DNA of 64,000 bases from Desulfobacterales bacterium (GTDB taxonomy: Bacteria > Desulfobacterota > Desulfobacteria > Desulfobacterales > JAAELO01). Of the stretch, positions 1 through 64,000 are shown piece after piece. The position numbers were made by a program, and so were the translations under genes. The first letter of the stretch is position 1, and every line of letters begins with the position of its first letter. The notes below the pieces were generated by a model, which worked only from the letters and a program-made list of their open reading frames with translations, was not told the origin of the DNA and did not search any database. The stretch covers positions 21,115 through 85,114 of the forward strand of contig JAAELO010000756.1 in the NCBI GenBank assembly GCA_024226555.1, written 5' to 3'.

Positions 1-18
1 AATTATTAGAGATTCCCT
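1..18. mobile_element. Right end of a MITE cut by the window edge
   Basis: The first bases match the right terminus of the MITE family that recurs through the window (TTATTAGAGATTCCC). The rest of the copy lies outside the window. Confidence 0.5.
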
Positions 19-137
19 CTAAAGCATAAGAGTTTTGTTGAAATGCAAAGTATAACGTTTATAAACCTCGGAGAGCAAGGCTACTATTGATGCATATTTT
101 GAATTTTGATATATAGGAATTCAGGAGGAGTATTTTT

Positions 138-713
138 ATGGAATGGTTTTACGTTGTTAATGATGAAAGAAAGGGACCGGTAAGCGAAAGTGAATTCGAT
201 GCCCTTGTGAAAGATAATGAAATTACAAATGAAACCCTTGTCTGGAATAGTGATATGAAAGACTGGGAAATCTATGGGATAATTAACAAGAATATTCCAC
301 CAAAAATTCCTGTTCAAGTAAATCTTGGCGAAAAATCTAAAAAAGATATTCAGGAGGAAAAAACCTTTGGAATATTGTGTCATCTCTCGACATTTGCTGG
401 ATTTATGATTCCCTTTGGTAGTATTTTAGGACCTCTGATAGTTTGGTTAGTCAAAAAAAATGAATATGAATTGGTGGATTCATGTGGCAAAGAATCTTTA
501 AATTTTCAGATCTCCCTTACTATTTATACTTTAATTCTTCTGTTCTTCTTTTTTATTGTATTTTTGTCACAGACAGAAATTATAGTTGTTTTTTTAGTAC
601 CAGTAATGATTATAGTTTTCCTGGTTGATATAATTTGTGTTATTAAAGCCTCTGTACTTGCTAATAATGGGGAAGTTTACAGATATCCCCTTACTATACG
701 ATTTTTCAAATAG
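138..713 (+). CDS. GYF_2 + DUF4870 (Tic20-like) membrane protein
   Basis: 191 aa. Residues 1-55 look like a GYF_2 (DUF4339) domain: aromatic start WFYVV, then KGPVSESEFDALV and a late LVWNSDMKDW, a module often found at the N-terminus of bacterial membrane proteins. Residues ~75-191 match the DUF4870/Tic20-like pattern (KTFGILCHLSTFAGFMIPFG, three to four hydrophobic segments, and a final YPLTIRF). A strong ribosome site (aggaggag) lies 8-9 bases before the ATG. The gene stands alone and runs convergently into the acyl-CoA synthetase gene, with a shared hairpin between them. Exact function unknown; assignment is from domain patterns only. Confidence 0.8.
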   Translation: MEWFYVVNDERKGPVSESEFDALVKDNEITNETLVWNSDMKDWEIYGIINKNIPPKIPVQVNLGEKSKKDIQEEKTFGILCHLSTFAGFMIPFGSILGPLIVWLVKKNEYELVDSCGKESLNFQISLTIYTLILLFFFFIVFLSQTEIIVVFLVPVMIIVFLVDIICVIKASVLANNGEVYRYPLTIRFFK

Positions 714-743
714 TGACTGGTATAAAAACAAGTGGTAAATTAT

Positions 744-785
744 GGGAACCTCTAATAACTGTATAAATAAGAGTTATTAGAGGTT
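744..785. terminator. Hairpin between convergent genes, built from MITE ends
   Basis: AACCTCTAATAACT (747-760) and AGTTATTAGAGGTT (772-785) form a perfect 14-bp stem with an 11-nt loop. The arms are the MITE terminal repeats with the centre deleted. Lying between two convergent genes, it probably works as a bidirectional terminator, though it lacks a classic T tract. Confidence 0.5.
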
Positions 786-791
786 AATATA

Positions 792-2522
792 TTATCCAGT
801 TTCCTCATCCCTAAGAACTCTTCGAAGTATTTTTCCCACGTTGGACATGGGGATCTCATCGCGAAACTCTATACTACGGGGTCTTTTGTAAGCAGTCATA
901 TTTTCTTTACAAAAATTAAGAATCTCTTCTTCTGTAGCGGTTTGACCATCTACAATTTTCACAAATGCTTTTACAGTTTCGCCACTTTTACCGTTCTTGA
1001 CTCCAATTACTGCAGCAAGTTCAACCTTTGGATGTGTAAAGAGAACATCTTCCACATCCCTTGGATAAACATTAAATCCACCAACAAGAATCATATCTTT
1101 TTTTCGGTCTGTAATTGTAATATATCCATCTTCGTCGATATTACCAATATCACCTGTTAGAAAATAACGGTTTCCATCCAGTTTTACAAAGGACTGTTCA
1201 TTGGCATCCGGACGGTTCCAGTATCCTTTCATAACCTGTGGACCAAATGCTGCAATTTCACCATCTTCTCCCTTTGGCATCTCCTCATATGGATTCTCTG
1301 CATTTAGAATTTTGACATGGGTATCCGGCAGTGGAAAACCAATTGAACCAACTTTTCTGGATTCAGGAAAGGTAGGATTAGCTGTAAGAGCGGGCGCTGT
1401 TTCAGTTAAGCCATATGCCTCAAATATAATCGCGCCTGTTTTCTCTTCAAAATCCTTGCATACCTCTGGTGGAAGCGGTGCACCTCCGGAAATACAACCC
1501 TGAAACGAGGACACATCATATTTGCTTAGATCAGGATGATTGGAAAATGCCACAAACAAAGTAGGAACAGCAGACATAAATGTGGGTTTGTATTTATCAA
1601 CAGTTTTAAGCACATCAGTGAAAGGTGGATTACCAGCTCTTGGGTCAGGTATGCAAATCAGCTGTGCTCCCAGTTTACATGCTGTCAGCATGGCTCCTGT
1701 AAGACCAAAGCTGTGAAACCAGGGAAGAACTCCTAATACACAATGGTAATCACCTTCTTTTAGCTTTTCCGGAGCACCTTCCTCTGACTGTACGAGGCGA
1801 CACCATTCCATTGTTGCCATAAGGTTATGAGTGAAATTGGTATGAACAAGTTCAGCTCCTTTGGGGAGGCCTGTTGTTCCTCCGGTATAAAGCATGACTG
1901 CAGTATCATTTTCAGGATCTATTGATATTTCAGGAGCAATTGGTTTTGAGCTTGCTACAATATCATCAAACATCAGGTGTTCATTCTCAATATTACCAGC
2001 TTTTGGTATTTTACCAAGAAGCCCCCCGATTAATCCCTTCAATTTTGGAAGGTATGATTTTATATTACAGACAACAACCGTTTCAACCCCTGTACCATTC
2101 ACAGCATCCGCGGTGTTTTTGTAGAATTCAGGATGATCCATACAGAATACCATCTTAGCTTCTGAATCATTGAGCTGGTGATTTAGTTCCGATGCTGTAT
2201 ATACAGGATTACAGTTTACAGCAACTGCACCTGTTTTTAGAATACCAAAAAATATTTCCGGGAAATGGGGCAGGTTAGGAAGGAAAATTGCAACCTTATC
2301 CCCTTTTTTTATACCTTTATTGGTTAGAAAATTTGCAATTCGATCAGCTGTATCTTTGACTTTTGCATAGGTTTTAGTTGCCCCGGAAAAAATAGTAAAC
2401 ACATTTTCAGGATACTTTTTAGCTGTGTCATCCAGAATTTGATACAAAGGAAATTTGAAATTATCTAAATGGTGGGATACACCTTCTGGCCAATAGGGGG
2501 TTTGCCATTCTTCAAGGGTCAT
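792..2522 (-). CDS. Long-chain acyl-CoA synthetase (AMP-forming), FadD-like
   Basis: 576 aa, normal length for the ANL adenylate-forming superfamily. Visible motifs in order: P-loop-like YTGGTTGLPKGA (~res 212), EAYGLTETAPALT, TGDIGNIDEDGYITITDRKK with the conserved Asp and Arg, GGFNVYPRDVEDVL hinge region, and the C-terminal catalytic lysine motif NVGKILRR. It should activate a fatty or other carboxylic acid to its CoA thioester in the cytosol, using ATP. The start is supported by aaaggag seven bases upstream. Substrate chain length cannot be read from the sequence. It is monocistronic, but the window has other CoA-ester enzymes (dehydratases at 17-20.5 kb). Confidence 0.93.
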   Translation of the reverse strand: MTLEEWQTPYWPEGVSHHLDNFKFPLYQILDDTAKKYPENVFTIFSGATKTYAKVKDTADRIANFLTNKGIKKGDKVAIFLPNLPHFPEIFFGILKTGAVAVNCNPVYTASELNHQLNDSEAKMVFCMDHPEFYKNTADAVNGTGVETVVVCNIKSYLPKLKGLIGGLLGKIPKAGNIENEHLMFDDIVASSKPIAPEISIDPENDTAVMLYTGGTTGLPKGAELVHTNFTHNLMATMEWCRLVQSEEGAPEKLKEGDYHCVLGVLPWFHSFGLTGAMLTACKLGAQLICIPDPRAGNPPFTDVLKTVDKYKPTFMSAVPTLFVAFSNHPDLSKYDVSSFQGCISGGAPLPPEVCKDFEEKTGAIIFEAYGLTETAPALTANPTFPESRKVGSIGFPLPDTHVKILNAENPYEEMPKGEDGEIAAFGPQVMKGYWNRPDANEQSFVKLDGNRYFLTGDIGNIDEDGYITITDRKKDMILVGGFNVYPRDVEDVLFTHPKVELAAVIGVKNGKSGETVKAFVKIVDGQTATEEEILNFCKENMTAYKRPRSIEFRDEIPMSNVGKILRRVLRDEETG

Positions 2523-3142
2523 CTTATTCTCCTTTTGCTTTTGGAACCTAAAAAAAACAGGTTCCTTATAAATATTTAAACCACTTCCTTATTGAGCGTG
2601 TGCCTCAAAAAAAGAAGATTTTTCCGAATGTTTCTTTTTTTACCTTCGATCTTCAAATCTTTGTAAATGAAATATTCTTCTGTTTAACAAACCATGAGTC
2701 CTGTTAAGTTTCCACATAAAAAGACCATGTTTTTGTTTGTTAATATTGCTTTTGTAAATATCTATTCAATGGAGTTCTGTTGTTTATTAATATGTAAAAA
2801 AGCACATGGGAATATATGAGTCAAGAATATTTTGCGTACAAGCAAACGGGAATTAAGGGAATCTCTAATGGGAATCTCTAATAATTAGAATTTTTGATGA
2901 AATACAAGGCTAAGAAAAAAACAATGGGTTGATTTTACTACAGTTGTTTTTTTTGAAAAAGCAGTATTTCGCAAAAAGATCAGTTATTAGAGGTTCCCTT
3001 AAGGCATTTCTTTTGGATAGAATTCATACAAACACCGGTATCCAAACTAAACCGTATTTTTTATAGATTGAAAAAAAACTTTTTTGAAGCTAAATTGATT
3101 TGTTGTTCCTTTATAAAATAAAATTATTATAAGGATTATAAA
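2523..3142. other. Divergent intergenic region with a MITE
   Basis: 620 bp between divergently transcribed genes. It holds one intact MITE (2857-2998) and otherwise AT-rich sequence that must carry both promoters. I see no convincing small ORF or RNA. Confidence 0.6.
2857..2998 (+). mobile_element. MITE copy, TSD TTAA
   Basis: Starts GGGAATCTCTAAT, repeats its own left end at 2870, and ends with AGTTATTAGAGGTTCCC. It is flanked by TTAA at 2853-2856 and 2999-3002. The duplicated left terminus is unusual: either an insertion next to an older end or slippage. Confidence 0.8.
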
Positions 3143-4099
3143 ATGAAAAAATTTTTATCTCTTTTTCTATTATTCATTTTTATTTATCAATCAGGTTTAG
3201 CAAATACTAACTCTAAAAACACAAAATACTCGGCATGGGTTGATAGTGTAAGAGTGAGAAAAACTCCCGGTTTTAAAAGTAAAACTATCACCTTTTTAAA
3301 GGTTGGAGAAACAATATATTCAACAGGAATTCAGAGTAAAACCAGACACAAAATCACAATGAGAGGAATTCATTTTAATGAATATTTTATAAAAATCAAA
3401 ACGAAAAAAAATCAGGTAGGATGGGTATTCAAAGGTGAGCTTGTTAGCTCTTATCAATTCGAGGTTATAAAAAACAAGATTGAGCTCTCTCTTCCATTAA
3501 ACTATGCTTATAGTTATAAACATGCAAGTAAGTGGAAAAAGTTAAAATGGTTTGGATTATTTAAAACTAATAATCAACTTCAACTCCTGAAAACAAAAGT
3601 TAAGATTAAAGTTAATGAGGGTTATAATGATGATCAGGTTATAATTACTTCTTTAAATAAAAGAGTTTCACCTCTCTTTTATATATCAGGCATAAAGCAC
3701 AGAAATGTGATTACGGCAGTAATTTTAAATAAACTTAAAGCTTTTGATGAGAAAAACGGAGTACTTAAATTTTCTTTCCTAAAAAAAAGATACATACTAA
3801 TATCCGAATCTAAAAATAATCTTTCTGTTCCTGGAAATAAAGCTGCTGGATACCAATGGATTCTGTTTTATCAAAAAAAAGATGGAACAATGCTCTCTCA
3901 AATCATTGCCAGATCATTGGGATCTCCCCCTGTTGTGATATGGGCAGGAGATATGAATGGGGATAATAAAATTGATCTCTTTTTAAAATGTGAAAGAAGT
4001 GGTTGGGGCAATTCTGTATTACTACTCTCATCCAAACAGAAATCACATCTTTTAGTTAATAAAATTGGTGAGGTCTGTTTTTGGGGATTGCCTGATTAA
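3143..4099 (+). CDS. Secreted SH3-like domain protein
   Basis: 318 aa with an N-terminal signal peptide (MKKF, hydrophobic core, likely cleavage near GLA/NTN). Residues ~28-95 look like a bacterial SH3 (SH3b) fold: WVDSVRVRKTPGFKSKTITF, then GWVFKGEL. The C-terminal region carries a calcium-loop/FG-GAP-like stretch, GDMNGDNKIDLFL (~res 272), with Asp/Asn at the usual ligand spacing. Probably a periplasmic or surface protein. No operon partner: it is followed by an AT-rich gap and the cstA promoter. Function unknown. Confidence 0.65.
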   Translation: MKKFLSLFLLFIFIYQSGLANTNSKNTKYSAWVDSVRVRKTPGFKSKTITFLKVGETIYSTGIQSKTRHKITMRGIHFNEYFIKIKTKKNQVGWVFKGELVSSYQFEVIKNKIELSLPLNYAYSYKHASKWKKLKWFGLFKTNNQLQLLKTKVKIKVNEGYNDDQVIITSLNKRVSPLFYISGIKHRNVITAVILNKLKAFDEKNGVLKFSFLKKRYILISESKNNLSVPGNKAAGYQWILFYQKKDGTMLSQIIARSLGSPPVVIWAGDMNGDNKIDLFLKCERSGWGNSVLLLSSKQKSHLLVNKIGEVCFWGLPD

Positions 4100-4439
4100 A
4101 AAAAGGTACCTTTTGACTGAAAGGAAAGAATTAATGTTTGCAAAAAAAAGGTGATAATAATAATTTTAGAAGATTTCATAACTAATTATCCTTTTAAGAG
4201 AATATTTCTGATCCCCCTAATTACTGATCAGATAGTTTTTTTTATAGCTTCGGATATACTGTTTTCAGATATCTGAATATGAAAACACCCCCACTCTATA
4301 GATTTATTTATATTAAACATGGTTTTGCAATACTATACATTACCGACCGTCCCTCTTCAAAGGCTTTTTATAAACTTGACACAATTAAAACAGCTTTCTA
4401 TATTGTGAAAAATTCTTTAAAAATTATGAGGAGGGGTAA
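4100..4439. other. Intergenic region upstream of cstA
   Basis: 340 bp. It begins with a short palindrome, AAAAGGTACCTTTT (4101-4114), right after the stop codon, a weak terminator candidate, and ends with the cstA promoter. Nothing else recognised. Confidence 0.5.
4376..4404 (+). promoter_or_regulatory. Sigma-70-type promoter for cstA
   Basis: TTGACA (4376-4381) and TATATT (4399-4404) are separated by 17 bp, about 35 bp before the cstA start. A gaggagg ribosome site follows at about 4429. Confidence 0.7.
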
Positions 4440-6179
4440 ATGCAAGCTTTAATGATTATGGTTTTTGCTTTTGTAGGTTATATAGTTATGTATAATCTAT
4501 ATGGTAAATTTATTGGTCAAAAAATTTTCAAGCTTTCCAATAGTGCAACTCCACCTTCCGTTTCCATGGAAGATGGTATTGACTATGTTCCAACTAAAAA
4601 AGAGGTGATATTTGGACATCATTTTACCTCAATTTCCGGAACAGGACCTATTGTAGGACCAGCAGTGGCGATTATATGGGGATGGGTTCCTGCATTAATC
4701 TGGGTTTTTGTTGGAAGTATTTTCATGGGAGCAGTTCACGATTTTGGATCTTTGATTATATCCATGAGAAACGAAGGAAAATCGATTGCTGATTACACAG
4801 GGAAATATGTGAATGATAGGGTCAAATTTTTCTTTTTTCTCATTGTATTTCTTGAGTTATGGATTGTGATTGCAATATTTGGTCTGGTTATAGCAGTAGT
4901 TTTTAGTATGTATCCTGCATCTGTTTTTCCGGTATGGTGTGAAGTTATTATCGCTGTTGTTCTTGGTCATATGATATACAAGCAGGGAAAAAGCATAATG
5001 ACATGGTCAATTGTTGCTGTTGTTCTTATGTATGTTACAGTAGCTCTTGGAGTATATATTCCGTTTAAGATGCCTTCTATTATGGGGATACCAGCAACTG
5101 GTATGTGGACTATAATTTTACTTGCATATGCATTTATAGCTTCTACGCTTCCTGTTACTACACTCTTGCAACCACGTGATTTTATAAATTCACATCAGCT
5201 AATGATAGCGATGACTCTTCTAATTCTTGGAGTTCTGTTTTCAGCTTTTGGTGGAAATTTAGAGATGGTTGCTCCAGCAGTGCAGATAGCACCAGCTAAA
5301 GCCCCATCCATGTGGCCATTTCTGTTTATAACAATAGCGTGCGGAGCAATTTCAGGATTTCACTCACTTGTTTCTTCAGGAACATCAGCAAAGCAGGTAA
5401 GATCTGAATCAGATTCCCTTTTTGTAGGATACGGTTCCATGCTTATGGAAGGAACTCTTGCAACTCTTGTAATTATTGCAGTATCTGCCGGGATCGGTAT
5501 GGGTTATGTTACTAAATCCGGTGAAACATTAGTTGGTGCAGCAGCATGGACAACACACTACTCATCCTGGGCAGCAGCAGCAGGTTTGGGTTCAAAAGTT
5601 GCAGCTTTTGTAAATGGCGCGGCTAACATGATCGCTTCAACAGGGATACCAAATTCATTCGCTGTTGTTATAATGGGTGTTTTTGTTGCATCCTTTGCAG
5701 GAACAACTCTTGATACTGCAACAAGAATACAGAGATATATTGTTTCTGAACTTGCTATCAGTGCAAAACTTCCGGTTCTTTCAGGAAAATATATAGCCAC
5801 AGCAATAGCTGTTATTTCAGCTCTGATACTTGCTTTCGCAACTGGTGCTGGTGGAAAGGGTGCATTAAAATTATGGCCTCTTTTTGGCGCGGTAAACCAG
5901 ACTTTAGCAGGCCTTGCACTTGTAATAATCACAGTTTATCTAAAGAACAAAGGTGGTCTGAAATGGATAATTTCAGGAGTACCTGCACTTTTTATGATAT
6001 TTATGACTATCTGGGCTTTGATTATAAATCAGACAAAATTCTATTCAAGCGATAATATGCTACTTACTATAATCAACGGAATAATTCTGTTTATAGCTAT
6101 ATGGATTGCTGTAGAAGGCATACTTAAGTTTATCTCCATCAAAGATGATGGTGATTTAGCTGAAGCGCCTGAAAATTAA
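4440..6179 (+). CDS. cstA: Carbon starvation protein A, peptide/pyruvate transporter family
   Basis: 579 aa, polytopic with about 16 hydrophobic segments. Contains the family signature GHHFTSISGTGPIVGPAVA (~res 60), the VHDFGSL motif after the second helix pair, GFHSLVSSGTSAKQV (~res 315) and the late GTTLDTATRIQRY. CstA proteins are inner-membrane secondary transporters for peptides or pyruvate, typically induced in carbon limitation. The start follows gaggagg and a good promoter; a hairpin terminator follows the stop. It is shorter than E. coli CstA (about 700 aa), matching the compact forms seen in anaerobes. Not linked to a LytS-type sensor here; the LytS/LytR pair lies 54 kb away. Confidence 0.93.
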   Translation: MQALMIMVFAFVGYIVMYNLYGKFIGQKIFKLSNSATPPSVSMEDGIDYVPTKKEVIFGHHFTSISGTGPIVGPAVAIIWGWVPALIWVFVGSIFMGAVHDFGSLIISMRNEGKSIADYTGKYVNDRVKFFFFLIVFLELWIVIAIFGLVIAVVFSMYPASVFPVWCEVIIAVVLGHMIYKQGKSIMTWSIVAVVLMYVTVALGVYIPFKMPSIMGIPATGMWTIILLAYAFIASTLPVTTLLQPRDFINSHQLMIAMTLLILGVLFSAFGGNLEMVAPAVQIAPAKAPSMWPFLFITIACGAISGFHSLVSSGTSAKQVRSESDSLFVGYGSMLMEGTLATLVIIAVSAGIGMGYVTKSGETLVGAAAWTTHYSSWAAAAGLGSKVAAFVNGAANMIASTGIPNSFAVVIMGVFVASFAGTTLDTATRIQRYIVSELAISAKLPVLSGKYIATAIAVISALILAFATGAGGKGALKLWPLFGAVNQTLAGLALVIITVYLKNKGGLKWIISGVPALFMIFMTIWALIINQTKFYSSDNMLLTIINGIILFIAIWIAVEGILKFISIKDDGDLAEAPEN

Positions 6180-6187
6180 TAATATTG

Positions 6188-6219
6188 GGCCTGATTCAGA
6201 TTACTGATTCAGGCCTTTT
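6188..6219 (+). terminator. Rho-independent terminator after cstA
   Basis: GGCCTGATTCAG and CTGATTCAGGCC form a 12-bp stem with one mismatch and a 4-nt loop, followed by TTTTAT. Confidence 0.85.
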
Positions 6220-6251
6220 ATCGATTTCCGAGAAAAGATAGAAAGTTCTAA

Positions 6252-6680
6252 ATGCAGAAAAACCTAAAGAATAACTATATTTTTATAATAGTACCAGTAA
6301 TAACCCTATTTATTGTGTTTGGTGTAATAAAAGAGTTTAATCTGGTAAATATCAAGCTACCTCTTCCAGTTTTTATTTATCCGCTCATTTTTATTTTATC
6401 AGCAACTACTTCTATTGCCGGACCGATTTTTTTAAGAACATATTTTGCAAATAGTATGCGAAATAGTAAAAGTGTAGAAAGGGATATTTTTTTTAGATTT
6501 GAAAAAAGGCTTCTTTTTTTGTCATTGATAACACCCTATTTGGCATTAATTTCTATAGTTTTCGAGTTTCCTAAGTTCTACTCAGGATTTATTGTGATGT
6601 TCTCACTTTATGCTGTTTACTATTACTTTCCTTCTAAAAAAAGAATAGACTTTGATAAGAAAATATTCAGGGTAAAATGA
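6252..6680 (+). CDS. Four-helix membrane protein of unknown function
   Basis: 142 aa with four predicted membrane helices (res ~9-27, 37-60, 80-103, 108-127) and a basic C-terminus. First gene of a tight three-gene operon: its stop overlaps the next start (ATGA at 6677). I do not recognise the family. The downstream ArsA/Get3-like ATPase makes a membrane partner or target in protein or anion handling possible, but that rests on gene order only. Confidence 0.6.
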   Translation: MQKNLKNNYIFIIVPVITLFIVFGVIKEFNLVNIKLPLPVFIYPLIFILSATTSIAGPIFLRTYFANSMRNSKSVERDIFFRFEKRLLFLSLITPYLALISIVFEFPKFYSGFIVMFSLYAVYYYFPSKKRIDFDKKIFRVK

Positions 6681-6967
6681 TAGAACTAATAAAAACAATC
6701 TGTCGTAAAATAAAATCCTACTGGGAAATTGCAGACAATGTGGCAAGGCACAGAGCTGTGGACAGTATTGAAGATGAGATAGAAGAGATGGAGTATATCT
6801 TTGCTCTCCTGGTTCAGGGATCTTTTGTTGGTATGCCATCACCTCCCGTTCATATTTCACTTTCACTCCTTCCCCACATGGAAAAAGATTTAAGCCTTAT
6901 GATGGAAAGGGTAACAACTTCAAATCAGCCAATATCCAAACTATTCTCCACATTTGATATAGGATAA
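6677..6967 (+). CDS. Small soluble protein in the ArsA-type ATPase operon
   Basis: 96 aa, no signal or membrane segment. The N-terminal half is charged and helical (EDEIEEMEYIFALLVQGS), followed by a proline stretch GMPSPPVHISLSLLPHMEKDL. Overlaps the upstream membrane gene by 4 bp and sits 4 bp before the ATPase gene, so the three are almost certainly co-translated. Family not recognised; likely an adaptor or subunit of the ATPase. Confidence 0.65.
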   Translation: MIELIKTICRKIKSYWEIADNVARHRAVDSIEDEIEEMEYIFALLVQGSFVGMPSPPVHISLSLLPHMEKDLSLMMERVTTSNQPISKLFSTFDIG

Positions 6968-6971
6968 ACAG

Positions 6972-7883
6972 ATGAGCTATCCGGAAATTATATTTTTTTT
7001 AGGTAAAGGTGGTGTTGGAAAATCAACAGGGTCTGCTATTTTATCAATACTGCTTTCACAAGCAGAAAAGAAAGTTCTCCTTGCTTCCTTTGATTATGCC
7101 CATAATCAATCAGACATTTTTCAAAAGAACTTTTCCGATAAACCCACAAAAATTAACCCTAATCTTGAAGTTCTTCAGATCAACAGAGATAAAGAGGTAA
7201 AAAAATATCTTTCAAAAACAACTAAGGATGTTAAAAAATCTTTTACCTATCTAACGTCGTTCAACCTTGAGGGATATTTCGATGTGTTAAAGTTCTCTCC
7301 AGGTATGGAAGAATATGCTCTTGTTACTACCTTTATGAATATTAGAGAAAAATATAAAGATTATGATTATCATATAATTGATATGCCTCCAACAGCAGTT
7401 TCTTTAAGATTCTTCAATCTTCCCTCACTATCTTTGACATGGATAGACCAGCTTGAAAAACTCAGGATGGAAATTTATAAGAAAAAAGAGATTGTTTCAA
7501 AAATAAAATTTGCGGGAAAAGAGATAGAAAAAGATAAAGTTTTGTTAAAAATAAGAGAGATCAAAAAAGATTATCTTGATATGAAAGGTATATTTGAATC
7601 GAACACAGATTCAAGCATATATACAGTTTTCAATTCCGATCTTCTGTCAGTAAATGAAACAAGCAGAATAGTTTCCGATCTTTCAAAGTTAAACATCAAT
7701 ACCAAAGGTTTTATCTGTAATGACAGATCAGGTAATGAAAAAGTAAGTTCAGATCTTAAAACCATAGAAAGGTATGGAAAAATTAAATCCCTGCCCTTCT
7801 CAAAAGAGCCGTTAATCGGTGAAGCAAAAATCAAAGAGTATATCCAAAAAAACAGTATCAGTATCGAAAATATACTTTTTTAA
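6972..7883 (+). CDS. ArsA/Get3-like P-loop ATPase
   Basis: 303 aa. Deviant Walker A at the N-terminus, FFLGKGGVGKSTGSA (~res 9-21), with the signature lysine of the SIMIBI class; switch region DMPPTAVSLRF (~res 138). Short for ArsA (one nucleotide-binding half only), closer to Get3-like single-domain members. I see no Get3 CxxC zinc pair or ArsA cysteine triad, so arsenite extrusion is unlikely. Third gene of the operon with a four-helix membrane protein and a 96-aa protein; together they could form an ATP-driven targeting or assembly complex at the membrane. AT-rich sequence follows, with no clear terminator. Confidence 0.8.
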   Translation: MSYPEIIFFLGKGGVGKSTGSAILSILLSQAEKKVLLASFDYAHNQSDIFQKNFSDKPTKINPNLEVLQINRDKEVKKYLSKTTKDVKKSFTYLTSFNLEGYFDVLKFSPGMEEYALVTTFMNIREKYKDYDYHIIDMPPTAVSLRFFNLPSLSLTWIDQLEKLRMEIYKKKEIVSKIKFAGKEIEKDKVLLKIREIKKDYLDMKGIFESNTDSSIYTVFNSDLLSVNETSRIVSDLSKLNINTKGFICNDRSGNEKVSSDLKTIERYGKIKSLPFSKEPLIGEAKIKEYIQKNSISIENILF

Positions 7884-8159
7884 ACCCTGCTATTTTTAAA
7901 CCTTTTAAAAACCTATTCCTAAGAAATATAATAAAAATGAAAACCGGTATAGAATATATTATATATAAATAGATATATGTATATAAATAACGCTGTTAAT
8001 TAAACGCTATTTTTATTTTAATATTCTAATTTAATTTTTATAACATCGTATATACGGCTGCTTAGATAAATAAATTGTATTTTGTTTTTTGAATGGCACA
8101 CGAGATGCAATTATGAAGAAACAAGATTTAAAACAAAAAAATATTTTAGGAGCAAAATC

Positions 8160-10328
8160 ATGTTACAGGAAATTTTATTAAAAAGACTACATATCTTATC
8201 TGTTGGAAAAGCAGAAACAAACCTTAAGAAGAAATTAGGTTTTCTTGCTGAGTTAGGAAGCATGGGATACAAAGTTACAAATCCTGAAGCTTATAATGAT
8301 TCTGTTCTTCATAACTATTCAGGTACTATTTCAATACTTCAAGAGATGAAGGGTGGAAATGTTAATTATGTACCTTTATTTCAGGGATTCCCAAACGAAG
8401 TACCTGATCAGGACGAATATTTTGTTAAAAGAATAGTGGGATTTGTAAGCAACTATATCAAAGTATCAGAAGGTGAAGCACTCGATAGTGGCTTTATAGT
8501 TCCAGAGTGGCTTTTTGATCTTGAAGAGTTTGGAGCTGATCCAATAACTCAGTTTCAGGACAAATCACTATTTAAGAAAGGTATATTAAGCCAGTTAAAA
8601 CGTAAGAAAGATTCAAATACAGTCTGGTTTGATCTTCAGATTAAAAATCATGATTATGCTATTTGCGCTTTAAAAGAATACTTACAAAGTATTCTTTATT
8701 CAAAATCATCAGTTAAAGAGGAGCTGAAAGACCATATAGTATATCTTTTAAATTACTTTAAAGCAGACGATATTGATGCAGATAGAGTAGTTTTTAAAGA
8801 AACAAAAAGTTATTTGATGAAATTCTACTGGGATAGAAAAGATTATAAAGCATTGGAAAGCTACCTTAAGACTCCAACTGATTGCTTAAGGTTGTTTGCG
8901 GCGTTAACAGATTCAGACACATCATTAACTGCCAAAATAAAGTTTCCAAAGCTTAAGAGAGCTCAGAGAAGGTTTATTTTATACGTTATTAACAGATGCT
9001 CAAATGCTGCTGAAGATATGAATGTTTATAAAGGTTTATGGCTTGAATTAGGTCGCTATCTGCACCCAGGTGAATATAAGGATAGTTATAAAAAAACATA
9101 TGAAGCCTTTGATATATTAAGGAATAAAAAAGTAATTACTTTTAATTCAAGAATAGAATCTTTTATTAAAGATAAGAATATAGATAATTTACTTGATTTG
9201 ATCTCAAAAAGACCAGGTATCTTTGCAAGAAAACTTCACCAGGTCCTTGAGGTTTCAGCCACTGTTTATGAAACAGAAAAAGTACTGACTTCATTTGAGA
9301 GTGTTGTTGATAAGGTAGAACTTAAAAACCTTATGGTTATGGACTCATATTTTAAAACAATAGAACAGTCTGACTTTCGAACTATCATTAACAAAAGGGG
9401 TAAAATTCTTGTGATGGATAATAAGAAAGAAAGAGTTTCAGAAGAGTTTGTAGTAAAGCTATTAGGTATATTTGAAGAAGCTATGATTAGAAAAATAGCT
9501 GAAGACAAAGACAACTGGGTTGATAAAACAGCATGGGTTGACAATGAACTACTAAATTACACTGTACCTCTTCAGCAAAGAGCAGCATCAGATGGACTAA
9601 TGACCTTAGGTCGTGGTAGTAAAATACCTCTGGACGAAGGAAAGGTTTTAAGACTGTTTGTATACTGGAAGCAAAAGGAACAACGAACAGACCTTGACCT
9701 GTCTCTCATTAAATATGATGAGAACATGAAATTTACTGGTCATATCAGTTATACAAATCTTAAATCCGGAGGTATTTTACACTCTGGTGATATTCAGTCA
9801 GCTGAACATGGTGCTGCTGAATTTATAGATATAGATTTGTCCGCCTTAAAGAAGATGAAAGATGTAAGGTATATAGCTACCCAGGTTTATAAATATTCTG
9901 GTGAGAGGTTTCAGGAGATGGATTGCCATTCTGGCTGGATGATTCGGGATAAGGTTAATAAAGACTATAAGTCATTCGATATCAAAACAGTGCAGAATAA
10001 ATTTGACATCAATGGTGCTGGTTCATATGCAATTCCAATAGTTGTTGATGTTGTGAAAAATGAAATTACTTTTGTGGATCTTTATGTAAATGGTGTTAAT
10101 GCAGGAAATAATGTGGAAGGTGCTCATTCTGATATATCTGTTATTACAAGAGAGATGTTAAGAATGATCGACACAAGACCAAACATGTTTGATCTTGCAC
10201 ATCGCAACATTAAAGGAAGATGCGCAGTATTGGTAGAAAATAAAGATGAAGCTGATATTACTTTCGGTATTAAAGATTGTGATTACAACGTTTCGAATAT
10301 CGAGACAGTATTATCAGAACTTATTTAA
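8160..10328 (+). CDS. TerD-domain protein resembling MXAN_6230/SCO0710 'RNA-binding' family
   Basis: 722 aa from the ATG at 8160, preceded by taggag; an in-frame ATG 78 bp upstream lacks a ribosome site. The N-terminal ~470 residues are soluble, largely helical and not assignable to a common domain. From ~res 476 a TerD-like beta domain is visible: LGRGSKIPLDEGKVLRLFVYW (split here as GRGSKIPLDEG then LRLFVYW), DLDLSLIKYDE, and later GAGSYAIPIVVDV. This layout, from memory, fits the MXAN_6230/SCO0710 family that databases label RNA-binding. No Ro60-type vWA MIDAS (DxSxS) is seen. The first tRNA-mimic RNA begins only 14 bp after its stop with no terminator between, so protein and RNA array look co-transcribed. 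Likely role (inference): the protein partner of these RNAs. Confidence 0.65.
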   Translation: MLQEILLKRLHILSVGKAETNLKKKLGFLAELGSMGYKVTNPEAYNDSVLHNYSGTISILQEMKGGNVNYVPLFQGFPNEVPDQDEYFVKRIVGFVSNYIKVSEGEALDSGFIVPEWLFDLEEFGADPITQFQDKSLFKKGILSQLKRKKDSNTVWFDLQIKNHDYAICALKEYLQSILYSKSSVKEELKDHIVYLLNYFKADDIDADRVVFKETKSYLMKFYWDRKDYKALESYLKTPTDCLRLFAALTDSDTSLTAKIKFPKLKRAQRRFILYVINRCSNAAEDMNVYKGLWLELGRYLHPGEYKDSYKKTYEAFDILRNKKVITFNSRIESFIKDKNIDNLLDLISKRPGIFARKLHQVLEVSATVYETEKVLTSFESVVDKVELKNLMVMDSYFKTIEQSDFRTIINKRGKILVMDNKKERVSEEFVVKLLGIFEEAMIRKIAEDKDNWVDKTAWVDNELLNYTVPLQQRAASDGLMTLGRGSKIPLDEGKVLRLFVYWKQKEQRTDLDLSLIKYDENMKFTGHISYTNLKSGGILHSGDIQSAEHGAAEFIDIDLSALKKMKDVRYIATQVYKYSGERFQEMDCHSGWMIRDKVNKDYKSFDIKTVQNKFDINGAGSYAIPIVVDVVKNEITFVDLYVNGVNAGNNVEGAHSDISVITREMLRMIDTRPNMFDLAHRNIKGRCAVLVENKDEADITFGIKDCDYNVSNIETVLSELI

Positions 10329-10342
10329 GGATTAAAAACAAA

Positions 10343-10465
10343 GAGGATTAGATATTATTTCCTTCTACATTCCAAGCCGAAAACGCGGGTTCGATTCCTG
10401 CTCGTCAACCTTTAGTTGATGATAGTTTAGTGGCAGAACATCGGGATAATAGTATCAATTTCCTC
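10343..10465 (+). ncRNA. tRNA-mimic / permuted tRNA unit 1 (Gly-TCC-like)
   Basis: Ends pair: GAGGA (10343-10347) with TCCTC (10461-10465), then GAT/ATC and ATTAT/ATAAT with a 3-nt bulge (AGT). After the conserved TTCCTTCTA comes a tRNA 3' half: ATTCCAA anticodon loop with GCCGA (10376-10380), T arm GCGGG/CCTGC (10385-10401) with loop TTCGATT, and acceptor strand TCGTCAA. A loop CCTTTAG leads into the 5' half: TTGATGA pairs with TCGTCAA, and the D arm resembles tRNA-Gly (AGTTTAGTGGCAGAAC). The half ends at TCGG, which with C10368 would complete the anticodon stem TCGGC/GCCGA. No CCA is encoded. Either a YrlA-type Y RNA or a circularly permuted tRNA-Gly(TCC) gene. Confidence 0.75.
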
Positions 10466-10646
10466 AAAAAACATAAGGATTATAAGAAATAAATATCAAT
10501 AAATTAACAAAGAAAAACCCTCTGAAAGCGAACAAACCAAAATCGTGTTTGTTCTATTGAGTGCCAAACTTTTGAAAAGTTTGATAAACACATTTTGCTG
10601 AAAAAAGATTGATTGTCATTCCTGAGGGGATTTACAATAATCCAAA

Positions 10647-10770
10647 GAGGATTACAGACCATTTCCTTCTTATTAAGATCTATCTGCCGCAGGTTCAACT
10701 CCTGTCCATCAGTTAAATCTGGTGGTAGCTCAGTTGGTAGAGCAATAGAATTAATGGCCTTAATCTCCTC
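10647..10770 (+). ncRNA. tRNA-mimic / permuted tRNA unit 2 (loop ATTAAGA)
   Basis: Outer stem GAGGA/TCCTC (10647-10651, 10766-10770); inner stem CAGACCATT/AATGGCCTT with two mismatches (7 of 9 pairs). Inside: anticodon 3' strand TCTAT (10679-10683), variable CTGCC, T arm GCAGG/CCTGT, acceptor CCATCAG, loop TTAAAT, acceptor CTGGTGG (7 pairs, one G-U), D arm TAGCTCAGTTGGTAGAGC, anticodon 5' strand ATAGA. The joined loop reads ATTAAGA however the junction is placed, giving TAA. That anticodon is leucine's, yet the body is class I with a 5-nt variable loop, so either the loop has drifted or decoding is not its job. Confidence 0.7.
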
Positions 10771-10779
10771 AACATAAAT

Positions 10780-10966
10780 CGGATTAGGTAGTGGGAACCT
10801 CTAATAAGCGGAGTTTTGATTCAAATACAAGGCATGAGAAAAAAATTACCTATGGTTTAAAGGTGATTCCTTTTTCGAAAAACGCAGTATTTGTTCAAAA
10901 GAACAGTTATTAGATGTTCCCTAATACTTCCTTCTAAAAACCTTAAAATAGTATTACCGATTTCCG
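10780..10966 (+). ncRNA. Empty unit: conserved end-stem without tRNA body, split by a MITE
   Basis: Removing the MITE (10793-10921) and one TAAT/TAGT duplicate leaves CGGA-TTA-GGTAATAC-TTCCTTCTA-(14 nt)-GTATTACC-GATT-TCCG. The outer stem CGGA/TCCG and inner stem GGTAATAC/GTATTACC are perfect, with sequences different from the other units, and the TTCCTTCTA motif is kept. Only 14 nt lie where the tRNA body should be. It shows the end-stem is a module that can exist alone, or that a body was deleted. Confidence 0.65.
10793..10921 (+). mobile_element. MITE copy inside the empty RNA unit, TSD TAGT/TAAT
   Basis: Left GGGAACCTCTAATAA, right TTATTAGATGTTCCC. Flanks TAGT (10789-10792) and TAAT (10922-10925) differ by one base. 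Excising it restores the 8-bp stem of the surrounding RNA unit. Confidence 0.85.
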
Positions 10967-10985
10967 TTAATAAAAAATATATTTT

Positions 10986-11062
10986 CTGGGAGTAGATCAG
11001 TCTGGTAGATCGCGTGATTTGGATTCACGAAGCCGCAGGTTCGAATCCTGCTTCCCAGACCA
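10986..11062 (+). tRNA. tRNA-Pro(TGG), copy 1
   Basis: 77 nt with encoded CCA. Acceptor CTGGGAG/TTCCCAG has C1-G72 as in bacterial tRNA-Pro; D stem GATC/GATC; anticodon stem CGTGA/TCACG with loop TTTGGAT (anticodon TGG at 11020-11022); T arm GCAGG/CCTGC with loop TTCGAAT. Position 37 is A where bacterial tRNA-Pro normally has G (the m1G37 site). It lies between the empty unit and unit 3, in the same direction. Confidence 0.9.
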
Positions 11063-11075
11063 TAAAAATAAAAAC

Positions 11076-11206
11076 GAGGATTAGAGATAGCTTCCTTCTA
11101 AATATTTTACCCCGCAGGTCGTAGGTTTGACTCCTACCCAAAAGCAAATGCTTTTGGTAGCTCAGTTGGATAGAGCAGCGGGCCATTAAGCGATCTCATT
11201 TGCCTC
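11076..11206 (+). ncRNA. tRNA-mimic / permuted tRNA unit 3 (Lys-TTT-like loop)
   Basis: Outer GAGG/CCTC; inner GAGATAGCTT (11084-11093) pairs with AAGCGATCTC (11188-11197), 9 of 10 pairs. Core: CCCGC (11111-11115), variable AGGTC, T arm GTAGG/CCTAC with loop TTTGACT (T where C56 is expected), acceptor CCAAAAG plus C, loop AAAT, G plus CTTTTGG (8 perfect pairs), D arm AGCTCAGTTGGATAGAGC, then GCGGG pairing with CCCGC. The joined loop would be (C/A)TTTTAC, anticodon TTT with A37. An extra G-1:C73 pair caps the acceptor, as in unit 1. No CCA encoded. Confidence 0.75.
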
Positions 11207-11252
11207 AACTTAAAAACTAAGAATATATTAAGCTGGCTAAGTAAAAAACTAA

Positions 11253-11340
11253 ATTTGCAAGGCGTCAGCATTTGATCAGGCGCGAAGATGTATGTTTTTA
11301 ATACCTCGAACGTCTGATCTATTGCTGCAACAAAGCAAAT
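11253..11340 (+). ncRNA. Possible structured RNA or repeat between units 3 and 4
   Basis: Nested pairing: ATTTGC/GCAAAT (11253-11258, 11335-11340), CAGCA/TGCTG (11266-11270, 11323-11327), GATCAGGCG/CGTCTGATC (11274-11282, 11311-11319). It lacks tRNA features. Its core is similar, in reverse orientation, to 19315-19363, so it may be a dispersed repeat rather than a dedicated RNA. Confidence 0.4.
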
Positions 11341-11362
11341 GGAGAATTTTTACAACGCCAAA

Positions 11363-11490
11363 GAGGATTACAGACCATTTCCTTCTATCGCCTTTTAAGC
11401 TACAGGTCGCGGGTTCGAGTCCCGCCCAGCAGATTTTGAACTGCTGGTAGCTCAGTTGGTAGAGCAGTAAATAATGGTCTGAATTTCCTC
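11363..11490 (+). ncRNA. tRNA-mimic / permuted tRNA unit 4 (Lys-TTT-like)
   Basis: Best preserved unit. Outer GAGGA/TCCTC (11363-11367, 11486-11490); inner CAGACCATT/AATGGTCTG perfect 9 bp (11371-11379, 11473-11481). Core: GC + loop CTTTTAA + GCTAC (11390-11403), variable AGGTC, T arm GCGGG/CCCGC with loop TTCGAGT, acceptor CCAGCAG, loop ATTTTGAA, CTGCTGG (7 perfect pairs), D arm TAGCTCAGTTGGTAGAGC, then A26 and GTA (11467-11469). GTA + GC completes a perfect anticodon stem with GCTAC only if the halves join after 11469 and before 11390. The result would be a textbook tRNA-Lys(TTT) lacking CCA. Confidence 0.8.
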
Positions 11491-11511
11491 AACAAAAAAA
11501 GAGAGTTTTCT

Positions 11512-11588
11512 CGGGGAGTAGATCAGTCTGGTAGATCGCGTGATTTGGATTCACGAAGTCGCAGGTTCGAGTCCTGCTTCCCCGACCA
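11512..11588 (+). tRNA. tRNA-Pro(TGG), copy 2
   Basis: 77 nt with CCA; acceptor CGGGGAG/TTCCCCG. Nearly identical to copy 1 at 10986, including the unusual anticodon loop TTTGGAT with A37 (anticodon 11546-11548). Two copies of the same isoacceptor and no other canonical tRNA suggest local duplication together with the mimic units around them. Confidence 0.9.
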
Positions 11589-11622
11589 ATATAACATAGC
11601 AAATGGAGATTTCTTACAGAAA

Positions 11623-11750
11623 GAGGACTAAAGATCATTTCCTTCTAACTTTGGGACCCACAGGTCGCAGGTTCAAATCCTGCCCGGAACGAAAGTTTTG
11701 GTGGCCCAGTCTGGGTAGGGCGGTGGGTATATAATGATCTTGATTTCCTC
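11623..11750 (+). ncRNA. tRNA-mimic / permuted tRNA unit 5 (Pro-TGG-like)
   Basis: Outer GAGGA/TCCTC; inner AAGATCATT/AATGATCTT perfect 9 bp. Core: loop TTTGGGA (11650-11656) then CCCAC, variable AGGTC, T arm GCAGG/CCTGC with loop TTCAAAT, acceptor CCGGAAC, GNRA-type loop GAAA, acceptor GTTTTGG (7 pairs, two G-U), D arm GGCCCAGTCTGGGTAGGGC, then GTGGG (11723-11727) pairing with CCCAC. The anticodon loop is the standard Pro(TGG) loop with G37, unlike the two ordinary tRNA-Pro genes here. Acceptor begins G1-C72 rather than Pro's C1-G72, so charging by ProRS is doubtful. Confidence 0.78.
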
Positions 11751-11766
11751 TACTTAAAAAGTGTTT

Positions 11767-11851
11767 GAGGATTAGAAGTTGTTTCCTTCTTAATATTTGC
11801 AGGTTCGACTCCTGCCATGTATGTGGTGAAAATAACAAGTTCAATTTCCTT
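11767..11851 (+). pseudogene. Truncated RNA unit 6: end-stem plus T arm only
   Basis: GAGGA-TTA-GAAGTTGTT-TTCCTTCT at the 5' end and AACAAGTTC-AATTTCCTT at the 3' end pair (8 of 9 in the inner stem). Between them only a T arm, GCAGG/CCTGC with loop TTCGACT, remains; D arm, acceptor and anticodon strands are missing. A MITE is inserted at its 3' edge. Either a decayed unit or a minimal form. Confidence 0.6.
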
Positions 11852-11853
11852 AA

Positions 11854-11983
11854 GGGAACCTCTAATAATTAGAATATTTGATGAAAAACAAGGCATAACA
11901 AAAAATAACGGGTTGATTTTACTACAGTTTTATTTTTGATATAACGATGTGTTTCGCAAAAAGATCAGTTATTAGAGGTTCCC
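11854..11983 (+). mobile_element. MITE copy, TSD TTAA/ATAA
   Basis: Left GGGAACCTCTAATAA, right TTATTAGAGGTTCCC. Flanks TTAA (11850-11853) and ATAA (11984-11987). Inserted at the last bases of RNA unit 6. Confidence 0.85.
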
Positions 11984-12402
11984 ATAAGTTAACTAAGGCA
12001 TTCTTTTTGGTGCGAAAAAGTTATTTTTAAGGCCGAAGATGATGTAATGCTAAGTTGTTCTCAAAAAGATTGAATATGCCCTATTTACATTTTTCTTGCA
12101 TTATTAATAAGTTAAAGTTAAAATTAGGACTAATTTTATTGAAATAACTCAAGGGAACCTCTAATAATTAGAATATTTGATGAAAAACAAGGCATAACAA
12201 AAAACAACGGGTTGATTTTACTACAGTTTTATTTTTGTTATATCTGTGTTTAGCAAAAAGATCAGTTATTAGAAATTCCCTCAATTCTAAAAAATATTAC
12301 TTTCCTGTTTCTGGTTTGCATCTTTAGTTTATAGAACTGATTTTTTAGTTTTTAGATTCCCGATATAGATTCAATTTTAACCTTAAAAATCTGGAGTAAA
12401 CT
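11984..12402. other. Intergenic region with a second MITE
   Basis: 419 bp upstream of the first solute-binding-protein gene. Contains the MITE at 12153-12280 and otherwise AT-rich sequence; no further RNA unit or ORF is seen. Confidence 0.5.
12153..12280 (+). mobile_element. MITE copy, TSD TCAA
   Basis: Perfect 4-bp flanking duplication TCAA (12149-12152, 12281-12284). Internal sequence almost identical to the copy at 11854. Confidence 0.87.
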
Positions 12403-13206
12403 ATGAAAAGTAGATTAATTATCACACTGACTATTCTATTCACTATATCTGTTATTTTTGTTGCAAATCCTATTGCTGCTGATGCCAAAACCCTGCTTAT
12501 CGGAATTGATGTTCAGGATAATTTCCCCTCCATAGGACCTACTGGTACAGAAAATGGTTTAAACCCGGGAATTTTCATAGAAGAGATGCGATATATTGAA
12601 AAAAAGGCAAATATAAATTTTAAGTATAAACGTATACCATGGAAGAAGTGTCTGATTAACCTGAAAAGAGGAAAATTAGATGGTGTCGTCTGCGGGAGTT
12701 ATAAAAAAGAAAGAGGTGTATTTCCGATGACAAGTGCTGGTAAACCAGATTCAAAAAGGCGATTTTCAGATTCAAGTTATTATTTATATGTGAAAAAAGA
12801 TTCCGATCTTAAATGGAATGGGAAAAAATTTAATAAAAGGAATATTCGTATTGGTGCACAACTAGGGTTTTCAATTGTAGCTGTCCTAAAAAAATTAGGT
12901 GTTAGGGTAGATGAAGTAACTTCCATAAAAATAAATTTTAGAAAACTTATGAAGGGTCGTATTATTGGACTTGCTGCCCATGAAGATTCGGGCGATGCTG
13001 CAATGGTAGACTACAGCAATGTAAAGAAACTTAAAATACCTCTAAAAACAAAATCTTACTATTTTATAATGTCACACCAGATTTTTAAATCAAATCCAAA
13101 ACTTGTTAATAAAATCTGGAAAGCATGTGCAACTTTACAAGGGAAAAAACTTAAAAAAATGAAAGCTAAATACAGAGGAAAAAAAGGCTGGGCAGATTTG
13201 AAATAA
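12403..13206 (+). CDS. Periplasmic substrate-binding protein, SBP_bac_3 type
   Basis: 267 aa with a signal peptide (cleavage likely after ADA). The first ~65 mature residues follow the SBP_bac_3 layout: LLIGIDVQDNFPSI, then PGIFIEEMRYIEKKANINF, YKRIPWKKCLINLKRGKLDG (helix plus the Leu-Asp-Gly turn). This family binds amino acids or related solutes and either feeds an ABC transporter or acts with a sensor. No permease or ATPase gene is nearby, so it is an orphan receptor. The lysine-rich C-terminus (GKKLKKMKAKYRGKKGW) is unusual. Two more family members follow at once, suggesting a local paralogue cluster. Confidence 0.8.
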   Translation: MKSRLIITLTILFTISVIFVANPIAADAKTLLIGIDVQDNFPSIGPTGTENGLNPGIFIEEMRYIEKKANINFKYKRIPWKKCLINLKRGKLDGVVCGSYKKERGVFPMTSAGKPDSKRRFSDSSYYLYVKKDSDLKWNGKKFNKRNIRIGAQLGFSIVAVLKKLGVRVDEVTSIKINFRKLMKGRIIGLAAHEDSGDAAMVDYSNVKKLKIPLKTKSYYFIMSHQIFKSNPKLVNKIWKACATLQGKKLKKMKAKYRGKKGWADLK

Positions 13207-13236
13207 GATTAATTTTGAATTGAAAAGGATATTGTA

Positions 13237-13275
13237 GATCTGCTCCTTTTCTTTAAGAGTGTATAAGAGCAGATC
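13237..13275. repeat. Inverted repeat at the border of a higher-GC segment
   Basis: GATCTGCTC (13237-13245) and GAGCAGATC (13267-13275) pair across a 21-nt loop. It lies where base composition rises sharply. It could be a terminator for the upstream gene, but has no T tract. Confidence 0.35.
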
Positions 13276-13519
13276 GTTACCGAAGATCCCATTGTACCCT
13301 GGTGGTTCAGAATTGTCATTTACTGCCTTTTGGCACTCGAACAAGGATACACAATATCTGTTGAAGATCCCCTACTTAGCAAAATCTGTTAACAAGGTTC
13401 TGCTGATGAACTCCGATGTTCTGCCTGAACGGGAAATAGCGGAGACTTTCAGTCTGGTTCAGGGACATACGGTTATTTTGGAATATGGCTTGTCAGGGCT
13501 GTTTTGCATGAGGGAATGA
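13259..13519 (+). pseudogene. Possible gene fragment in higher-GC segment
   Basis: An 86-codon open frame with no ribosome site at its ATG. The translation (for example KVLLMNSDVLPEREIAETFS) looks protein-like but matches no family I recognise. Composition fits the following solute-binding-protein gene, not the AT-rich surroundings. Most likely the C-terminal remnant of a gene imported with its neighbour; it may be non-coding. Confidence 0.25.
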
Positions 13520-13528
13520 GGATATCTG

Positions 13529-14287
13529 ATGCTGCAAAAAATAACGAAGTTCACCATCATCTTAATATTTTTGAACATGGTCGTGAATGCTCAGGAATGT
13601 AAGGTCCTTCGGGTTGCCGGAGCAAATGGGTGGTTACCCATGTCATTTACAGATCCTTCCACCGGTAAACCCGTCGGTGTGGCCTATGATTTCGCCAGAC
13701 TCGTTGGAAAGAAACTCAAGCGTGCTGTAGTAATCCGAAACGAACTGCCCTTTAGGCGGATTCTGAAGTATCTTGAAGACGGAGAGCTTGATATATGCGT
13801 CTCGTTATATTGGAATGAAGAACGTGCTGCAAAATATCTCTTTACCGAGCCATATTTTGTGAATCAAACGCGCGTATGGGTTGTCAAAGGCAAGGAGTTT
13901 CCTTTTAAGACATTTGACGACCTGATTGGGCGTGTTGGTGGGATTCCGGCTGGTGGTAGTCTTGGAGCAAAATTCGATGCATTTGCGAAAGCTCATAATT
14001 TAAAGTTAGAAGAAGTCAAAACCAAAAAGCAACGGTTTTTTAAAATGTTGCGGGGCCGAACGGATTATCTTCTTCAAGACTATTATGATGGGTTAACATT
14101 TCTCAAGCACCATGGGTTACAAGATCAATTTGTGGCCTTAGATCGTCCGCTTTCTGAGAATAAGGTGTATTTTGCAGTGTCACGTAAATCACCCTGTGCC
14201 GATCTGCTTCCTCAGATTAATTACATCATTAAGAAAGCGAAGCAGGACGGTATCATCCAGGCTCTTATTAAGAAATATACCAGGTGA
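13529..14287 (+). CDS. Periplasmic substrate-binding protein, SBP_bac_3 type (foreign composition)
   Basis: 252 aa with a short signal peptide ending near VVNAQ. Family features: LRVAGANGWLPMSFTDPSTG, PVGVAYDFARLVGKKL, then ILKYLEDGELDICVSLYWNEER and TEPYFVNQTRVWV, the usual hinge and ligand segments of polar amino-acid receptors. A gaggatat ribosome site precedes the ATG. Codon use and G+C are visibly higher than the neighbours at 12.4 and 14.4 kb, which suggests recent acquisition. Orphan: no transporter genes follow. Ends 98 bp from the convergent SBP gene. Confidence 0.82.
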   Translation: MLQKITKFTIILIFLNMVVNAQECKVLRVAGANGWLPMSFTDPSTGKPVGVAYDFARLVGKKLKRAVVIRNELPFRRILKYLEDGELDICVSLYWNEERAAKYLFTEPYFVNQTRVWVVKGKEFPFKTFDDLIGRVGGIPAGGSLGAKFDAFAKAHNLKLEEVKTKKQRFFKMLRGRTDYLLQDYYDGLTFLKHHGLQDQFVALDRPLSENKVYFAVSRKSPCADLLPQINYIIKKAKQDGIIQALIKKYTR

Positions 14288-14384
14288 TCATGAGAAGGCA
14301 TTGAACTACTTAAGGATTCTTCACAAAAAAAGAACTGTTGTATGTTTATAAAATTAAAACTTATTTTATAAACGAATCTGCCCG

Positions 14385-15182
14385 TTATTTTTTTATTCCA
14401 ATAACAGGTAGGCGGTTTGGCTTCTGGTCCAACCATTTTTTAAAAACATTCTGATAAAAGCCTTCTTTGACGAGCTTCTGAATGATTATGTCATATTGTT
14501 CAGCAAGCTCATGACCGATTGGTGATTTTTTGCTGAAAGCGATGTAGCCGTTATATCCTTTATTAAATGGTTTTTTGTTAATAACAATATTATCTGTCAG
14601 CTTATTTTTTTTCATTAAATGACAGCCAACAATATAATCAATAATTATAGCATCAACTCTTTTCATATCAAGTTTTTTAAGATTTTGTATATCTTTGGTT
14701 ACCAAATCAAATTCAAATATTTTAGACTCTAAAAATTCTTTTGGATATGAAAAGCCTTGTATTCCACCAATGTTTAATCCTTTTATATCATTTGGGCTTC
14801 CATTAAAATCAATTTCAGGGGTGTCTTTATGACGAAAAATTGCAAGAAGTTCAACATTGTAATCATATTTAGGATACCATAAAAATTCATCTCTTTCCGG
14901 TTTATACCAAATGGAGATAATACCGTCTGCTTTCCCATTACGAACCTCATCAATAGCCCGTTTCCATGGGCGAATAACGTGCTTATACTTATAACCCATT
15001 CTTTTGAAAAGTTCTGTTAATATATCAATTCTCATACCTTTAATTTTACCATTATCTCTGAAGTTGTGTGGTTCGTACTCTGCACTGACTATAGTAACAG
15101 TTTGTTGAGCAATTGCGATATTAGAACTCAGGAAAATTGTACACATTATAATTAACATTGAGAAATTTAAATTCATTGACAT
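14385..15182 (-). CDS. Periplasmic substrate-binding protein, SBP_bac_3 type
   Basis: 265 aa with a signal peptide (cleavage near AIAQQ). Typical segments: TVTIVSAEYEPHNFRDNGKI, GMRIDILTELFKRMGYKYKH, VIRPWKRAIDEVRNGKADGI and later GYIAFSKKSPIGHELAEQYD. AT-rich like the chromosome, unlike its convergent neighbour. The 'RPWKRA' helix resembles the fourth, frameshifted paralogue at 22.1 kb. No permease nearby; substrate not predictable. Confidence 0.85.
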   Translation of the reverse strand: MSMNLNFSMLIIMCTIFLSSNIAIAQQTVTIVSAEYEPHNFRDNGKIKGMRIDILTELFKRMGYKYKHVIRPWKRAIDEVRNGKADGIISIWYKPERDEFLWYPKYDYNVELLAIFRHKDTPEIDFNGSPNDIKGLNIGGIQGFSYPKEFLESKIFEFDLVTKDIQNLKKLDMKRVDAIIIDYIVGCHLMKKNKLTDNIVINKKPFNKGYNGYIAFSKKSPIGHELAEQYDIIIQKLVKEGFYQNVFKKWLDQKPNRLPVIGIKK

Positions 15183-15572
15183 ATAGATTACTCCTTAAAA
15201 ATTATTTGCTCTTTTGAATGAATGCCTGACACAGGGGGATTTCGTGTTAGTGGAACCATTGGGAGCTCTCCAACACTTAATTGATCAAAAAAATAAGTAT
15301 TCTTCTGCATTTTTAAACTCAAATAGGGAATCCCTAAAGAGTATTTTATCTAAACTATAATTTTCATTCTATTGTAATTCAAATTAGTATGCCAAAATTC
15401 ATAAGAAATAAGGTTTAGTTTATCATGTTGTATTATGTGGAATAAAGACATTTTTAAAAAAATAATATCTCACAAAAGGATACAGTGAGACATAAATAAG
15501 ACAGTATCTTTTAATAGCTTCAAGCCATTCTCTCAATTACCCCATGGTAATTGATTATAGGTTCCCCTTCCC
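15183..15572. other. Intergenic region, no recognised features
   Basis: 390 bp. Holds a short MITE-end-like palindrome near 15328-15340 and, at 15540-15594, two direct copies of ATGGGTAATTGATTATA-like sequence next to the 3' end of the following gene. No ORF or RNA identified. Confidence 0.4.
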
Positions 15573-16091
15573 TTATGGGTAATTGATTATAAATTTGGTA
15601 ACTCCAGGTGTTTTTATTCCTTTAAGAGGTAAAGACTCATAGTATGTATTATACTTGATGCCACAGAATGATATAATATGCATTGGGAATAATGTTCTTA
15701 TTCCGAGTATAGTTGAAATTTCTTTTTCATCATCATCATCAAAAAATGAAAAGTTTATAAGATGCCATTGTTTACCAAAGTAGACTCCGAGAGAATGAGC
15801 CTCATTGTTCATGACAAATAGAAATGCTGGTAGATAATCGTTTGAACACATACTGACTTTCGCCTTATAATACGTATAATCATAAGGAGAAGTTTTTAAG
15901 AAATTTATTACTGGTATTAAAAAATCTGATGAATAATATACTCTGTATAGCTCTTCATGTACAAGCAGTGAATGAAACCCATCATTTATCATCCTGTTAG
16001 CATCTTCCGGGTCACTATACTCAGCCCATACAGGATGAATGTCAAATAACCCGGGGTCTATGTCGTTATAATGTATAAGTCTTAATTTCAT
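15573..16091 (-). CDS. Hypothetical protein, 172 aa
   Basis: Soluble, acidic, rich in aromatic residues; no signal peptide or membrane helix. Contains an acidic run FFDDDDEKEIS (~res 115-125) and a patterned SLPLKGIKTPGVTKF tail. No family recognised. Size and isolation resemble immunity-protein-like orphans, but there is no toxin gene nearby to support that. Its 3' end overlaps a short direct repeat (15540-15594), so the last residues may be new. Confidence 0.5.
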   Translation of the reverse strand: MKLRLIHYNDIDPGLFDIHPVWAEYSDPEDANRMINDGFHSLLVHEELYRVYYSSDFLIPVINFLKTSPYDYTYYKAKVSMCSNDYLPAFLFVMNNEAHSLGVYFGKQWHLINFSFFDDDDEKEISTILGIRTLFPMHIISFCGIKYNTYYESLPLKGIKTPGVTKFIINYP

Positions 16092-16576
16092 AAATATAAT
16101 ACTTTGATTCGTTAAACAATTTACATCTCTAACAAAGCTGTCATAGGTCTCCAGAGAGTTAATTACATTTTAACAAGCGCAGGGTATTTTCAACTGAATT
16201 TTGTACTATCAGTGGTCTATATTCATTGCCAGATAAACTGAAATTTAATGTAAAATTAGTATGATTCTATCATAAATACCTGTATTCGTAACTATAAAAT
16301 AGTTAATAGTTAGTGGTTTAATTAAATTCAATGTGACCTGATAGGTCTAAACAGATCAAACTTTGTTGATATGGATCTGGAACAAGAGTGCTTAATTTAA
16401 AAGGAAATTAAATTAATACAGTTTAAAAAAACAATTAGATTCATTGAATTTTAAAATTCACAGCAGGTTTATGTTTTGTAAGAACCATATGTAAAGCAAC
16501 TATCTCAAAATATATTTAGCTTGACAATAATTAGCATGCTAAATATAATCATCCTAAATATTGAGATGGAGATTTT
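16092..16576. other. Intergenic region upstream of marR
   Basis: 485 bp of AT-rich sequence; the last 60 bp hold a strong promoter with an operator palindrome. No other feature recognised. Confidence 0.5.
16521..16549 (+). promoter_or_regulatory. Consensus promoter with embedded MarR-type operator
   Basis: Perfect TTGACA (16521-16526), 17-bp spacer, perfect TATAAT (16544-16549). A perfect 12-bp palindrome TTAGCATGCTAA (16531-16542) fills the spacer, so a bound dimer would block RNA polymerase. Located 28 bp before the MarR gene, it fits autoregulation and control of the dehydratase genes behind it. Confidence 0.8.
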
Positions 16577-16996
16577 ATGAAAAAAAACAGACGACTGGTA
16601 TTTTTAAATTTAACAGCACAGCATTTATTAAAGAACCACCTGATAAATGCTTTTATAAATGATGGAGTTGAAATTACACCAGCCCATACGGGGATTTTAT
16701 TCTCTCTTTTAGAGGGGCAAAAATCCATGAATGATTTAAGCGAACTATTGAATGTTAAGAATTCAACAATCACAGGTTTGGTGGATAGGCTGGAAAAAAA
16801 GGGTTTTGTTAAAAGGGTTTCAGACCCTAAGGATAGAAGAAAATGGAATATCGTAATAACTGATTCAGGAACAATCGAAATAAAAAAAGCTTCTAAAGTT
16901 ATAAGCAGTATAAATAATGAAATTTGTGAAGGGTATACAGATGATGAGTTAGACTCTTTTACAAAGATTCTTAAAGGGATGATAGATAAATTTTGA
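16577..16996 (+). CDS. MarR-family transcriptional regulator
   Basis: 139 aa. Winged-helix core: AHTGILFSLLEGQKSMNDLS, recognition helix region VKNSTITGLVDRLEKKGFVK, then the wing with the signature SDPKDRRKWNIVITDSG. Ribosome site ggaga before the ATG. Directly upstream (33 bp) of the two 2-hydroxyacyl-CoA dehydratase subunit genes and behind a promoter with a built-in palindrome, so it most likely represses this operon and responds to the acyl-CoA or free acid substrate. Ligand is inferred, not visible. Confidence 0.9.
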   Translation: MKKNRRLVFLNLTAQHLLKNHLINAFINDGVEITPAHTGILFSLLEGQKSMNDLSELLNVKNSTITGLVDRLEKKGFVKRVSDPKDRRKWNIVITDSGTIEIKKASKVISSINNEICEGYTDDELDSFTKILKGMIDKF

Positions 16997-17029
16997 TTAA
17001 ATAGTTATTTACAAAGAGGAGGTCATTTG

Positions 17030-18076
17030 ATGCCTGAAAACAGGAGTAAAATTGGAATAACATGTGCTTATGCTCCAATTCAGATTATTCACGCTGCCGG
17101 ATTTACCCCGTATAGAATATTGCCTGCCACAGATTCAAAAGACCAGGCAGGACAAATACTCCATGATAATATATGTCCCCATGTAAAAATGATTTTAGAC
17201 AGAGTATTAGGTTCAGATATTCCGGAACTTAGCGGAACTTTGTTTATAAACAGTTGTGATTCGATGAGAAGGCTTGCAGGAGCATATCGAAAAACAAAAC
17301 CAGAAGCTAAAAATATTACAGTTGATCTTCCATCATCTGTAACTCAGACCTCTGTTACATATCTTGCGGACCAGTATAAGAAGATTGCAAAGGTTCTTGA
17401 AGAGTGGGGCTCCCATGAAATCACAGAAAAAAGACTTTTAGATAGTATACAAATATACAATGAACTAAAAAATCTTACACAAAAGTTGCAACTGTTCTTT
17501 AATGAAAACAAAATAAAAGATGCAAACAGAAAAATGCAGGGGGTATACAACCTCACATTAACCCATGATCCTGAAATAGTAATCGAAGCGATAAAAGAAT
17601 TATTAACCATTGATGAAGGTGAAACATCCAATTCAGTTCCTGTATTTCTTTTTGGTAATGTACTGCCTGACGAAGAGTTATTTAACCTTTTTGATGATTG
17701 TGGCGCTCAGATTGTCGATGACGACCTTTGTACAGGATCACGTTATATCTCAGAAATAAAACTGACAGGTTCTGATATTTTCAGTGATATCGCAGAAAGC
17801 ACTCTACTTAGTCCTCCCTGTGCAAGAACATTTGATCCTAATAACCCTGGTGCTATGGCAAAAAATATTTTTGACAGAGCTGGTAGCGTAAATGCAAAAG
17901 GGGTAGTTGGATATACTCTGAAATTCTGCGATCCATATCTTGCCAGAATACCGGAAATAAGGTCCGTTTTAAAAAGAGAAAAGATTCCATTTCTGCAACT
18001 TGAAGGAGATGGAAGATCCGGGACTATTGGGCAACAATTGACAAGAATAGAAGCTTTTATAGAGATGTTGAGGTGA
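17030..18076 (+). CDS. 2-hydroxyacyl-CoA dehydratase subunit (HgdB/FldB family)
   Basis: 348 aa from the ATG at 17030, which has gaggaggt at good spacing; a TTG just before it is less likely. HGD-D family signs: GITCAYAPIQIIHAAGFTPY, DNICPHVKMILDRVL, NSCDSMRRLAGAYR, a late PPCAR, and the C-terminal GTIGQQLTRIEAFIEML. The conserved cysteines would hold a [4Fe-4S] cluster. With its partner it should remove water from an (R)-2-hydroxyacyl-CoA through a ketyl radical, or serve a benzoyl-CoA-reductase-like role. No CoA-transferase or 2-hydroxyacid dehydrogenase adjoins, so substrate is unknown. Confidence 0.88.
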   Translation: MPENRSKIGITCAYAPIQIIHAAGFTPYRILPATDSKDQAGQILHDNICPHVKMILDRVLGSDIPELSGTLFINSCDSMRRLAGAYRKTKPEAKNITVDLPSSVTQTSVTYLADQYKKIAKVLEEWGSHEITEKRLLDSIQIYNELKNLTQKLQLFFNENKIKDANRKMQGVYNLTLTHDPEIVIEAIKELLTIDEGETSNSVPVFLFGNVLPDEELFNLFDDCGAQIVDDDLCTGSRYISEIKLTGSDIFSDIAESTLLSPPCARTFDPNNPGAMAKNIFDRAGSVNAKGVVGYTLKFCDPYLARIPEIRSVLKREKIPFLQLEGDGRSGTIGQQLTRIEAFIEMLR

Positions 18077-18080
18077 TGAT

Positions 18081-19286
18081 ATGCTTGAATATTATACAGA
18101 ACTTGAAAATGGCTTAAGTAAAGCAATTAGTGGAAGTAATAAAACGAATGCCCGGAAAAAATTTGCTCTTGAAATGACTAAGCTCGGTAGAGACCTTTAC
18201 TCCGGTGAAAAAAAAGTATCCTGGTGCGGGTTTACAGCCCCGTTTGATATCCTTAATACTTTTGGTGTTACATCTTGTTTTGTTGAGTATAATGGTGCCA
18301 TCTTAGCATCTATCGATAAAGCAAACGACTATCTAAACGACTCAGAGCAAGCAGGATATGCAGTTGATTCCTGTGCATTCCACAAATCGGTCTTTGGTGG
18401 AGTAATGAAAGGAACTATGCCTGTTCCTGATTTTATTGTTGGAACAACAACGCCTTGTGTTGCAGGCCTTGCAGTTCTTGAGAATATGGCGAGAGTCTAT
18501 AAAAAACCATTCTTTGTTTTGAACATTCCTGAAACAGATACTATAGATAACGTTCAATATCTTAAAAATCAACTAACTGAGATGATAGATTTTGCATCAC
18601 AGCACTCTGGAGTTAAATTTGATTTTGATAAATTTAAAGAATCCATTAAGCTGACAAATAAAGCCAGAGAGATAATGGTAAAAATATTTGATTTAGCAAA
18701 ATCTACCCCTTCTCCTGTTAATAATAAACTGTTAAAAGATTTTGGTATAATTCTTCCTCTTTTCTTTGGTACAGAGAAAGGAGTTGAACTTTGCAATGCT
18801 TTCTATAATGAGTTTAAGAACACTGTTAGAGAAGGGGTTTTCAGAGAAGAGAAAATTAAACTACTATGGATTCAAACAAGGATCCAATTCAGGTACAATC
18901 TGGAGAAAATATTAGAGGAGAATTTTGGAGCTAAAATAGTAGTTGATGAACTGAATATGATCAACTGGGATCCTATTGATCCTGAAAACCCTTTGGAATC
19001 TATAGCTTTGAGGATGATAAAACATCCATACAGTACCACCATTGAAAACAGGGTAAAAAAGCTGCAGGACCTTTCAAAAGAGTATGGAGTAGATGGAGCG
19101 ATTAATCCATGTCACTGGGGGTGTCGTCAGGGAACTGGAGCAAGAGGATTAATTTCAGGTGGTTTAAAAGAGGCTGGAGTTCCTGTTTTAAACCTTGAGA
19201 TAGATTGTGTGGATACCAGGAATTTAGCCGAGGGGCAGCTAATGACGAGAATAGAAGCGTTCATGGAAATGCTTTTGGAAAAGTAA
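18081..19286 (+). CDS. 2-hydroxyacyl-CoA dehydratase subunit (second, HGD-D family)
   Basis: 401 aa, starting 5 bp after the partner gene. Key segments: KVSWCGFTAPFDILNTFGV, AVDSCAFHKSVFGG, VGTTTPCVAGLAVLENMARV, NPCHWGCRQGTGARGLISGG and a final GQLMTRIEAFMEML. Four cysteine contexts match the cluster-binding set of the family. It forms the heterodimer with the preceding subunit; electrons come from the activase encoded 450 bp downstream. Both subunits end in the same LTRIEAF-like motif, as expected of an ancient duplication. Confidence 0.88.
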   Translation: MLEYYTELENGLSKAISGSNKTNARKKFALEMTKLGRDLYSGEKKVSWCGFTAPFDILNTFGVTSCFVEYNGAILASIDKANDYLNDSEQAGYAVDSCAFHKSVFGGVMKGTMPVPDFIVGTTTPCVAGLAVLENMARVYKKPFFVLNIPETDTIDNVQYLKNQLTEMIDFASQHSGVKFDFDKFKESIKLTNKAREIMVKIFDLAKSTPSPVNNKLLKDFGIILPLFFGTEKGVELCNAFYNEFKNTVREGVFREEKIKLLWIQTRIQFRYNLEKILEENFGAKIVVDELNMINWDPIDPENPLESIALRMIKHPYSTTIENRVKKLQDLSKEYGVDGAINPCHWGCRQGTGARGLISGGLKEAGVPVLNLEIDCVDTRNLAEGQLMTRIEAFMEMLLEK

Positions 19287-19737
19287 AATTCCTTTATCTA
19301 CTTCGTTATAAATCCTGATCAGACCTTCGACATACAAAACCGTATGCCGCAAGGCCTGCTCAGAATTTAATGCCTTGTATGCCTTGTATATAAAGTTTTT
19401 TACTTTGCCAATAATAAGCAGAAATTGAAACGAAATGGTTTTTTATGCGATTGAAGACAGAACACTACAGGTTTATCCGTGGATGAATGAGCAATTTAAA
19501 GTCTGATGCGATTTCAGTATCAGGTTTGGCCACTGGCTGATGTATTAAAATAGAACTTAGAGGTCGCCCGGGGGAATCTATTTAAAAAATATTCGCTTAG
19601 AGGTTTTATAAGTATAAACTAAATATAGGATTAATGACTTTGTTATAATATAGAAATAGAGTTACTTAATATCTATAAAATTTAAACTGAAATGTTTTCT
19701 ATTTTTAGAAACATAAAGCATAAAGGGAATTTAAATC
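19287..19737. other. Intergenic region before the activase gene
   Basis: 451 bp. Contains the GATCAGAC-type repeat (19315-19363), a doubled TGCCTTGTA motif reminiscent of MITE interior sequence on the other strand (~19371-19390), and AT-rich sequence. The gap means the activase may have its own promoter. Confidence 0.45.
19315..19363. repeat. GATCAGAC-type palindromic repeat
   Basis: CTGATCAGACCTTCGACATAC ends in CCGCAAGGCCTGCTCAG; CATAC/GTATG and CCTT/AAGG pair. The core GATCAGACsTTCGA recurs in reverse orientation at 11274-11319. Confidence 0.4.
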
Positions 19738-20520
19738 ATGTACTATTTAGGAATAGATATAGGAAGTCTTTCGTGTGATGCAGTTTTAATTAATGAAGCA
19801 AAAGAGGTATTATCAAGTTCCGTTATTCCAACCGGAGCAAAAAATATTGAGGCGATAGCAAGGGTTAAGAAGGAAGTCTTTGAAAATTCCGGGATATCTG
19901 AATCAGATCTTAAAGCCATTGTTTCAACAGGATATGGTCGAAACAGAGTGGAAGAGAAGTTGACTTCAGTAACTGAGATAACATGTCATGCCAGAGGAAT
20001 TTCTGAAACATTTAAAGGGACTGAAGTGCTGGTTGATATTGGTGGGCAGGATAGTAAAGCAATACTTTTGGATGAAGATGGAAAAGTTGCTGATTTTGCC
20101 ATGAACGATAAATGCGCTGCTGGTACAGGAAGATTTCTTGAAGCTATGGCAAGAGCTCTTCAGGTTGATATAGAAGAACTTGCAAACCTTGATGAGGGTG
20201 CAATGAAAGGCCTTACTTTGAGCAGTATGTGTACAGTTTTTGCAGAAAGTGAAGTGGTATCCTTAATCGCCAATGGAACAGAGATAAATGAGATAGTAAA
20301 CGGAATGAACAGAGCAATTGCATCAAGAACACTATCACTTGTAAAAAGAGTAAAGCAAGATATAAATGGTTCAAAAATCTCAATGTCCGGTGGTGTTGGG
20401 AGAAATCATGGAGTAGTAAGAGCATTAAGTGAAGCTTTGAAGTGTGAAATTAATGTTCCGGAAAAGCCAGACACAATTGGAGCTTTAGGCGCTGCATTGA
20501 TTGCACTTGAAAGATCATAA
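19738..20520 (+). CDS. Acyl-CoA dehydratase activase (HgdC/FldI, BadF/BadG family)
   Basis: 260 aa, the usual size of the homodimeric activator. ASKHA ATPase motifs: GIDIGSLSCDAVLI (phosphate 1), STGYGRN, VDIGGQDSKAI (phosphate 2), the cluster cysteine motif NDKCAAGTGRFLEAMA, second cysteine SSMCTVFAESEVVSL, and adenosine motif MSGGVGRNHGVV. Two cysteines per subunit would bind one [4Fe-4S] between subunits. It delivers a low-potential electron, driven by ATP, to the two-subunit dehydratase upstream. Extremely oxygen-sensitive in known members, supporting an anaerobic host. Confidence 0.92.
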   Translation: MYYLGIDIGSLSCDAVLINEAKEVLSSSVIPTGAKNIEAIARVKKEVFENSGISESDLKAIVSTGYGRNRVEEKLTSVTEITCHARGISETFKGTEVLVDIGGQDSKAILLDEDGKVADFAMNDKCAAGTGRFLEAMARALQVDIEELANLDEGAMKGLTLSSMCTVFAESEVVSLIANGTEINEIVNGMNRAIASRTLSLVKRVKQDINGSKISMSGGVGRNHGVVRALSEALKCEINVPEKPDTIGALGAALIALERS

Positions 20521-20715
20521 ATATAATTATTTAATTTTATTGCACGGCTGATTTTACTACAAATACTTCGTTGCAAGTCACTCGTGGTATGCATGATAAA
20601 ACTTCATGTCTTGTATTTATAGCAAACTCAACCATGTACCACTAATACAAAATTTATTAAGTTTTTTATAAACGACATATACTAGATTTTGATAACCAAA
20701 TAAATTGATACTATA

Positions 20716-20845
20716 GGGAACCTATAATATCTAGAATTTTGATTGAAATACAAGGGTGAGAAAAATGTAACGAGCTGATTTTAAAACAGTTATATTTTAC
20801 GAACAACGCTGTAGTTCGGTCAAAAGGCAGTTATTAGAGATTCCC
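20716..20845 (+). mobile_element. MITE copy, first of a tandem pair, TSD TATA
   Basis: GGGAACCTATAATATC to AGTTATTAGAGATTCCC, flanked by TATA (20712-20715 and 20846-20849). The right TATA is shared with the next copy. Confidence 0.85.
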
Positions 20846-20849
20846 TATA

Positions 20850-20979
20850 GGGAATCTATAATATCTAGAATTTTGCTTGAAATACAAGGGTGAGAAAAAT
20901 GTAACGAGCTGATTTTAAAACAGTTATATTTTATGAACAACGCTGTAGTTCGGTCAAAAGGCAGTTATTAGAGATTCCC
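20850..20979 (+). mobile_element. MITE copy, second of a tandem pair, TSD TATA
   Basis: Differs from the preceding copy by only a few bases; flanked by TATA at 20846-20849 and 20980-20983. Ends just after the stop codon of the GNAT gene, where its hairpin may act as terminator. Confidence 0.85.
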
Positions 20980-20984
20980 TATAA

Positions 20985-21815
20985 TTAATAACTACATAAT
21001 TTGTAGTAAGGTATGTAAAGTTCAGGTTCAAAACCCATTTTCAGAGCAAGCCTTAATGAAGGTTCATTTGAATCCCTACACGACCACACTGGTTCATACC
21101 CATTTCCAAGACAATAATCAATCAAAGCTGCGCATGTATAGAGAGCAAAACCTTTACCCCTACATTCTGGAATTGTTTCCATGCCAAGTTCGAGCTTCTT
21201 ATCAATAATAAAAGAAGCGAATGCGATTGCTACATTTTTACTTTCATATTTAAGAGTAAAACCAATAGATTTTTCAATAAACTCCTCCGGGCTATTCCAG
21301 AAATGATGTGGAACAACACTTCCTTTGAAATTTTCATACATGTCCTTATCAGTTAATACAATTTCAAACTTATCAACAATACTTCTTTTTTTAAAAGCCT
21401 CATATATTTCAATATTGAACTTAAAATTTACTCTTTGGTGTTCAATAATTTTATCCTTTTCATATTCACAACTCCCATGCTTAATACGATTTTGTCCCCA
21501 CATATCTGAAAGTACCAAGCTCCATCTATTGGGATAAACCTGCATCCATTCATCACCATTTCTCATTTCATTATTGTTCAGGGAGTAGTCAAAAATAGAT
21601 CTGTTAAAGCTTTCATTATCGGTTTCTCCAAAAAGCAGCGACATTCCATACGGATGGACAATGTGAAATGATAGTGGATTATCTTCATTATCAACATATA
21701 TTTTACCTTCAACATTGCCATTAACCACAGAAACAGCAAACAGATTGTTAATTTTTAACTCATTTAATGGTTTCAGTACTTTATAATATAGACTTTTTTC
21801 CAACAAAATCATCAC
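20985..21815 (-). CDS. GNAT-family acetyltransferase (GNAT_acetyltran type)
   Basis: 276 aa, soluble. The C-terminal ~110 residues carry the GNAT core: SFIIDKKLELGMETIPECRGKGFALYTCAALIDYCL, with the acetyl-CoA P-loop version R-G-K-G-F/A, then PVWSCRDSNEPSLRLALKMGF, a motif typical of the PF12746-type family. The N-terminal half (res 1-160) is the family's variable domain. Substrate unknown. Ribosome site aaggaga before the ATG. Monocistronic; two tandem MITEs abut its 3' end. Confidence 0.8.
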   Translation of the reverse strand: MMILLEKSLYYKVLKPLNELKINNLFAVSVVNGNVEGKIYVDNEDNPLSFHIVHPYGMSLLFGETDNESFNRSIFDYSLNNNEMRNGDEWMQVYPNRWSLVLSDMWGQNRIKHGSCEYEKDKIIEHQRVNFKFNIEIYEAFKKRSIVDKFEIVLTDKDMYENFKGSVVPHHFWNSPEEFIEKSIGFTLKYESKNVAIAFASFIIDKKLELGMETIPECRGKGFALYTCAALIDYCLGNGYEPVWSCRDSNEPSLRLALKMGFEPELYIPYYKLCSY

Positions 21816-22113
21816 TGAATCTCCTTTTCATAATTAATGAAAAATATACTTACAAAAATATTCAAAAAAAAGCAGATACAGATTGTATTAAAAAATTTAA
21901 TAACAACCGATACTTGTATAACCAATAACGATCAGCTAAAAAAGAATTCACTTTATTTTTCAAACAATTATTGTTAAAATCATTGTTAATAAAGAATTCA
22001 ATTTATTTCTATACCATATTACCGGTCAGGTTCTAATCAATGACTATACTCATTTTGATGCAATGGAATTCAAAATTTCTGATATATCTTTTAAAAAGTT
22101 TGTTAGGGGGAAT

Positions 22114-22894
22114 ATGAAACAATTTCTATATGTCATTATACTTATATTATGGGTTGTACAAATAAATGCTACTGAAATTAAGATATACACTAATGATAGC
22201 ATACCAACTAATTACAAGGAAAATGGTAAACTTATTGGAACAACTGTAGATATTGTTGAAGAGATTCAAAAATATTTGAAAAAGGATGTGAAAATAGAAG
22301 TCTATCCCTGGGCCAGAGCTTATGCGCTATCAAAAAAGGAATCAAATATTGTTATTTTTACTTGCTGCCAAAACACAGGAGAGGCTTGATTATGGGTTTC
22401 AGTATTTAGGACCTGTAATAACCAGAAAGCATACTTTATACATGAAGAGAGGTGATGGATTCACAATTAATACTCTGGAAGATATCAAAAATCAAAAATT
22501 ATATGCAGGATGTTTGTTAGGAGATTGGAGGAGTAAATTCCTTAAAAAACAGGGTATTCCTATACAAAATGTTGGAACATATAAACAAAACGTCCTGAAG
22601 CTCTTAGCTGGTAGAGTTTCATTAATGGTTGCATCGGATATGAAGATTAAATCTTTATTAAATAAAGTTGGAGTGGGGTTAAATGAAGTTGAACCAGTCT
22701 ATGTTTTCAGGGTGTCTCCAAGTTTCATAATGTTCTCAAAGGGGACTGACCAGAATGTTATAGATCAGTGGAAAAAAGCATTTTCAAAGATAAGTAAAAC
22801 AGATTATTTTAAAAAACTCTCAAAGAAATGGAGTAAAATTCTATTAGCTCCGATAAAATATTCCCATGATAAAGGTTTATATGTAGACCAATAG
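22114..22894 (+). pseudogene. Frameshifted SBP_bac_3 substrate-binding protein
   Basis: The ATG at 22114 follows taggggg. The first frame gives a signal peptide (MKQFLYVIILILWVVQINA), then IKIYTNDSIPTNYKENGKL and YPWARAYALSKKESNIVIFT; it stops at 22389. The second frame continues the family from AAKTQERLDYGFQYLGPVI to the stop at 22894. One extra base near 22355-22363 (T run followed by CTTG) accounts for the break. The joined protein would be about 259 aa, the normal length. Either a true pseudogene or a sequencing error in the T run. Fourth SBP_bac_3 member in the window. Confidence 0.8.
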
Positions 22895-22943
22895 TTTTAA
22901 ATTTGTATCACGTTAACCTGCCAAATAATACATAAATAATCTG

Positions 22944-22961
22944 CAGTTATTAGAGGTTCCC
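22944..22961. mobile_element. Solo right end of the MITE family
   Basis: CAGTTATTAGAGGTTCCC with no matching left end nearby. It sits 6 bp past the sulfatase stop codon. Confidence 0.5.
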
Positions 22962-22966
22962 TTGAT

Positions 22967-24841
22967 TTACTTATAAAACCGACTTTGTTCTTTGATGACC
23001 TCTTTAAAGATTGTAGGATCCAGATCTGCATCTTTTAAAATTGAGTAATCAGGAGCAAATATTTCATACCCACCTGTATATAATATTTCCGTAATCCTGT
23101 CTTTCTCGATAATTGCATTTGTTGACAGTCCTCCTCCTGAAAAAATCCATCTTCTGTCTGATTTATTAAACAAACTTCTGCCATTACTATAATCTGAATA
23201 TGGATTATTACACCCAAGTACGCCCTTCATTATTGTTGGTGTAATATCAATGTGGTTTGTCAAATGGTTGTAGTTAGCATCTTTTTTACCTGGCCAGTAT
23301 ATAACCAGAGGAACTTTTATCTGATATTTTGTATAGTTGGAACCATGCCCCCAAAAATTTCTTTTATTGTCATTAAATTCCTGCCCATGATCGCCTGAAA
23401 TTACTATTACAGTATTTTTCAAATCGCCTGATTTTTCAATTTTCGATAATACTTTGCCAACAAGAGAATCTATGAAATGTACAGCTGTTTTGTACTTATT
23501 GAATATTGGTGTTCGGTCATACTCATTGTTAAATTTATGATAATCAACTCTTTCAGCAACGTTATCAAAAACTTTTTTATAATCAGGAGGATATGCATAT
23601 TTATGTGCAGAATCAAAGAACAGAAATGTAAAGTAAGGTTCTTTTCTATCTCGTTTCTCATACCATTTACCCCAGTCATCCATTATGTTTAAATCTTTTT
23701 CCCAGCCACTATTACCTATGGACTCTAATCTTAAATTTTCAACATCGCTGAACACAGTTTGATTAAAAGCTGGTGTAATAAGGTCTGAACTGGTAAATAT
23801 ACCCATTTGATATTTATGATCTATTAAGCTTTTAATCAAAAGAGAACCAGTTTGATTAGTTTCCATGCTGTTCCAGTAAGTACCAAACAATCCATAAAAA
23901 AAGCCAAAAACACCTACTCTCGATCCATTTCCACTACTTGTATGGTTTTGAAAATTCAAAGTAGGTTTATCTTTAACAAATTTGTCCATGTTAGGTGTTA
24001 CCGCACTATTCAATGTGTCAAATCGCCATGAATCGATAAGTATATAGACAATATTTAAAGGATCAGTTTTTTCAAATTTCAAAGGAGATATCGGGTATTT
24101 CACTTCACTATTTCTGTTTTTTGATTTTGATAGTTTATTTATTTTCCAGTTCTCATTAAGATCAACATAACCATGATAAAGTAAGAATCTTTTGCCGGTT
24201 AATGGCATAAAAAGTGGTATATGTTTTGTGATTGTAGTAATAGGTCTGTAGTATTTTGCATCAGCAAACATATGACCCACATGAATTCCAGAAATCAATA
24301 AGATATAAAATGCAATTATTAATACTTTAAATTTAAGTCTGAAAGAGCTTTGTGCTATATTGGAAGATATTTTTGAGATGAATGTTTCCGCAGATATTGT
24401 TAAAATAATAAAAACAACTGCAACTAAATAAGTTACCCATGAAAAATCAAAAATCTGTTTTCCACCCTTAAAAACCAGTTCAAGAACCATACCGTTAATA
24501 TGGAACCGATACTGACTATATATTTCATAATCAAGTAAAAGGAGTATAGCACCCATAGTTGCTGATAGTATGCATATGCTTTTTACTAAGCGAGGTCTTG
24601 GTATTATTAATATCAGAGGAAAATAAAGAATTAGAACTACTAAAAACACCAAACTAATGGAATGACCGAGCACAACGCCGATCATGTATAAAAGAGTAGT
24701 AATGTTTTCAATCTCATTAGTATATTTTAGGTATCTACCAATCAAAATAACAAAAAAAATATAATTAAAAATTGAAAACCAGCCTAACCATTTGAATAAG
24801 TATTTTCTTTGTGACATTGGTTTTTCGATATCAGAACTCAC
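22967..24841 (-). CDS. Inner-membrane sulfatase/alkaline-phosphatase-fold protein (PbgA/YejM-like)
   Basis: 624 aa. The N-terminal ~210 residues hold five hydrophobic segments; then a linker and a periplasmic sulfatase-fold domain from ~res 265: LNIVYILIDSWRFDTL (first metal Asp region), VTPNMDKFV, SGNGSRVGVFGFFYGLFG, VIVISGDHGQEF (Asp-His metal motif) and WGHGSNYTKYQIKVPLVIYW. Size and five-helix-plus-sulfatase plan match the DUF3413/YejM group that watches lipopolysaccharide or cardiolipin at the outer face of the inner membrane. The usual catalytic Cys/Thr is not obvious at SWRFDT, so it may be non-enzymatic like YejM. Supports an outer-membrane-bearing host. Confidence 0.83.
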   Translation of the reverse strand: MSSDIEKPMSQRKYLFKWLGWFSIFNYIFFVILIGRYLKYTNEIENITTLLYMIGVVLGHSISLVFLVVLILYFPLILIIPRPRLVKSICILSATMGAILLLLDYEIYSQYRFHINGMVLELVFKGGKQIFDFSWVTYLVAVVFIILTISAETFISKISSNIAQSSFRLKFKVLIIAFYILLISGIHVGHMFADAKYYRPITTITKHIPLFMPLTGKRFLLYHGYVDLNENWKINKLSKSKNRNSEVKYPISPLKFEKTDPLNIVYILIDSWRFDTLNSAVTPNMDKFVKDKPTLNFQNHTSSGNGSRVGVFGFFYGLFGTYWNSMETNQTGSLLIKSLIDHKYQMGIFTSSDLITPAFNQTVFSDVENLRLESIGNSGWEKDLNIMDDWGKWYEKRDRKEPYFTFLFFDSAHKYAYPPDYKKVFDNVAERVDYHKFNNEYDRTPIFNKYKTAVHFIDSLVGKVLSKIEKSGDLKNTVIVISGDHGQEFNDNKRNFWGHGSNYTKYQIKVPLVIYWPGKKDANYNHLTNHIDITPTIMKGVLGCNNPYSDYSNGRSLFNKSDRRWIFSGGGLSTNAIIEKDRITEILYTGGYEIFAPDYSILKDADLDPTIFKEVIKEQSRFYK

Positions 24842-25025
24842 AGGTTTACCTCAATTTATATTTAATAATTTAATTTATTTAAATTGATTAAAATATTAAA
24901 TTAAGGTCTTTTTAGCAAGTTATATTTATAGGCGAGCTTATAATATGATTCATTATTAATGTTAAACAATAAATGTCATATGTGAATTGAAAATTATAAA
25001 GTTTGCAAATTACTGATTTAAAATA

Positions 25026-25298
25026 TTATGCAACATGATGTGCTTTGACTTTGTAATTGAATTCATTTTGAATAATTTCACAAAGAAGTTCCATCGCTTT
25101 TGTTGTAATTATATCTCTTTCCCATCCAGCATTGTTAAGAGTTTTATTTATACCGGGGAGAGTAAATTTACCACCCTGACATAAGATCTGTAAAGTGTCT
25201 TTCACCAAAGTTGTAATCTCATCAGTTGTGAGGCTTTTTTGGCATAGTTCCCAATATAACATTGTACAAATTTCCTGGCTTGTTCTTTTATCTGACAT
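25026..25298 (-). CDS. Hypothetical small helical protein, 90 aa
   Basis: Soluble with alternating helices; TLQILCQGGKFTLPGINKTLNNAG then ITTKAMELLCEIIQNEF. Cysteines at 11, 19, 44 and 72. Ribosome site aaggcgc-like before the ATG. No family recognised. The pattern resembles small phage or regulator helix bundles, but no neighbour supports that. Confidence 0.5.
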   Translation of the reverse strand: MSDKRTSQEICTMLYWELCQKSLTTDEITTLVKDTLQILCQGGKFTLPGINKTLNNAGWERDIITTKAMELLCEIIQNEFNYKVKAHHVA

Positions 25299-25541
25299 AC
25301 TAAGCGCCTTTCATATTGGAGTAAAATCTATAGGTCCAATTAGGAGGGACCTGATTAACCTGATGATTTCTTACTGGATCAATTTATAGAAGTGAAATTA
25401 GTTTATCATTATTAAAAATATATCGTAACTTTCAAAATAAATCCATAGGCAGGAACACTTATTTATATAGTATATATTCCCGAATCATGTTAAAAAAATG
25501 GCAAAATTATTGTATATATTTTGAAAAATGAATGGGGAATA

Positions 25542-26189
25542 ATGGGTAAAAAAAAGTTTTATGCAGTAAAATCCGGATATAATCCAGGTGTTTACACAAG
25601 TTGGGAAAGTGCAAAAAAGGAAGTGGATGGATTTAAGGGTGCTCTTTATAAAAGTTTTTCAAAAAAAGAGGAAGCGATTCTCTGGATTGATGGTTTGAAT
25701 GACAACGAAACTACAAACAATAAACAAAATATTGTCATTTACACAGATGGAGGTTGTATTAATAATCCCGGACCAGGGGGGTATGGCGCTGTTTTAATAT
25801 ATGGTGATAAAGAAAAAAAGATCAAAGGAGGATTTTCGCACACTACAAATAACAGAATGGAATTAATGGCTGTTATTGAAGCCCTTAAAACACTTAAAAA
25901 GAAAGATATTCCTGTTTCACTTTATAGTGATTCAAGATATGTTGTAAATGGTATATCAAAGGGTTGGGCGAAAAAATGGCGAAAAAACGGTTGGATTAAA
26001 TCTGACAAAAAAAGAGCTCAAAATGTTGATCTTTGGGAAATATTACTAAATCTTGTTAAAGATCTTAATATTGAATTCATTTGGGTTAAAGGTCATGCTG
26101 GTAACAAGTATAATGAAATATGTGATACCCTGGCAAACGGTATGGCAAGAAAAAGCGGGCTTCCTGTTGATAAAGGGTTTAATCCTTAA
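25542..26189 (+). CDS. rnhA: Ribonuclease HI with N-terminal hybrid-binding domain
   Basis: 215 aa from the ATG at 25542 (gggga just upstream); a TTG 21 bp earlier is possible. Residues 1-45 form the caulimovirus-VI/viroplasmin-like RNA-DNA hybrid-binding domain (KKFYAVKSGYNPGVYTSWES, then FKGALYKSFSKKEEAILWI). The catalytic RNase H domain follows with all acidic residues: YTDGGC, NRMELMAVIEAL, YSDSRYVVNG, GHAGNKYNEICDTLA. It degrades the RNA strand of RNA-DNA hybrids, removing R-loops and primers. The two-domain form resembles eukaryotic RNase H1 and occurs in scattered bacteria. Confidence 0.95.
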   Translation: MGKKKFYAVKSGYNPGVYTSWESAKKEVDGFKGALYKSFSKKEEAILWIDGLNDNETTNNKQNIVIYTDGGCINNPGPGGYGAVLIYGDKEKKIKGGFSHTTNNRMELMAVIEALKTLKKKDIPVSLYSDSRYVVNGISKGWAKKWRKNGWIKSDKKRAQNVDLWEILLNLVKDLNIEFIWVKGHAGNKYNEICDTLANGMARKSGLPVDKGFNP

Positions 26190-26448
26190 GGGAATTTCTA
26201 ATAAATTTACCTAACACAAGTAGCTGTATCAATAATCCTAAACTTGATTTGCCTGATCCCGATTAAATATATCTTTATAAAAATCAATGATGATACGAAG
26301 GAAGAACTGCTTAAGACCTGTAAAAGCCAATTTTGGTAATCCATTTTATTTTTTGAACTATATATCTAAGTGTAGTATGTTGCCTGATTGATGATATTTA
26401 CACTTTTAGTTCATAGTACAGAGAAGAACGTAAAGGATCAGCTATTTT

Positions 26449-26856
26449 ATGAAAGTAAAATTTAGGTTTAATGTTAGATATTTTTGCATGTTTGTCTTGA
26501 TGTTCTTAATTGAACTGATTATTGCTATTTTCATAAAGGACTCTTTTATCCGTCCTTTTATAGGTGATGTTTTAGTGGTTATACTTTTATATTTGTTTAT
26601 TCGAATATTTTTTTTAAGTGGAAAATTAAAATTAGTTATCGGGGTGCTACTATTTTCCTACTTAATAGAGATTGGCCAGTATTACGACTTAGTATCTGTT
26701 CTACATTTACAAGATATTACGGTTGCAAGAATTGTGATCGGTTCAACATTTGATGTTTTGGATTTATTTGCATATTCTCTCGGAGCTTTTTTGTTAATGT
26801 CTCCTGATATAATTATATCTATTAAAAAAATCTGCTCAAAAGAAAATTCAGATTGA
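26449..26856 (+). CDS. DUF2809-like membrane protein
   Basis: 135 aa, four hydrophobic segments. The signature is in the second half: IEIGQYYDL, then IVIGSTFDVLDLFAYSLGA, a pattern shared by DUF2809 and VanZ-like proteins. Inner membrane; function unknown. Weak ribosome site. Its stop codon lies 5 bp from the left end of the cargo-carrying MITE-like element. Confidence 0.7.
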   Translation: MKVKFRFNVRYFCMFVLMFLIELIIAIFIKDSFIRPFIGDVLVVILLYLFIRIFFLSGKLKLVIGVLLFSYLIEIGQYYDLVSVLHLQDITVARIVIGSTFDVLDLFAYSLGAFLLMSPDIIISIKKICSKENSD

Positions 26857-26861
26857 ATATA

Positions 26862-27458
26862 GGGAATCTCTATATTTAATCAGGTAACCATTAATAAGGA
26901 TCGATGCCAGATCCTGTGGTAAACCTTGTTGTATACAATAATTAACTATATCAGGTAAGTTTTTATCATCATTCTCACTGGCTTTTATCTTCATATCTAT
27001 CGTTAATTCTTAACGCCTTCAAAATGTTTCTGGTTCTATCTGCAGTTATTATGTTCGTGGGCGGCGCAACGCCAGAAGATAGCAAGATATGGCTAAAAAA
27101 CAAAAAATCCAACAAATCAATTCCAGCGCAGTGAAGTCGAAAAAAAAGAGTCCGCATACGATACGTAATAGGTAGATTCCTGCGATGAAAAGAACGACTG
27201 TTTTTTCTAAAAATTTAAATTCCTTTAGCCTTGCTAAATAAAGAGATATAAAAGTGGAAAAAACAAAAAGGTAAGTGATGCCGGCATCCAACGTTAGCAT
27301 AAGCCCTTTATTCATTGAACTAAGCATTGCAAGCTCCTCATTCCAGTTAAAAAGTTTCCAGAATAAAACGTGAAGTATTGCGAATGAAAGGCTGATAGAT
27401 CCGCCGGCATACAGTAATTTTTTTCGTATTTGGTTCCTTCCCAAAATTAGAGGTTCCC
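26862..27458. mobile_element. Cargo-bearing element bounded by MITE ends, TSD TATA
   Basis: Left end GGGAATCTCTATATTTAAT, right end AATTAGAGGTTCCC: the same terminal repeats as the MITEs, oriented inward. TATA at 26858-26861 and 27459-27462 is a perfect 4-bp duplication. About 597 bp long, with a 131-aa membrane-protein gene inside and no transposase. It looks like a non-autonomous element that has captured a gene, or two MITE ends that mobilised the DNA between them. Confidence 0.55.
27049..27444 (-). CDS. Four-helix membrane protein carried by a MITE-bounded element
   Basis: 131 aa, helices at ~res 12-32, 50-70, 80-100 and 104-124; ends in basic LALRRPRT. No family recognised, though it resembles other small four-helix proteins in the window (27608 and 63411). 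Its ATG is 14 bp inside the right MITE terminus, so any promoter would have to lie within the terminus or beyond it. Confidence 0.55.
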   Translation of the reverse strand: MGRNQIRKKLLYAGGSISLSFAILHVLFWKLFNWNEELAMLSSMNKGLMLTLDAGITYLFVFSTFISLYLARLKEFKFLEKTVVLFIAGIYLLRIVCGLFFFDFTALELICWIFCFLAISCYLLALRRPRT

Positions 27459-27607
27459 TATAGATAAAAGAAGTTTAATAAATCGTAAAAATACATAATT
27501 AAGTAGCTATGATAGTAAAAACAGATGGATAAAAGGAAAGTTAATAATTCCCCAAAATATCATTTTAGCTGAATTCTCTATCCAGAGTATAAACATTATA
27601 GCGGCAA

Positions 27608-28000
27608 CTATATGCTCACTACTTTTCGCCTGTTGGAAAACCAAATATAAAAAAATGAGATGGATAAAGTTGACTCGATAGTAATTGAAATTAAAATATC
27701 ATTACTTACAAAGCCACGCATCAATTCATAAGTTCCTGTCATTGCCAATCCCAGCATTGTCACACAAACACTAAGTGAAATAGCCTGCATAGCTTGAGAA
27801 TGAGGGATACCTCTGGCCAAAAATGTCAAAACGCTGATTCCCAACATTAGCATAGAAGCCCGACGACAAATAAAATATGATGCTTCGGTTCCCTTTATTC
27901 CCAAATCCGAAAATAGTGATTGTGGAGAAAAGAAAAGTAAATAAAACAGGTAAAGACAAAGAACTGATGTAAAAACGCTCAAAATTTTAAATTTATTCAT
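27608..28000 (-). CDS. Four-helix membrane protein
   Basis: 130 aa. Segments: res ~7-27, 46-62, 72-92, 100-122. A conserved-looking central stretch YFICRRASMLMLGISVLTFLA and GTYELMRGF recalls small DUF4345/DoxX-like integral proteins, but I cannot name the family. Ribosome site ggagata before the ATG. Located 23 bp downstream of the DUF2867 gene and so possibly the last gene of the TetR-ABC1-DUF2867 operon. Confidence 0.6.
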   Translation of the reverse strand: MNKFKILSVFTSVLCLYLFYLLFFSPQSLFSDLGIKGTEASYFICRRASMLMLGISVLTFLARGIPHSQAMQAISLSVCVTMLGLAMTGTYELMRGFVSNDILISITIESTLSISFFYIWFSNRRKVVSI

Positions 28001-28022
28001 AATATCTCCATTTCTGAATGGC

Positions 28023-28562
28023 CTATAGTTTCTTCAGTAATTTTTTTGCCAGATTTTTTAGCATGACCCTAATAATCAACTTATGAAATGGTTTTACAGG
28101 TATAAAATATGCTTTTCCTAATTTATTATGGAACTGAACCAGAGTATTTGAATATATTTTATAAAAACCATCTCTATCTTTTTCCATTAAAATTGATGTC
28201 CTGAAATAGAGATGTTTATCATTCTCGGACATGACAATTTCATTTTCAGATCTATCCGAAACTGTAAACATTACTGCCTTTTCTCCTTTTTTAAAATACA
28301 CCTTTTTATCAAAGGTTGTTTTTTCAGAGGGAGGATGTCCTGCTTTAAGGCAAAATGGTTTAACACAAATATCTCTGATTTTTAAAAGGGAATCCACCCA
28401 ACCAGGGTTAAATGTAAAAGCAATTGCTGTTAAATAATCAATTGAAATATCATCTGGTATTTCAACCCTAACCATATAGGAATCAATATAATCCACATCG
28501 CCTTTTATATCCCTTGTGATAAGGGAACTTTCAGGCAATTTATTAATTTTAAAAACTTTCAT
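28023..28562 (-). CDS. DUF2867 family protein
   Basis: 179 aa from the ATG at 28562, preceded by ggaaga; a GTG 15 bp upstream is the alternative. Features of DUF2867: IDYLTAIAFTFNPGWVDSLLKIRD, then SENEIVMSENDKHLYFRTS and FHNKLGKAYFIPVKPFHKLI at the C-terminus. DUF2867 is often fused to short-chain dehydrogenases or encoded near lipid-type enzymes. Translationally close to the ABC1 kinase gene (2 bp), so co-expressed under the TetR regulator. Confidence 0.8.
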   Translation of the reverse strand: MKVFKINKLPESSLITRDIKGDVDYIDSYMVRVEIPDDISIDYLTAIAFTFNPGWVDSLLKIRDICVKPFCLKAGHPPSEKTTFDKKVYFKKGEKAVMFTVSDRSENEIVMSENDKHLYFRTSILMEKDRDGFYKIYSNTLVQFHNKLGKAYFIPVKPFHKLIIRVMLKNLAKKLLKKL

Positions 28563-28564
28563 TT

Positions 28565-29872
28565 CTATTCTTCCCACTCATAACGGTTTCTTAATTTAAT
28601 CCTTACCTGCATCTGCTCAAAAATCCGATAAATCCCATATCTAGTTCGATCAAGGAAAACAAAACCCGGTTGTGAATTGAAATATTTCCTGTATTTTCCG
28701 AGTTCTTTAAAATAATCCATGGGCTCTGAAAAAATATCCTTATTATCTCTGAAATCAAAATATTCATCTTTATAGAATCTGTTGTACCATTTTGAAATTT
28801 TGAACATTATTTGTGTAACTTCATCTCTTATTTTTTTCGAAGTTCCTTTTTTAAGCATATTGAGATCATTAAAAAATGTGAAATACTCAGAATCACCTGT
28901 TAGTATGCTTTTATTTAGTGATGAATAGATATCTTTGAAGTCTGAATCAAATCGTTTAATGCATCCAAAATCTATTAACCCCACCTTCAAATCCTTTGTT
29001 ATAATAAAGTTACCAGGATTAGGATCAGCATGAATACAGTTTAATTCGTAAAATCCCTTTAAAAAAATTTCATAAAGTATTTTGGCTATTTTATTCTTAT
29101 CTTCATGGGATGGTTTTTCCTTTATCCACTCATTTAAAGAAACACCTTCAATATATTCTGTAGCAATCAAAACATCGCTATTATATTTCTTATAAAGTTT
29201 AGGGACTATAACAGAATCCATTTCAAGATTTTCTTTAAAGAAGGAGAGACTTTCAGCCTCTTTTATATAATCTGTCTCTTCAGTTAACTTCTCTTCAATT
29301 TCATCTAACATGGGAAGAAGAAAAGATGCATTTGATAGTGGCCTTACCATTGTTTTCACAAGTTTCAGATCACTTTTTATAGTATTTTTAACTCCCGGAT
29401 ACTGTATTTTTACTGCGAGCTTATCCCCTTCATTAGTTTCAGCTCTGTGAACCTGTCCTAAAGAAGCTGCCGCAAATGCTTTTCCATCAAAAGCTTTAAA
29501 AACATCTTCATAGGGTTCTTCATATTGTTCATTTAATATTTTACGTACAATAGCACGGTTTAATGGGGGAACCTTATTATAGGATTTAGAAAGTTCATTC
29601 CTTAACTCTTCGGGAAGCAGGTCAAATTCCATGCTGAGAAACTGAGCTATTTTAAGAGCAGTTCCTTTTAAAAAGGTAAGGCTTTTAAAAATTGTTATTG
29701 CGCTCTCTTCAGATAACTCTTTTTTTGCAGTTTTTTTATTCTCATCTGAAAGAAATGGTTTCTTCACAAGATACTTAAGAACTTTTCCACCAACTTTGGC
29801 AGCAGTTCCGGTTCCCACAACTGTCCTTTTAAATTTACCTTCGGGCATATTCTCATTCATATTCTCATTCAT
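28565..29872 (-). CDS. ABC1/UbiB-type atypical kinase
   Basis: 435 aa. Atypical kinase motifs in order: LKGTALKIAQFLSM (KxGQ-like region with Gln kept), the alanine-rich nucleotide loop AAASLGQVHRA, LAVKIQYPGV with the VAVK-like lysine, IHADPNPGNFI catalytic loop and VGLIDFGC. These proteins act as ATPases/kinases in quinone or isoprenoid-lipid handling at membranes. The start codon region shows a small tandem repeat (MNENMNENM). Encoded between TetR and DUF2867 genes in one tight operon; a lipid-stress function under TetR control is a fair inference. Confidence 0.88.
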   Translation of the reverse strand: MNENMNENMPEGKFKRTVVGTGTAAKVGGKVLKYLVKKPFLSDENKKTAKKELSEESAITIFKSLTFLKGTALKIAQFLSMEFDLLPEELRNELSKSYNKVPPLNRAIVRKILNEQYEEPYEDVFKAFDGKAFAAASLGQVHRAETNEGDKLAVKIQYPGVKNTIKSDLKLVKTMVRPLSNASFLLPMLDEIEEKLTEETDYIKEAESLSFFKENLEMDSVIVPKLYKKYNSDVLIATEYIEGVSLNEWIKEKPSHEDKNKIAKILYEIFLKGFYELNCIHADPNPGNFIITKDLKVGLIDFGCIKRFDSDFKDIYSSLNKSILTGDSEYFTFFNDLNMLKKGTSKKIRDEVTQIMFKISKWYNRFYKDEYFDFRDNKDIFSEPMDYFKELGKYRKYFNSQPGFVFLDRTRYGIYRIFEQMQVRIKLRNRYEWEE

Positions 29873-29875
29873 ATT

Positions 29876-30601
29876 TTACTCCATAAACTTACGTTTGATT
29901 ATATTTATGGTCTCTTTATGTCTGCTAAATGTATCCATTTTTGATAAAATGTGGTTCTTAAAAAAATAGGAAGCCAGGTCAAAAACCTTATTTACAATGC
30001 CTGACTCTAAAACAGAACTGATCAAATCGAGACTTCTGTCGATAAGTATAGTGGTTTCACTAAAATTATCAGAAGTGTCTTTTAACCAGAAAAAAACTAT
30101 TCCAATATAGTAGTCCCAGATAAGGTGGTAAATGATTTCATCAAAAATCTGAGGGGGTATCTCACCTGCTTCTGATGCAGCATCGAAAATATCTTTTATA
30201 ATGATCCTGAAAAGATCTCGAATTTTTTTAATCTCTTTGCTGTTTTGATTTAATGTAAAGAAGATTCTTTTAAAGCTGATCTCAACAAACTCTCTATCAG
30301 CAAGAAATAATTCTAGTTTGATGTGAAAAAGTGTCTGGAGTTGTTCATTTATTGAATATTCATTAAAATCTTCAATTTTTTTTATTTTTCCAACACAATC
30401 ATTTAATCTTTCTTCATAATATGCAAAAAGTATGGACTCTTTTGTGGGGAAGTAGTTATAAATAGTGGCATCACCAAAGCCTGCTTTCTTAGCAATACCC
30501 CTCATGGTAGCAGCTTTATACCCACCTTCAATAATAAGATCCACCGATGTTTCAATGATCTTTGCCCGATTGATTTTTTTCTGTTCATTGCTTATTTTCA
30601 T
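29876..30601 (-). CDS. TetR-family transcriptional regulator
   Basis: 241 aa. N-terminal HTH of the family: AKIIETSVDLIIEGGYKAAT, MRGIAKKAGFGDATIYNYFP, TKESILFAYYEERL. The ligand domain (res 70-241) is helical and variable. Stop is 3 bp before the ABC1 kinase start, so it is the first gene of a three- or four-gene operon and probably its repressor. Ribosome site aaagagg. Confidence 0.9.
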   Translation of the reverse strand: MKISNEQKKINRAKIIETSVDLIIEGGYKAATMRGIAKKAGFGDATIYNYFPTKESILFAYYEERLNDCVGKIKKIEDFNEYSINEQLQTLFHIKLELFLADREFVEISFKRIFFTLNQNSKEIKKIRDLFRIIIKDIFDAASEAGEIPPQIFDEIIYHLIWDYYIGIVFFWLKDTSDNFSETTILIDRSLDLISSVLESGIVNKVFDLASYFFKNHILSKMDTFSRHKETINIIKRKFME

Positions 30602-30657
30602 AAAAGACCTCTTTAATAAGAATATTGCTATTCAATATTTATGTAAACTATAATTTT

Positions 30658-30685
30658 AATATATAGCATATTCGCATTAAGTCAA
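30658..30685 (-). promoter_or_regulatory. Promoter of the TetR-ABC1 operon
   Basis: On the minus strand TTGACT (30685-30680), 16-bp spacer, TATATT (30663-30658), about 57 bp before the TetR start. The spacer holds an imperfect inverted sequence, GCGAATATGC, a possible operator. Confidence 0.5.
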
Positions 30686-30839
30686 CGTAAAAAAATAATA
30701 TTACAAATTCAAACCTTTAAATGTTATAAATCTGCTGTGAATCTTATATTGACTTACTCACCATATTTTTTTTATTATGTTTATTTAGAGGTTCTTTAGA
30801 GTTTAACACTAAATCCATTTGAGAGATTGAGCATAAAGT

Positions 30840-33800
30840 ATGAGCATAAAAAAAAATGCAATAGGTATCTGCCTCGGAGCTTCAACCATTTCCGCTGTAA
30901 AAATAAAAGAAGGTGCAAACGGTTTTGAAACTGTTTGTAAAATAAAAAAAGGCCACGATGGAGATCCAAAAAAAGTACTCCTATCTGTTTTAAATGACCT
31001 TGATATTGATAACAGTGATTCAATTTGTATAACCGGAAGAAAATTAAGTAAGAATGTCAATTTAACTTCCATATCAGAACCAAAAGCTGTTGAACTCTCA
31101 TTTGCTTCTGTAAAACCTATCGGGACAAGCTGCCCTGCAGTAGTTTCAGCAGGTGGTGAGACATTCATGGTATATGCCCTGGATTCAAAAGGGAAAATAT
31201 CAAGAATAATTACAGGCAATAAATGTGCCTCAGGAACCGGAGAGTTTTTTTTCCAGCAGCTAAGAAGAATGGATGTTTCAATAGAAGAAGCATCATCATA
31301 TGCTGAAACGGCAAAGCCATATCAGGTTTCCGGCAGATGCTCTGTTTTCTGCAAGTCAGACTGCACCCATGCAACAAACAAAGGGATTCCGAAGTCAGAA
31401 GTTACAGCCGGACTATGTAAAATGATGAGTGAGAAAATATTAGGTCTCCTCAAAAAAATTGATATGAAAAATATCATGATAACAGGAGGCACATCAAATA
31501 ACAAAATAATGCTTAAATACCTGAAAGAAGAGATTGATGGTTTAATCATTCCAGATAATGCAGAATATTTTGAAGCTTTTGGAGCAGCTCTCTATGCAGA
31601 TAAAAATAAAACCAAAAAATACAAAGGTGTGGAAAAGCTTTTTGCAATAAAAAATGAACAAAATGATATACACCCCCCACTTTCAGACGTTAAAAACCAG
31701 GTTACATTTAAAACAATCAAAAAGGACAAAATCAGAAGGGATGATCTTTGTATTTTAGGCTTAGACGTTGGTTCAACAACAACAAAAGCTGTTCTAATAA
31801 GGAAAGATGACAGGGCATTTCTTGCTTCAGTTTATTTAAGAACCAATGGAGATCCCGTTACTGCTTCACTCAACTGCTACAAAGAGATTCTGTCTGAAAT
31901 AGAAAAGTCTGTTGGTCTAAAAGGGGTTGAGATTGAGGGTCTTGGTGTTACTGGTTCGGGTAGAAAAATTGCCGGACTCCATGCTGGAAGCGATGGCGTG
32001 ATCAATGAGATTATTGCCCATGCAACAGCTTCTGTTTATTTTGATAAAAATGTAGATACAATATTTGAAATTGGTGGGCAGGACGCAAAGTATACTCACA
32101 TCTCCCAGGGAGTACCTTCAGACTACGCTATGAATGAAGCATGCTCAGCAGGAACTGGTTCTTTTCTTGAAGAATCAGCCCTTGAAACACTTGGTATACA
32201 TGTGGAAGATATAGGAGATATTGCGCTAAAAGGATTAAAACCACCAAATTTCAATGACCAGTGTTCAGCATTTATCTCATCAGATATAAAAAACTCTATC
32301 CATGAAGGGGTTGAAAGGGAAGATATTGTTGCTGGCCTCGTTTATTCAATTTGTATGAACTATACAAACAGGGTTAAAGGAAACAGAGAGGTTGGAGAAA
32401 AAATCTTTATGCAAGGCGGGGTTTGCTACAATAAAGCGGTGCCTCTTGCCATGGCATATCTCACAGGAAAGCCCGTCATTGTCCCTCCTGAACCAGGTCT
32501 TATGGGTGCCTTTGGAGTAGCTCTTGAAATAATTAAAAGGATCGATGAGGGAATCCTCCCAAAAGAGAATTTTGACCTTGAGACTCTTGTAAAAAAAGAT
32601 TTTAAATATGGAAAGTCTTTTATATGTGAAGGTGGAAAAGAGAGATGTGACAGGAAATGTGAAATTTCGATGATTATATTGGATAATCAAAAACATCCTT
32701 TTGGTGGTGCCTGTAACAGATATGAAAATATCAGAAAAAAAGCAGATTACGATATTAATGAACTTGATCTTGTTAAACTTCGGCAAAATCTTATTTTCGA
32801 CAAATATGGCGCGAAGAAGCCAGCTCAAAGCAAAGGGAAAATAGGATTTAATAAAAGCTTTCTTGTAAATACTTACTATCCTCTTTACTCCACATTCTTT
32901 TCCGAACTTGGATATGAACCTGTATTACCAGAAAGCGCATCCCAACATGGAATTGACGAAAGAAATGCTGCCTTTTGCTATCCTGCAGAACTATCCCATG
33001 GTTTTATACATACTCTGATAAACTCAAAAGAGCCCCCTGATTATATATTTCTTCCACATTTAAAAGCTGTGCCTTCTTCTAACAAGAGTATCCACTCACA
33101 GGTTTGTCCGTTTGTTCAGGGGGAGTCATTTATTTTAAAGTCAACATTCAAAAACAAGATTGAATCAAAAGGCTGCAAAGTATTGACTCCGCTTCTTGAT
33201 ATGACAAAAGGACTTGAAGATGTGGAAAAAGCATTTGTTAAAACTGCTGTTTCCATGGGCGAAAATAAAAAAGATGCTATCGCTGCATTTATTCGTGCTG
33301 TGGATTCTCAAAACAGATGTTTTTCAGAGATGAAACAGATAGGAAAAGATGCTCTAGACCACATAAACAGAGTCTCTCATAAAAAAACAATTGTTCTCTT
33401 TGGAAGACCCTATAACGCTTTTCCAAATGAAGCCCACATGGGTATACCAGGAAAAATTGCTTCGAGAAATACGGTTGTAATACCATTTGACTTTCTCCCA
33501 TATGAGAGAGAATCATGCGAAATAACAATGTACTGGGGTGTTGGACAGCAACTTATGAAAGCAGCCGAGTTCACTTCTAAAAACCCGAATCTATTTGGTA
33601 TTTTTATAACAAACTTTTCCTGTGGACCGGATTCATTTATCGTAAGTTACTTTAGAAATAAGATGGGAAAGAAGCCCTCTCTTACCCTTGAGTTAGATAG
33701 CCATACTGCGGATGCTGGTATTGAAACAAGAATAGAAGCTTTCTTTGATATCATAGAAGGATACAGAAGAGTTAAGCTTAAAGATAAAGAAGAAACCGAT

Positions 33801-35141
33801 TTTAAAGCTGCCAGGATTGATCTTTCTTCAAATGAAATAATGGTTGAATCGTCAAATGGTCTCAAATTACCGCTTACTGATAAACGTGTAAGAATTCTCT
33901 TCCCATCCATGGGCTTTGGAACAGATCTAATGGCTGCAGTTTTCAGCTCTGTTGGATATAATGCCACAGCAAGAACCGATTATGATGAAGAGATTTTGAA
34001 AATCGGAAGAGCTAATACAACCTGCAAGGAATGTTTGCCACTTATCCTGACAACAGGAAACCTTCTTTCTTTCCTTAGAGAGGAGAAAAACAATGGTGAG
34101 ATCCTTGTATATTTTATGCCTTCGACCAATGGCCCGTGCAGGTTTGGTCAATATAATGTTTTTATGTCAAATTTAATAAAAAAACAAAAACTGAAAAATG
34201 TTGCTCTTCTGTCTCTGAATTCAGAAGACACTTATAATGGCCTTGGAGCTCAGTTTGAAAAGAAATTATGGTGTGTTATATTAATATCAGACCTTATGGA
34301 AGATATACATTCCATGCTCATGACAAATGCTAAAGATACAGAAAGCGCCCTTTCCATTTTTGAAAAAGAGTGGAACCATTTTGTAGGAAGAGCAAAAACA
34401 GGATCCATTAAGTCAATGGAGAGGGATCTAAAAAAAGTAGCTAAAGTACTGAAAAATATTCCATTGAAAAACCCAACCAGAAAAGTTCCAATGATATCAC
34501 TCACGGGTGAGATATTTGTTAGAAGGGATTCCTTATCAAGGCGTAATATTACAGGCATCTTAGCAAAAAAAGGTTTTGCAACCACATGCTCCCCTGTTGC
34601 AGAGTGGATATCATATACAGATTATCTCACTAAAAATAAATTATCCAAAGTGAAACTTGGAATGGCTGATAAAATTAAGTTTCTCCTGAAGAGGAGATTT
34701 ATGAATAAGTATGAGAGAAGAATAAAGAAAATTCTCAACAAAACGGGCCTTTGTCACAGTAAACCTTTATGTATTGATAAAATTGTTAAAAAAGCATCAC
34801 CATATATATCTCCATTTTTAACAGGCGAAGCTATATTAACAGTTGGTGGTGCTCTTCATGAAATAGCAGACCATGCATGCGGTATTATCTCAATAGGACC
34901 ATTTGGTTGTATGCCAAGCAGGCTATCAGAATCTGTCTTAACTGAAGTCATGAAAAAAGAGTATAAACTGGCTTCATCTGTAAATAATAAAAAGATAAGT
35001 AAAACACTGGAAGATGTTGAAGATCTACCATTTCTCTCCATCGAATCTGACGGATCTCCTTTTCCCCAATTGATCGATGCAAAACTGGATGCATTTTGTC
35101 TCCAGGCGGAACGTTTACACAGGAAGATGCTGGATTCTTGA
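30840..35141 (+). CDS. Giant CoA-dehydratase activase (two ASKHA domains + DUF2229 + HGD-D-like)
   Basis: 1433 aa. First ASKHA domain from res ~4 (GICLGASTISAVKI; cysteine motif GNKCASGTGEFFFQQL). Second from ~res 302 (LGLDVGSTTTKAVLI, GSGRKIAG, FEIGGQDAKYTHI, NEACSAGTGSFLEESA, DQCSAFISSDIKNSIHEGVE). From ~res 680 a DUF2229-type region (YPLYSTFFSELGYEPVLPES, FCYPAELSHGF, PFVQGESF) and then dehydratase-like cysteine motifs (TTCKECLPLILTTGNLL, GPCRFGQYNVF). This long form occurs in anaerobes beside or instead of the small activase. It may be a self-contained electron-transfer enzyme; substrate unknown. Diverges from the TetR operon. Confidence 0.88.
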   Translation: MSIKKNAIGICLGASTISAVKIKEGANGFETVCKIKKGHDGDPKKVLLSVLNDLDIDNSDSICITGRKLSKNVNLTSISEPKAVELSFASVKPIGTSCPAVVSAGGETFMVYALDSKGKISRIITGNKCASGTGEFFFQQLRRMDVSIEEASSYAETAKPYQVSGRCSVFCKSDCTHATNKGIPKSEVTAGLCKMMSEKILGLLKKIDMKNIMITGGTSNNKIMLKYLKEEIDGLIIPDNAEYFEAFGAALYADKNKTKKYKGVEKLFAIKNEQNDIHPPLSDVKNQVTFKTIKKDKIRRDDLCILGLDVGSTTTKAVLIRKDDRAFLASVYLRTNGDPVTASLNCYKEILSEIEKSVGLKGVEIEGLGVTGSGRKIAGLHAGSDGVINEIIAHATASVYFDKNVDTIFEIGGQDAKYTHISQGVPSDYAMNEACSAGTGSFLEESALETLGIHVEDIGDIALKGLKPPNFNDQCSAFISSDIKNSIHEGVEREDIVAGLVYSICMNYTNRVKGNREVGEKIFMQGGVCYNKAVPLAMAYLTGKPVIVPPEPGLMGAFGVALEIIKRIDEGILPKENFDLETLVKKDFKYGKSFICEGGKERCDRKCEISMIILDNQKHPFGGACNRYENIRKKADYDINELDLVKLRQNLIFDKYGAKKPAQSKGKIGFNKSFLVNTYYPLYSTFFSELGYEPVLPESASQHGIDERNAAFCYPAELSHGFIHTLINSKEPPDYIFLPHLKAVPSSNKSIHSQVCPFVQGESFILKSTFKNKIESKGCKVLTPLLDMTKGLEDVEKAFVKTAVSMGENKKDAIAAFIRAVDSQNRCFSEMKQIGKDALDHINRVSHKKTIVLFGRPYNAFPNEAHMGIPGKIASRNTVVIPFDFLPYERESCEITMYWGVGQQLMKAAEFTSKNPNLFGIFITNFSCGPDSFIVSYFRNKMGKKPSLTLELDSHTADAGIETRIEAFFDIIEGYRRVKLKDKEETDFKAARIDLSSNEIMVESSNGLKLPLTDKRVRILFPSMGFGTDLMAAVFSSVGYNATARTDYDEEILKIGRANTTCKECLPLILTTGNLLSFLREEKNNGEILVYFMPSTNGPCRFGQYNVFMSNLIKKQKLKNVALLSLNSEDTYNGLGAQFEKKLWCVILISDLMEDIHSMLMTNAKDTESALSIFEKEWNHFVGRAKTGSIKSMERDLKKVAKVLKNIPLKNPTRKVPMISLTGEIFVRRDSLSRRNITGILAKKGFATTCSPVAEWISYTDYLTKNKLSKVKLGMADKIKFLLKRRFMNKYERRIKKILNKTGLCHSKPLCIDKIVKKASPYISPFLTGEAILTVGGALHEIADHACGIISIGPFGCMPSRLSESVLTEVMKKEYKLASSVNNKKISKTLEDVEDLPFLSIESDGSPFPQLIDAKLDAFCLQAERLHRKMLDS

Positions 35142-35522
35142 AAAAATGTATTTAAAACGTAGATGAAATCTTGAATTATCTCTTTTTATCTTCAGGTATT
35201 TGGTTTTTGATAGTTTCAATAGTTTAAAAAGTTATATTTTATGCAGTTAATTAAATCATTATCTGTTTTTATAGCTTTCGATATTTAGATTACTTAAGCA
35301 CCACAAACATTTAAAACACAATAATACTTATAGTTTGTGGCTATACAACTTAAACTTATTTTAGAATATCTTCATTTTATCCCTTTATTTTTAAGTGTAT
35401 TCGTTTGAATTTAAGTTTTAAATACTATCATAATATGGTAAATATTTATAATCAGCTTTGTTTCTGAAGTTAATTATCCAAATATAACAAGAGTTTACTA
35501 ACCACGCAGGAAACGTAAAATT
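35142..35522. other. Intergenic region, no recognised features
   Basis: 381 bp of AT-rich sequence between the activase and the hybrid kinase genes. It must hold a promoter; I see no ORF, hairpin terminator or MITE in it. Confidence 0.4.
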
Positions 35523-38500
35523 ATGAATTTCAACAGCCTCAAAATAAAGCAAAGTATCTGTTTTGGAATAATAATGTTTATTCTTACAGGTGTGAACCTT
35601 TTTTCTATCAACAGAATGGAAAAGCTAAAAGATAAAATAGATGAGATCACCGAGAGTAGTATTCCTGTGATGCTTACCATCTCTGAAATTAACCTGAATA
35701 CCTCCAAACTGAGAAATCACGAGCTGCAACATGCTTTTATCAAAAATTCCGCCGAGATGAGAGGTCGTGAAGAGCAGATGGATCAGTTGAAAAGAGCAAT
35801 TAACAGAGATGTTAGAAATTATGAAGCAACTATATTAACAGCACTTGAAAAAAGACGTTTTAAAGTATTTAAAAGTAAATGGGTAAATTACTCCCTTTTC
35901 CATAAAAGCTTTCTGAAACTTTCAAAAGCAAACCTGAAAAAAGATGCTCTTGAGATTTTGAATGATGAAGCTCTTGAGCTCTTTGATGAGTTCAGTAAAG
36001 ACCTGGATCAACATGTAAAGACTATAAAAATAAGAGCAATAAACTCAACAAAATTAGCTGCTGCTGAGTATTCCACAGCTCGTATGATTGTATTCATTCT
36101 TCTTGCATGCACGATTTTATTTTCAATGATAATTGCAGCACTACTTGTTCGTTCAATCAGTGTCCCAATTAACAACCTGAAAAAAGCTGCCCAGAATGTT
36201 TCTGAAGGAAATCTTGATATTGACCTTCAAATAAAAAGTCGTGATGAGATAGGAAATCTATCCAAATCATTTAACAAAATGACACAGTCACTTCAGGAAG
36301 CCCAAAGTCGGAGCGAGATGATTAACTGGTTTAAAACCAGCCAGAATGAACTCAATGAGATTATGAGTGGTGATAAAGATCTTAGAGATCTATCATCAAA
36401 CATCATCTCTTTTCTATCAACATATCTTTCAGCTTTTATCGGAGCTATCTACCTGGCTGAAGATAGTGGCGATCTAAAACTCACAGGAAGCTATGCATTT
36501 GATGGAGATAGTAAGAAAAAAATTAAAATTGGTGAAGGTCTTGTTGGTCAGGTAGCAAAAGAGAAAGAAATAATACATATTCAGGATATACCAGTGGGTT
36601 ATTTCAATATTAAATCAGGTCTTGGTCAAACAGAAACAAGGAGCCTTTTAATAGTTCCTTTTATGATTGAGGAAGAGCTAACCGGAATTATTGAACTTGG
36701 TACCCACAAAATTTTTGAAAAGGATAAGATAAAATTTTTAGAATCTGTTACAGAAAAAATTGCTGTTGCTTTCCACTCCGCAAAATCAAGGGATCAAATC
36801 GGGTACCTTCTTAAAGAGACTCAAAGACAAGCTGATAAGATGCAGATTCAACAGGTTGAGTTACAAAATGCTAAAGAGGAAGCAATACATGCTAACAATG
36901 CAAAGAGTGAATTTCTTGCAAGAATGAGTCATGAGATAAGAACCCCGATGAATGCAATTATCGGTATGGGCCATCTCGCTTTAAAAACTGATCTTACCCC
37001 AAAACAAAGGGATTATCTTGGGAAAATTCAGTCTGCATCCAACTCACTTTTGGGTATAATTAATGATATTCTTGATTTCTCGAAAATTGAAGCTGGAAAA
37101 ATGGATATTGAATATATCAAATTCCAGCTTGATGATGTTCTTGGAAATATATCCAATCTTGTTAGTATAAAAGCCGAAGAGAAAGGAGTTGAACTTTTCT
37201 TTTCTGTGGCTGAAGATATGCCGGTCTCACTTGTTGGTGACCCCTTAAGGCTACAGCAGGTTTTAACCAATTTAATGAATAATGCAGTAAAATTTACTGA
37301 AGATGGTGAAATTATTTTAAGTGTTGAGCTTGTTACCTCTGTTAATGATGATGTAACAGTTCAGTTTGCAGTTACAGATACCGGAATTGGTCTTACAGAT
37401 GATCAAATTGGTAAACTATTTAAATCATTCGCCCAGGCCGATGGCTCTACAACACGTAAGTATGGTGGTACTGGTTTGGGACTTGCTATTTGTAAACGTC
37501 TTGTGGAACTAATGGGTGGAGTTATAACCGTTACTAGCGTTCCTGGTAAAGGGAGTGTTTTTACATTTACAGTGATTTTCAAACACTCTGAAGTTCAGGA
37601 TGGTTTTGAATTTATGCCATCTGTAGAACTACGTGGCATGAATGTTCTTGTTGTGGATGACAGTGAAACATCAAGAAAAATATTGAAACAATCACTTGAA
37701 GGTTTCTCTTTCAATGTGACAACTGTAAATTCGGGCTATGAAGCGATAGATCTATTACATAAGGATAGCACTTTTGACCTTGTGTTAATGGACTGGAGTA
37801 TGCCGGGTATAAATGGAATAGAAACCGCTGAGAAGATAAAAGCTTCCGAACTTAAGAACATTCCAACAATCATTATGGTAACAGCCTATGGACGTGAAGA
37901 GATAATGAAACAGGCTGAAGAGGCCGAACTTGACGGTTTTTTAATTAAGCCTGTGAACCAATCCCTTCTATTTGACACTATAATGGGTATTTTTGGCAAA
38001 AAAGAGACTAAACGTAAAAAATCAACTACCAACATTAACCCTTTAGAAATCAGAAAAATAAAGGGAACTAACATTCTTCTTGTTGAAGATAATGAAATAA
38101 ATCAGGAAGTTGCAACAGGCCTTTTGACTGGTGTGGGTTTAAAAGTTGAAATTGCAGGTAATGGTAAAATTGCTTTAGATATTGTAGAGGAGAGAGGCGA
38201 AGAGTTTGATATAGTTCTAATGGATTTACAAATGCCTGAAATGGATGGATTTGAAGCAACAAAAAAAATCAGAGCTCTTGATAAAAATTCCAAAATACCA
38301 ATTATTGCCATGACAGCTCACGCGATGGCAGGCGACAGGGAAAAGTGTCTGGATGCAGGTATGAACGACCATGTTACCAAACCAATCGATCCTGAGAAAC
38401 TTTTCAGTACTCTTATTAAGTGGATTAAGAAAGAGAAAATCGCAAATGGCAAAACTACCCCGGAAAAAGTAACTTTTGAAACAAGTGAAGTTCCGGAAAT

Positions 38501-39110
38501 TCCAGGGATTGATGTTAAAGCAGGAATTAAAAGAGTTGGCGGTAGTTGGGATCTGTTTAAAGGCATTTTGATTAAGTATTTCAAAAACAATGCAGAGGAT
38601 GCAGCGGAACTTTCAAAAGCAGTTGAAGAGAAAGATTGGGAAGAATCAAAGCAGATTGTACACAAAATTAAAGGTGTCTCTGGTAATCTTGCTGCAACAG
38701 GTCTTTATGAAGCATCTGAAAAACTTGAAGATATAATTCTTAGTGATAAGAAAGGAAAAATTAATCCTGCACTTAAGAGATTTAATTCAGAATGGACAAC
38801 TCTTTTTGAAGTTTTAAACGAGTTTTTTCATGAGAATGGTGATGAGTCTGAAAAATCTGAAACCCTCAAAAAACCTGTTGATCTTAACAAGGTTCATTCC
38901 GCTCTTTCTGAACTTAAAGAAGCGATTAAGTCCAGAAAACCTAAGAAATGCAAGCCATATCTGGAAGAACTATTAAACTTTTCATGGCCGGAAGAACTTC
39001 ATGGCAATTTGGATAGTATTGGTAAATATGTAAAAAGATATAAATTCAAAGAAGCACAAAGCGAACTTGATGCAATAGAAGATTTTATTGAGAAAAATTC
39101 AGGGGTATAG
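35523..39110 (+). CDS. Hybrid sensor histidine kinase (HAMP-GAF-HisKA-HATPase-REC-REC-HPt)
   Basis: 1195 aa. TM1 at res ~10-28, a helical periplasmic sensor (4-helix-bundle type), TM2 ~185-210, HAMP, GAF (~270-420), HisKA with [14 protein letters not shown] (His470), HATPase with [18 protein letters not shown], two receiver domains (phospho-acceptors Asp757 in LMDWSMPG and Asp901 in [11 protein letters not shown]), and HPt with [15 protein letters not shown] (His1047). A full phosphorelay in one chain. Four bases separate it from the HD-GYP response regulator, the obvious output partner. Signal not predictable. Confidence 0.95.
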
Positions 39111-39113
39111 ACG

Positions 39114-40196
39114 ATGACAGACCTATCAAAATGTACCGTTTTAGTTGTTGACGATACTGAGACCAATGTTGATATATTGGTTGAAGCATTAGATGATAGT
39201 TATGATGTGAGTGTTGCTTTGGATGGAGAAACAGCTCTGGAAATTGTGGATGAAACTCCCCCCGATCTTATTCTTTTAGATATTATGATGCCTGGTATAG
39301 ATGGTTTTAAGGTTTGCCAGTTATTAAAATCAAAGGAGAGTACAAAAGAGATTCCAATAATTTTTCTGACTGCAATGAATGACCTTGAAAGTAAGACGAA
39401 GGGTTTTGAACTTGGAGCTGTTGATTTTGTTACTAAACCTTTTGAAATCACGGAAGTAAAAGCAAGGGTTAAAACCCATCTTTCCCTTAAGGTAGCAAAA
39501 GAATCTCTGAAAAATCAAAATACTATTTTGGAGGAGATGGTTGCTGAAAGGACAAGAGAACTCGAAGAAACCAAAGAGATTATAATACATTGTCTTGCAT
39601 CACTTGCTGAAACAAGAGACCCGGAAACAGGTGGACACATTTACAGAACTCAGAACTATGTAAAGGTTCTTGCTAATGAATTGAAAAGCCATGATGCTTT
39701 TAAAGATGACCTGTCAGATGACGTTGTAGATATTCTGTACAAAACAGCCCCCCTCCATGACATCGGTAAAGTAGGCGTTCCCGATGATATTCTCCTTAAG
39801 CCCGGAAAACTAACCGACGAGGAATTTGAAGAGATGAAGAACCACACAGTGTACGGTAGAGATGCTATTATCTCATCCGGCGCAGACCTTGAATCCAATA
39901 CATTCTTAAGATATGCATGTGAGATCGCTTATTCACATCAGGAAAAATGGGACGGTTCAGGATATCCGGAAGGAATAAGTGGGGATAATATACCAATTTC
40001 AGGAAGACTTATGGCTGTTGCAGATGTTTATGACGCTCTCATAAGTAAAAGGGTTTACAAATCTGCCATGGATCATGAAAAAGCCTGTGAAATAATCCTT
40101 GATGGAAAGGGCTCCCATTTCGATCCGAATATAGTCGATGCATTTGAAAATGTTATGGAGAAATTCAAAGTTATATCAACAGAATTTAAAGACTAA
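39114..40196 (+). CDS. Response regulator with HD-GYP phosphodiesterase output (RpfG-like)
   Basis: 360 aa. Receiver domain res 1-120 (VVDDTETNVDI, LILLDIMMPGIDG, FLTAMND, VTKPF), a coiled linker, then HD-GYP: ETRDPETGGHIYRTQNYVKV, LHDIGKVGVPDDILLKPGKL (His215-Asp216) and YSHQEKWDGSGYPEGISG with an intact GYP. It should hydrolyse cyclic di-GMP when phosphorylated, probably by the kinase encoded just upstream. Its last base overlaps the Smr gene start (TAATG). Confidence 0.95.
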   Translation: MTDLSKCTVLVVDDTETNVDILVEALDDSYDVSVALDGETALEIVDETPPDLILLDIMMPGIDGFKVCQLLKSKESTKEIPIIFLTAMNDLESKTKGFELGAVDFVTKPFEITEVKARVKTHLSLKVAKESLKNQNTILEEMVAERTRELEETKEIIIHCLASLAETRDPETGGHIYRTQNYVKVLANELKSHDAFKDDLSDDVVDILYKTAPLHDIGKVGVPDDILLKPGKLTDEEFEEMKNHTVYGRDAIISSGADLESNTFLRYACEIAYSHQEKWDGSGYPEGISGDNIPISGRLMAVADVYDALISKRVYKSAMDHEKACEIILDGKGSHFDPNIVDAFENVMEKFKVISTEFKD

Positions 40197-40465
40197 TGGA
40201 TGAACATATTGAATTTCCGATAACAGATGAACTTGATCTTCATACATTCAGCCCTAAAGAGGTTTCTGAACTACTTCCCGAGTACTTTATTGAATGCCGG
40301 AAAAAAAGTATTTTCTCCGTTCGTGTTATCCATGGTAAAGGTAAGGGGATTCTAAAAAAAAGAGTCCACTCTCTGCTCAAAAAAAATGAACTGGTCCTTG
40401 ATTATCACGAAGCAACACCCTCTCATGGAGGTTGGGGGGCAACAATAGTTGAACTTAAGAAATGA
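40196..40465 (+). CDS. Smr-domain protein
   Basis: 89 aa, essentially one Smr domain: ELDLHTFSPKEVSELLPEYF (DLH motif), SVRVIHGKGKGILKKRVH (HGKG motif) and a final SHGGWGATIVEL. Stand-alone Smr proteins are linked to nucleic-acid cleavage and to rescue of collided ribosomes. Overlaps the HD-GYP gene stop, so it is translationally coupled, and is followed 74 bp later by rapA. Confidence 0.88.
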   Translation: MDEHIEFPITDELDLHTFSPKEVSELLPEYFIECRKKSIFSVRVIHGKGKGILKKRVHSLLKKNELVLDYHEATPSHGGWGATIVELKK

Positions 40466-40539
40466 ACTGCACAATGACATTCATCTGTTTTTCTGATATA
40501 CATCTCTTTTTATAATAAAATGAAAGACAGGATATATAA

Positions 40540-43152
40540 ATGTTCAATTTTAAAGAAGGCCAACGCTGGATCAGTGAGATGGAGCCGGAACTCGGCCTGG
40601 GAACACTATTTGAAGAAAAAAACAACAGGATTACTATTCATTTTACAGGTAGTAATTGCACGCGGCAATACGCCCTGACAACTGCCCCTTTAAAAAGGGT
40701 GAAGTTTAAAGAGGGAGATGAAATATTAACTTCAGACAATCAAAAATATTTAGTCGATTCAGTTGAAGAAAAAAATCATCTTTTCTACTACATAAGTTCA
40801 GGTTTTGAAATTTCAGAGAAAGACCTTTCAGATACAATGAGTTTTACTTCTCCAAAAGATCGGATATTTGCCGGCCTCTTCGATTCAGTTAAAAACTTTA
40901 ACTTAAGATATGAAGCAAACCTTCAAAAATATAAAGCTGAAAAATCAGATGTTACAGGTTTTATTGGTGGAAAAATAGAACTTATCCCCCACCAGTTCTA
41001 CATCGCAAATATAGTATCACAAAGATTTGTCCCAAGGGTGTTGCTTTCAGATGAAACCGGCCTTGGTAAAACAATTGAAGCATGTCTGATAATAAACCGT
41101 CTGCTTTTAAATGAACAGATAGGAAGAGTTCTTATCATTGTACCGGACTCCCTTGTTCATCAGTGGTTTATAGAACTTTACAGGCGTTTTAATCTTTCAT
41201 TTAATATCTACAGGGATGACTGTCTTAAAGATTCAGTAGATAACCCATTTATGGAAAACCAAACAGGTATTGTAAGTTTTGATCTTATAACCGAAAATCC
41301 CCAAATAAATGAAAAGATAATTGAAGCAGGCTATGACCTTGTTGTTGTGGATGAAGCGCATCATTTAGATGCAGGAAGCACAACCTACAATTTTATTAAA
41401 GCATTAACAGGAAGAAAAACAGGTCTGATACTGCTTACAGCAACACCCGAACAACTGGGAGAAGAGAACCATTTCCACCATCTGGCTCTCCTGGATTCCA
41501 AGAGATACAGCAGCTTTGAAGCATACCAAAAAGACAGGTCTGAATATAAGAAAGTAGTGAATCATATAATCTCTCTCCAGAAAGAGGGAAAAGATAAAGA
41601 GATTGAAGAACTTTTAGATCAGAGAGGACCCGGAAGAGCAGTATTTAGGAATACCAGGGAGACAATTAAGGGTTTTCCACAAAGAAAAGGAGTTCTATAT
41701 CCATTAAATGGTTCAGATAAAAACGCAAAACTTATCTGGTTAAGAGACATTCTTAAAGAATTAAAGGGTAAGAAAACATTTCTGATCTGTGAATCAAGAG
41801 AGAGGTCAGTTGAGATTGAGTCATACTTAAAATCAAATATAAAACTCAACATAGCCCTGTTTAACGAAGATATGACCATTCTTCAAAGGGACAGAAGTGC
41901 AGCCTGGTTCTCTGAAGAAAATGGAGCAATGGTTCTTATCTGCTCAGAAATTGGTGGTGAAGGCAGAAACTTCCAGTTTGCAAGTGAACTTATAATGATG
42001 GATGTTCCATTTAACCCGGAACTGATAGAACAAAGAATAGGAAGGTTAGATCGAATAGGTCAGAAAAACGAAATAACAATTCACTTGCCATATATTAAAA
42101 AATCACCAGAAGCCCTTCTCGTCAATTGGTATGATAATCTTGGGTTGTTCAAACAGAATATTAACGGGATTCATCAAATCTTTACTAAATTTAAAGATAC
42201 TATTTCAAAACTGATAGGTGATGTTTCACAAACAGGAGAGATTAACAAAAACAGAGTTGAAGCTCTTTTAAATGAAACTGATGATTATAAAGTTAAGTTA
42301 CTAAAAAAATTAAGTGACGGAAAAGATATTCTTATTGAACTCAACTCATTTCGGCCTAATGTATCAAAAGGTTTGATCAAAAGCATTCAGGCTGAGGATA
42401 GCGAAGAGCTTGATGATTTTATGATAAGGATCTTTGAACACTTTAACGTTCCTTATGAAGATACTCTAAAAAGAACCTATAAACTCTATCTTGCAAAAGT
42501 GGACTCAGGTTTTCCAACCCCGCCACTTAAACAAAACCAGATGATGATAACTTTTGACAGGGATCTTTCAGTTACAAGAGACGATATAGATTTTATGAGT
42601 CAGGATCATCCAATGGTATCAGATTGTATCGATCTTTTAATATCAGCTGAAACCGGAAATACTGCAATTGGTGAAATTGATGCAGGTGAATTTAAATTAG
42701 TTCTTGAGTCTGTATATATTTTAGAGTGCGTAGCTCCGGCAAATGTATATATCAGGAAGTTTCTACCAAAAACTCCAATCAGAGTCGTTATAGATCATAC
42801 CATGAAAGATGTGACTAAAGAATACAGTTTTGATCAGTTTAAAGACCTTAAAAATGGTGATAAATCTTTCCTCAATGTTCCTGAAATAAAAGAGAAGTTA
42901 CTTCCGAATATTATAGCCCAAACATTGAAAAAAGCAGAAGCCGTTGCAACAAAAACCAAAGAAGAAGCTAATCTTGCAGCAATCGAAATTTCCGGGGGAG
43001 AAGTAAAAAGACTTGAACGCCTAAAGGAAAATAACCCGGGAATCAGAGATGAAGAGATTGAAGCTGCAAAATATCAGACAAAGATGCTTAGTGAATACAT
43101 AATGAAAGGTAGGTTAAGGTTAGATGCTTTAAGAGTTGTTCTTTTTAAGTAG
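40540..43152 (+). CDS. rapA: RapA-like SNF2 ATPase (RNA polymerase recycling)
   Basis: 870 aa, a little shorter than E. coli RapA (968). The N-terminal tandem Tudor-like region begins as in RapA (QRWISEMEPELGLGTLFEE). Helicase motifs: I SDETGLGKTIEACLII, II VVDEAHHL, III LLTATPEQLGEENHFHHL, V/VI SEIGGEGRNFQFA and QRIGRLDRIGQKNEI. The C-terminal RapA region follows. RapA binds RNA polymerase and uses ATP to recycle stalled or post-termination complexes. The 74-bp gap after Smr without a terminator suggests co-transcription with the kinase/HD-GYP genes. Confidence 0.9.
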   Translation: MFNFKEGQRWISEMEPELGLGTLFEEKNNRITIHFTGSNCTRQYALTTAPLKRVKFKEGDEILTSDNQKYLVDSVEEKNHLFYYISSGFEISEKDLSDTMSFTSPKDRIFAGLFDSVKNFNLRYEANLQKYKAEKSDVTGFIGGKIELIPHQFYIANIVSQRFVPRVLLSDETGLGKTIEACLIINRLLLNEQIGRVLIIVPDSLVHQWFIELYRRFNLSFNIYRDDCLKDSVDNPFMENQTGIVSFDLITENPQINEKIIEAGYDLVVVDEAHHLDAGSTTYNFIKALTGRKTGLILLTATPEQLGEENHFHHLALLDSKRYSSFEAYQKDRSEYKKVVNHIISLQKEGKDKEIEELLDQRGPGRAVFRNTRETIKGFPQRKGVLYPLNGSDKNAKLIWLRDILKELKGKKTFLICESRERSVEIESYLKSNIKLNIALFNEDMTILQRDRSAAWFSEENGAMVLICSEIGGEGRNFQFASELIMMDVPFNPELIEQRIGRLDRIGQKNEITIHLPYIKKSPEALLVNWYDNLGLFKQNINGIHQIFTKFKDTISKLIGDVSQTGEINKNRVEALLNETDDYKVKLLKKLSDGKDILIELNSFRPNVSKGLIKSIQAEDSEELDDFMIRIFEHFNVPYEDTLKRTYKLYLAKVDSGFPTPPLKQNQMMITFDRDLSVTRDDIDFMSQDHPMVSDCIDLLISAETGNTAIGEIDAGEFKLVLESVYILECVAPANVYIRKFLPKTPIRVVIDHTMKDVTKEYSFDQFKDLKNGDKSFLNVPEIKEKLLPNIIAQTLKKAEAVATKTKEEANLAAIEISGGEVKRLERLKENNPGIRDEEIEAAKYQTKMLSEYIMKGRLRLDALRVVLFK

Positions 43153-43277
43153 ATTTATAATTTTGCGTTCTCGTTTCAAGCCTTTTAAGCGAAAAAAATA
43201 AAACCTGAACTTTTTGTAAAAAGTCCAATCAAAAACTTTATGGTTTTGAAGAACGATTTAAAAATCCCCTCCATAGT

Positions 43278-43330
43278 CGTCATTCCAGAACGCTACAAGA
43301 AACTTGTTTTTTGGAGCGCGAGGCCGTGCC
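43278..43330. repeat. GTCATTCCAGAA repeat, variant
   Basis: Starts GTCATTCCAGAACGCTACAAG and contains CAAG-AAA-CTTG within CGCT/AGCG. Related to the copy at 43405 through its first 12 bases. Confidence 0.4.
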
Positions 43331-43404
43331 ATAAATCAATTTCTCTTCTTTAGAGTGAAAAAAATATTGAAATTTGATCTTTGGAAATATTAGCGGCAAT
43401 GGTT

Positions 43405-43450
43405 GTCATTCCAGAACCTGATTAAAGCTTGTTCTTAATCAGGTATCAGG
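43405..43450 (+). repeat. GTCATTCCAGAACCTGATTAA repeat (46 bp)
   Basis: Contains the hairpin CCTGATTAA/TTAATCAGG. The same 46 bp occur inverted at 63951-63996 without a difference that I can see. REP-like intergenic repeat. Confidence 0.65.
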
Positions 43451-43583
43451 TCGCTTTTAAAAACTATAAGAAATAAAAGGCTTTAATTTTATTTTTTCTT
43501 CCGGTTTTTATAAGCAAATCCAGGGGCTTTTTACTTTGATTTTCTATTCATGACAAGGAATCCTGAGATTTTGCTATAAAATC

Positions 43584-43892
43584 TTAAACTCTAACTGGTT
43601 CCATTTGATACAAATAAATCCGGTCAGAATCTTCCATATCAAAATCAATGTTATTTTCACATCCCATCGATGTCAGGAATTTTTTTACGAAATATAAAAC
43701 ATAGGATGGACATGAACTGCTTAAAATCCAACCATTATCATGCATATTCGCATTGTGAACATTAATAAAGCTGTGCCTTGGATTACTTGTTAACCCCACA
43801 TACCAACCATTGAAGCTTCCTCCAAAACTTTGTATACAATTAACAAATTCACTTGCTGTACTGATGAAATCCGGATCGATCTTGATATACAT
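43584..43892 (-). CDS. Small GIY-YIG-like protein
   Basis: 102 aa. GWYVGLTSNPRHSFINVHNA and NGWILSSS, then YVLYFVKKFLTSMGCENNID and a closing IYLYQ, match from memory a family of ~90-110-aa proteins with the pattern WYVGIT-N-P..L..H..W, related to GIY-YIG nucleases. The catalytic arginine position appears as R39. Function unknown; isolated gene. Confidence 0.45.
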   Translation of the reverse strand: MYIKIDPDFISTASEFVNCIQSFGGSFNGWYVGLTSNPRHSFINVHNANMHDNGWILSSSCPSYVLYFVKKFLTSMGCENNIDFDMEDSDRIYLYQMEPVRV

Positions 43893-44308
43893 AACGCCCT
43901 TAATCGTAATCTCAAAATATGGTTAAACACCATATTTTTATTTTTAGTAAAAAAGGTGTTTATCCTAAAAAAGTTTCAATATCAATTATTTTATTTAATA
44001 ACAGGTAAATTTGCATTTAGCTTAATATGTTAAGATCTCTCAAAACAAGGTTTGATCGGCATATTAAAAGGATGGATATATTATGGATCTATTTGAAAAA
44101 GACATTAACAATTAAAAAACATGGGACAGATGAACTCAATTGACAACTTTCAAAAGTTATTGTGGAGACCCTTATATTTACATTATTGTCAATTCATTTA
44201 CATAATCTGACGGTTCATCCTTAATTCAATAGCCAAAATACATGGCAGGTTTTAACAATCGAGTGACAGTTTTAAAAACTTAGAAAAACTCAAAAGGATT
44301 TTATAATT
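43893..44308. other. Intergenic region, no recognised features
   Basis: 416 bp between divergent genes; AT-rich, with a few short palindromes and no ORF of substance. Confidence 0.4.
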
Positions 44309-44416
44309 ATGGAAACATTGAAAGCAATCGGTGTGGGCAAATTCATGAATTTGAAATTGAAGGAATCAGATATATCCCTTCAATTTGTCATGGATCAGGA
44401 GGAGATCAAAAGATGA
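44309..44416 (+). CDS. 35-aa upstream ORF, translationally coupled to the metalloprotease
   Basis: Starts at an ATG preceded by aaagga and reads METLKAIGVGKFMNLKLKES to a TGA that overlaps the next gene's ATG (ATGA at 44413). The next gene's ribosome site (ggaggag) lies inside this ORF. No family recognised. It could be a leader peptide or a small partner; coding status rests on the ribosome site and the overlap. Confidence 0.4.
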   Translation: METLKAIGVGKFMNLKLKESDISLQFVMDQEEIKR

Positions 44417-45894
44417 AGCCATCATTTATAAAAAAATACCTCCCCGCCGCAATAGTATCTGTTTTAGCATTTTGCCTGCTCGTTTATCCGGTGATGAAAT
44501 TCATCCAAATGTATGAGTCCGCAATGTATGAAAAAGAAACACAAAAAACAAATGAACTGCTTTTAAATTTAACTACTTTCTCGTATAAAAATGCGGTAGC
44601 AATGACAGATCGATATGAAAGTGATCACTTTGTATATTACTTCTCAAGAAACTACATGACAAACGAAGAAATTAATGCATATAAAAAATGGGTAGAAAAC
44701 CGTCGGAAGGTAGTAATAAAGTATTTCCAATACGATGAAATTTCAGATGATATGCCCAAAATTGAAATATTTGTATTAAATAAAGCAGGAACATCATTTA
44801 GTAGCGGAGCATATTTTGTAGTGTATAACATTAAATCAGGATTGGAACATACTGTTCATGAGATGACACATTCTCTGGATTATCAGATTTATATTTCATT
44901 TGAAGATTTTTATAATAAAACCGTTCATCCAGACGCTTCAAACAATTTCTTTTTTGAACAAACAGCTGTTCTCTCTGAAGAAAAATTTGGTGCCGGCATG
45001 GCATTTCCAAATTACGGAATGCCAATAGAATCTATTTTATACGATGCTATTCGAAGAAAGATTGGTTTGGATCCGTTTAAAGAATTAGTTAAAAAAGAAA
45101 CTATTATGAATAATAATGACTTGAAGTTAAGTGAGAGGCGCTATCTTGCAGCTGGCTCATTTGGAAAATATCTGAATAAAAAATATGGGATCGAAACCCA
45201 TAAAAAAGTACTTGCCGCAGGTTATCAAGGTGCTTATGGAAAGTCATTGAGTGAACTTGAACAAGAATGGCATAATTCACTACGCATTGGAATAGTTATA
45301 CAGGCACTTCTGTTTATTCTTGCCGGATTGGAAGTTTTATTTATCGCACACCTTTGTATTCGAAAATTTAAAGCCTGGATTATTCCTCTTCTTCTCGGTA
45401 GTATGGCACTCCTTGCCTGGGGATATTTTTATAATTATAACGGAGATGAATTTATATTGATTATAGCTGCAATATTTATCAGTATCTGTATTGGACTCTG
45501 GAAAAAGAAAGTTGCTTCTGTTGCCCTTTGGACACTTGGTTCATTTGCGCTTCTCTTTGGGCTACTTCTTCCGGCACTGGATACGAACGATATTTATGCC
45601 AAAAATACAGATAATATCGTGATATCATCAAACAATACTACCGGGTGTACACTTGCAGAGCTTCAGGAATCGCATAAATTGCTACAGAACATTCCTGATA
45701 AATATACTTTTGAAGGGCAGGATGAGTTACTAAAAGGTTTGCAGGAAGTAATCGACACCATGAAAAAATATAAATTGAAAACCTGTGATGATCTTTTTTC
45801 TTTTTTAAAAGAATATAATGAAAATCAAGCCATACAGGATATTCAGAAACTTTTTCAAGCATTGAAGCAAATAAAGGGAACCTCTAAAAACTAA
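44413..45894 (+). CDS. Membrane-bound putative zinc metalloprotease, C-terminus altered by MITE
   Basis: 493 aa. An N-terminal helix (res ~12-32), then an extracytoplasmic gluzincin-like domain with HEMTH in EHTVHEMTHSLDYQIY (~res 150) and a downstream acidic FFFEQTAVLSEEKFG that could give the third zinc ligand. Four membrane helices (~res 290-400) and a helical tail follow. The stop codon and last residues (KGTSKN) come from the left end of the MITE at 45876, so the original protein probably ended differently. Substrate unknown. Confidence 0.7.
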   Translation: MKPSFIKKYLPAAIVSVLAFCLLVYPVMKFIQMYESAMYEKETQKTNELLLNLTTFSYKNAVAMTDRYESDHFVYYFSRNYMTNEEINAYKKWVENRRKVVIKYFQYDEISDDMPKIEIFVLNKAGTSFSSGAYFVVYNIKSGLEHTVHEMTHSLDYQIYISFEDFYNKTVHPDASNNFFFEQTAVLSEEKFGAGMAFPNYGMPIESILYDAIRRKIGLDPFKELVKKETIMNNNDLKLSERRYLAAGSFGKYLNKKYGIETHKKVLAAGYQGAYGKSLSELEQEWHNSLRIGIVIQALLFILAGLEVLFIAHLCIRKFKAWIIPLLLGSMALLAWGYFYNYNGDEFILIIAAIFISICIGLWKKKVASVALWTLGSFALLFGLLLPALDTNDIYAKNTDNIVISSNNTTGCTLAELQESHKLLQNIPDKYTFEGQDELLKGLQEVIDTMKKYKLKTCDDLFSFLKEYNENQAIQDIQKLFQALKQIKGTSKN

Positions 45895-46033
45895 AATTTT
45901 GGTTGAAGTACAAGGCTTGAGAAAAATGTAACGAGCCGATTCGTTTGTAAAAAGATTTTACTTTATAAAGTTTACAGTTATTTTTTTCTTGTAACGCAGT
46001 AATTCAGACAAAAGACAGTTTTTAGAGACTCCC
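45876..46033 (+). mobile_element. MITE copy (158-bp form) overlapping the protease gene end
   Basis: GGGAACCTCTAAAAACTAAAATT to AGTTTTTAGAGACTCCC; flanks TAAA and TTAA. Belongs to the longer subfamily with an extra internal GATTCGTTTATA segment. Its first 19 bases encode the end of the upstream ORF. Confidence 0.8.
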
Positions 46034-46236
46034 TTAATTTTATTTATAAGGTAATTTTTAAAATTAAAATGATCTTCAGAACGGAGTATGTGAGAACGAT
46101 AGACTTGACCACCACTTTTTTAGTTAGATCATGTTTTAACTTTTTTGCTAAAATTATCTTTTTTATTGTTTAAATAATAAAACTTTATATAATTGAACAG
46201 TCCAATTTTATTTATATTCAATTTAAAAGGATTAAT

Positions 46237-48000
46237 ATGAAAAAATACATTTTTTTACTGTTTATTACAGTGTTTGTTTTTCAGGGATGTGCAACTACAG
46301 GCAAATTACTTAGGTATGATGGGGTTTATAAGAGAGTAGAAAGTAAAGGTAGCATAGACTATTATCAAATAGTTGATGAATCACACTTTAAAGCTATTTA
46401 TAATCATCAGGGTACTGAAGAACAGGCTTTAGAAAAGTTAAAAAATGCCAAGAAAATATTATACACAAATAGGCCTGAAGGTTTGAGGTTTTCTTCAAGA
46501 TCAGGGAGTCTTGTTGGTTCTGGTGAAATTAAAAGAAACCCGGACGGTAGTCTTTTAAATTCTTTTTTTCTTGTTGTAAAGAATGGAAAAATTACAAAAA
46601 GAATTGATTATAGAGATACAATGGCTACGAATATTTACACTATAAAAGGGAAAAAAATTTTTCAAAAAAACTATGATGGGATTATACCTTTAAATAATAA
46701 TGTTTTTATCACAGAATATTTGGGTTTATATGGAATCAGAAACTTTGAAGGAAAAGAGATAATAAAAGAGAGTTGTGATTTTATAGGCAAACTGAATGAG
46801 GGTTATGGGCGAATCAGTTTGAATGGTAAATGGGGCTATATAAACAAAGATGGCAAAATTATCATTAAAACCTCTTATGACTATGCAAATGATTTTAAAG
46901 ATGGTGTTGCACCTGTAAAAGTAGGCAATAGATGGTTTCTTATAAATCAAAAAGGAAAGAAAGTTAGTAAAAATGGCTTTTATAAAGTCGGAAAATATTT
47001 TTCTAAAAAATTTGTTCCAGTCAAAACAGGAGAGCGGCAACCATGGAGCTACTTAAACACTGAGAACAATTCTATTCACAAAATAAAAACACCTTTATAT
47101 ACAATGTATGAAAAAATAGGAATGATTGTATTAAGTGACTATAAAAATAAAATATTAGTGGATTTAGATGGAAAGCTTGTACTTCCATATTTCTTTCCTT
47201 ATGTCTGGCCAGTAAATAATGACAGGTTTATTGTAAAAGCTGGAAAAAAATATGGTGTGGTTGATAAGAAAATGAAAAAGATCATTCCATTTATATATAG
47301 TAAAATAAGTTATCTAACTGAGTACGATTCGAAAAAACCTTTTTTTACAGTAAAGCAATTTAATGATGAAGGACTGTTTGACTACAATGGGAAGATTGTT
47401 CTTCCTACAGGATCAGGTAGTATAAGTCAATTAAGTAAAAAGATATTCAAAAGATGGTATTTTGATGGCACGAAAACCAAATTATACAAGGTTGGATTGG
47501 AAAAACCAATCTTTCGGGCTGGATCAATAGAAAGAGTTTTTCCAGATTATTTCACTTTTAAAAATCAGGAAAAATGGGGTGTTGTTGATACAAGTGGCAA
47601 AATTATTATTGAAGCAAAGTATGATAAGATTGAAAGAGGTGCTGAAAAACAGTTTATAGTTAAAGATGGCGAAAAATATGGTGTGTTAGATGTAAACAAT
47701 AAAGTGGTTTTTGATATAAATTATGGATTTTTAAATTTCAAAAAAGATTGTTATCATCTTTCAAAAGGAAATACTTCTTATCTGTATAAAAATAAATTAA
47801 AAGAATTTAAAGATTTAGGCGTTGTTGAGATATTTGATGGTAATTATATGAAAATCGTAAAAAAAGCTGATGGATGGAAGTTTGGTGTTATTGATGTAAA
47901 TAGCAATATAATAGTTCCTGCAAGTTATGATGATATAACCTTTGATAAAAAATCAAAAACCTTTATAACCAGGAAAAAAAGAGTAAAAACAGCAAATTAA
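46237..48000 (+). CDS. WG-repeat lipoprotein
   Basis: 587 aa. Signal peptide with lipobox FVFQGC (Cys20). From res ~160 there are several WG_beta repeats, for example NGKWGYINKDGKIIIKTSYD, KYGVVDKKMKKIIPFIYSKI, EKWGVVDTSGKIIIEAKYDK and EKYGVLDVNNKVVFDINYG. Such proteins are beta-structured, cell-envelope anchored, and of unknown binding partner. Ribosome site aaaagga. Followed by nested MITEs. Confidence 0.88.
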   Translation: MKKYIFLLFITVFVFQGCATTGKLLRYDGVYKRVESKGSIDYYQIVDESHFKAIYNHQGTEEQALEKLKNAKKILYTNRPEGLRFSSRSGSLVGSGEIKRNPDGSLLNSFFLVVKNGKITKRIDYRDTMATNIYTIKGKKIFQKNYDGIIPLNNNVFITEYLGLYGIRNFEGKEIIKESCDFIGKLNEGYGRISLNGKWGYINKDGKIIIKTSYDYANDFKDGVAPVKVGNRWFLINQKGKKVSKNGFYKVGKYFSKKFVPVKTGERQPWSYLNTENNSIHKIKTPLYTMYEKIGMIVLSDYKNKILVDLDGKLVLPYFFPYVWPVNNDRFIVKAGKKYGVVDKKMKKIIPFIYSKISYLTEYDSKKPFFTVKQFNDEGLFDYNGKIVLPTGSGSISQLSKKIFKRWYFDGTKTKLYKVGLEKPIFRAGSIERVFPDYFTFKNQEKWGVVDTSGKIIIEAKYDKIERGAEKQFIVKDGEKYGVLDVNNKVVFDINYGFLNFKKDCYHLSKGNTSYLYKNKLKEFKDLGVVEIFDGNYMKIVKKADGWKFGVIDVNSNIIVPASYDDITFDKKSKTFITRKKRVKTAN

Positions 48001-48006
48001 CTAAAT

Positions 48007-48177
48007 TAAGGGAATTCTTAACTAAATTATGAGAATCTCTAATAATTAGAATTTTTGATGAAAAACAAGGCATAACAAAAAACAACGGGTTGATTTTACT
48101 AAAGTTTTATTTTTGTTATAACGCTGTGTTTCGCAAAAAGATCAGTTATTAGAGATTCCCTTATAAGAATTCCCTTA
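48007..48177. mobile_element. Outer inverted-repeat pair enclosing a MITE
   Basis: AAGGGAATTCTTA (48008-48020) and TAAGAATTCCCTT (48164-48176) are inverted and enclose the intact MITE. They look like the ends of an older, related copy into which the inner MITE inserted. Confidence 0.4.
48030..48160 (+). mobile_element. MITE copy nested in older repeat
   Basis: GAGAATCTCTAATAATTAG to AGTTATTAGAGATTCCC (first base of the left end changed). Lies between the convergent WG-repeat and sigma-54 activator genes, where its hairpin may end transcription. Confidence 0.8.
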
Positions 48178-48257
48178 CTAAAAGTTATAAGCTTATCAGC
48201 TTGTAAGCGCATTATACGCACCATAATAAATAAATCTCAGAAAAATAATGGCAGCAT

Positions 48258-49844
48258 TTATAGGTCCAACCCCACACAAAAATCATCTGTTTTTGTTTTA
48301 TCAAACAGGATTTTAAGTTTTTTCATCTTACTTCTTAATGTGTTTGGGTTCAGGTTAAGGAGTTTCGCTGCACCCTCTGGACCTTCTATTCGCCCACCTG
48401 TTATCTTTAAGACCTTCAGTATGTATTGTGAAATCATATCATCGAAAGGGATAATCTCCTCATATTCCTCATACTTTAGTGATTTCACAACTTTTGTTTT
48501 TACAGAAGCGTAATTTAAATGATCAAAATTAAGTGGTGTTTTACGATTCAGAATCAAAGCTCTTTCAATGATATTTGAAAGTTCTCTCACATTACCGGGC
48601 CAGTGATAATCCATAAGCTGGGCCATTGCCCGGGGTGCTAATTTTTGAGATGGATAAAGTTTCAGATCTTTTGCTTTTTTTTCGATAAAGTAGAGAGCAA
48701 GAGCAGGGATATCTTCTTTTCTCTCCCTTAAAGGTGGAATCTGGATAGGAAATACGTTTAATCTGAAGTATAGATCCTCACGGAATTTACCGGAATTAAT
48801 CAACTCCTCAAGGTCTCTGTGGGTAGCTGCAATAATACGAGTATCCACAGCAATGGTTCTGGTTCCGCCCAAACGTTCAATCTCCTTAAACTGGATAGCC
48901 CTTAACAATCTGACCTGAGCAACCAGGGATAGTTCGCCCACTTCGTCTAAGAAAAGAGTGCCGGAGTCAGCACGTTCAAATCTCCCTCTTTTTTGAGAAA
49001 CAGCACCAGTAAATGCACCTTTTTCATGGCCAAACAGCTCAGAATCTATTAGATTTTCAGGAATAGCTCCGCAGTTAACCTTTACAACAGGTCCTTCTTT
49101 TCTCCCTGAAAGTTTATGGATAGCATTTGCAATTACATCTTTTCCAGTTCCGGTCTCACCCAGAATCATAACCGGACTTTCAACATCAGCCACATGTCCG
49201 GCAAGGGTCATAACCTCTTTTAAACCAGACTCAGCTCCAATGATCTTATCTCCAGAGATCTCCATCAATTCAACATAGAGTCTCTGGTTCTCTTTTTTGA
49301 TATTTTCTGAAAGCTTTTGTACTTTACGGTGTTTCAATGCATTGGACATGGCAATTGAAAATGGCTCTTTTACTATTGAAAGAAGCTTTGCATGTTCTTT
49401 AGTGTAAACATTTTCAGCAAAAGTATACATAGCAATTCCCGCCAAAGGACTATCTTCAAGATCCAGAGTTAATACAATGTTAGAAGCTTCTTCAAGTTTA
49501 AGAATTCTGGCAAAATCTTTACTAATAGCGTTTATATCAGGTGCATTAAAAATCATGACATCTTCAATAAGATTATTTTCTCTTCCCTCTTTAAATCTCC
49601 TCTCCTCTTCCAGGGATTCCGGAGATAATGGAATATGAACATCCTGAATTTCGGCACCATCCTGTGTTACCCTTGCAATACTAAGATTAGAGCCATCAGG
49701 TTCAGCAATGTCAAACGTAAGACCATCTGCCGGAATATATTGTCTGATATAATTAAAACTCTTAAAAAGAGCCTTCTCAATTTCAAGGCTGCTACAAATT
49801 TTTAAAGTTAACTCCTGAAAAAATATATTTTTATCAACATTCAT
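48258..49844 (-). CDS. Sigma-54-dependent transcriptional activator (GAF-AAA-Fis HTH)
   Basis: 528 aa. N-terminal GAF-like sensor (res ~1-175), AAA+ domain with Walker A GETGTGKDVIANAIH, the sigma-54 contact loop ELFGHEKGAFTGAVSQ with an intact GAFTGA, Walker B SGTLFLDEVGEL and DYHWPGNVRELSN. C-terminal Fis-type helix: GPEGAAKLLNLNPNTLRSKM. FhlA/NorR-like architecture: a small molecule or redox signal at the GAF domain would free the ATPase. Ribosome site gagagga. Its target is unclear; the divergent DUF169 gene beyond two MITEs is a candidate. Confidence 0.95.
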   Translation of the reverse strand: MNVDKNIFFQELTLKICSSLEIEKALFKSFNYIRQYIPADGLTFDIAEPDGSNLSIARVTQDGAEIQDVHIPLSPESLEEERRFKEGRENNLIEDVMIFNAPDINAISKDFARILKLEEASNIVLTLDLEDSPLAGIAMYTFAENVYTKEHAKLLSIVKEPFSIAMSNALKHRKVQKLSENIKKENQRLYVELMEISGDKIIGAESGLKEVMTLAGHVADVESPVMILGETGTGKDVIANAIHKLSGRKEGPVVKVNCGAIPENLIDSELFGHEKGAFTGAVSQKRGRFERADSGTLFLDEVGELSLVAQVRLLRAIQFKEIERLGGTRTIAVDTRIIAATHRDLEELINSGKFREDLYFRLNVFPIQIPPLRERKEDIPALALYFIEKKAKDLKLYPSQKLAPRAMAQLMDYHWPGNVRELSNIIERALILNRKTPLNFDHLNYASVKTKVVKSLKYEEYEEIIPFDDMISQYILKVLKITGGRIEGPEGAAKLLNLNPNTLRSKMKKLKILFDKTKTDDFCVGLDL

Positions 49845-49870
49845 CTGAATCCTCTCTTAATTTGAGTAAA

Positions 49871-50028
49871 GGGAATCTCTAATAATTAGAATTTTTGATG
49901 AAAAACAAGGCATAACAAAAAACAACGGGTTGATTCGTTTATAAAAAAGCTTTAATTTTATAAAGTTTACAGTTTTATTTTTGTTATAACGCTGTGTTTC
50001 GCAAAAAGATCAGTTATTAGAGATTCCC
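49871..50028 (+). mobile_element. MITE copy (158-bp form), TSD TAAA
   Basis: Perfect flanking TAAA (49867-49870, 50029-50032). Contains the extra ~28-bp internal segment. Confidence 0.88.
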
Positions 50029-50182
50029 TAAAACAAAAAAACTATGATATTAAGTGGTATATCACATTGCCACGATATACAGTAGTATTGATCCGTTTAA
50101 TATCGTGTTTTTATGGATTGAAAATTGTGGATGCTTGCATAACAGGCTTTCATACATGGCACATCATTTGCTCTTAACACTA

Positions 50183-50340
50183 GGGAACCTCTAAAAATTA
50201 GAAATTTGATTGAAATACAAGGGTGAGAAATAAATAACGAGGCGATTCGTTTATAAAAAGATTTTTATTTTATAAAGTTTAAAGTTTTTTATTTCGAACA
50301 ACGCAGTAGTTCGGTCAAATAGCTGTTTTTAGAGATTCCC
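50183..50340 (+). mobile_element. MITE copy (158-bp form), TSD ACTA
   Basis: Perfect flanking ACTA (50179-50182, 50341-50344). Ends 38 bp before the DUF169 start codon, so the promoter of that gene must lie within or be displaced by it. Confidence 0.88.
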
Positions 50341-50378
50341 ACTATGTTAAATAATATAAAATAAAAGGAGAGCAATAA

Positions 50379-51107
50379 ATGAATTCAGAAACAGTAAAAG
50401 AAAGTCTAAGGAAATTTTCAGAAGTATTATCTTCTAACTACCCAGCCATAGGCTGGTTTTTTTCTTCAGAAGAGATAGAAAACTCTTTCATTTATAAAAA
50501 AGAGAGATGGGTATGCATGTTCATGTATCTGAGAATGATGATGAAAGGAAAGAGAATCTGCTTTTCAGAAGATATTGGTAATGCATGCACAGGCCCCACA
50601 GAATTTTTCGGCTTTACAGAACTTGTAGATGATGGAGGAGTATTTCTCGCAGAAACAGAACGGTTTGCAAAAACTCTTGAAATTTCAAAAGCATATACAA
50701 GAGAATCAGCAACGATAGTTCATCCACCAAAAGAAAAATACCTGTACATGGAAAAAATCGAAAACATTGATAAGGGCAGAGAAATTGAGGTAATAAACCT
50801 TTTCCCGGCAGATCCCACAAATCTTACAAAACTTGTAACTATGTCGGGCTACGACAGGGAAGCAAATATGGATAATGTATTTACTCCCAATTGTTCAGGC
50901 TGCCAGTCTGTCTTCTCAATTCCATATAATGAAAAATTTAAAGACCTTCCAAAAGCTAACATCGGCTTAATGGAACCTATGGTCAGGAACTTTGTTCCTA
51001 AAGATATGATCTCATTTTCAATGCCCGCAAATAGATTCGTTGAAATGGCAAATAATATTGAAGGCAGCTTTCTTGATAAGAATTTTGAAAGCCCCGTTGG
51101 TTTTTGA
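50379..51107 (+). CDS. DUF169 family protein
   Basis: 242 aa. DUF169 pattern: N-terminal helix, YPAIGWFFSSEEIENSF, WVCMFMYLRMMMKGKRICFS with a cysteine, GNACTGPTEFFGF, and C-terminal NCSGCQSVFSIPYNEK then PANRFVEMANNIEGSFL. The cysteines (in RICFS, NACTG, NCSGC) could bind a metal or cluster. Common in anaerobic bacteria and archaea; biochemical role not known. Ribosome site aaggaga. Confidence 0.85.
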   Translation: MNSETVKESLRKFSEVLSSNYPAIGWFFSSEEIENSFIYKKERWVCMFMYLRMMMKGKRICFSEDIGNACTGPTEFFGFTELVDDGGVFLAETERFAKTLEISKAYTRESATIVHPPKEKYLYMEKIENIDKGREIEVINLFPADPTNLTKLVTMSGYDREANMDNVFTPNCSGCQSVFSIPYNEKFKDLPKANIGLMEPMVRNFVPKDMISFSMPANRFVEMANNIEGSFLDKNFESPVGF

Positions 51108-51217
51108 TTAAAGGTCAAGTGAAGACCTTGTTTTTATAAGGCAACAAGGTACGCTCTGGCAGGTAAATTTAGTTCCTGCCGGAGGCTAAACTTTTGAAAA
51201 GTTTAACAAACAGATAA

Positions 51218-51685
51218 TTAAAGGATTTTATTATTAGAATTTACCTGTTCTTCTTTGATTAATTTCATTCTTTTTACAACTTCCTTGTCCTTCAGTGGTT
51301 CCCAATCAGACATATAACCAACCCCTGCAACTGTAGAGGCAATAGACCAAACTAAATTCTCACCATCAGCAGGCCCACTTACATCAAGAACAGGGACTCT
51401 TTCTAAGCAAACATATAAAACTGCTACAAGATAAACCCATTTACAAGGCAGTGATACTTTATCTTCAACAAACCAGCTAATAACACATGCTGCTAAATAC
51501 CAGCACTTACTCTGTGATTGATTCTTCAATATTTCTAATGAGGCTAATATTAATTCACTATATCCGTACTCAGCTGCAATTTTTTCAATTTCCTCCTCAA
51601 AAATATCAAAAGAATCTTTGTCATCTGGATGACATTTAAGTTCATCAAATATTATCAACAGTAATTTATTTTTTAATTCATTCAT
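51218..51685 (-). CDS. Hypothetical protein, 155 aa
   Basis: Soluble, acidic N-terminal helix region (CHPDDKDSFDIFEEEIEKI), a central CWYLAACVISWFVEDKVSLP and a tail of charged residues. No family recognised. The size and tryptophan-rich centre recall immunity-type orphans, with no supporting neighbour. A hairpin AAACTTTTGAAAAGTTT (51188-51204) lies near its 3' end and also occurs at 10566-10582. Confidence 0.5.
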   Translation of the reverse strand: MNELKNKLLLIIFDELKCHPDDKDSFDIFEEEIEKIAAEYGYSELILASLEILKNQSQSKCWYLAACVISWFVEDKVSLPCKWVYLVAVLYVCLERVPVLDVSGPADGENLVWSIASTVAGVGYMSDWEPLKDKEVVKRMKLIKEEQVNSNNKIL

Positions 51686-51950
51686 ATTCTATAGCTATTT
51701 ATAATTATATTTTTAAAAACTAAAGCATATATTATAAGCAAGTGTAAAATAAATAATTATTTTCTTGTAAAAATAAGAAGTAATATTATAGGCTCTTTTA
51801 TGAAACACAAAAGTAAGATGTTTTACCATGAGCGAGCCGGAAAGGAGCTGATACTCCAAACCGACTCTGAACACAATCACTCTCGTATGAGGAGAACAAT
51901 CATGTCTGTATTCTTTTTTACAGAAAGTCCACCATTCCGTCAATGCCTCT

Positions 51951-52270
51951 TTCACACCGGGCAGATTTTACATCAAACACAAACTAAATGGATAGGATTG
52001 AGTCTAAATCACTGCATGAGCTTTTATAATGCAGAGTCTGGCATTTTTTTAGGCTGATTTTAATCTATCTGTTTTAATGTTACTTGGTGTAATTTGGAAC
52101 CGGTAAAAAACCTTTAGATTCAATTTTTTTAGTAGGGAAATTATTAGTTGAAGATTTTCTTCGGGTATAACACCAGTTCTGCGTCCAGCCTCATAAGGCT
52201 TTTTTGAGGGTGGAAGAGGCGTTAATTCTAAAAGAGTGGTTGGATTTTAAAATTACTAATCCAGCCTCTC
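51951..52270 (+). ncRNA. Structured direct repeat, copy 1
   Basis: Elements: TTACATCAA/TTGGTGTAA closing stem, GTCTAAA/TTTAGGC, CTGCAT/ATGCAG hairpin, a second domain closed by TTTAGATT and AATTCTAAA, and an end hairpin GGTTGGATT/AATCCAGCC. Base changes relative to copy 2 keep most pairs (for example T-G for C-G), which supports a folded RNA. No coding potential. Confidence 0.5.
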
Positions 52271-52321
52271 ATTTTAGAAATTTGCTTTAGGCTCTTTTTA
52301 AAGTAATTCCGTCAATCCTAA

Positions 52322-52364
52322 AATAAAGAGGCTTTTTTCTCTTTATGTGCCTCTTTTATTTAAG
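52322..52364. terminator. Hairpin terminator between the two structured repeats
   Basis: AATAAAGAGGC and GCCTCTTTTATT pair around a pyrimidine-rich loop; T runs on both strands. May separate two transcripts. Confidence 0.55.
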
Positions 52365-52427
52365 TTGAATTCAAAAGGAAGACGAGTAAAAAATGGTTTT
52401 TATTTTTTATGCAATGCTTTAGAAACA

Positions 52428-52731
52428 CTGGGCAGATTTTACACCAGAAACAATCTAAATGGATACAATTGAGCCTAAATCGCTGCATTTGTTTTTATAA
52501 TGCGGGGTTTCGCACCTTTTAGGCTGATTTTAATCTGTTTTAGATGTTACTTGGTGTAAATTGAATTGGTAAAAAACCTTTAGATTCAATTTTTTAAGTA
52601 GGGAAATTATTAGTTGAAGATTTTCTTCAGGTGAAACACTGGTTCTGCGTCCAGGCTCATAAGGTTTTTTGAGGGTGGAAGAGGCGTTAATCTAAAATTG
52701 GGCTGGATTATGATTTTTTAATCCAGCCACT
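52428..52731 (+). ncRNA. Structured direct repeat, copy 2
   Basis: Same layout as copy 1: TTACACCAG/TTGGTGTAA, GCCTAAA/TTTAGGC, CTGCAT/ATGCGG, TCTAAA/TTTAGA, second domain TTTAGATT/AATCTAAA, and end hairpin GGCTGGATTA/TTAATCCAGCC. Roughly 80 percent alike by eye. Lies 208 bp before the antirepressor gene. Class not recognised. Confidence 0.5.
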
Positions 52732-52938
52732 CACACAACCTGTTTATTGAATCAAAACATTAAAGAACATGGATTCCTGACTCATAAAAAAACAAATGTT
52801 CCATTTGTATTATTTTATTCTCAGGAATGACGGTCAATCGTGATTTTAAATTAACTCTAAATATTATTTGAAGAATAACGCAGTAATTAATACGTCAATA
52901 AAATTTCTAATTTTATTTAACTAAAAGGACAATCATAA

Positions 52939-53301
52939 ATGGATATTAAGTCACAGATTCCCATACTCTCAATCAATATTAACAGTGAAACCTCAAGAAT
53001 AAATGCTTTGGAACTGCATGAATACTTACAATGTGAAGTTCCTTTTAATGAATGGATCAATGATTTAATAGGTGGCTTTAAAGGATTTGATGATTACATA
53101 ATTATAAAAGAACCCGCTATCGGCAGACGAGATGAACCAACTCTTGTTTATTATATTAATTTGAGACTTGCCCGAACTGCTGCGCTAAAGGCTGAGTCTA
53201 CTCTTGGAGAAAAGGCTTCCGATTATCTTAAAGATAAAAGTGGTGCTGGATTTTTCAGTATTATAAAGGATGAAGAGCTTAATGATAAACCTGTGGATTA
53301 G
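52939..53301 (+). CDS. AntA/AntB-type phage antirepressor protein
   Basis: 120 aa, a single AntA/AntB domain: SRINALELHEYLQCEVPFNE, WINDLIGGFKGFDDYIIIKE, then the YYINLRLARTAALKAEST motif and LGEKASDYL. These domains occur in phage antirepressors and related orphan regulators. No phage structural genes are present, so this is an orphan or prophage remnant. Ribosome site aaaagga. Terminator follows. Confidence 0.85.
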   Translation: MDIKSQIPILSININSETSRINALELHEYLQCEVPFNEWINDLIGGFKGFDDYIIIKEPAIGRRDEPTLVYYINLRLARTAALKAESTLGEKASDYLKDKSGAGFFSIIKDEELNDKPVD

Positions 53302-53352
53302 AAGAAGAATTAGATCAGGTTTTTATGATTCGGAATTATTAAACGATTAAAA

Positions 53353-53380
53353 AAAAATCCTGCCATTGGCAGGATTTCTT
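53353..53380. terminator. Bidirectional terminator
   Basis: AAATCCTGCC-ATT-GGCAGGATTT with A runs before and TTCTT after, between two convergent genes. Confidence 0.85.
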
Positions 53381-53401
53381 ATAATTCAATTTTATATTTT
53401 A

Positions 53402-55213
53402 TTAATTAAAAGTTGGTTTGTAAGCTTCTTCTATTGGACATCTATAAAATACATTAGACGAATTGGTAACACCACTCACATCCCAGTCGCTTATATTCTG
53501 GTTAAATGAAGAAGCCTCCGAAAACATATTAAACATATTCGTGACACTTCCCACAGTCCAATCTCCAATATACTGATTAAATTCAGTATTATAAGTAAAC
53601 ATATTAGACATGTCTTTGACACTGCTCACATCCCAACCACCAATATACTGATTAAATGAAGTATGTGAAAACATCTGAGACATATTTGTGACTTTACTCA
53701 CGTCCCAGTCGCTTATATTCTGATTAAATGAATCTGCAACCAAAAATATCTTAGACATATTTGTTACACTGCTCACAATCCATCCGTTAAGATTCTGATT
53801 AAATGAACGATTTCCATAAAACATTTCAGACATGTCTGTAACCTTACTTACATCCCAGCCATTAATATTCTGATTAAAATCAGAGCCAGAAAACATCCCG
53901 GACATATCTGTTACACTACTTACAATCCAGTCACTAATATCCATATTAAATTCAGAAGATGCAAACATCTGAGACATATTTGTGACTTTAATCACGTTCC
54001 AGCCATTAATATTCTGATTAAAATCACTGTATGAAAACATCTCAGACATATCTGTTACATTACTTACATCCCAACCACTTATATCCTGGTTAAATGAAGA
54101 GCTAGAAAACATCCCAGACATGTTGGTAACATTACTCACATCCCAACTGTTTAAATCCCCATTGAAATTAAAAGCAAAGAAAAACATATTAGACAAATTA
54201 GTTATATTTTCCAGATTGGGAGAATCATATGCTGAAAATTCAATTAGGTCTATCATAGTAAGTTGATAGCCTTTATTATGTAGTTTGACATTACCCCAAT
54301 TTATAATATCAATCAGTTTCTTATAATCTTCATTATTGTCTGCATTTTTTTCTTTAAAACCAAAACCCTCAATAGTACCATCGATTTTAACTGTATAAGT
54401 GCCTTGCTTTGAATAGGTATGGATTAAATTTGGATCATCATGAGCTGTAATTGTATTACTGGTACCGTCTCCCCAATAAACTGTAAAGTCGTATATACCA
54501 TCTGAGTCCAGTGGTAATTTAATCTGATAGACATCGGTCAAACTGGTTTGACCGGTATTATTGGTTTTCCACTTTGTTATAAACTGATCAGATGTAACTG
54601 TTACATCACATTGTGATGTATAATTTCCATCAACTGTGGCTACTGTAATTGTTGTTTTCCCTATTTCGACAGCAGTAACAAGGCCGCTATCTGAGACAGT
54701 GACTATTGATTCATCACTGCTTTTCCAGATCACATTCTGGTTTGTTGCATTGGAAGGGGCTATTGTTGCCAAAAACTGTTCTGTAGTATCAACATCAATA
54801 CTGGTTGTTGTTTTGTTTAAGCTTATACCAGTAACAGCATAATCAACAGTTACAACACACTCTGCTGTATAATTTCCGTCAACAGAGGTTACTGTAATTG
54901 TTGCTTTTCCTACAGCAACAGCAGTTACAAGGCCGCTCTCTGATACATTTGCCTTTGCTTCATTACTACTTTTCCAGGTCACATTCTGGTTTGTTGCATT
55001 GGAAGGGGCTATTGTTGCCAAAAGCTGCTCTGTTTTACCAACATCAATTCTGGTTGTCTGTTTGTTTAAGTGTACAGAAGTAACAGGAATATTTTTGGGT
55101 GCATCAGCATTATTGTCAGCTGATGAATCATCAGATTCTCCATCACCACAACTAACAATAAATATACAGGTTAAAAGTAAAATTATTACTTTTAAAAATT
55201 TCTTTTTTATCAT
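53402..55213 (-). CDS. Surface lipoprotein with Big_2 and BspA-type (DUF285) repeats
   Basis: 603 aa. Lipobox IFIVSCGDG near res 22. Two Big_2 Ig-like domains (res ~42-125 and ~126-208), nearly identical: VTSVHLNKQTTRIDVGKTEQ and VTGISLNKTTTSIDVDTTEQ. Then a PKD-like/DUF285 lead-in (FTVYWGDGTSNTITAHD) and about nine DUF285 repeats of the form FNQNINGWDVSKVTDMSEMF up to the C-terminus. Such BspA-like proteins act in adhesion or are phase-variable surface proteins. The near-identical repeats invite recombination. Confidence 0.92.
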   Translation of the reverse strand: MIKKKFLKVIILLLTCIFIVSCGDGESDDSSADNNADAPKNIPVTSVHLNKQTTRIDVGKTEQLLATIAPSNATNQNVTWKSSNEAKANVSESGLVTAVAVGKATITVTSVDGNYTAECVVTVDYAVTGISLNKTTTSIDVDTTEQFLATIAPSNATNQNVIWKSSDESIVTVSDSGLVTAVEIGKTTITVATVDGNYTSQCDVTVTSDQFITKWKTNNTGQTSLTDVYQIKLPLDSDGIYDFTVYWGDGTSNTITAHDDPNLIHTYSKQGTYTVKIDGTIEGFGFKEKNADNNEDYKKLIDIINWGNVKLHNKGYQLTMIDLIEFSAYDSPNLENITNLSNMFFFAFNFNGDLNSWDVSNVTNMSGMFSSSSFNQDISGWDVSNVTDMSEMFSYSDFNQNINGWNVIKVTNMSQMFASSEFNMDISDWIVSSVTDMSGMFSGSDFNQNINGWDVSKVTDMSEMFYGNRSFNQNLNGWIVSSVTNMSKIFLVADSFNQNISDWDVSKVTNMSQMFSHTSFNQYIGGWDVSSVKDMSNMFTYNTEFNQYIGDWTVGSVTNMFNMFSEASSFNQNISDWDVSGVTNSSNVFYRCPIEEAYKPTFN

Positions 55214-55617
55214 TTTACTAAATTTTTCCTCTCATCAAAAAATAAATACTAAAGCATTTGAGATTTATTTATCAATTTCAGTGATTAACATCGGACTTTT
55301 TTTTTATGGTCCTATTTATTTTTTTGTATGAGATTAGCAAAACCATCTGATCATTTTTTCACAAGTTGTTTTGCAAATATCATAACTTAAAATCAATCAA
55401 TATATTATAAGTTCATACACTGCTATTAAATTTGTCACACCTTACTATAGTTTCTATAAATATTTGTCAAACTTTTTCAATCCTAAAGAGCCATTATCGT
55501 CCTGTAATAATAAACACTTAAGAAACTATCATAAAATAATAATTCCTTAAATTGAAACTATCCTAAAGCCTATATTGATTCCCCTTTAAAAAAGGCGAGT
55601 CATTTCAAATGTTAAAA
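55214..55617. other. Intergenic region, no recognised features
   Basis: 404 bp of AT-rich DNA upstream of the BspA-type gene and downstream of the 128-aa gene. No repeat, RNA or ORF recognised. Confidence 0.4.
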
Positions 55618-56004
55618 CTAATCAGAATATGCATCAACTTTTTTTAGATTATATTTTTTCAGATCCTTGTAATCACATATATCCGGATCAAAACCCTTCT
55701 CAATAAATGCAGGAATCATCTTTTTGATATTATTATCTTTTTCTTCATCGGTAAGATCCTTCATAGCTTGAAATATCAATTTTTGTTCCTGATATATCCT
55801 ATCATCCTCACCAGGAATTTTATTGATTAAATCAATGGTGAGTTCTACAAATTCGTTCTGTTCAAATTTGTGTGAAAATTTCAATAATTCAGATAAAGGA
55901 CGTTCACCCCATCTATCTTCTTTTTTAAAATCAAATTCTTTTTCATTTTGAAGTGCTTTGAGATTTTGAATAGTCCATATAAAGTATTTTTCAGTCATCA
56001 TCAA
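55618..56004 (-). CDS. Hypothetical protein, 128 aa, paired with LRR-TPR gene
   Basis: Soluble, acidic helical protein: FVELTIDLINKIPGEDDRIY, DLTDEEKDNNIKKMIPAFIE, EKGFDPDICDYKDLKK. Helix pattern resembles TPR- or ankyrin-adjacent domains but no family is recognised. Starts 37 bp after the LRR-TPR gene on the same strand, so they are likely an operon. Confidence 0.55.
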   Translation of the reverse strand: MMMTEKYFIWTIQNLKALQNEKEFDFKKEDRWGERPLSELLKFSHKFEQNEFVELTIDLINKIPGEDDRIYQEQKLIFQAMKDLTDEEKDNNIKKMIPAFIEKGFDPDICDYKDLKKYNLKKVDAYSD

Positions 56005-56041
56005 TCCTGTAAACCATTAATATTTAGTAATTCAATTGCTA

Positions 56042-58024
56042 TTAAACCAAATCTATTGATTCCAAAAGATCTGTTAACTCGCCGATTTTATTTTTTTGTC
56101 CCTGATTGAGGTTAGAGTTTTTAATCGAGTCTCTAGTATGAGGAAAAGACCAACGTAATTTCATTTTATTTTTTAAAAGAGGTTTTATTTTTTTTTCTAA
56201 ATCCTCAAAGCTAACATTGTGACAAATACTAATAATTGCCTTTAAATAATAAAATAGAAGTTTGTCTCTTTTATTAGAAATTTTAATAATTTTTTTTTCA
56301 TATTTAGTGAAGAAATCCTTGGCTTTATTATACTCCTGAACTCTAATATATGATCCTATAGTATCCAAATAGACAGAAATATTTTTTGGATCGCATTTTA
56401 GAGCATGATTAAGATCATCGAACATTTCGTCATAAAGAGCAAGACGACGATAAAAACCTGCTCTGGATACATATAGTTCACATTTCACCTCCCACACCCC
56501 GGTATGATCGAGAGCTTTCGTACAATCAATGAGGGCCTTTTGATATTCTCCCATTGCTTTGTAAATTAGTGCTCTGTTTCCAAGGCTTTGAGCTGTAGGC
56601 GTTTGGTCAATTGCTTTAGTTATATACTCAAGGGCTTTTTGATTTTCACCTTTCCAATTATGAACAACTGCTTTTACTTCAAGATATTTTCTTTTTTCTC
56701 CATCAAGTTCAATAGCATCTGAAAAATCTTTCAAAGCGTCATCGTATTGTTTCTTTCTAATATAACAATACCCTCGTCCATAATAACAACTACCGTTTTT
56801 TTCCAGTTCCAGAATCTTATTGTAATATTCAAATGCTTCTTCAGATTCATCATCGTCAAGTGACTTAATTTTTCCATAAAGCTCTTGCGCTAAATAAGAT
56901 GAAAATCTTATTTCATCTTCCTTTGGAGGTAAAAAATCATCCATTTTTTCAAGACAATTCGGGTAATTTTCTTTCAATCCCTTATTTTTTTCAAGACAGA
57001 GAAATTCAAGCTTAAGTTGGCAAATAGATTCAGGGAGAGAATTTATGTAATTCCCTTTAACATTCAAACGCTTTAAGTGTTTTAGTGACCCAATATTTTC
57101 AGAAATTTTTGATAATCTGTTATTGCTTATATTGAGCTCTGTAAGATTTAACAATGATTTAATTTCATCTGGTAAAATTGTTATTTTGTTTTTATTGATG
57201 TGTAGAATTTTCAAATTTTGAAATTCAAAAATTTCTTTTGGAATTTCTGTTAGATTATTATCAGAAATATTTAACTCTTCAAGGTTCTCAATGGTATTTA
57301 AACCTTTTAAATCAGTATAACTATTTGAACTTATATTCAGTTGTTTTAAATTGTTCAGATATAAAACAGCCTGATTAATTTTTTCAATATCACAATCTTT
57401 AATTTTAATAGTCTCAAGATGTCCCATTTTACTAAAATCAGTTTTAAAATAATCGTCATTATTTTTTATTTCTAAAAAATTCTCTTTTTTAGTAACATTT
57501 TTGGCTTTTTTAATAGTTTCATTCAGAGACAATTCTTCAACAATTTTATTTGCATTATAATTATGATGAGCAATGTATTGATCATCATATATAGTCTGTT
57601 CTCCACACTTTTCATCCATGTAATACCATTGTGATTCGTCAGGATGAGGAATAGAAAGTTTATCATTTATACAGCTATACAGGATCATAAACTTTTCATT
57701 AATTATAAGGACAACACTTAAAGGACCTTCCTCTTTTTCAATAGTGTGAACACTTGTCATTTCAAATTTATCTACAACAAAATAGGCTTTACCATTATCG
57801 CTTTTGCTATAAACGCAACACATTTCCAGCTCATCACTATCCAGATCTATGGTGTTATTCCAGAATTTTAGAAATATTGGATCTTTAACATTTCTATATT
57901 CATATAATTCATCAAATGTCTCAATATCTCCATTCTCTTCAATTTCTATAAGACACGAAGCTTTTTTGATAGAATCCATATTAATAACAGTATTATCTAA
58001 TTCCTGCAGATCAATTGTTTTCAT
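56042..58024 (-). CDS. Leucine-rich repeat and TPR protein
   Basis: 660 aa, no signal peptide. Residues 1-165: an acidic domain I cannot name. Residues ~200-350: leucine-rich repeats of the type LNISDNNLTEIPKEIFEFQN and LHINKNKITILPDEIKSLLN (six or seven). Residues ~380-600: TPR units, for example SCYYGRGYCYIRKKQYDDAL and AQSLGNRALIYKAMGEYQKA. A cytosolic scaffold by composition. LRR+TPR fusions without a kinase or NTPase are uncommon; partners unknown. Confidence 0.85.
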   Translation of the reverse strand: MKTIDLQELDNTVINMDSIKKASCLIEIEENGDIETFDELYEYRNVKDPIFLKFWNNTIDLDSDELEMCCVYSKSDNGKAYFVVDKFEMTSVHTIEKEEGPLSVVLIINEKFMILYSCINDKLSIPHPDESQWYYMDEKCGEQTIYDDQYIAHHNYNANKIVEELSLNETIKKAKNVTKKENFLEIKNNDDYFKTDFSKMGHLETIKIKDCDIEKINQAVLYLNNLKQLNISSNSYTDLKGLNTIENLEELNISDNNLTEIPKEIFEFQNLKILHINKNKITILPDEIKSLLNLTELNISNNRLSKISENIGSLKHLKRLNVKGNYINSLPESICQLKLEFLCLEKNKGLKENYPNCLEKMDDFLPPKEDEIRFSSYLAQELYGKIKSLDDDESEEAFEYYNKILELEKNGSCYYGRGYCYIRKKQYDDALKDFSDAIELDGEKRKYLEVKAVVHNWKGENQKALEYITKAIDQTPTAQSLGNRALIYKAMGEYQKALIDCTKALDHTGVWEVKCELYVSRAGFYRRLALYDEMFDDLNHALKCDPKNISVYLDTIGSYIRVQEYNKAKDFFTKYEKKIIKISNKRDKLLFYYLKAIISICHNVSFEDLEKKIKPLLKNKMKLRWSFPHTRDSIKNSNLNQGQKNKIGELTDLLESIDLV

Positions 58025-58480
58025 AAAATCCCTGATTCTTTTTGGTTCCGATTATTTAAAATTTATTGATAACTCGGATAGTTAGAAGTTTCAATGAAAT
58101 ATATCACTTATGATAAATGAAGAACTTCAATCAAAGTAATTATTTATCTTTTAATGGCATGATAAACTATTAAATATTTGACTTAAAAAAATATTCAGAA
58201 ATTGTTGTAAAATAACAAACTTTAGTTATGTTTTAAATCTGATATTCTTTAAAAAACAGGTTTAAAATAGGTGTTAAAAATAATATAAATTTGGAACTCA
58301 ACTGAAATCTTTTATTAAAAAGCATATCAGGGAGTGAAGTAGATGACGTGTTTCAGGAATTTTTAATTAGGATCTGTCTCAAAAATGCTAATTGTCGTAT
58401 AGCATGAATTCCCAACTCTATTATTAAAATAAGGGATTTGATAACTATCTTATAACTACAAACTGTTTTTAAAAAGAAGA
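58025..58480. other. Intergenic region, no recognised features
   Basis: 456 bp upstream of the LRR-TPR gene, AT-rich; presumably holds its promoter. No repeat or ORF recognised. Confidence 0.4.
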
Positions 58481-58516
58481 AAGTCTTGATAATTCACTAA
58501 ATTATCAAGACTTTTT
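58481..58516 (-). terminator. Strong hairpin terminator
   Basis: AGTCTTGATAATT (58482-58494) and AATTATCAAGACT (58500-58512) form a perfect 13-bp stem, with T-rich runs on both sides. It ends the small Cys-rich gene on the minus strand. Confidence 0.85.
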
Positions 58517-58556
58517 GGTGATTAATTTTACTACTGGAGTAGTTAAAAATCAAAAA

Positions 58557-58730
58557 CTAACAATAGCTATTATTCTTTGTTTTACTATTAAATAATCCAC
58601 AAAAATTTGAGCTCTTCATTTTTTTCATAAACTTTTTCATTTTTGCCGGATCACATCCACAATTACTCATCATTTTTTCAAATTTTTTAGTGCTACATCC
58701 CTGTGTTTTATCATTTGATTCTTGTTTCAT
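58557..58730 (-). CDS. Small Cys-rich protein, 57 aa
   Basis: Reads MKQESNDKTQGCSTKKFEKM, then MSNCGCDPAKMKKFMKKMKS and SNFCGLFNSKTKNNSYC. Five cysteines, including a CGC pair, in a lysine-rich chain suggest metal or cluster binding. A strong aaaaggag ribosome site lies 7 bases before the ATG and a perfect hairpin terminator follows, so it is very likely expressed. It is divergent in content from its neighbours; on the same strand, 89 bp downstream of the alpha/beta hydrolase gene. Family not recognised. Confidence 0.7.
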   Translation of the reverse strand: MKQESNDKTQGCSTKKFEKMMSNCGCDPAKMKKFMKKMKSSNFCGLFNSKTKNNSYC

Positions 58731-58819
58731 TGTTTCTCTCCTTTTTGTATGTTTTTTACTTTCAATTTATGTATGTTTTTTCATTTTTCTCTAATGAGAA
58801 AACTATTTTTTGTTAAAAA

Positions 58820-59743
58820 TTAAGGGTTAACATTTGAATGATATGATAACGACTTAGTTGTTTCATTCTTCTTTTCTGTAAACATATGTTTCTTTAAGAA
58901 ATCTGTTACTAATTGGAAATGACTGCTGTTAACTATAATATTTGAATGTGAGCAATCAGGTAAGATATGTGATTCTGTTAATTCACTATTTGAATTTTCA
59001 TATAGTATCGCAATATTTTCAGGTGTTATAAAGTTATCTTTTTTTCCATGTACCAACAATGTTGGAACATTTATTTTATGGATATTATTACGTGGAAAAA
59101 TATTTTCAATTGGTTCATCAACCCATCTTTCTATAAACATAAATACAAGTTTTACAAAGGGCCATTTCGGTATGTGAAACTTCTTCATATATTTGATTGT
59201 TACACCAACAGGGTCGGCAAATGCTGATGTACTAACAATTGCATTAATTCTACTATCTAATGAACCTGCTAAAATAGTGCTCGCCCCACCAATCGAATGC
59301 CCAAAAACACCGATGTTATCCATATCAACATCTTTCCTTGTCTTCAGGTAATTAATTGATGAGCTTAAATCTTCAGCCATTTTTAATAATGTAACCGGCC
59401 CGTCATTATCGCTTTCACCATGTCCTCTTGAATCAAATATAAATACTGAACAACCAACTTTATCCAAAACTTCCTTTGCTACAGGCAACATTCTGGCCTT
59501 ACTATGAGACCATCCATGCTGTATGATAACAACAGGTCCTTTATTAATTGAAACAGGCATAAACCAACCTTTTAAGATCCTGTTAGATGAAGGAAAGGAT
59601 ACGTTCTCATAGTGTATATTATATTCTTCAGGTCTCTTTTTTGATTTATCTCTTTGTGGTAAACACCAAAGCCTTGCAATCAACCAGGAAAAACCTGACA
59701 CCATAAAAAATGTAATTAATAGTATTGTTAAAATGTTAACCAT
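58820..59743 (-). CDS. Alpha/beta hydrolase, membrane-anchored
   Basis: 307 aa. One N-terminal membrane helix (res ~3-25), then an alpha/beta hydrolase: GPVVIIQHGWSHSKARMLPV (oxyanion region), FIFDSRGHGESD, nucleophile elbow VFGHSIGGASTI (Ser), acid in LLVHGKKDNFITPEN (Asp) and base in LPDCSHSNIIV (His). A full catalytic triad. Esterase, thioesterase or peptidase activity on the inner membrane is plausible; substrate unknown. Confidence 0.87.
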   Translation of the reverse strand: MVNILTILLITFFMVSGFSWLIARLWCLPQRDKSKKRPEEYNIHYENVSFPSSNRILKGWFMPVSINKGPVVIIQHGWSHSKARMLPVAKEVLDKVGCSVFIFDSRGHGESDNDGPVTLLKMAEDLSSSINYLKTRKDVDMDNIGVFGHSIGGASTILAGSLDSRINAIVSTSAFADPVGVTIKYMKKFHIPKWPFVKLVFMFIERWVDEPIENIFPRNNIHKINVPTLLVHGKKDNFITPENIAILYENSNSELTESHILPDCSHSNIIVNSSHFQLVTDFLKKHMFTEKKNETTKSLSYHSNVNP

Positions 59744-60261
59744 GTTTCAACTCCTTGTTACTTAATTTGGATATAGTTTCGTAGCAAACATACTTCTCTT
59801 AAAATTATTTCAGGTCATCTGATAGAAGTTTGTATTAATTTATGTTGCTTTATATGTAAGACATTTTGGGTCTGTATAAGGTTACAAATATTTAATATTT
59901 TTAATCACAAATTTTCATATGGTCGGAGGAAAAAGAGCGTAAAACCATATTTGATCACTGTAGGGAACCTCTATTATTTAGAATTATGATTGAAATACAA
60001 GGCATAAAAAAAATGAGCTGATTTTACTACAGTTCTTTTTTTGAAATAACGCAGTAGTTCGATTAAAAGGCGGTTATTAGAGATTCCCTGTAGAGATTTA
60101 GACGATTCGATTAAAATAATGTATCGCAAATATGTTAAAGAGTCTTATAAATAATACAGAGAATCTCTAAATACATAAGTAAAAAATATTATTGATATAT
60201 GAGTGAAATTGATTGATAAAGATCTGGTTAAATAAATGTAAAAATTAATTTTTGAGGATTT
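59744..60261. other. Divergent intergenic region with a MITE
   Basis: 518 bp holding promoters for the hydrolase and the LytS-type kinase plus one intact MITE (59963-60088) and a MITE-end-like GAGAATCTCTAAATA near 60163. Confidence 0.5.
59963..60088 (+). mobile_element. MITE copy, TSD TGTA
   Basis: GGGAACCTCTATTATTTAG to GGTTATTAGAGATTCCC; perfect flanking TGTA (59959-59962, 60089-60092). Confidence 0.88.
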
Positions 60262-61281
60262 ATGAAACTAAACAGCTTTATTAAAAATGAATATATATTA
60301 CATCTTATTTTTTGGTTTGGTTTTTATTGTTTTTTTGTTTTCAGTAGAACAGAGTCAACAGGTTTGACTGTTATGTTACTATGGACCAGTTCAGTGCTTG
60401 TTGGAATTTACATTCCACCGGTTTATTTGAATATTTATGTATTGAGTCATATTTTACCTAAGAAACAGTATCTCAGATATTTATTTTTTTTTGGAATAAC
60501 CGTTGTTATCGGCGGTATAATTTTGCAAGATGTTTTTTTTAATATATTTGATATTTCACGGCACCGGGCATATTGGATTTTATATCTTTCATTTATGCTT
60601 TTATTTACTTCCGGAATTAAATTTGGTTACAATAGCCTTAAGCAACACCTGAACATTGAAAAAATTAAAGCCAGACAATTTGAAACTGAACTTGATTTAC
60701 TTAAATCTCAGATAAATCCGCACTTTTTTTTTAATACTTTAAATAATATTTTCTATCTTGCCAATGAAGAGAATGCAGAAAGAACTGCTGATGGAATATC
60801 TACTTTATCTCACTTGATGAGATATATGGTTTATGAAAATAATGATCAGACAATATCATTAAAAAAAGAGATTGAGCAGATTAACAGATATATCAGACTT
60901 CAAAAATTAAAGTTTTCTCCTGATGATAAAATTGATATTCAATTTAACATTGATGGAGAGTTTTCAGACTTTAAAATTCCACCTATGATATTTTTTCCTT
61001 TTATTGAAAATGCATTTAAGCATGGAATAAGCATGGATCGTCCGTCAGAAATTATTATCTCTATTAATCTTTTAAACAAAAATCTCACTTTTTCAGTAAA
61101 AAACAGATATTTTGATAAGTTAAAGGAAGAAATTGGTATTGGTGGAATTGGACTGGTTAATGTGAGAAAAAGACTTGATTTGATTTTTGGAGAACAATAT
61201 CATCTTGGTATTGAAAAGAAGGATGGTTATCACAGTGTGAATCTTGTTTTGGATATGATTTGTTTTAAAGGAGATCTATGA
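60262..61281 (+). CDS. LytS-type sensor histidine kinase
   Basis: 339 aa. Four membrane helices (res ~12-30, 37-60, 72-92, 100-122), a coiled linker, then the His_kinase (PF06580) motif DLLKSQINPHFFFNTLNNIF with the phospho-accepting histidine, and a compact HATPase: FIENAFKHGIS (N box) and GGIGLVNVRKRL (G box). The four-helix sensor lacks a periplasmic domain. Overlaps the LytTR regulator start by 4 bp; the two are a cognate pair. Confidence 0.93.
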   Translation: MKLNSFIKNEYILHLIFWFGFYCFFVFSRTESTGLTVMLLWTSSVLVGIYIPPVYLNIYVLSHILPKKQYLRYLFFFGITVVIGGIILQDVFFNIFDISRHRAYWILYLSFMLLFTSGIKFGYNSLKQHLNIEKIKARQFETELDLLKSQINPHFFFNTLNNIFYLANEENAERTADGISTLSHLMRYMVYENNDQTISLKKEIEQINRYIRLQKLKFSPDDKIDIQFNIDGEFSDFKIPPMIFFPFIENAFKHGISMDRPSEIIISINLLNKNLTFSVKNRYFDKLKEEIGIGGIGLVNVRKRLDLIFGEQYHLGIEKKDGYHSVNLVLDMICFKGDL

Positions 61282-61976
61282 ATTGTATAGTTATTGATGA
61301 TGAGTATTTAGCGCTAAAACAGATGGAAAAATATATTCTTCAAACGCCATCTCTGAAATTAGAGAAATCGTTCAGAAGTTCATTATCTGCCCTTAATTAT
61401 CTTAAAAACAGTGTTGATCTCATTTTTTTAGATATTGATATGCCCGATTTAAATGGAATGGAGTTATTGCAGGCTCTTGCAAAACCACCCCTTGTTATTA
61501 TTACAACTGCTTATTCTGAGTATGCCCTTGAAAGTTATGACTATCAGGTAGTTGACTATTTATTAAAACCCATTGAGTTCCCAAGATTTTTAAAAGCTAC
61601 AGATAAAGCATTAAAATTGTTTCAATCAAATAAAGATCATGATGAAAAGAAACATCAGGATTCTATTTTTGTTCAAAGTGGTACTGAACTTCATCAGATA
61701 AAATTAAAGGAGATTATTTACATAGAAGGGGCCGGAAACTATCTTTATATTCATACTGTTAAGAAAAAGATCATGACGTTGCTAACATTAAAAGAGATGG
61801 AGAAACTCTTAATAACAGGACCGTTCATTAGAGTTCACAAATCATATATTGTTAACCTTGAATATATTGAATCCATAGAGCATGACCATATTATTTTTAA
61901 TGATATTAAGATACCAGTTGGAAAATATTATAAAGAGAACTTTTATTCTTTGATAAAAAATAACAATCATTCCTGA
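61278..61976 (+). CDS. LytTR-family response regulator
   Basis: 232 aa. Receiver res 1-115 (IVIDDEYLALKQM, IFLDIDMPDLNGMELL, ITTAYSEYALESY, YLLKPIEF), then a LytTR DNA-binding domain res ~135-230: IFVQSGTELHQIKLKEIIYI, EGAGNYLYIHT, FIRVHKSYIVNLEYIESIEH. Follows the kinase with ATGA overlap. Candidate targets are the two membrane-protein genes directly downstream. Confidence 0.95.
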   Translation: MNCIVIDDEYLALKQMEKYILQTPSLKLEKSFRSSLSALNYLKNSVDLIFLDIDMPDLNGMELLQALAKPPLVIITTAYSEYALESYDYQVVDYLLKPIEFPRFLKATDKALKLFQSNKDHDEKKHQDSIFVQSGTELHQIKLKEIIYIEGAGNYLYIHTVKKKIMTLLTLKEMEKLLITGPFIRVHKSYIVNLEYIESIEHDHIIFNDIKIPVGKYYKENFYSLIKNNNHS

Positions 61977-62140
61977 TATGCTTTTTTCATAACTTCAAAC
62001 AATCCTGAAACTTATTCGTCATGTAATAATCTACTTTGGTCATTTGAAATGATTTGTTCGTCAAATTATTTTTGACCCTATCCGTAAAATATCAATACTA
62101 TTTTAACCTGATATTAATCTTAATTAGACTGGAGTCAATA

Positions 62141-63403
62141 ATGAAAAAGGAATACTTATTATATGCGTGTGGTATTATAAATCTAATATTTGCGATCTTA
62201 CATGTACCTTTGTTAACTACAGAATATTTTCTGAAAGATATTGGATGGGGAAGTGTATTATATCAGGCAAATTCCCCTTTTCTTTATGTTTTGGGATTAA
62301 CAGTTATACTTGGGTTAACTGTATTCGGATTTTACGCTTTTTCCGCAATCGGCCTCATCAGAAGACTACCATTCCAGAAATCAGTACTGATATTCACTGG
62401 GTTTATCTTTTTCATGAATGGAATTATGTTTTTTGAATTCATTTACAATATCATTTTTACACAATCCCGGATTAACTGGTCAAGCGGCATTATAGGACTG
62501 GTTAGTTTGATAATAAGTAGTATATATTTTTTATTGCCTGTTCGCTCGATGATTGATCATAAAAACCTGAAACAATTCATTAAAGAAAAAAACATCTGCA
62601 ACCCTTCAATAGTTTTAAACAGGGTCCCTTTTATAATTACAATGGTAGTTTTTGTAATGTTTTTTGGCTATTATTCAATAATACTTGTTAATAGCATTGT
62701 GAATGAGGAAGTGCAGCTTTTGTCCCATATCAGAAGCATAAAGTATCAGGATGATAACCATTCCCGGTTCTCAGGTTTTCCATATAAGAGTACATCTGAA
62801 CGGCTTAAAGCGTTAACAGAAATAGGGATCTCATTTAATTCCATCCCTGCAAAACAGGAGGTTCAATCTGGTGAACGGATGACCAAGCGTTTTTCAACAC
62901 TCACTGACACGAACTACTGGAATATTAACAATTATAAACTTCTACTTGGAAAAATAGGGAGTAGTAGTGATGATCGGGTAGTTGTAATCTCTGATTCTAT
63001 CAGAAAAACTTTATTTTCTGATCAGAATCCTGTTGGTGAAAAAATAAGAGTTGGTAAATCTTATTATTCCATTGTTGCTGTAATTACCGATATTGCAGAG
63101 CTAAAAAACCGAACAGATGTTTGGGTAATTGATTCTCAAAGTTTTAATGATAAAGTGAAAACCGAGAACCTAAACACGGGTAGTTTTATGATCTCGATTA
63201 AATTCAAAAATAAAGAGAATATGAATTTATCTAAATCGAAAATTCGAAAGACAATTACCGGTTTTTATAGCAATGAAAAAGGATTTAATAATGCCCATAT
63301 ATTTATTGAAAACAGGGTTGAAGAAACAATGAGAATAAGATTTGGTATTAATAATCCCTCCTTTGTTGATGCGATATTATCAATATTTAAGTTTGTAGGT
63401 TAA
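62141..63403 (+). CDS. TM protein with MacB-like periplasmic domain
   Basis: 420 aa from the ATG at 62141 (tggagtc before it); an in-frame ATG 87 bp upstream lacks a ribosome site. Residues 1-150: four membrane helices like a small DoxX/DUF-type protein. A fifth helix ~193-212, then a MacB_PCD-type extracytoplasmic domain: RFSTLTDTNYWNINNYKLLL, VVISDSIRKTLFSDQNPVGE and SYYSIVAVITDIAELKNRTD. No FtsX permease helices follow, so the ABC-exporter domain has been joined to a different membrane module. Lies behind LytS/LytR and may be their target or sensor accessory. Confidence 0.75.
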   Translation: MKKEYLLYACGIINLIFAILHVPLLTTEYFLKDIGWGSVLYQANSPFLYVLGLTVILGLTVFGFYAFSAIGLIRRLPFQKSVLIFTGFIFFMNGIMFFEFIYNIIFTQSRINWSSGIIGLVSLIISSIYFLLPVRSMIDHKNLKQFIKEKNICNPSIVLNRVPFIITMVVFVMFFGYYSIILVNSIVNEEVQLLSHIRSIKYQDDNHSRFSGFPYKSTSERLKALTEIGISFNSIPAKQEVQSGERMTKRFSTLTDTNYWNINNYKLLLGKIGSSSDDRVVVISDSIRKTLFSDQNPVGEKIRVGKSYYSIVAVITDIAELKNRTDVWVIDSQSFNDKVKTENLNTGSFMISIKFKNKENMNLSKSKIRKTITGFYSNEKGFNNAHIFIENRVEETMRIRFGINNPSFVDAILSIFKFVG

Positions 63404-63410
63404 GGAAAAT

Positions 63411-63806
63411 ATGAGAAAAAATATTATAAGAAATTTTAGCATTATTACCAGTGTACTATATATACTCGTTGGAATAGTTCATTGCATCTTTGGTACGCCT
63501 CAATATAGTGAAATATACCAGCGGGTATTAGAAAGCAAAGTTGCCACACAATCCACGGCATTCTTTTTTTACTATGGAGTATTTATTATTTTCTTAGGAT
63601 TATTATCAATTTATTCATTTATTAAAATTGAAGAGATAAATAAATTCAGATGGAATGTTGTAATTGCTAATAATGTTACATTGCTTTTTATAATAGCTGG
63701 AACCTCTTTTTATAGTTCGCACATTGGTAAATTCAGTATTCTCTTAACAGTCTTTTCATTTTTAAATGTTTGTATCCTGTTAAAATTTAAAAGAGTTTCT
63801 ATATAG
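63411..63806 (+). CDS. Four-helix membrane protein
   Basis: 131 aa. Helices at ~res 9-28, 48-68, 82-100 and 105-125. A GIVHCIFGTPQYSEIYQRVL stretch after the first helix resembles the N-terminal part of the preceding protein (ILHVPLLTTEYF), hinting at a shared fold. Starts 7 bp after it with an aaggaa ribosome site; same operon. Family not recognised. Confidence 0.65.
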   Translation: MRKNIIRNFSIITSVLYILVGIVHCIFGTPQYSEIYQRVLESKVATQSTAFFFYYGVFIIFLGLLSIYSFIKIEEINKFRWNVVIANNVTLLFIIAGTSFYSSHIGKFSILLTVFSFLNVCILLKFKRVSI

Positions 63807-63950
63807 AAAATTGCTTGGTATTGTTTTAAAGAGTGTAGCTCTGCAGGGTTTTGAGTGTAATTGAATGATTGAGGTCTAAAACCACACCTCTGGATTCTGA
63901 TACGCGAGGCTGTGTCATGAAAAAGAAAAATAAGTAAAAACCTCTGGATT

Positions 63951-63996
63951 CCTGATACCTGATTAAGAACAAGCTTTAATCAGGTTCTGGAATGAC
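63951..63996 (-). repeat. GTCATTCCAGAACCTGATTAA repeat, inverted copy
   Basis: Reverse complement of the 46-bp repeat at 43405-43450, at the window's end. Preceded (63896-63950) by other dispersed-repeat text, CTCTGGATTCTGATACGCG-like. Confidence 0.65.
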
Positions 63997-64000
63997 GACC

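What the first reader, a model, noticed from the sequence alone, without database searches (positions are those of the whole stretch)
10343..11851. Array of RNAs with tRNA bodies opened at the anticodon and closed at the acceptor
Seen in sequence: seven units share GAGGATTA ... TTCCTTCTA at the 5' end and TAAT ... AATTTCCTC at the 3' end. Within each unit the ends pair into an outer stem and an inner stem whose sequence differs from unit to unit while pairing is kept (CAGACCATT/AATGGTCTG, AAGATCATT/AATGATCTT, GAGATAGCTT/AAGCGATCTC, GGTAATAC/GTATTACC). Five units enclose a tRNA in the order T-arm half, 4-8 nt loop, D-arm half. Acceptor strands (CCAGCAG/CTGCTGG, CCAAAAGC/GCTTTTGG, CCGGAAC/GTTTTGG, TCGTCAA/TTGATGA) and most anticodon strands match only within their own unit. 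Known: bacterial YrlA-type Y RNAs carry a tRNA-mimic module on a Ro-binding stem. Inference: this is a multi-member family of such RNAs, or a set of circularly permuted tRNA genes, in an unusual tandem array.
Basis: partly seen in the sequence, partly recalled or inferred. Interest (0 to 1): 0.95.

Follow-up and report, generated by a model that had tools for sequence, protein, structure and literature searches.

The report
tRNA-mimic RNAs of a TerD-protein RNP
Beside a gene for a TerD-type protein lies a row of small RNA genes predicted to fold like tRNAs whose anticodon end is replaced by a shared stem, and because the same gene-and-RNA pair recurs across many bacterial phyla and phages, the two likely form an RNA-protein particle that resembles the Ro-Y RNA particle but has no Ro protein.

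Summary
Seven units lie at 10343-11854: five with a whole tRNA body read in the order T arm, capped acceptor, D arm; one with a T arm only; one bare stem-loop split by a MITE-like insert. The tRNA bodies match Rfam YrlA below its gathering score, the stem does not fit it, and the genome has no Ro/TROVE match. The array follows a 722-aa TerD-family gene. That pairing is the main result: covariance models find the RNA beside relatives of this gene in 40 of 45 genome loci of about ten phyla, and in sets from Actinomycetes, plasmids, phages and viral contigs. In 247 sampled genomes of the window's phylum, protein and RNA were each found in one, the same one. Covariation is very strong. Bacteroidota-type loci carry the natural circular permutant: ordinary tRNA order, acceptor open, stem capped. 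Best reading: an RNP that works like Ro-YrlA, in which the TerD-family protein (predicted Ro-like helical ring plus TerD domain) likely holds the stem and the tRNA mimic likely docks a tRNA-handling enzyme. Binding and function are untested. My searches of the held papers and Rfam found no description of it.

The parts
8160..10328 (+). gene of a 722-aa TerD-family protein, distant relative of the MXAN_6230/SCO0854 family; predicted helical Ro-like region (about 155-450) and TerD domain (about 480-666)
10343..10466 (+). unit 1, full tRNA-like unit; anticodon-side strand keeps TTCCAAG
   Evidence: R1 107.9 bits, model built from it
10644..10771 (+). unit 2, full tRNA-like unit
   Evidence: R1 129 bits, model built from it; YrlA 30.7 bits
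10781..10970 (+). unit 3, bare stem-loop GGATTAGGTA / TAATACTTCCTTCTA...GTATTACCGATTTCC, interrupted by an insert
   Evidence: (R2 20.1 bits, E 0.15, part after the insert only)
10791..10921 (.). MITE-like insert in unit 3 with terminal inverted repeats GGGAACCTCTAATAA / TTATTAGATGTTCCC and TA at both flanks
10986..11062 (+). ordinary tRNA-Pro(TGG) gene inside the array
11075..11208 (+). unit 4, full tRNA-like unit
   Evidence: YrlA 39.3 bits; R1 129.4 bits, model built from it
11363..11491 (+). unit 5, full tRNA-like unit; keeps CTTTTAA, a tRNA-Lys-like anticodon loop
   Evidence: YrlA 45.4 bits; R1 130.9 bits, model built from it; z -5.22
11512..11588 (+). second ordinary tRNA-Pro(TGG) gene inside the array
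11622..11753 (+). unit 6, full tRNA-like unit; keeps TTTGGGA, a tRNA-Pro-like anticodon loop
   Evidence: YrlA 29.9 bits; R1 118.9 bits, model built from it
11766..11854 (+). unit 7, T-arm-only unit (not used to build a model)
   Evidence: R1 49.6 bits, E 4.1e-8; R2 37.2 bits, E 9.7e-6

Best explanation
The window carries a TerD-family protein gene followed by an array of seven RNA units, and the protein and RNAs likely form a ribonucleoprotein that works like the Ro-YrlA particle without Ro. Shown: a stem of constant design (outer GG/CC helix, 5' bulge such as CTA or TAT, inner 8-9 bp covarying helix, then CTTCCTTCTA on the 5' side and TAG on the 3' side) bears one of three caps: a whole tRNA body joined through its anticodon stem, a T arm alone, or a small loop. 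Shown: the RNA sits beside relatives of this gene, on the same strand, across bacteria and phages, and in some lineages the same RNA is circularly permuted. Inferred: the protein, whose helical part is predicted to resemble the Ro ring, binds the stem. Inferred: the tRNA body is a docking surface for a tRNA-recognising enzyme (PNPase in the known Ro-YrlA case), so the units act as interchangeable adaptors. Inferred: the TerD domain senses a stress or infection signal. Which enzyme and which signal are unknown.
Confidence: 0.7

Rival explanations
1. Decoy model: the tRNA-like units are baits for anticodon nucleases or other tRNA-attacking enzymes used in phage-host conflict, and the TerD-family protein protects or displays them.
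For: The family is carried by phages and viral contigs and is patchy in bacteria (1 of 247 sampled genomes of the phylum). Units 1, 5 and 6 keep anticodon-loop-like strands. Hughes et al. 2020 name a competitive inhibitor of an anticodon nuclease as one possible role of YrlA (passages of PMC7790460).
Against: By eye most units in relatives lack a recognisable anticodon loop, and many loci, including the six Actinomyces ones, show only bare stems without a tRNA body. A decoy does not explain those.
Confidence: 0.12
2. Cis-regulation: the stem is a binding site in the mRNA of the TerD-family gene through which the protein controls its own synthesis, and extra copies are duplications.
For: In the seven full-length NF041916 loci (L111-L117) and several others the unit lies directly upstream of the gene.
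Against: In many loci the units lie downstream of the gene, in arrays of up to eight (L160), and carry whole tRNA bodies. One orphan unit lies on a contig where the 11 kb around it hold no relative of the gene, and a decayed unit lies on another contig of the window's own genome.
Confidence: 0.08
3. Circularly permuted tRNA genes: the units are precursors that are cut at the stem, joined at the anticodon and opened at the acceptor to give working tRNAs.
For: The order of parts is that of a permuted tRNA; units 1, 5 and 6 keep Gly-, Lys- and Pro-like anticodon strands.
Against: Ordinary genes for these tRNAs exist (58 tRNA matches in the genome; Gly(TCC), Lys(TTT), Pro(TGG) among them). The units are no closer to one tRNA than tRNAs of different isotypes are to each other. 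T-arm-only and bare units cannot be tRNAs.
Confidence: 0.04
4. They are canonical YrlA RNAs whose Ro protein is encoded elsewhere or missed in the draft genome.
For: YrlA model hits on five units; 5 of 17 carrier genomes also hold a TROVE match, one of them in a frame with stops.
Against: No TROVE match in this 98% complete genome nor in 12 of 17 carriers, itself included. Of four Ro stretches from such genomes, two (L107, L109) carry RNAs that match the whole YrlA model, one (L105) its tRNA part, one (L106) none, and R2 finds nothing in any Ro stretch.
Confidence: 0.04

Closest known systems
Bacterial Y RNA YrlA (Rfam RF02553) with Ro60/Rsr
   Same: Long stem formed by both RNA ends and a tRNA-like domain, as described in passages of PMC8394870; module in the order T arm, capped acceptor, D arm; several RNAs beside the gene of the protein partner (L107, L109).
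   Different: Stem sequence and bulge differ, scores stay below the gathering score, no Ro match in the genome; the neighbouring gene is of the TerD family; T-arm-only and ordinary-order forms exist.
Ro60/TROVE proteins
   Same: Predicted helical repeats followed by a C-terminal beta domain; among the 50 rows shown, Ro entries are the only ones that align over 250 of the 331 residues.
   Different: No TROVE sequence match; profile comparison not significant; a TerD domain follows where Ro has its vWA domain (the latter recalled).
MXAN_6230/SCO0854 family RING protein (NF041916)
   Same: The protein matches at E 1e-96, best stretch residues 325-696, and the NF041916 loci carry the same RNA.
   Different: 325 bits against a cut-off of 600.
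Circularly permuted tRNA genes of algae and archaea (known from abstracts and recall)
   Same: Order of the two tRNA halves.
   Different: Capped 4-8 nt acceptor loop, long conserved stem at the anticodon, ordinary tRNAs present, linked to one protein family.

Membership tests
YrlA Y RNA (RF02553) | tRNA-like module in T-acceptor-D order | tested here: met
   five units matched (18.0 to 45.4 bits), four of them only within model positions 23-88
YrlA Y RNA (RF02553) | score at or above the curated gathering score (69 bits) | tested here: not met
   best 45.4 bits (the YrlA matches beside real Ro genes also stay below it, 37.1-66.8 bits)
YrlA Y RNA (RF02553) | conserved basal stem of the family | tested here: not met
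   three of the five matches start at position 23 and one at 30, so the stem is left out; u2 spans 1-114 at only 30.7 bits; two of four Ro stretches match the whole YrlA model, and none of six has an R2 hit
YrlA Y RNA (RF02553) | Ro60/Rsr gene nearby | tested here: not met
   no TROVE match in the whole genome
Ro60/TROVE protein | PF05731 sequence match | tested here: not met
   none; profile-profile P 0.12 to 0.15 for the full profile, 0.054 for the helical region
Ro60/TROVE protein | ring of helical repeats | tested here: inconclusive
Ro60/TROVE protein | binds the stem of the neighbouring RNA | not testable with these tools
   needs binding assay
TerD domain proteins | TerD fold | tested here: met
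MXAN_6230/SCO0854 RING family (NF041916) | score over the NCBIfam cut-off (600 bits) | tested here: not met
   325 bits; filed as a relative, not a member
circularly permuted tRNA genes | the tRNA has no ordinary gene in the genome | tested here: not met
   ordinary Gly(TCC), Lys(TTT) and Pro(TGG) genes
circularly permuted tRNA genes | joined and opened to a mature tRNA | not testable with these tools
   needs RNA sequencing of circles and ends

The most novel reading that the evidence does not exclude
An undescribed class of Ro-type particle spans about ten or more bacterial phyla and tailed phages: a diverged Ro-like ring fused to a TerD sensor holds a set of interchangeable RNA adaptors (tRNA body, T arm alone, bare stem) on one shared stem, and the tRNA body occurs in both circular permutations because only the three-dimensional shape, tRNA elbow and acceptor on top of a protein-binding stem at the anticodon, is under selection.
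Probability: 0.5. Interest if true: 0.93.

Novelty: new variant of a known kind. Interest (0 to 1): 0.86.

Why it matters
Y RNAs are known as partners of Ro proteins. A widespread second family with the same tRNA-mimic plan, its own stem and its own protein would show that the plan was invented, or re-partnered, more than once, and would give a large protein family for which I found no assigned role (TerD-family / MXAN_6230-SCO0854 relatives) an RNA partner. The natural circular permutants are a clean test of what selection sees in a structured RNA: the shape is kept while the ends move between acceptor and stem. Carriage by phages suggests a role in conflict or in RNA damage repair, which can now be tested with a named gene and a named RNA.

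Tried and rejected
Sequence homology to TROVE was sought by Pfam, by PDB sequence search (0 matches) and by profile-profile comparison with 20 Ro proteins. Two weak stretches are collinear but not significant (P 0.12 and 0.51; helical region alone P 0.054; reversed decoy 0.38-0.43), so no homology by sequence is claimed. Foldseek gave no Ro row among its best 50.

A recurring protein neighbour was sought by clustering 486 ORFs of the 45 loci and the first 30 kb of the window. Apart from the gene itself no cluster spans more than 5 loci. The neighbours at 6252-7883 (Get3/ArsA-type ATPase, cory-CC-star-like protein) do not recur in three or more loci.

Origin of single units from single tRNAs was tested and rejected: best scores of the five full units 14.5-30, against 8.5-42 between tRNAs of different isotypes.

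Promoters and terminators were uninformative. A viral scan with the protein of L044 found nothing. In the own genome R1 gives 11 rows: six are window units; four weak ones (E 0.0035 to 0.72) overlap ordinary tRNA genes and were not counted; one, L054 on contig C186 (E 0.0052), overlaps no tRNA and on reading is a decayed unit with the 5' boxes, T arm and acceptor kept and the closing 3' strand lost.

Literature: the listings show no paper that describes this RNA or links it to TerD proteins. I read passages only of PMC8394870, PMC7824862, PMC7159879, PMC7790460 and PMC10085705. Chen 2014, Sim and Wolin 2018 and Burroughs and Aravind 2016 are not held and were not read; the last could mention this protein family, so the claim of novelty is limited to the held library and Rfam 15. 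The search for permuted tRNA genes was (listing and starts of abstracts).
Full report
WHAT IS THERE. The stretch 10343-11854 (+ strand) holds seven units. u7 has only a T arm and u3 has no tRNA part. u3 is split by an element with inverted ends and TA at both flanks; the end motif recurs in the window at 744, 2986, 11854, 11971, 12153, 12268, 22949, 26190 and 27446. Two ordinary tRNA-Pro(TGG) genes lie inside the array.

IS IT MORE THAN CHANCE. The five full units give 35 consensus pairs, 18 with double changes. All five acceptors pair 7 of 7 with their own partner, a total that no other of the 120 assignments reaches. With units from other genomes and phages, 27 matches of model R1 (17 sources given to the call) pair in 94.0% of 936 cells; sliding the partner by 1-3 columns gives 40.5-48.0%; 30 of 35 pairs show changes on both sides. 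That alignment was fitted to the model; a MAFFT alignment of 26 units folded anew gives 28 pairs, 24 with double changes, without the anticodon stem. The short form, 40 sequences, pairs in 96.8% of 555 cells against 44.7-50.3% slid; 9 of 500 shuffles reach its 11 pairs with double change and none reaches its other four measures.

THE PARTNER GENE. The array begins 14 nt after a gene of 722 codons (8160-10328; the open frame could start at 8082). It has no Pfam match at E<=0.1 but matches NCBIfam NF041916, MXAN_6230/SCO0854 family, at E 1e-96 and 325 bits (cut-off 600). 253 of 7992 scored candidates were homologues at E<=0.001, several named TerD family protein.

THE LINK. A genome-contig scan with 16 aligned homologues gave 45 loci. 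R1 (five window units) or R2 (40 short units) hit beside the gene at E<=0.01 in 40 of 45. The R2 training rows come from these loci, so the other sets matter more: 11 of 12 fetched NF041916 loci (the class sample had 37 of 148 genomes with any match, 7 over the cut-off), of which one (L119) is the gene already seen as L036; 9 of 11 plasmid and phage loci, eight by R2 and L132 by R1 with the stem seen by eye; 11 of 12 viral-contig loci (L154, L156, L157 and L158 are close to each other). All 78 R2 hits are on the gene's strand, as are all 12 NF041916 loci when compared with the strands. Record titles name Bacteroidota, Planctomycetota, Myxococcota, Acidobacteriota, Verrucomicrobiota, Eremiobacterota, Cyanobacteria, Abditibacteriaceae, Actinomyces, Eubacteriaceae and, among plasmids, Variovorax, Vibrio and Niallia; the placing of genera and families in phyla is partly recalled. 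In a sample of 247 genomes of the window's phylum the protein is found in 1 and the RNA in 1, both the window's own. That RNA search used stricter filters, scored 21 candidates per genome and found only u7 in the own genome, so it can miss copies. In 16 carrier genomes searched whole, 15 had a hit and 24 of 25 R2 hits are those beside the gene (positions compared); the exception, L085, has no relative of the gene within 11 kb. There too candidates were capped, at 150 per genome. The own genome holds one more, decayed unit on another contig (L054).

WHAT IT IS NOT. Rfam YrlA matches the tRNA bodies of five units at 18.0-45.4 bits (gathering 69), in four of them leaving out the stem. In 10 other loci no match over a gathering score falls on a unit. 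The genome has no TROVE match; with it, 12 of 17 carriers have none. TROVE matches were fetched as six stretches, L105-L110, from five carriers: R2 finds nothing in any of the six. Of the four scanned with Rfam, L107 and L109 carry RNAs matching the whole YrlA model, L105 one matching its tRNA part, L106 none. So in at least two genomes two systems with different stems stand side by side. The units are also not needed as tRNAs and are not recent copies of host tRNAs.

TWO CIRCULAR PERMUTATIONS. In a sample of 395 genomes of the phylum of the Flavobacteriaceae locus L044, 13 genomes matched its protein. In nine of the fetched loci (L141-L149) a tRNA body in ordinary order lies upstream of the gene: open acceptor pairing 7 of 7, then D arm, then a strand that pairs (6-7 of 8) with the strand before CTTACTTC, with the remnant of the outer stem capped by a small loop, then T arm; no CCA is encoded. 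L044 and Thiomargarita L045 have the same layout with CTTCCTTC, an inner helix of 8 of 8, and an acceptor that pairs when shifted by one position (8 pairs by eye; the script's fixed offset scored 1 of 7). Energy folding of L044 and L045 did not reproduce the stem. L150 and L151 have ordinary-order tRNA-like bodies that I could not place with confidence. In the four of the nine loci that I read (L141, L142, L144, L149) T-arm-only and bare units with open stems follow in the same array. Thus the ends have moved from acceptor to stem, or the reverse, while the joint at the anticodon stayed.

THREE CAPS. Besides full tRNA bodies and bare loops, T-arm-only units occur in the window (u7), L005, L009, L021, L154, L156, L158 and L160 (ten sequences aligned, of which the last two, from L156 and L158, have no clear T loop).

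MECHANISM. Known from passages of PMC8394870: the YrlA stem tethers Rsr and its tRNA-like part binds PNPase; rsr-Y RNA genes can lie in RNA repair operons. By analogy I infer that the TerD-family protein binds the constant stem and that the cap decides what is recruited. A Variovorax plasmid carries the gene near rtcR, with three genes between, a single hint towards RNA repair. Bare stems would then be partner-free regulators or structural subunits. All of this is inference.

VERDICT. A real and widely distributed RNA family with a protein partner, for which I found no earlier description; it works, on the evidence, like Ro-YrlA, but it is not a member of that family by stem, by score or by partner.

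Noticed in passing
window 744, 10793, 11854, 12153, 26190 (+); 2986, 10909, 11971, 12268, 22949, 27446 (-): Copies of a MITE-like end motif GGGAACCTCTAATAA (with small variants); one element has split unit 3 of the array and shows TA at both flanks.
   Followed up: partly
L054 1500-1640 (G000:C186:31803-31941): A decayed solo unit on another contig of the same genome: 5' boxes, T arm and acceptor kept, closing 3' strand lost.
   Followed up: partly
window 6252-7883: A small ORF, a weak cory-CC-star match and a Get3/ArsA-type ATPase form a putative operon upstream of the TerD-family gene; it does not recur in three or more of the relatives' loci.
   Followed up: partly
L083, G000:C870:629-701: The genome encodes a tRNA called tRNA-Pyl (CTA) by ARAGORN, so the host may use pyrrolysine.
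   Followed up: no
L085 5210-5272: An orphan short unit (57.9 bits) in a carrier genome with no relative of the gene within 11 kb: a possible solo RNA acting in trans.
   Followed up: partly
L124 (Variovorax sp. WDL1 plasmid, NZ_LR594690.1): The gene, named RING finger family 4 domain-containing protein, lies near rtcR, the RNA repair activator; two short units follow downstream.
   Followed up: partly
L132 (Rhodobacter phage RcXuper) 1722-2290: A permuted tmRNA match sits directly before a tRNA-like unit of this family; further units carry the variant ATACTTCTA.
   Followed up: no
L160 4626-6191: A viral contig with eight units in one array, three of them with a full tRNA body.
   Followed up: partly
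L044 and L045: The proteins of a Flavobacteriaceae MAG and of Thiomargarita nelsonii are 81% identical, which points to recent transfer between phyla.
   Followed up: no
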